The notes below the pieces were generated by a model. That model did no database searches. It worked only from the letters and a program-made list of their open reading frames with translations, and had not been told where the DNA came from. DNA of 10,612 bases from an uncultured Vogesella sp. (GTDB lineage Bacteria > Pseudomonadota > Gammaproteobacteria > Burkholderiales > Chromobacteriaceae), in NCBI GenBank assembly GCA_946479405.1, contig CAMLGD010000107.1:1-10612 (forward strand). The letters run 5' to 3'. Below are positions 1-10,612 of the stretch, one piece after another. Each line of letters begins with the position of its first letter. Position 1 is the first letter of the stretch. The position numbers and the translations under genes are program-made.

Positions 1-269
1 AAAAGGATTGCGTGGTGGCCGGCCCGCTGTGCGAATCCGGCGACGTGTTCACCCAAGGTGACGGTGGCGTGGTACTGCCGCGTCCGCTGCCGGCGGCACG
101 GGTGGGCGATCTGCTGGTGTTCCACGACACCGGCGCCTACGGCGCGTCGATGTCCAGCAACTACAACACCCGCCCGCTGATCGCCGAGGTGCTGGTGGAC
201 GGCGACGCTGACCGCCTGATCCGCCGCCGCCAGACGGTGGAAGAGCTGCTGGCGCTGGAGCTGCAGTAA
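1..269 (+). CDS. lysA: Diaminopimelate decarboxylase, C-terminal end (partial)
   Basis: This is the 3' end of a gene cut by the left window edge; the frame is open from the first bases and stops at TAA 267-269. The visible part holds the CESGD motif (about nt 36-50), whose Cys completes the active site of the partner subunit in meso-diaminopimelate decarboxylase dimers. It also holds the downstream YNTRP motif typical of fold-III PLP decarboxylases. The enzyme removes CO2 from meso-diaminopimelate to give L-lysine, the last step of the DAP pathway, in the cytoplasm. About 89 residues are visible out of a family length near 410-420. The GTG at 12 is an internal Val codon, not a start. A strong intrinsic terminator follows 21 bases after the stop. 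Other fold-III decarboxylases (ornithine/arginine type) are less likely because of the CESGD context. Confidence 0.92.
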   Translation, partial: KDCVVAGPLCESGDVFTQGDGGVVLPRPLPAARVGDLLVFHDTGAYGASMSSNYNTRPLIAEVLVDGDADRLIRRRQTVEELLALELQ

Positions 270-290
270 ACGCTCCCGCCGCCATGCCAC

Positions 291-317
291 AGGCCACGCT
301 GCAGCGTGGCCTTTTTG
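291..317 (+). terminator. Intrinsic terminator of lysA
   Basis: A perfect 22-base palindrome (291-312; arms AGGCCACGCTG / CAGCGTGGCCT) runs directly into a T-run at 312-316. This is a textbook factor-independent terminator just after the lysA stop codon. Confidence 0.88.
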
Positions 318-322
318 CTGCC

Positions 323-357
323 GGCAAGGTTGGCCGCAAGCTGCGGCCAACCTTGCC
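323..357. repeat. Hairpin of two inverted GTTGGCCGCA copies
   Basis: GGCAAGGTTGGCCGCA (323-338) and its exact reverse complement (342-357) form a perfect 16-bp stem with a 3-nt AGC spacer. No T-run follows, and lysA already has its own terminator immediately upstream, so the hairpin is redundant for termination. The core decamer recurs through the window, including a second such hairpin at 2875-2910. Inverted pairs of uptake signals after genes are a known arrangement in Neisseria and Haemophilus; that this is one is inference. Confidence 0.85.
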
Positions 358-437
358 ATGATGCCCAACTGTCCCCTGCTGCACAGATGGAATAACGCGG
401 CAGACATCGGCCTGCGCTGCACTGGACCGCAAGCTGC

Positions 438-455
438 TAGCAGCAGCTGCTGCTA
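438..455. repeat. Perfect 18-bp CAG/CTG palindrome
   Basis: TAGCAGCAGCTGCTGCTA is a perfect palindrome in the gene-free stretch 270-584 upstream of hsp20. It overlaps a second palindrome, GCTGCTAGCAGC (433-444). It could be a protein-binding site or just a short CAG/CTG repeat; it lies about 50 bp upstream of the proposed hsp20 -35 box. Confidence 0.6.
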
Positions 456-470
456 CCCACCCCGCGGCGT

Positions 471-484
471 TTGCCATAGATCAA
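471..484 (+). promoter_or_regulatory. FNR/ANR-like half-conserved site
   Basis: TTGCC-ATAG-ATCAA matches 8 of the 10 defined bases of the FNR/ANR consensus TTGAT-N4-ATCAA. With the promoter proposed at 504-532, its centre lies at about -61.5, the usual class I activator position. Only one half-site is perfect, so this is tentative. Confidence 0.35.
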
Positions 485-503
485 ACCACCCCGCACCCCA
501 CTC

Positions 504-532
504 TTGAGCTACCGCCACTGCGGCACTATATC
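504..532 (+). promoter_or_regulatory. Candidate hsp20 promoter
   Basis: TTGAGC (504-509) and TATATC (527-532) are separated by 17 bases, which fits a sigma-70 promoter with four of six matches in each box. CTTGAG at 503-508 also resembles a sigma-32 -35 box, but no CCCCAT-type -10 follows, so the sigma factor is undecided. Predicted transcription start is near 539, leaving about 46 nt of leader. Confidence 0.4.
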
Positions 533-584
533 CATGGCAAGCGGCCAAAAACCGCTACAACCCACTGATGCACAAGGAGAAGCC

Positions 585-1013
585 ATGAATATCCTGCCCT
601 CCCGCAGCGGCCTGTTCGACGAACTGTTCCGCGACTTCACCAGCCCCGGTTTCTTCATCAAACCACTGCACGGCGACACCCTGCCGTCGCAGATCAAGCT
701 GGATGTAAACGAGACCGACAGCGGCTACACCGTGCTGGCAGAGATGCCGGGCGTGACCAAGGACGATATCCACGTGGAAATCGACGGCCCGCAGGTCACC
801 ATCAAGGCGGAAGTGAAACAGTTCGACAGCCAGAACAAGGACGAGCGCAGTCTGCGTAGCGAGCGCTACTACGGCATGGTGTCGCGCAGCTTCCAGCTGT
901 CGGCCGACATCGACCGCGAGCAAGCCAGCGCCAAGTACGAAAACGGGGTGCTGACGCTCACGCTGCCCAAGCGCCGTGGTGCCGCCGGTGGCACCCGGCT
1001 GCAGGTGGACTAA
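585..1013 (+). CDS. Small heat-shock protein, Hsp20/alpha-crystallin family
   Basis: A 142-residue protein; small heat-shock proteins of this type are ATP-independent cytoplasmic holdases that bind unfolding proteins and pass them to DnaK/ClpB. The alpha-crystallin domain spans roughly residues 38-130, with the MPGV segment followed by a KDDIHVEI strand and the hallmark NGVLTLTLPK motif near the end. The C-terminal LQV near the last residue is in the place of the I-x-I/V motif that joins subunits into oligomers. The start is ATG 585, with AAGGAGA at 574-580. A TTG at 504 in the same frame would give a longer product but sits inside the proposed promoter and lacks a Shine-Dalgarno sequence. 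The gene stands alone, ending before a hairpin shared with the convergent LysR gene. The family call is firm; the exact paralogue cannot be named. Confidence 0.93.
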   Translation: MNILPSRSGLFDELFRDFTSPGFFIKPLHGDTLPSQIKLDVNETDSGYTVLAEMPGVTKDDIHVEIDGPQVTIKAEVKQFDSQNKDERSLRSERYYGMVSRSFQLSADIDREQASAKYENGVLTLTLPKRRGAAGGTRLQVD

Positions 1014-1040
1014 GCCGGCAGCCTTGCCACAACGCCCTAC

Positions 1041-1067
1041 AGCCCGGCCCCATGGCCGGGCTTGTCA
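1041..1067. terminator. Hairpin between convergent hsp20 and lysR-type gene
   Basis: AGCCCGGCC (1041-1049) and GGCCGGGCT (1054-1062) form a 9-bp GC-rich stem with a CCAT loop. The following bases are only weakly T-rich (CTTGTCATT), so termination would be modest. It lies between two convergent genes and may serve both. Confidence 0.5.
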
Positions 1068-1985
1068 TTACGGCTCCGTCAACGGCAGCAACTGCGGGCG
1101 GATCACCTCGTCCAGCCAGTTCATGAACAGTTGCACCCGCCGCGGCTGGTGGCGGCGGTTGGCGTACAGCAGGCTCACCGGCATCGGCGCCGCCTGCCAT
1201 TGCGGCAATACCTCCTGCAGCTGGCCTGCGGCCAACTGTGCCGCCACCGCCACGCGTGGCAGCTGCACGATGCCCATGCCGGCCAGGCAGGCCGCCAGGT
1301 AGGCATCGGCGCTGTTTACCACCAGCTGGCCGGCCACGGCCACGAAGCAGCGCTGCCCGGCCGCATCCAGGTATTCGAAGCCATCCGGCTTGCCGCCCAG
1401 CTGCGACACGTAGTGCACCAGCCGGTGCGCGACCAGGTCATCCAGCGTCTGCGGCGTGCCGTGCACCGCCAGGTAGGCCGGGCTGGCGCAGTTGGCCAGC
1501 GCAAAGCGTCCCAGCGGCCGGCAGATCAGGCTGGCGTCGCGCACCTCCCCCACCCGCACCACGCAGTCGAAGCCTTCACGCACCAGATCGACGCGGCGGT
1601 CGGTGCTGGACAGCTCCAGCTGCAGCCCGGGATGGGCGGCGAGAAACGCCGGCAGCTGCGGCAGCACCATATTGCGGGCAATGCCGCTGGACATGTCCAC
1701 CCGCAGCCGGCCGCTGACCGCCGCCTGTTGCTGCTGGAACATGGCGCCCAGCTCGTCGAAATCCGCCAGCAGATCGCTGCTGCGCTGCAGGAACAGCTGC
1801 CCGTCCTGGGTCAGCTGCACCCGCCGTGTAGTGCGGTGCAGCAGGCGGGTGCCGAGCCGGTTTTCCAGCTGCTGCACTGCGTCCGACACCGTGGCGCGCG
1901 GCAGGCCCAGGCTTTCGCTGGCGCGGATGAAGCTGCCCAGCTCCGCCACCCGCAGGAATACGCGTATTGCGTCCAGTTGCTCCAT
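1068..1985 (-). CDS. LysR-family transcriptional regulator
   Basis: A 305-residue protein of normal LysR length. The N-terminal winged helix-turn-helix is at about residues 3-60: the segment LDAIRVFLRVAELGSF, then a recognition region with SLGLPRATVSDAVQQLE and RLLHRTTR. The C-terminal periplasmic-binding-protein-like effector domain runs from about residue 90 to the end. The sequence has the features of the large CrgA/DmlR-like LysR group (VFLRVAELGSF, RTTRRVQLT, VRVGEVRDASLICRPLG). The start is ATG 1985 because GGAG (1991-1994) sits 5 nt upstream; an in-frame GTG at 1991 would overlap that Shine-Dalgarno. It is divergent from the dehydrogenase at 2116, with a 19-bp palindrome between them, so it probably represses itself and controls that gene. 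The effector is unknown. It carries one GTTGGCCGCA copy (1227-1236). Confidence 0.93.
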   Translation of the reverse strand: MEQLDAIRVFLRVAELGSFIRASESLGLPRATVSDAVQQLENRLGTRLLHRTTRRVQLTQDGQLFLQRSSDLLADFDELGAMFQQQQAAVSGRLRVDMSSGIARNMVLPQLPAFLAAHPGLQLELSSTDRRVDLVREGFDCVVRVGEVRDASLICRPLGRFALANCASPAYLAVHGTPQTLDDLVAHRLVHYVSQLGGKPDGFEYLDAAGQRCFVAVAGQLVVNSADAYLAACLAGMGIVQLPRVAVAAQLAAGQLQEVLPQWQAAPMPVSLLYANRRHQPRRVQLFMNWLDEVIRPQLLPLTEP

Positions 1986-1996
1986 GCCCACTCCAT

Positions 1997-2015
1997 TGTC
2001 CGGATTATCCGGACA
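1997..2015. promoter_or_regulatory. Palindromic LysR-type operator
   Basis: TGTCCGGATTATCCGGACA is a perfect inverted repeat with 9-bp arms around one base, 12 bp upstream of the regulator start. On the minus strand it contains GATAAT, a good -10 box, so bound regulator would block its own promoter. Size, symmetry and position fit a LysR recognition site. Confidence 0.7.
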
Positions 2016-2115
2016 GTCTAACCAGATTCAGCCGATTTATCGCCCCGCAGCCCGGCAATAGACTGCACAGCATGACGGCAGCCGCCGTTTCCCTACTGCC
2101 AACAGGAGTCACAGC

Positions 2116-2871
2116 ATGCGCAAGATCGCCATCATCACCGGGGCCAGCCGTGGCCTGGGCCGCAATACCGCCCTGAAACTGGCTGCCCGCCACACCGACA
2201 TCATCTTCACCTACCACAGCAACCGCGCCGCCGCCGACGAGGTGGTCGCCGCCATCGAAGCGCTGGGCGGCAAGGCGCTGGCACTGCAGCTGGATGTGGG
2301 TCAGGTCGCCAGTCACGCCGGCTTTGCCGACGCCGTGCGCAGCGCACTGCGCCAGCACTGGCAGCGCGACAGCTTCGATTTCCTGATCAACAACGCCGGC
2401 ATGGGCGTGCATGCCGCCTTTGCCGACACCAGCGAGGCGCAGTTTGACCTGCTGCTGAACACCCACTTCAAGGGCATGTTCTTCCTCACCCAGGCGCTGC
2501 TGCCGCTGCTGGCCGACGGCGGCCGCATCGTCAACCTGTCCAGCGGTCTGGCTCGCTTCGCGCTGCCGGGCTATGCCGCCTACGCGGCGATGAAAGGCGC
2601 GGTGGAGGTACTGACCCGCTACCTGGCCAAGGAGCTGGGGCCGCGCGGCATTGCCGTCAACACCATCGCCCCCGGCGCCATCGCCACCGATTTTGGCGGC
2701 GGCACGGTGCGCGACAACCCGCAGGTGAATGCCTTCATCGCCAGCCAGACCGCGCTGGGCCGCGTCGGCGAGGCGGACGACATCGGCGGCGCCATCGCTG
2801 CACTGCTGTCGGACGACAGCCGCTGGGTCAACGCGCAGCGTATCGAGGTATCCGGCGGCATGATGCTGTAA
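2116..2871 (+). CDS. Short-chain dehydrogenase/reductase (SDR), classical type
   Basis: A 251-residue NAD(P)-dependent oxidoreductase of normal classical-SDR length. Visible motifs in order: the Rossmann TGASRGLG (residues 8-15), NNAG (92-95), catalytic Ser143, and the Y156-x-x-x-K160 pair in YAAMK. The NTIAPGAIATDF segment follows, and the C-terminal VSGGMML tail resembles the FabG-like group. Basic Arg12 after the first glycine region suggests NADPH preference, which is inference. Start ATG 2116 is supported by AGGAG at 2104-2108. The divergent LysR gene likely regulates it. The substrate cannot be read from the sequence; similar LysR-linked SDRs act on small carbonyl compounds. The stop is followed after 3 bases by a GTTGGCCGCA hairpin. 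Confidence 0.93.
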   Translation: MRKIAIITGASRGLGRNTALKLAARHTDIIFTYHSNRAAADEVVAAIEALGGKALALQLDVGQVASHAGFADAVRSALRQHWQRDSFDFLINNAGMGVHAAFADTSEAQFDLLLNTHFKGMFFLTQALLPLLADGGRIVNLSSGLARFALPGYAAYAAMKGAVEVLTRYLAKELGPRGIAVNTIAPGAIATDFGGGTVRDNPQVNAFIASQTALGRVGEADDIGGAIAALLSDDSRWVNAQRIEVSGGMML

Positions 2872-2874
2872 CGG

Positions 2875-2910
2875 CCAAAGGTTGGCCGCAGGCTTGCGGC
2901 CAACCTTTGG
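2875..2910. repeat. Second hairpin of inverted GTTGGCCGCA copies
   Basis: CCAAAGGTTGGCCGCA (2875-2890) and its exact reverse complement (2895-2910) form a perfect 16-bp stem with a GGCT loop, starting 3 bases after the SDR stop. No T-run follows. Only the inner 11 bp of the stem match the hairpin at 323-357; the outer arm bases differ but are still perfectly compensated, so the stem as well as the core is kept. Confidence 0.88.
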
Positions 2911-2913
2911 TGC

Positions 2914-2940
2914 AGCAGCCCCGGCCTTGCCGGCTGCTTT
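2914..2940 (+). terminator. Possible weak terminator after the SDR gene
   Basis: AGCAG (2914-2918) with CTGCT (2934-2938), and CCGG (2921-2924) with CCGG (2930-2933), form a stem interrupted by a two-base bulge, followed by only three Ts. It may end SDR transcription together with the hairpin just upstream. The rest of the gap to 3135 shows one short inverted repeat and no clear promoter. Confidence 0.3.
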
Positions 2941-3034
2941 GCCTGCCATGTATCGACGGGACACTGATTGCCGTATTGCTGCTCGTAACCCCTACCGCTG
3001 GGCAATACGCCGGCATGGGCTTGCCCGGCATATC

Positions 3035-3043
3035 GCGGCCAAC
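3035..3043 (-). repeat. Intergenic GTTGGCCGC copy
   Basis: GCGGCCAAC in the gap upstream of the transporter gene; the tenth base is G rather than the usual A (minus-strand reading). It adjoins the inverted repeat at 3043-3058. Confidence 0.7.
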
Positions 3044-3058
3044 TGTCCCGGCGGACAG
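3043..3058. promoter_or_regulatory. CTGTCC-N4-GGACAG inverted repeat upstream of the transporter
   Basis: A perfect 6-bp inverted repeat with a CGGC spacer, about 80 bp upstream of the transporter start. Its half-site TGTCC/GGACA is the same as in the LysR operator at 1997-2015, but the spacing between half-sites is 4 instead of 9. It is a candidate operator only. Confidence 0.35.
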
Positions 3059-3135
3059 GAAACTATTACCCGGCGTGACAATCAACCAGCTTAACATCTG
3101 CCAAATTGCCACCCTGACTGTCCGCCATCGCCACC

Positions 3136-4542
3136 ATGCCGTTCCGCCTGTCCCGCAGCATGCTCACGCCGCTGATCATTGCTACCGCCCTGTTCATGGA
3201 AAACATGGACGCCACCGTGATTGCCACCTCGCTGCCGGCCATCGCCGTCGATCTGGGGGTGGACCCGATTGCCCTCAAGCTGGCGCTAACCTCCTATCTG
3301 GTCAGCCTGGCGGTGTTCATCCCGCTCAGCGGCTGGATGGCCGACCGCTTCGGCGCGCGCCGCATCTTCCGCGCCGCCATCGTGGTGTTCAGTGCCGGCT
3401 CGCTGCTGTGCGCGTTCAGCGGCAGCCTGGCCGGCTTTGTGCTGGCACGCTTCATCCAGGGCATCGGCGGCGCGATGATGGTACCGGTAGGCAAGCTGGT
3501 GATCCTGCGCACCACGGCGAAAGAAGAACTGGTGCGGGCGATGAGCTATCTCACCATTCCGGCGCTGCTGGGGCCGGTGGTGGGGCCGCCGCTGGGCGGC
3601 TTCATCAGCACCTATTTTCACTGGCGCTGGATTTTCCTGATCAACCTGCCCATCGGCCTGCTGGGGCTGGTGCTGGCCGGGCGCTACATCGACAACCTGC
3701 GCGATGACAAGGTGCCGCCACTGGACTGGCTGGGCTTTGCCTTTACCGGCCTTGGCCTGTCGCTGGCCATGCTGGGGCTGGCGACCGAGGGCAAGCATAT
3801 GTTGTCGATGGGCTGGTCCACCACGCTGGCCATTGCCGGCGGCTTGCTGCTGGCGCTGTACCCGTGGCATGCCCGCCGCCGGCAACACCCGCTGCTGGAT
3901 TTGTCGCTGCTGCGGCTACCCACCTTCCACGTCAGCATTGTCGGCGGCTTTCTGTTCCGCGTCGGCATGGGCTCCACCCCGTTCCTGCTGCCGCTGATGC
4001 TGCAGCTGGGCTTTGGCCTGACACCGTTCCAGTCCGGCCTGCTCACCTGCTCCACCGCGCTGGGCGCCATGTTCATGAAGACCATTGTCAGCCGCATCCT
4101 GCAACGCTTCGGCTTTCGCCAGGTATTGCTGGTCAACAGCGTATTGTGCGGCGTGTCGTTTGCCGCCTACGGCCTGTTCGACGCCCACAGCCCGCACTGG
4201 CTGATGCTGGCCACCTTCCTGCTCGGCGGCTGCCTGCGCTCGCTGCAGTTCACCAGCCTGAACGCCATCGGCTTTGCCGACATTGCCCCCGCCGGCATGG
4301 GCCATGCCTCCACCCTGTCCAGCGTGGCGATGCAGCTGGCGTCCGGCGTGGGGGTAACGTTGGCCGCATTCGCGCTGCAGGGCGTGGCGCAGTGGCAGGG
4401 CCACACCACGCTGCAGGGCAGCGACTTCTCGTGGGCATTCCTGCTGATGGGTCTGCTGGCGATGCTGTCCACGCTGCAGTTCCGCCGCCTGCCACCGCAC
4501 GCCGGCGCACAGCTGGCGCGACCGGTGGCCAACGAGGGCTGA
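3136..4542 (+). CDS. MFS drug/H+ antiporter, DHA2-like (EmrB/QacA type)
   Basis: A 468-residue, strongly hydrophobic inner-membrane protein of the major facilitator superfamily. Near the N-terminus, MDATVIATSLPAIA is the DHA2-family signature in helix 1. GWMADRFGARR (about residues 67-77) is MFS motif A between helices 2 and 3. RFIQGIGGAMMVP follows, and GPVVGPPLGG (about 149-158) is the antiporter motif C. HWRWIFLINLPIG is usual in EmrB-like proteins. It would expel hydrophobic compounds using the proton gradient. The start ATG 3136 has no visible Shine-Dalgarno, and an in-frame TGA at 3115-3117 rules out a much longer product; Met at 3160 is the alternative and also lacks one. No HlyD-type partner is encoded nearby, so it may act alone. 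It converges on the Lrp gene with 22 bp between the stops and no hairpin. Confidence 0.92.
   Translation: MPFRLSRSMLTPLIIATALFMENMDATVIATSLPAIAVDLGVDPIALKLALTSYLVSLAVFIPLSGWMADRFGARRIFRAAIVVFSAGSLLCAFSGSLAGFVLARFIQGIGGAMMVPVGKLVILRTTAKEELVRAMSYLTIPALLGPVVGPPLGGFISTYFHWRWIFLINLPIGLLGLVLAGRYIDNLRDDKVPPLDWLGFAFTGLGLSLAMLGLATEGKHMLSMGWSTTLAIAGGLLLALYPWHARRRQHPLLDLSLLRLPTFHVSIVGGFLFRVGMGSTPFLLPLMLQLGFGLTPFQSGLLTCSTALGAMFMKTIVSRILQRFGFRQVLLVNSVLCGVSFAAYGLFDAHSPHWLMLATFLLGGCLRSLQFTSLNAIGFADIAPAGMGHASTLSSVAMQLASGVGVTLAAFALQGVAQWQGHTTLQGSDFSWAFLLMGLLAMLSTLQFRRLPPHAGAQLARPVANEG
4359..4368 (+). repeat. GTTGGCCGCA copy inside the transporter gene
   Basis: Read in frame as (G) TTG GCC GCA, giving Leu-Ala-Ala in a late transmembrane segment. 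Confidence 0.75.
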
Positions 4543-4564
4543 ACACCGACGGCACAACGCAGGA

Positions 4565-5068
4565 TCAGGACGCGGCAGGCGGCGTAGCCTGCAGCGGCAG
4601 CCGGCTGCCGGCCTTGATCTCGCGCAGCGCCAGGCTGGAGTGGATCGCCGCCACCCCCGGCAGCTGGCGCAGCACGTCCTCGACGAACTGGCTGTAATCG
4701 TCCAGCGAGCGCGCCACCACCTGCAGCAGGTAATCGGCGTTGCCGGTGATCTTGTGGCAACTCAGCACCCGTGCCTCGGCCTGCATCGCCAGCTCGAACT
4801 GGTTGGGCAGCTCGCCGCCATGCACGCCGAAGCTCACTTGCACGAAGGCCAACACGTCCAGCCCCAGCTTGCGGCGGTCGAGATTGGCCTGGTAGCCGGT
4901 AATGTAGCCGTCTTCCTCCAGCCGCTTCAGCCGCCGCCAGCACGGCGTCACACTCAGCGCCAGCTGCTCCGCCAGCGCGGTGTTGGACAGTGCGCCGTCC
5001 TGCTGCAACAGGCGCAAAATAGTCAGATCAGTATCATCCAGCGCACGGTTTGGATTTTTTTCGCTCAT
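4565..5068 (-). CDS. Lrp/AsnC-family transcriptional regulator
   Basis: A 167-residue protein of typical Lrp length. The N-terminal helix-turn-helix is at residues 11-60: DDTDLTILRLLQQDGALSNT, then LALSVTPCWRRLKRLEEDGYI. The C-terminal RAM ligand-binding and oligomerisation domain is at about residues 65-145, with the GNADYLL segment typical of the family. Start ATG 5068 is chosen because the family begins there; the frame runs further upstream to 5197 but that part has no family resemblance and crosses the operator. No strong Shine-Dalgarno is visible. It is divergent from the amidohydrolase at 5187 and shares a palindromic control region with it. It is probably a local feast/famine-type regulator sensing an amino acid or amine; the ligand is unknown. 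Confidence 0.94.
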   Translation of the reverse strand: MSEKNPNRALDDTDLTILRLLQQDGALSNTALAEQLALSVTPCWRRLKRLEEDGYITGYQANLDRRKLGLDVLAFVQVSFGVHGGELPNQFELAMQAEARVLSCHKITGNADYLLQVVARSLDDYSQFVEDVLRQLPGVAAIHSSLALREIKAGSRLPLQATPPAAS

Positions 5069-5079
5069 TGCAGCCAACT

Positions 5080-5098
5080 TTGAGAAAAACATTCTCAA
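5080..5098. promoter_or_regulatory. Palindromic operator between lrp-type gene and amidohydrolase
   Basis: TTGAGAAAAACATTCTCAA has perfect 7-bp arms around a 5-base A-rich centre, in an otherwise GC-rich region, 12 bp upstream of the regulator start. AT-rich palindromes of this length are usual Lrp/AsnC sites. The intergenic span is only 118 bp, so one site could serve both genes. Confidence 0.68.
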
Positions 5099-5186
5099 TA
5101 CTAGCCAGCCACGGCGCCAAATGGCAAAGCAATTCCCGCCGCCAGCGCCGATACTGAGCCATCTCCCAGCCCGGACGACCCGCACC

Positions 5187-6215
5187 ATGCTCACCATCTA
5201 CAGCGACACCCACCGCCTGCACCACGGCTCCGAACTCAAGGACGGCGTACTGATGCCGTGTTTCGAAATGCCCAGCCGCGCCGACACCGTGCTCAACCGC
5301 GTGCTACAGCAGCAGCTGGGCGAGGTCATCGCCCCGCACAGCTTCGGCGTCGAGCACTACGCCGGCGCGCACAGCCTGCGCTACCTCAGCTTCTTGCAGA
5401 ACGCGTGGCAGGAATGGCGCGCCAGCGGCCGCGAACACGATGCGCTGCCGCTGGTGTGGCCGGTGCGCGATCTGCGCAGCGACCTGGAGCCGGAATTCAT
5501 CGACGGCAAGCTGGGCTTCTACGCCATGGACGCCGGCGTGGCGATCACCGCCGGCACCTGGCAGGCGGTGAAGACCAGCGCCGACCTGGCGCTGACCGGC
5601 ATGCAGCTGATCCAGGGCGGCGAGCGTGCCGCCTTCGCGCTGTGCCGCCCGCCCGGCCACCACGCCGCGCATGAATACATGGGCGGTTACTGCTACCTGA
5701 ACAACGCCGCCATTGCCGCCCAGCATGCGCGCAATCACGGCGCCAGACGGGTGGCGGTGCTGGACGTGGACTACCACCACGGCAACGGCACGCAGAGCAT
5801 CTTCTACCAGCGCGACGACGTGCTGTTCCTGTCGCTGCATGGCGACCCGAAAAACAGCTACCCCTACTTTTCCGGCCACCGCGACGAACTGGGCGCCGGC
5901 GATGGTTTCGGCTACAACCTCAACCTGCCGCTGCCGCACGGCACCGACTGGCAAGGCTACAGTGCCGCGCTGCACAAGGCCTGCCAGCACATTGCCGGCT
6001 ACGCACCGGACGTGCTGGTGGTATCGCTGGGGGTGGATACCTTCAAGGACGACCCGATCAGCAGCTTCCGCCTGGAAAACGACGACTACCTGCGCATCGG
6101 CCAGATGCTGGCCAGGCTGGGACTGCCGGTGCTGTTCGTGCTGGAAGGCGGCTACATGGTGGACGACATCGGCGTCAACGCAGTGAACGTGCTGCAGGGC
6201 TTCGAAGGGGCATGA
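5187..6215 (+). CDS. Histone deacetylase-fold amidohydrolase, acetylpolyamine amidohydrolase-like
   Basis: A 342-residue zinc hydrolase of the arginase/deacetylase fold. Active-site residues can be placed: the His158-His159 pair in RPPGHHA, Asp193, zinc ligands Asp195 and His197 in DVDYHHGNGTQ, zinc ligand Asp284 in GVDTFKDDP, and the transition-state Tyr323 in EGGY. The opening MLTIYSDTHRLHHG with an early MPCFEMPSRADTVL segment, and length near 340, resemble bacterial acetylpolyamine amidohydrolases (Pseudomonas AphA/AphB type). These remove acetyl groups from acetylputrescine or acetylcadaverine and so feed polyamine catabolism. AcuC-like acetoin-utilisation deacetylases are the main alternative. 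Start ATG 5187 follows family alignment; ATG 5121 would add 22 residues of unrelated sequence, and neither has a clear Shine-Dalgarno. The divergent Lrp regulator is its likely controller. It ends 3 bp before the convergent next gene's stop. Confidence 0.9.
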   Translation: MLTIYSDTHRLHHGSELKDGVLMPCFEMPSRADTVLNRVLQQQLGEVIAPHSFGVEHYAGAHSLRYLSFLQNAWQEWRASGREHDALPLVWPVRDLRSDLEPEFIDGKLGFYAMDAGVAITAGTWQAVKTSADLALTGMQLIQGGERAAFALCRPPGHHAAHEYMGGYCYLNNAAIAAQHARNHGARRVAVLDVDYHHGNGTQSIFYQRDDVLFLSLHGDPKNSYPYFSGHRDELGAGDGFGYNLNLPLPHGTDWQGYSAALHKACQHIAGYAPDVLVVSLGVDTFKDDPISSFRLENDDYLRIGQMLARLGLPVLFVLEGGYMVDDIGVNAVNVLQGFEGA

Positions 6216-6218
6216 GCC

Positions 6219-6653
6219 TTACAGCGGCTTGAGTTCGCGCAGCAGTTTTTCCGCCTCCTCCGCCGGCAGCAGGCGGATGGAGACCGGATCGCCGCCAAAC
6301 GGAAACAGCCAGGACTTGCCCGGGCTGTAAGCCACCAGCAGGTAGTAGCTACTGCCGGCGACCGCACTCAGCTTCGCCACCCGTGGCCCCTGCGGAAACT
6401 CGCGAAAGCGGAACTCATGCTCGCCAGCCGCCAGCGGCAGCTGCCGATAATGCCCGCGCGGCAGACTGACCAGCGGCTGACCGTTGTCGGTGATGTTCAT
6501 GTCACTGGCAATCAAGGTGGCACCGCTGTTGTTCAGTACGTACAACATGGCCTGCGGCGCTTGCCCTACCGCCGCAGATGCCGTTTCTTCCGCCCGCAAC
6601 GGCGGCACAAGCAACAAACCACAGCACAACAAGACCAACAGTCGCCAACGCAT
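6219..6653 (-). CDS. Exported DUF2846-like protein
   Basis: A 144-residue protein with a clear signal peptide: MRWR, a Leu-rich core to about residue 16, then a cleavage site after Ala in PPLRA (about residue 21). No lipobox Cys is placed correctly, so it is probably a soluble periplasmic protein. The mature part has the pattern of DUF2846: LYVLNNSG..., a GHYRQLPLAAGEHEFRF segment (a beta hairpin leading to a pGxH-like motif), then a short SSYYLLVAY strand and a C-terminal acidic-basic helix EEAEKLLRELK. The function of this family is unknown. Start ATG 6653 is fixed by GGGAGGT (6661-6667) 7 nt upstream; the frame runs on to 6779 but without a signal peptide at that end. It is convergent with the amidohydrolase, with no room for a terminator. 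Confidence 0.82.
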   Translation of the reverse strand: MRWRLLVLLCCGLLLVPPLRAEETASAAVGQAPQAMLYVLNNSGATLIASDMNITDNGQPLVSLPRGHYRQLPLAAGEHEFRFREFPQGPRVAKLSAVAGSSYYLLVAYSPGKSWLFPFGGDPVSIRLLPAEEAEKLLRELKPL

Positions 6654-6660
6654 CGCATGC

Positions 6661-6667
6661 ACCTCCC
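6661..6667 (-). promoter_or_regulatory. Strong Shine-Dalgarno that fixes the DUF2846-like start
   Basis: GGGAGGT on the minus strand, 7 nt before ATG 6653. It rules out the longer in-frame extension. Confidence 0.8.
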
Positions 6668-6692
6668 TGCCGCTGGGCAAACCGCCCATTAC

Positions 6693-6721
6693 GCTATAGC
6701 GCAGATTGCCCGCTGTGCTAA
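6693..6721 (-). promoter_or_regulatory. Candidate promoter of the DUF2846-like gene
   Basis: On the minus strand TTAGCA (6716-6721) and TATAGC (6693-6698) are separated by 17 bases, each with four of six sigma-70 matches. Weak but well spaced and well placed. Confidence 0.35.
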
Positions 6722-6767
6722 TGCCAGTTGCGGTCACGCCGTTCACCCCAGGCAAAATCACCACGTG

Positions 6768-6779
6768 TTGCCGCGGCAA
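6768..6779. repeat. TTGCCGCGGCAA palindrome
   Basis: A perfect 12-bp palindrome immediately upstream of the sigma-54 promoter at 6782. It could be a regulator site. It is close for an enhancer of a sigma-54 activator, which usually binds further upstream. Confidence 0.4.
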
Positions 6780-6781
6780 AC

Positions 6782-6797
6782 TGGCATGCCAATTGCG
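6782..6797 (+). promoter_or_regulatory. Sigma-54 (RpoN) promoter
   Basis: TGGCATGCCAATTGCG matches the consensus TGGCAYRN4TTGCW at every defined base except the last. The GG (6783-6784) and GC (6795-6796) are exactly 12 bases apart, as at -24/-12. The expected transcription start near 6808 leaves about 23 nt before ATG 6831, with the Shine-Dalgarno AGGA (6819-6822) inside that leader. The match also lies within a near-palindrome (6779-6794), and a direct repeat of its distal half occurs at 6721-6732 (11 of 12 identical). Confidence 0.72.
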
Positions 6798-6830
6798 TAA
6801 TCAGCAGTCGTCACCAGCAGGAAAGATACG

Positions 6831-7451
6831 ATGATGCAGATCGGCAAGCAGATTGCACCGGCCAGCAGCACCCTGGCCGGCAGCACACAGGCAAAAACTA
6901 CCGACCGCGGCGACGGTTTTGCCGCCGTGGCGGCGAGCACGACCAGCGGCACAGCAAGCACCACCACCCCTGCCAGCGGCAACCGGCAGCCACTGAGCGA
7001 CAAGGAGCTGGCGCTGCTGCTGCCCACGCGCGAAAACGTTGGCCGCATGGCCGCCGACGTGCAGACACGGCTGCAGCAGAAGCTGGCTGCGGCCGGCATC
7101 AGTACCAGCCCGGCGTTCGAGCTGCTGGAAAGCGACCCCAACACTGGCTACATCAGCGTGCGCGGCGAGCGCCCGGATGCCGCCGCCATCGAGCAGCTGA
7201 TCAATGACGACGACAAGCTGTCGCTGGCGATCCACAACGTCAACGCCGTGGCCAGCCACATTCCCAGCCTGGAAGCCGGCACCGCCTACACCACGGCGTG
7301 GTATGCGGCCAACAGCGACAGCGCGCGCATGGCGGTGTTCGAGTACTACCGCGCGCTGATGACCCGCCTGCGCAGCGATACCCATATGCAGTTCGGCCCG
7401 CAGGGCATGGCGTTCAGCCTCAATGGCGAGGACATCCCACTGCCGGGCTGA
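6831..7451 (+). CDS. Uncharacterised protein with Ser/Thr/Ala-rich N-terminus
   Basis: A 206-residue protein I do not recognise. Residues 1-55 are low complexity, rich in Ser, Thr, Ala and Gly, with no signal peptide or membrane helix, so the protein is probably cytoplasmic or exported by a non-Sec route. Residues about 55-185 look folded and mostly helical: a conserved-looking LSDKELALLLPTRENV helix, a QTRLQQKLAAAGI helix, a SDPNTGYISVRGERPDAAAIEQLINDD segment (beta turn then helix), and a final WYAANSDSARMAVFEYYRALM helix. The G.I.V.G..PD...IE..I pattern recalls unnamed proteobacterial proteins, but no function is assigned. Start ATG 6831 uses AGGA (6819-6822); ATG 6834 is possible. A sigma-54 promoter lies just upstream, suggesting activator-dependent expression. 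No terminator is seen before the convergent AraC-type gene. Confidence 0.75.
   Translation: MMQIGKQIAPASSTLAGSTQAKTTDRGDGFAAVAASTTSGTASTTTPASGNRQPLSDKELALLLPTRENVGRMAADVQTRLQQKLAAAGISTSPAFELLESDPNTGYISVRGERPDAAAIEQLINDDDKLSLAIHNVNAVASHIPSLEAGTAYTTAWYAANSDSARMAVFEYYRALMTRLRSDTHMQFGPQGMAFSLNGEDIPLPG
7038..7047 (+). repeat. GTTGGCCGCA copy inside the uncharacterised gene
   Basis: Read as GTT GGC CGC A, giving Val-Gly-Arg. Confidence 0.75.
7304..7313 (-). repeat. Second GTTGGCCGCA copy in the uncharacterised gene
   Basis: Reads GCG GCC AAC (Ala-Ala-Asn) on the coding strand, opposite in orientation to the copy at 7038. Confidence 0.75.
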
Positions 7452-7490
7452 TCCCGCGGCGGCCGGCAACAGCGCGACACCACGCCGCCC

Positions 7491-8486
7491 TTACTCGCCT
7501 GCCTGCCACGGCTCCGGCATCGCTAACGGCGGCAGGCCTGCGCCCTGGAACGTCTGCCGCCACTCGCTGGGTGCCACGCCGAAAGCCTTGTGAAAGTGCA
7601 GCCGCAGCGAGGCCGCTGAGCCGAAACCGGCCTGCTGCGCAATGCTCTCCACCGGTAGCGCGCTGGTTTCCAGCAAGCGCTGGCAAAGCGCCAGCCGTTC
7701 GGCCAGCAGCCAGCCCTGCACCGTGCTGCCGGTAAGCTGGCGGAAGTGGCGGGTGAAGGTGCGCCGGCTCAGTAGCGCGCGCTGCGCCAGGCTATCCAGG
7801 CTGTGCGGCTGCGCCAGATTGGCACGCACCCAGTCCAGCAGGCCGGCTAGCCGCCCGCCGCGCACAGTGGCCGGCAGCGGCTGCTCGATATACTGCGCCT
7901 GCCCGCCCTGGCGATGCGGCGGCGTTACCAGCCGCCGCGCCACGCTGTTGGCCGCTTCGGCACCGCTGAGCTGGCGCAGCAGGTGCAGGCAGCAATCCAG
8001 CCCGGCTGCGGTGCCAGCCGAGGTCAGCAGCGCGCCATCGTCCAGGTACAGCACATCGGCATCCACCGTCACCGCCGGGAAACGGCTGGCGAAGTCATCG
8101 GCATAGGCCCAGTGCGTGGTAGCACGACGGCCATCCAGCAGGCCGGCCTGCGCCAGCACATACGCCCCCAGGCACAGCCCGACGATGCGCGCACCACGTT
8201 CATGCGCTGCGCGCAGTGCGGCCAACAGCGGCGCCGGCGCGGTTTCGGTGTGGTCGCGCCAGCTGGGCACAATCACTACCTCGGCCTGTTGCAGCGCTTC
8301 CAGCCCGGCCGCCAGCGTCAGGCCAAAGCCGGCGGAAGTGGCCAGCACCCCCGGCTCGGCGGCGCACACCTGCAGGTGGTAGGCCGGCGCCTGCAGCCGG
8401 TTCTCGCCAAACACCACACAGGGTACCGACAGGTGAAACGGGCTGATGTGATCGAACGCCACCACCGCAACGCGAATCTCGGACAT
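7491..8486 (-). CDS. AraC-family regulator with GATase1/DJ-1-like domain (FtrA-like)
   Basis: A 331-residue two-domain regulator. Residues 1-190 form a DJ-1/PfpI-like class I glutamine amidotransferase fold; GLCLGAYVLA carries Cys105 at the nucleophile elbow, followed by the RRATTHW segment usual in this group. In these regulators the domain senses a ligand rather than acting as an enzyme. Residues about 215-312 hold the AraC double helix-turn-helix: LDSLAQRALLSRRTFTRHFR, then VESIAQQAGFGSAASLRLHFHKAFGVAPSEWR. Start ATG 8486 has GGAGG at 8494-8498 (minus strand), 7 nt upstream. It is divergent from the isochorismatase-like hydrolase, which it probably controls. FtrA/GlxA-type relatives regulate amine, amino-acid or arginine-type catabolism, but the inducer here is unknown. 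Two GTTGGCCGC copies lie inside (7947-7955, 8217-8226). Confidence 0.93.
   Translation of the reverse strand: MSEIRVAVVAFDHISPFHLSVPCVVFGENRLQAPAYHLQVCAAEPGVLATSAGFGLTLAAGLEALQQAEVVIVPSWRDHTETAPAPLLAALRAAHERGARIVGLCLGAYVLAQAGLLDGRRATTHWAYADDFASRFPAVTVDADVLYLDDGALLTSAGTAAGLDCCLHLLRQLSGAEAANSVARRLVTPPHRQGGQAQYIEQPLPATVRGGRLAGLLDWVRANLAQPHSLDSLAQRALLSRRTFTRHFRQLTGSTVQGWLLAERLALCQRLLETSALPVESIAQQAGFGSAASLRLHFHKAFGVAPSEWRQTFQGAGLPPLAMPEPWQAGE
7947..7955 (+). repeat. GTTGGCCGC copy inside the AraC-type gene
   Basis: Tenth base is T. On the coding (minus) strand it reads GCG GCC AAC, Ala-Ala-Asn. Confidence 0.65.
8217..8226 (-). repeat. Second GTTGGCCGCA copy in the AraC-type gene
   Basis: On the coding strand it reads (G) TTG GCC GCA, Leu-Ala-Ala. 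Opposite orientation to the copy at 7947. Confidence 0.75.
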
Positions 8487-8536
8487 GAGCAGGCCTCCAC
8501 TACAATGGCCCGATCTTAACGCAAAATGTCATACGG

Positions 8537-8567
8537 GCCACTCGTGGCACTGTACGCGCCACGGCAC
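8537..8567. promoter_or_regulatory. Clustered repeats in the AraC-type/hydrolase control region
   Basis: The 116-bp divergent gap holds GCCAC-TC-GTGGC (8537-8548), CGTGGC-N9-GCCACG (8543-8563), and GGCAC repeated directly 17 bp apart (8546-8550, 8563-8567). Overlapping inverted and direct repeats of this sort suit an AraC-type operator, but no promoter boxes are clear. Confidence 0.4.
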
Positions 8568-8602
8568 ACTACCTCATCGCCAGCCAACATCAGGAGAGCA
8601 GC

Positions 8603-9226
8603 ATGAGTACCCCGAAACGCGCCTTGATCGTCATCGACGTACAGAACGAATACTTCAGCGGCAAGCTGGGCATCAGCTACCCGGACCCCGCCATTACCCT
8701 GCCCAACGTTGGCCGCGCCATGGATGCGGCCAACGCTGCCGGCATCCCGGTGGTGGTGGTGCAGCACATCACCCCGCCCGGCGCGCCGATCTTTGCCGAA
8801 GGCAGCCACGGCGCCGCGCTGCATCCCAGCATTGCCGAACGCCCGCGCGACCACCTGATCAGCAAGCAGCAGGCCAGCTGCTTTACCGGCACCGACCTGG
8901 CCGCCTGGCTGCGGGCGCGCGACATCGACACCCTGAGCATCGTCGGCTACATGACGCACAACTGCGATGCTTCCACGGCGATACACGCCAGCCACGACGG
9001 CTGGCAGGTGGAACTGCTGAGCGACGCCAGCGGCTCGCTGCCCTACCGCAACCGCGCCGGCAGCGCCAGCGCCGAGGAAATTCACCGCGTGTTCACGGTG
9101 GTGATGCAGACCGGCTTTGCCGCGGTGGCCAGCACCGCCGACTGGATCGCCGCGGTGCAGGCCGGCCAGCCACTGGCCGCTACCGAAGGCGTGCTCGGCT
9201 CGCATCTGCAGGCGGTGGCGCGGTAA
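8603..9226 (+). CDS. Isochorismatase-family cysteine hydrolase
   Basis: A 207-residue alpha/beta hydrolase of the isochorismatase/nicotinamidase superfamily. The catalytic triad can be placed: Asp12 in VIDVQNEYF, Lys88 in ISKQQASCF, and nucleophile Cys121 in GYMTHNCD. The following GWQVELLSDASGS strand-turn is family-typical. Members hydrolyse amide or vinyl-ether bonds (nicotinamide, N-carbamoyl compounds, ureido acids, isochorismate). The exact substrate cannot be told, and Asp instead of Val after the catalytic Cys sets it apart from nicotinamidases. Start ATG 8603 is supported by AGGAG (8592-8596). The divergent GATase1-AraC regulator is the expected controller. The gene ends before a strong bidirectional terminator, so it is transcribed alone. 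Confidence 0.92.
   Translation: MSTPKRALIVIDVQNEYFSGKLGISYPDPAITLPNVGRAMDAANAAGIPVVVVQHITPPGAPIFAEGSHGAALHPSIAERPRDHLISKQQASCFTGTDLAAWLRARDIDTLSIVGYMTHNCDASTAIHASHDGWQVELLSDASGSLPYRNRAGSASAEEIHRVFTVVMQTGFAAVASTADWIAAVQAGQPLAATEGVLGSHLQAVAR
8708..8734. repeat. Inverted pair of GTTGGCCGC copies inside the hydrolase gene
   Basis: GTTGGCCGC (8708-8716) and GCGGCCAAC (8726-8734) face each other across 9 bases in the coding sequence, encoding Val-Gly-Arg and Ala-Ala-Asn. It is the only inverted pair within a gene in the window. Confidence 0.8.
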
Positions 9227-9350
9227 GCGCCATTAACCAGACCCCTGATCCAGCGTTGCGCCTCCTTGCCGTGCTTTTGCACTGTCTGCGTCGGTGCCTT
9301 GGTTCAGGTACGCGGCGAGGTTCTGGTAGCAGCGCCCAGCCACTGCCAAC

Positions 9351-9360
9351 ATTGGCCGCA
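9351..9360 (+). repeat. Near-copy ATTGGCCGCA
   Basis: Nine of ten bases match GTTGGCCGCA. It lies directly against the left arm of the bidirectional terminator, in non-coding DNA. Confidence 0.5.
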
Positions 9361-9400
9361 AAAAAACCGCCAGCTGCGATCAGCAGTTAGCGGTTTTTTC
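9360..9400. terminator. Bidirectional intrinsic terminator
   Basis: A-run plus CCGC (9361-9370) pairs with GCGG plus T-run (9390-9399). An inner stem AGCTGC/GCAGTT has one G-T pair and a GATCA loop. The T-run on each strand suits termination of both the hydrolase (+) and the convergent FrnE-like gene (-). Confidence 0.88.
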
Positions 9401-9418
9401 TTGCGGACACGGTAGCAA

Positions 9419-9490
9419 GCGCAGGGTGGGCAAAGCGCATCCGGGGAACAGCTTTGGGCTTATCCGGGCGACCGCCCTGCCCAGGCGCAA
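9419..9490. repeat. Possible dispersed-repeat relic (GGGTGGGCAAAGCG type)
   Basis: AGGGTGGGCAAAGCGCA (9423-9439) is the opening of an intergenic repeat I recall from many proteobacterial genomes. About 35 bp downstream CCGCCCTGCCCAGGCGC forms an imperfect inverted partner. The interior is unlike a full element. No open frame is supported. From memory only, not checked. Confidence 0.35.
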
Positions 9491-9491
9491 C

Positions 9492-10187
9492 TTACTGGCA
9501 GCCGTCCGGCGTGCAGAACGGCGCCTCAACCCCTGCCGTGCTGCCGGCGCCAGCCAGCAGGCCCTGCAGGTAGCCGGCAAACGCTTCCGGTTTGCCCAGA
9601 TACGGCGACAGCTCCAGCCGCTGCAGGCGGCCATTCAGCTCCAGCAGCAACGAGGGGAAGCCGCGCAGGCCGTGGGCCGCCATGTCGCGGTGGCTGCGGC
9701 CAACGTGGGCGGCAAATTCGCTCTGCTGGCGCTGGTACTCGGCGGCAAAAGCCGCACCATCCAGCCCCTGCTCCTGCGCCAACTGCTGCAGCACCGCTGG
9801 CTCGGCAATACGCTGCCCTTCCACGTAATGCGCCTGCTGCAGGCGATGCAGCATGCTCAGCCCGTCCATCCCCAGCGCCTCGGCCGCCAGGATCGCCAGC
9901 GTCGGCGGCGTGCTGTCGAACACCGCGCCGCTATCCAGCAGCAGGCCGTTGAAGTAGGCATCGCCAAACGGCTGGCCGGTGAGCTGCTGGATGCGCTGAT
10001 CGTGCCCCATCACGTACTGGCGCAATTGCGGCGTGACCGGCTGCCGGTTCGGTCCGCTCATCATCGCCCCGGCGTGCAGCACGATGGCGAGGCCGGCAAC
10101 GTTGGCCGCGGCGGCCAGCAATGGCGCGGCGCCATAGCACCAGCCGCACAGCGGGTCGTAGTAGTAGTGGAGCTTGGCCGTTACCAT
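9492..10187 (-). CDS. DsbA-family thiol oxidoreductase, FrnE-like
   Basis: A 231-residue thioredoxin-fold protein with the DsbA-type helical insertion. The active-site C14-G-W-C17 sits in DPLCGWCYG right after the first strand, and the cis-proline loop is GLRGFPSLLLE. No signal peptide is present, so it acts in the cytoplasm, as do FrnE-type proteins. The C-terminal tail PFCTPDGCQ carries a second cysteine pair, C225-x4-C230. Deinococcus FrnE is reported to have a CX4C near its C-terminus that exchanges disulfides with the CXXC; a similar role here is inference. Start ATG 10187 overlaps the stop of the upstream hydrolase by 7 nt, and its Shine-Dalgarno AGGTG lies inside that gene, so the two are translationally coupled. 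It ends before the bidirectional terminator. Two GTTGGCCGC copies lie inside. Confidence 0.92.
   Translation of the reverse strand: MVTAKLHYYYDPLCGWCYGAAPLLAAAANVAGLAIVLHAGAMMSGPNRQPVTPQLRQYVMGHDQRIQQLTGQPFGDAYFNGLLLDSGAVFDSTPPTLAILAAEALGMDGLSMLHRLQQAHYVEGQRIAEPAVLQQLAQEQGLDGAAFAAEYQRQQSEFAAHVGRSHRDMAAHGLRGFPSLLLELNGRLQRLELSPYLGKPEAFAGYLQGLLAGAGSTAGVEAPFCTPDGCQ
9695..9704 (-). repeat. GTTGGCCGCA copy in the FrnE-like gene
   Basis: On the coding strand GTT GGC CGC A, Val-Gly-Arg. Confidence 0.75.
10101..10109 (+). repeat. Second GTTGGCCGC copy in the FrnE-like gene
   Basis: Tenth base is G. On the coding strand GCG GCC AAC, Ala-Ala-Asn. Confidence 0.65.
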
Positions 10188-10612
10188 TTCATTTCACCTT
10201 TATTCACCTTGGCGCCGATGTCCAGCGCCAGCCCCATGCCGGCCTGCGGGTAGGCGCGCTGCATGGCGGCAATCAGTTCGGCGGCATTGTTGGCCTTGCC
10301 CGCCTCGCTGTCAAAACGCTGCAGGTAGTTGCGGGTGTAGCCGATGGCACTGGCATCCAGCGCGCTGCCGGCAGCCATGTGGCCGGGCACCACGATGGCG
10401 GGCTTGAGCGCGGCCATCTCGTCCAGCTGCGCCAGCCACGCCTGGCGTTCGGCCGGCTGCTGGGTGTCGGCGGTCCACACGTGCAGGCCGCTGAACAGCG
10501 CCACGTTGCCGGCGATGGCGCGCAGCGACGGAATCCACACATACGGGCGCTGCGCCAGCACGCCACGGGTGCCGCGCAACTCGATTTTTTCACCGTCCAC
10601 GCTCAGGCTGTC
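10181..10612 (-). CDS. Metallo-beta-lactamase-fold hydrolase, C-terminal part (partial)
   Basis: The gene enters from the right edge; 143 residues are visible and the frame is still open at 10612, so the N-terminus with the HxHxDH zinc motif is missing. What is seen fits the second half of MBL-fold hydrolases: a WIPSLRAIAGNVALFSG strand region, GLHVWTADTQQPAERQAWLAQLDEM, and VVPGHMAAGS with the late metal-ligand His. The TRNYLQRF helix and an amphipathic C-terminal helix follow. The group includes small-molecule hydrolases and virulence-linked proteins of unclear substrate; no narrower call is possible. The GTG at 10598-10600 is an internal Val, not the start. Its stop TAA (10181-10183) lies within the first codons of the FrnE-like gene, giving a two-gene operon. 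Confidence 0.85.
   Translation of the reverse strand, partial: DSLSVDGEKIELRGTRGVLAQRPYVWIPSLRAIAGNVALFSGLHVWTADTQQPAERQAWLAQLDEMAALKPAIVVPGHMAAGSALDASAIGYTRNYLQRFDSEAGKANNAAELIAAMQRAYPQAGMGLALDIGAKVNKGEMKW

What the first reader, a model, noticed from the sequence alone, without database searches (positions are those of the whole stretch)
323..10109. Overrepresented decamer GTTGGCCGCA: candidate new DNA-uptake-like signal
Seen: GTTGGCCGC occurs 15 times. Plus orientation: 329, 2881, 4359, 7038, 7947, 8708, 10101. Minus orientation: 343, 1228, 2896, 3035, 7305, 8218, 8726, 9696. Eleven of 15 have A next. A rough independent-base estimate at an assumed 65% GC gives about 0.25 expected copies on both strands. 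Five copies are intergenic, and four of those form two perfect hairpins. The ten coding copies use three frames (Leu-Ala-Ala x3, Val-Gly-Arg x3, Ala-Ala-Asn x4), so one codon or peptide preference does not explain them. Orientation is balanced, unlike Chi. Known: Neisseriaceae DUS (GCCGTCTGAA dialects, ComP receptor) and Pasteurellaceae USS behave like this. Inference: a distinct uptake dialect or other genome-wide motif. A 2.7-kb gap (4369-7037) has none.
Basis: partly seen in the sequence, partly recalled or inferred. Interest (0 to 1): 0.9.

Follow-up and report, generated by a model that had tools for sequence, protein, structure and literature searches.

The report
New DNA-uptake tag in Vogesella bacteria
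Water bacteria of the genus Vogesella carry a ten-letter DNA tag about every one and a half to two kilobases across their genomes, and some relatives carry one- or two-letter variants of it; it looks like a self-recognition mark for taking up DNA, as known from the meningitis bacterium's family but with a different core, and a relative of the known receptor gene is there too.

Summary
All 15 copies are where stated. The window's genome is not held, but the nearest one, a Vogesella, has 2,895 copies of GTTGGCCGCA in 4.1 Mb. All 13 Vogesella genomes have 1,871-2,895; the other 137 of 150 genomes have at most 58. [quoted passage not shown]
Other genera of the family carry their own forms: GTTGGCCGAA in four genera and one Aquitalea-group genome, GTTGGCCGAG in one genus; that Aquitalea-group genome has a second form. 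Chromobacterium, the other 9 Aquitalea-group genomes and two more genera lack them. This is the pattern of Neisseriaceae DUS dialects, with core CCG instead of the CTG shared by all eight published dialects.
An ortholog of the DUS receptor ComP is present. A basic residue in its alpha1-beta1 loop is kept in 22 of 23 genomes with the motif and in 0 of 34 genomes that have the ortholog but no motif.
Best reading: a new branch of ComP-read DNA uptake sequences. Uptake itself is untested.

The parts
323..357 (.). Hairpin of two decamers in opposite orientation: GTTGGCCGCA at 329-338 (+) and 342-351 (-), intergenic, about 10 bases after a separate terminator-like hairpin at 291-312
   Evidence: perfect fold -33.8 kcal/mol; terminator-like site 291-312
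1227..1236 (-). decamer copy in the LysR-family gene (Leu-Ala-Ala)
   Evidence: identical in G001, changed in 4 other aligned genomes
2874..2911 (.). Hairpin of two decamers in opposite orientation: 2881-2890 (+) and 2895-2904 (-), just after the SDR gene
   Evidence: both identical in G001, one of the two identical in G011
3035..3043 (-). nonamer copy, intergenic, next base not A
4359..4368 (+). decamer copy in the MFS gene (Leu-Ala-Ala)
   Evidence: identical in G011, changed in G001 and 5 others
7038..7047 (+). decamer copy in ORF 6831-7451 (Val-Gly-Arg)
   Evidence: identical in G001, the only aligned genome
7304..7313 (-). decamer copy in ORF 6831-7451 (Ala-Ala-Asn)
   Evidence: changed in G001, the only aligned genome
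7947..7955 (+). nonamer copy, next base T, in the AraC/DJ-1 gene (Ala-Ala-Asn)
8217..8226 (-). decamer copy in the AraC/DJ-1 gene (Leu-Ala-Ala)
   Evidence: changed in all 7 aligned genomes
8708..8716 (+). nonamer copy, next base G, in the isochorismatase-family gene (Val-Gly-Arg)
8725..8734 (-). decamer copy in the isochorismatase-family gene (Ala-Ala-Asn)
   Evidence: identical in 5 of 7 aligned genomes
9695..9704 (-). decamer copy in the DsbA-like gene (Val-Gly-Arg)
   Evidence: identical in 12 of 13 genomes
10101..10109 (+). nonamer copy, next base G, in the DsbA-like gene (Ala-Ala-Asn)

Best explanation
[quoted passage not shown] Inferred mechanism: during natural transformation the type IV minor pilin ComP on the cell surface binds this motif on outside DNA, the pilus pulls the DNA in and ComEC carries it across the inner membrane. 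DNA of the own kind is thus taken up preferentially, and biased uptake plus recombination spreads and keeps the motif on both strands. Shown here: abundance, both-strand use, dialects, opposite-facing pairs, site conservation, an orthologous ComP and its loop residues tracking the motif. Inferred: binding, uptake and drive.
For: 1,871-2,895 copies in 13 of 13 Vogesella genomes, at most 58 in the other 137 of 150 genomes. Top 10-mer in 400 kb, 274 against 3.0 expected; in coding sequence 232 against a mean of 10.8 and maximum of 17 in 20 synonymous-codon shuffles. Close pairs: 21 opposite, 0 same orientation. No link to the G-rich strand, 129 against 145. Dialects by genus and two forms in one genome, as Frye 2013 reports for Simonsiella muelleri. 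Sites are identical in orthologous DNA more often than control windows: 322 of 448 (72%) against 41%, and 214 of 444 (48%) against 17%. ComP ortholog: for the g2 protein the three ComP structures are the best three PDB sequence hits; for the Vogesella protein 2NBA is best and 2M3K and 5HZ7 rank 9 and 10; by fold the three rank 1-3. Basic residue in the alpha1-beta1 loop in 22 of 23 motif genomes and 0 of 34 motif-less genomes with the ortholog; basic residue in the beta1-beta2 loop in 19 of 23 against 1 of 34. Published NMR puts part of the first loop, the tip of the second and the DD-region at the DUS (PMC12061091, passage). ComEC over cut-off in 57 of 61 family genomes. Low-GC stretches have fewer copies (Spearman 0.84, 20 stretches).
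Against: No transformation data: the search Vogesella + natural transformation listed two papers, neither read. ComEC is not over the cut-off in 2 of 13 Vogesella (G002, 98% complete in 330 contigs; G009, 88% complete). The orthologs have two cysteines in the C-terminal part, enough for one disulphide, where Neisseria ComP has two bridges reported as crucial for DUS binding. The residue aligned with Neisseria R78 is basic only in g3; the one aligned with K94 is Arg in Vogesella but also in motif-less g6 (the mapping is mine). G018 has the motif but Thr and Ala at the two loop positions; G022 needs its second, tandem pilin for the basic residue. ComP orthologs and ComEC persist in genera without the motif, so the genes alone do not prove the function. 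The presence/absence pattern rests on few independent losses on a weakly resolved tree. Window sites also turn over: several are changed in the nearest genomes.
Confidence: 0.85

Rival explanations
1. A chromosome-organisation or repair motif (Chi-, KOPS- or nucleoid-site-like) bound by an unknown cytoplasmic protein.
For: Genome-wide, short, sharp motif; spacing somewhat more even than random (CV 0.81 with close pairs removed).
Against: No bias to the G-rich strand (129 against 145); opposite-facing pairs favoured; the sequence changes by genus and is missing in whole genera, unlike a basic chromosome function; ComP loops track it.
Confidence: 0.06
2. A past uptake signal: the motif was spread by biased transformation, but competence or motif specificity has since been lost in the window's species.
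For: Absence elsewhere in the family, read as repeated loss; no report of competence found for Vogesella; ComEC not over the cut-off in 2 of 13 Vogesella.
Against: Copies are exact (one-mismatch forms at or near background) and more conserved than control windows; the ComP frame is open in 13 of 13 Vogesella.
Confidence: 0.07
3. Selected mainly as a transcription terminator or RNA hairpin element.
For: Two strong hairpins in the window; intergenic sites enriched: 43 intergenic and 4 edge sites of 274, in about 10% of bases.
Against: 227 of 274 sites lie within predicted coding sequence and 232 of 274 are not in a close pair; the terminator-like sites of the window scan do not include the two hairpins.
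Confidence: 0.01
4. A restriction-modification footprint or a small mobile repeat.
For: The motif contains the palindrome GGCC.
Against: A methylase site would not be expected to make one exact non-palindromic decamer about 90 times over-represented (inference); flanks beyond about 4 bases each side carry almost no information, so it is not a repeat element.
Confidence: 0.01

Closest known systems
DNA uptake sequence (DUS) dialects and ComP receptor of Neisseriaceae (Frye 2013, PMC3630211)
   Same: Length of 10-12, up to thousands of exact copies, both strands, inverted pairs, dialects by lineage, two forms in one genome, AG the commonest dinucleotide before the decamer in Vogesella (82 of 274) and most other samples (AC in g3), ComP orthologs; GTTGGCCGAA matches simDUS and mucDUS (the latter recalled) at 7 of 10 positions.
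   Different: Core +6..+8 is CCG, not the CTG invariant in all eight dialects; +10 is G in one genus, although A10 was also invariant; ComP has one pair of C-terminal cysteines where Neisseria ComP has two bridges. Frye found no obvious DUS in five genomes of Laribacter, Lutiella, Pseudogulbenkiania and Chromobacterium.
Uptake signal sequence (USS) of Pasteurellaceae (PMC12616744)
   Same: Genome-wide self-DNA tag with dialects; a minor pilin (PpdA/ComN) is the predicted receptor.
   Different: Unrelated motif (AAGTGCGGT / ACAAGCGGT), core GCGG, different proposed receptor.

Membership tests
Neisseriaceae-type DUS | Over-represented 10-12-mer in thousands of exact copies on both strands | tested here: met
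   2,895 copies, 1,458 and 1,437 by strand; O/E 90
Neisseriaceae-type DUS | Invariant CTG at +6..+8 and A at +10 | tested here: not met
   CCG in each form found; +10 is G in g4 (rule read)
Neisseriaceae-type DUS | Inverted-pair arrangement | tested here: met
   21 opposite, 0 same-orientation close pairs in 400 kb; in the smaller samples of six other groups 7 opposite, 1 same
Neisseriaceae-type DUS | Dialects follow lineage | tested here: met
   tree
Neisseriaceae-type DUS | Enhances DNA uptake and transformation | not testable with these tools
   needs a bench test
ComP (DUS receptor) | Type IV minor pilin homologous to ComP, Pfam ComP_DUS | tested here: met
   ComP structures 2M3K/5HZ7/2NBA among the PDB hits; PF16732 on P0001-P0013. 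PF16732 alone is not specific: all 61 family genomes match
ComP (DUS receptor) | Two disulphide bridges | tested here: not met
   only two cysteines in the C-terminal part of the motif-bearing orthologs (requirement read)
ComP (DUS receptor) | Basic residues R78, K94, K108 | tested here: inconclusive
   K94-equivalent is Arg in 13 of 13 Vogesella but also in the 9 motif-less g6 genomes; R78-equivalent basic among motif genomes only in the two g3; K108 not mapped (numbering mapped by me)
ComP (DUS receptor) | Sequence-specific binding of the cognate motif | not testable with these tools
   needs EMSA or NMR

The most novel reading that the evidence does not exclude
ComP-read self-DNA tagging is older than Neisseriaceae: the ancestor of Neisseriaceae and this family had it. 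One branch fixed a CTG core and the other a CCG core, with further dialect changes (CA in Vogesella, AG in g4, a second form with T at +4 in G018), and several lineages lost motif and receptor contacts together. The family would then be a natural experiment for the ComP recognition code.
Probability: 0.55. Interest if true: 0.85.

Novelty: new variant of a known kind. Interest (0 to 1): 0.78.

Why it matters
The papers I saw describe DUS in Neisseriaceae only, as eight dialects sharing one core. A second family with another core, its own dialects, one genome with two forms and lineages without any would let people test how ComP reads DNA, how dialects change and why lineages give up self-recognition. 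It also suggests a practical tool: adding AGGTTGGCCGCA to DNA may make environmental Vogesella easier to transform.

Tried and rejected
Plasmid collection with the whole window: 21 records, all partial matches. Pfam ComP_DUS as a marker: matches all 61 family genomes, so not specific. A seeming GTTTGCCGAG signal in one Chromobacterium (G050) came from a tandem repeat in one stretch, L300 (genome-wide count 38). Classic CTG-type DUS (GCNGYCTGAA) in the family: 67-210 copies per genome, no excess like the 1,996 of G104, a genome of another family, presumably Neisseriaceae. First rpoB tree picked antisense frames for about half the rows and was discarded; redone, with weak backbone support. Similarity of the new dialects to known DUS is suggestive only: random 10-mers reach 7 of 10 in 3% of trials. 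Some g8 genomes show a mild excess of the AA and AG forms (G028 62 and 92, G037 45 and 85), unexplained. Literature searches: DNA uptake sequence + Chromobacterium; the letters GTTGGCCGCA; Vogesella + uptake; DNA uptake sequence / ComP / overrepresented; Vogesella + natural transformation; Chromobacteriaceae + uptake sequence; DUS dialect + ComP; three letter strings of the motif; uptake sequence + Neisseriales. No listed title or abstract start describes this motif; some searches listed only part of their hits (20 of 41, 20 of 54, 20 of 49,497, 15 of 69), and only the papers named in the report were opened. In the loop comparison the first round left out 8 motif-less genomes; they, and a second ComP-like pilin in four motif-less g6 genomes, were added and did not change the result. 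The 4 g9 genomes have only matches at the level of other pilins and are not in the comparison.
Full report
Observation. The window carries ordinary chromosomal genes: HSP20, LysR, SDR, MFS, Lrp/AsnC, histone-deacetylase-like, AraC/DJ-1, isochorismatase-like and DsbA-like.

Whose genome. The window's assembly is not held; the nearest held genome is G001, 82-92% identical over the stretches of its syntenic block. Vogesella margarita came up as a relative (L026). By the same matching of counts, g7 holds Chromobacterium and g6 Aquitalea.

Genome-wide count. G001 has 1,458 + 1,437 copies of GTTGGCCGCA; the pattern read backwards has 8. Of 150 genomes, all 13 Vogesella have 1,871-2,895, 48 others of the family 8-58, and 89 of other families at most 52. 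In twenty 20-kb stretches of G001 (about a tenth of it) the decamer is the top 10-mer: 274 copies, 3.0 expected from a third-order Markov model. Before it stands preferably A-A-G; AG is the commonest preceding dinucleotide (82 of 274). One-mismatch forms are at or near background; the largest absolute excess is the form ending in G, 14 against 4.4. Coding copies number 232 against a mean of 10.8 after synonymous shuffling (genes picked by a greedy ORF rule). Close pairs are 21 opposite and 0 same orientation. Low-GC stretches are poor in sites (rho 0.84, n = 20).

Conservation. In 14 orthologous regions (the window and 13 genomes), decamers were identical in the partner in 322 of 448 comparisons against 41% of control windows for pairs at 85% identity or more, and in 214 of 444 against 17% for more distant pairs. 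Pairs are not independent and coding constraint was not modelled. Individual window sites also turn over: four of the eleven decamers are changed or unaligned in G001 (4359, 7304, 8217 changed; 342 unaligned).

Dialects. Samples from nine other genera showed related top 10-mers in five of them (g2, g3, g4, g5, g10) and none in g6 (two motif-less genomes sampled), g7, g8 and g9. Genome-wide, GTTGGCCGAA: g2 1,104, 893 and 183; g3 2,168 and 579; g5 1,245; g10 1,851; G018 of g6 1,368; Vogesella 8-34; every other family genome at most 78. GTTGGCCGAG: g4 1,940 and 1,590, next highest 165. G018 also has 635 GTTTGCCGAR, in the sample 12 of the AA form. Chromobacterium, the other 9 Aquitalea-group genomes, g8 and g9 have no comparable count, although some g8 genomes show a mild excess. 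Larger samples (60-160 kb per group) found no comparable substitute (best z 10.2, against 49.9 for the decamer in 80 kb of Vogesella). On an rpoB tree motif-bearing genera are spread through the family, with g3 and g4 outside the rest (support 83/88) and G018 beside motif-less g6 (85/97); much of the backbone is unresolved. The simplest reading is an ancestral AA dialect with changes in Vogesella and g4 and several losses.

Receptor. Searching PDB sequences with a pilin from g2 returns the three ComP structures first (best E 4.5e-13). The Vogesella ortholog has ComP 2NBA first (4.2e-10); 2M3K and 5HZ7 come 9th and 10th, most entries between being major pilins matched mainly at the N-terminal helix. 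A model of P0001, 97% identical to the V. margarita protein (mean pLDDT 71.6, below 50 at residues 94-99), has the three ComP entries as its top three fold matches; only the first has E below 0.001. A profile finds full-length matches in nine of ten genera (weaker in g8, 88-123 bits); in g9 only pilin-level matches. Across 23 motif genomes and all 34 motif-less genomes that have the ortholog, a Lys in the alpha1-beta1 loop is present in 21 of 23 and in none of 34; G022's second, tandem pilin has Arg there, G018 has Thr; two g8 proteins have a basic residue one position further on. A basic residue in the beta1-beta2 loop is present in 19 of 23 and in 1 of 34. Loop assignment rests on the model's secondary structure and the alignment to ComP. 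A passage of PMC12061091 says NMR places part of both loops and the DD-region at the DUS. The orthologs have only two C-terminal cysteines where Neisseria ComP has two bridges. ComEC is over the cut-off in 57 of 61 genomes, motif or not; the four below are G002 and G009 (Vogesella), G022 and G032.

Literature. Frye 2013 (PMC3630211; section on dialects read; passages): eight dialects, CTG at +6..+8 and A at +10 invariant, and five genomes of Laribacter, Lutiella, Pseudogulbenkiania and Chromobacterium without an obvious DUS. PMC12616744 (passages) still counts eight dialects in October 2025. PMC12061091 (passages), PMC3868556 (passages) and PMC10715097 (passages) were also seen. I found no description of this motif in the searches listed under Tried and rejected; the library lacks most subscription papers and preprints.

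Judgement. It works like a DUS with high probability. As a member of the published Neisseriaceae DUS set it fails the CTG-core test, so it is filed as a new variant. Function, binding and drive are inferred.

Noticed in passing
window 9205-9361: A stretch of about 100-150 bp after the isochorismatase-family gene matches many dispersed places (mostly 75-85% identity) in several Vogesella genomes, such as G003, G005, G006, G012 and G013: a short dispersed repeat, possibly REP- or MITE-like.
   Followed up: no
L300 16822-17944: Tandem repeat of period about 102 bp in a Chromobacterium genome (G050) that mimics a motif signal.
   Followed up: partly
L154 18666-19633 (G022): Two tandem ComP-like pilin genes side by side; only the second has the usual ComP loop signature, the first resembles a second pilin found in four motif-less g6 genomes.
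   Followed up: partly
G041:C1:465054-465458 (L249): The ComP-ortholog match in this motif-less g8 genome is reported with one in-frame TGA, hinting at decay.
   Followed up: no
G028, G037 (g8): Mild excess of GTTGGCCGAA and GTTGGCCGAG (62 and 92; 45 and 85 copies) in genomes otherwise without the motif; possibly remnants.
   Followed up: no
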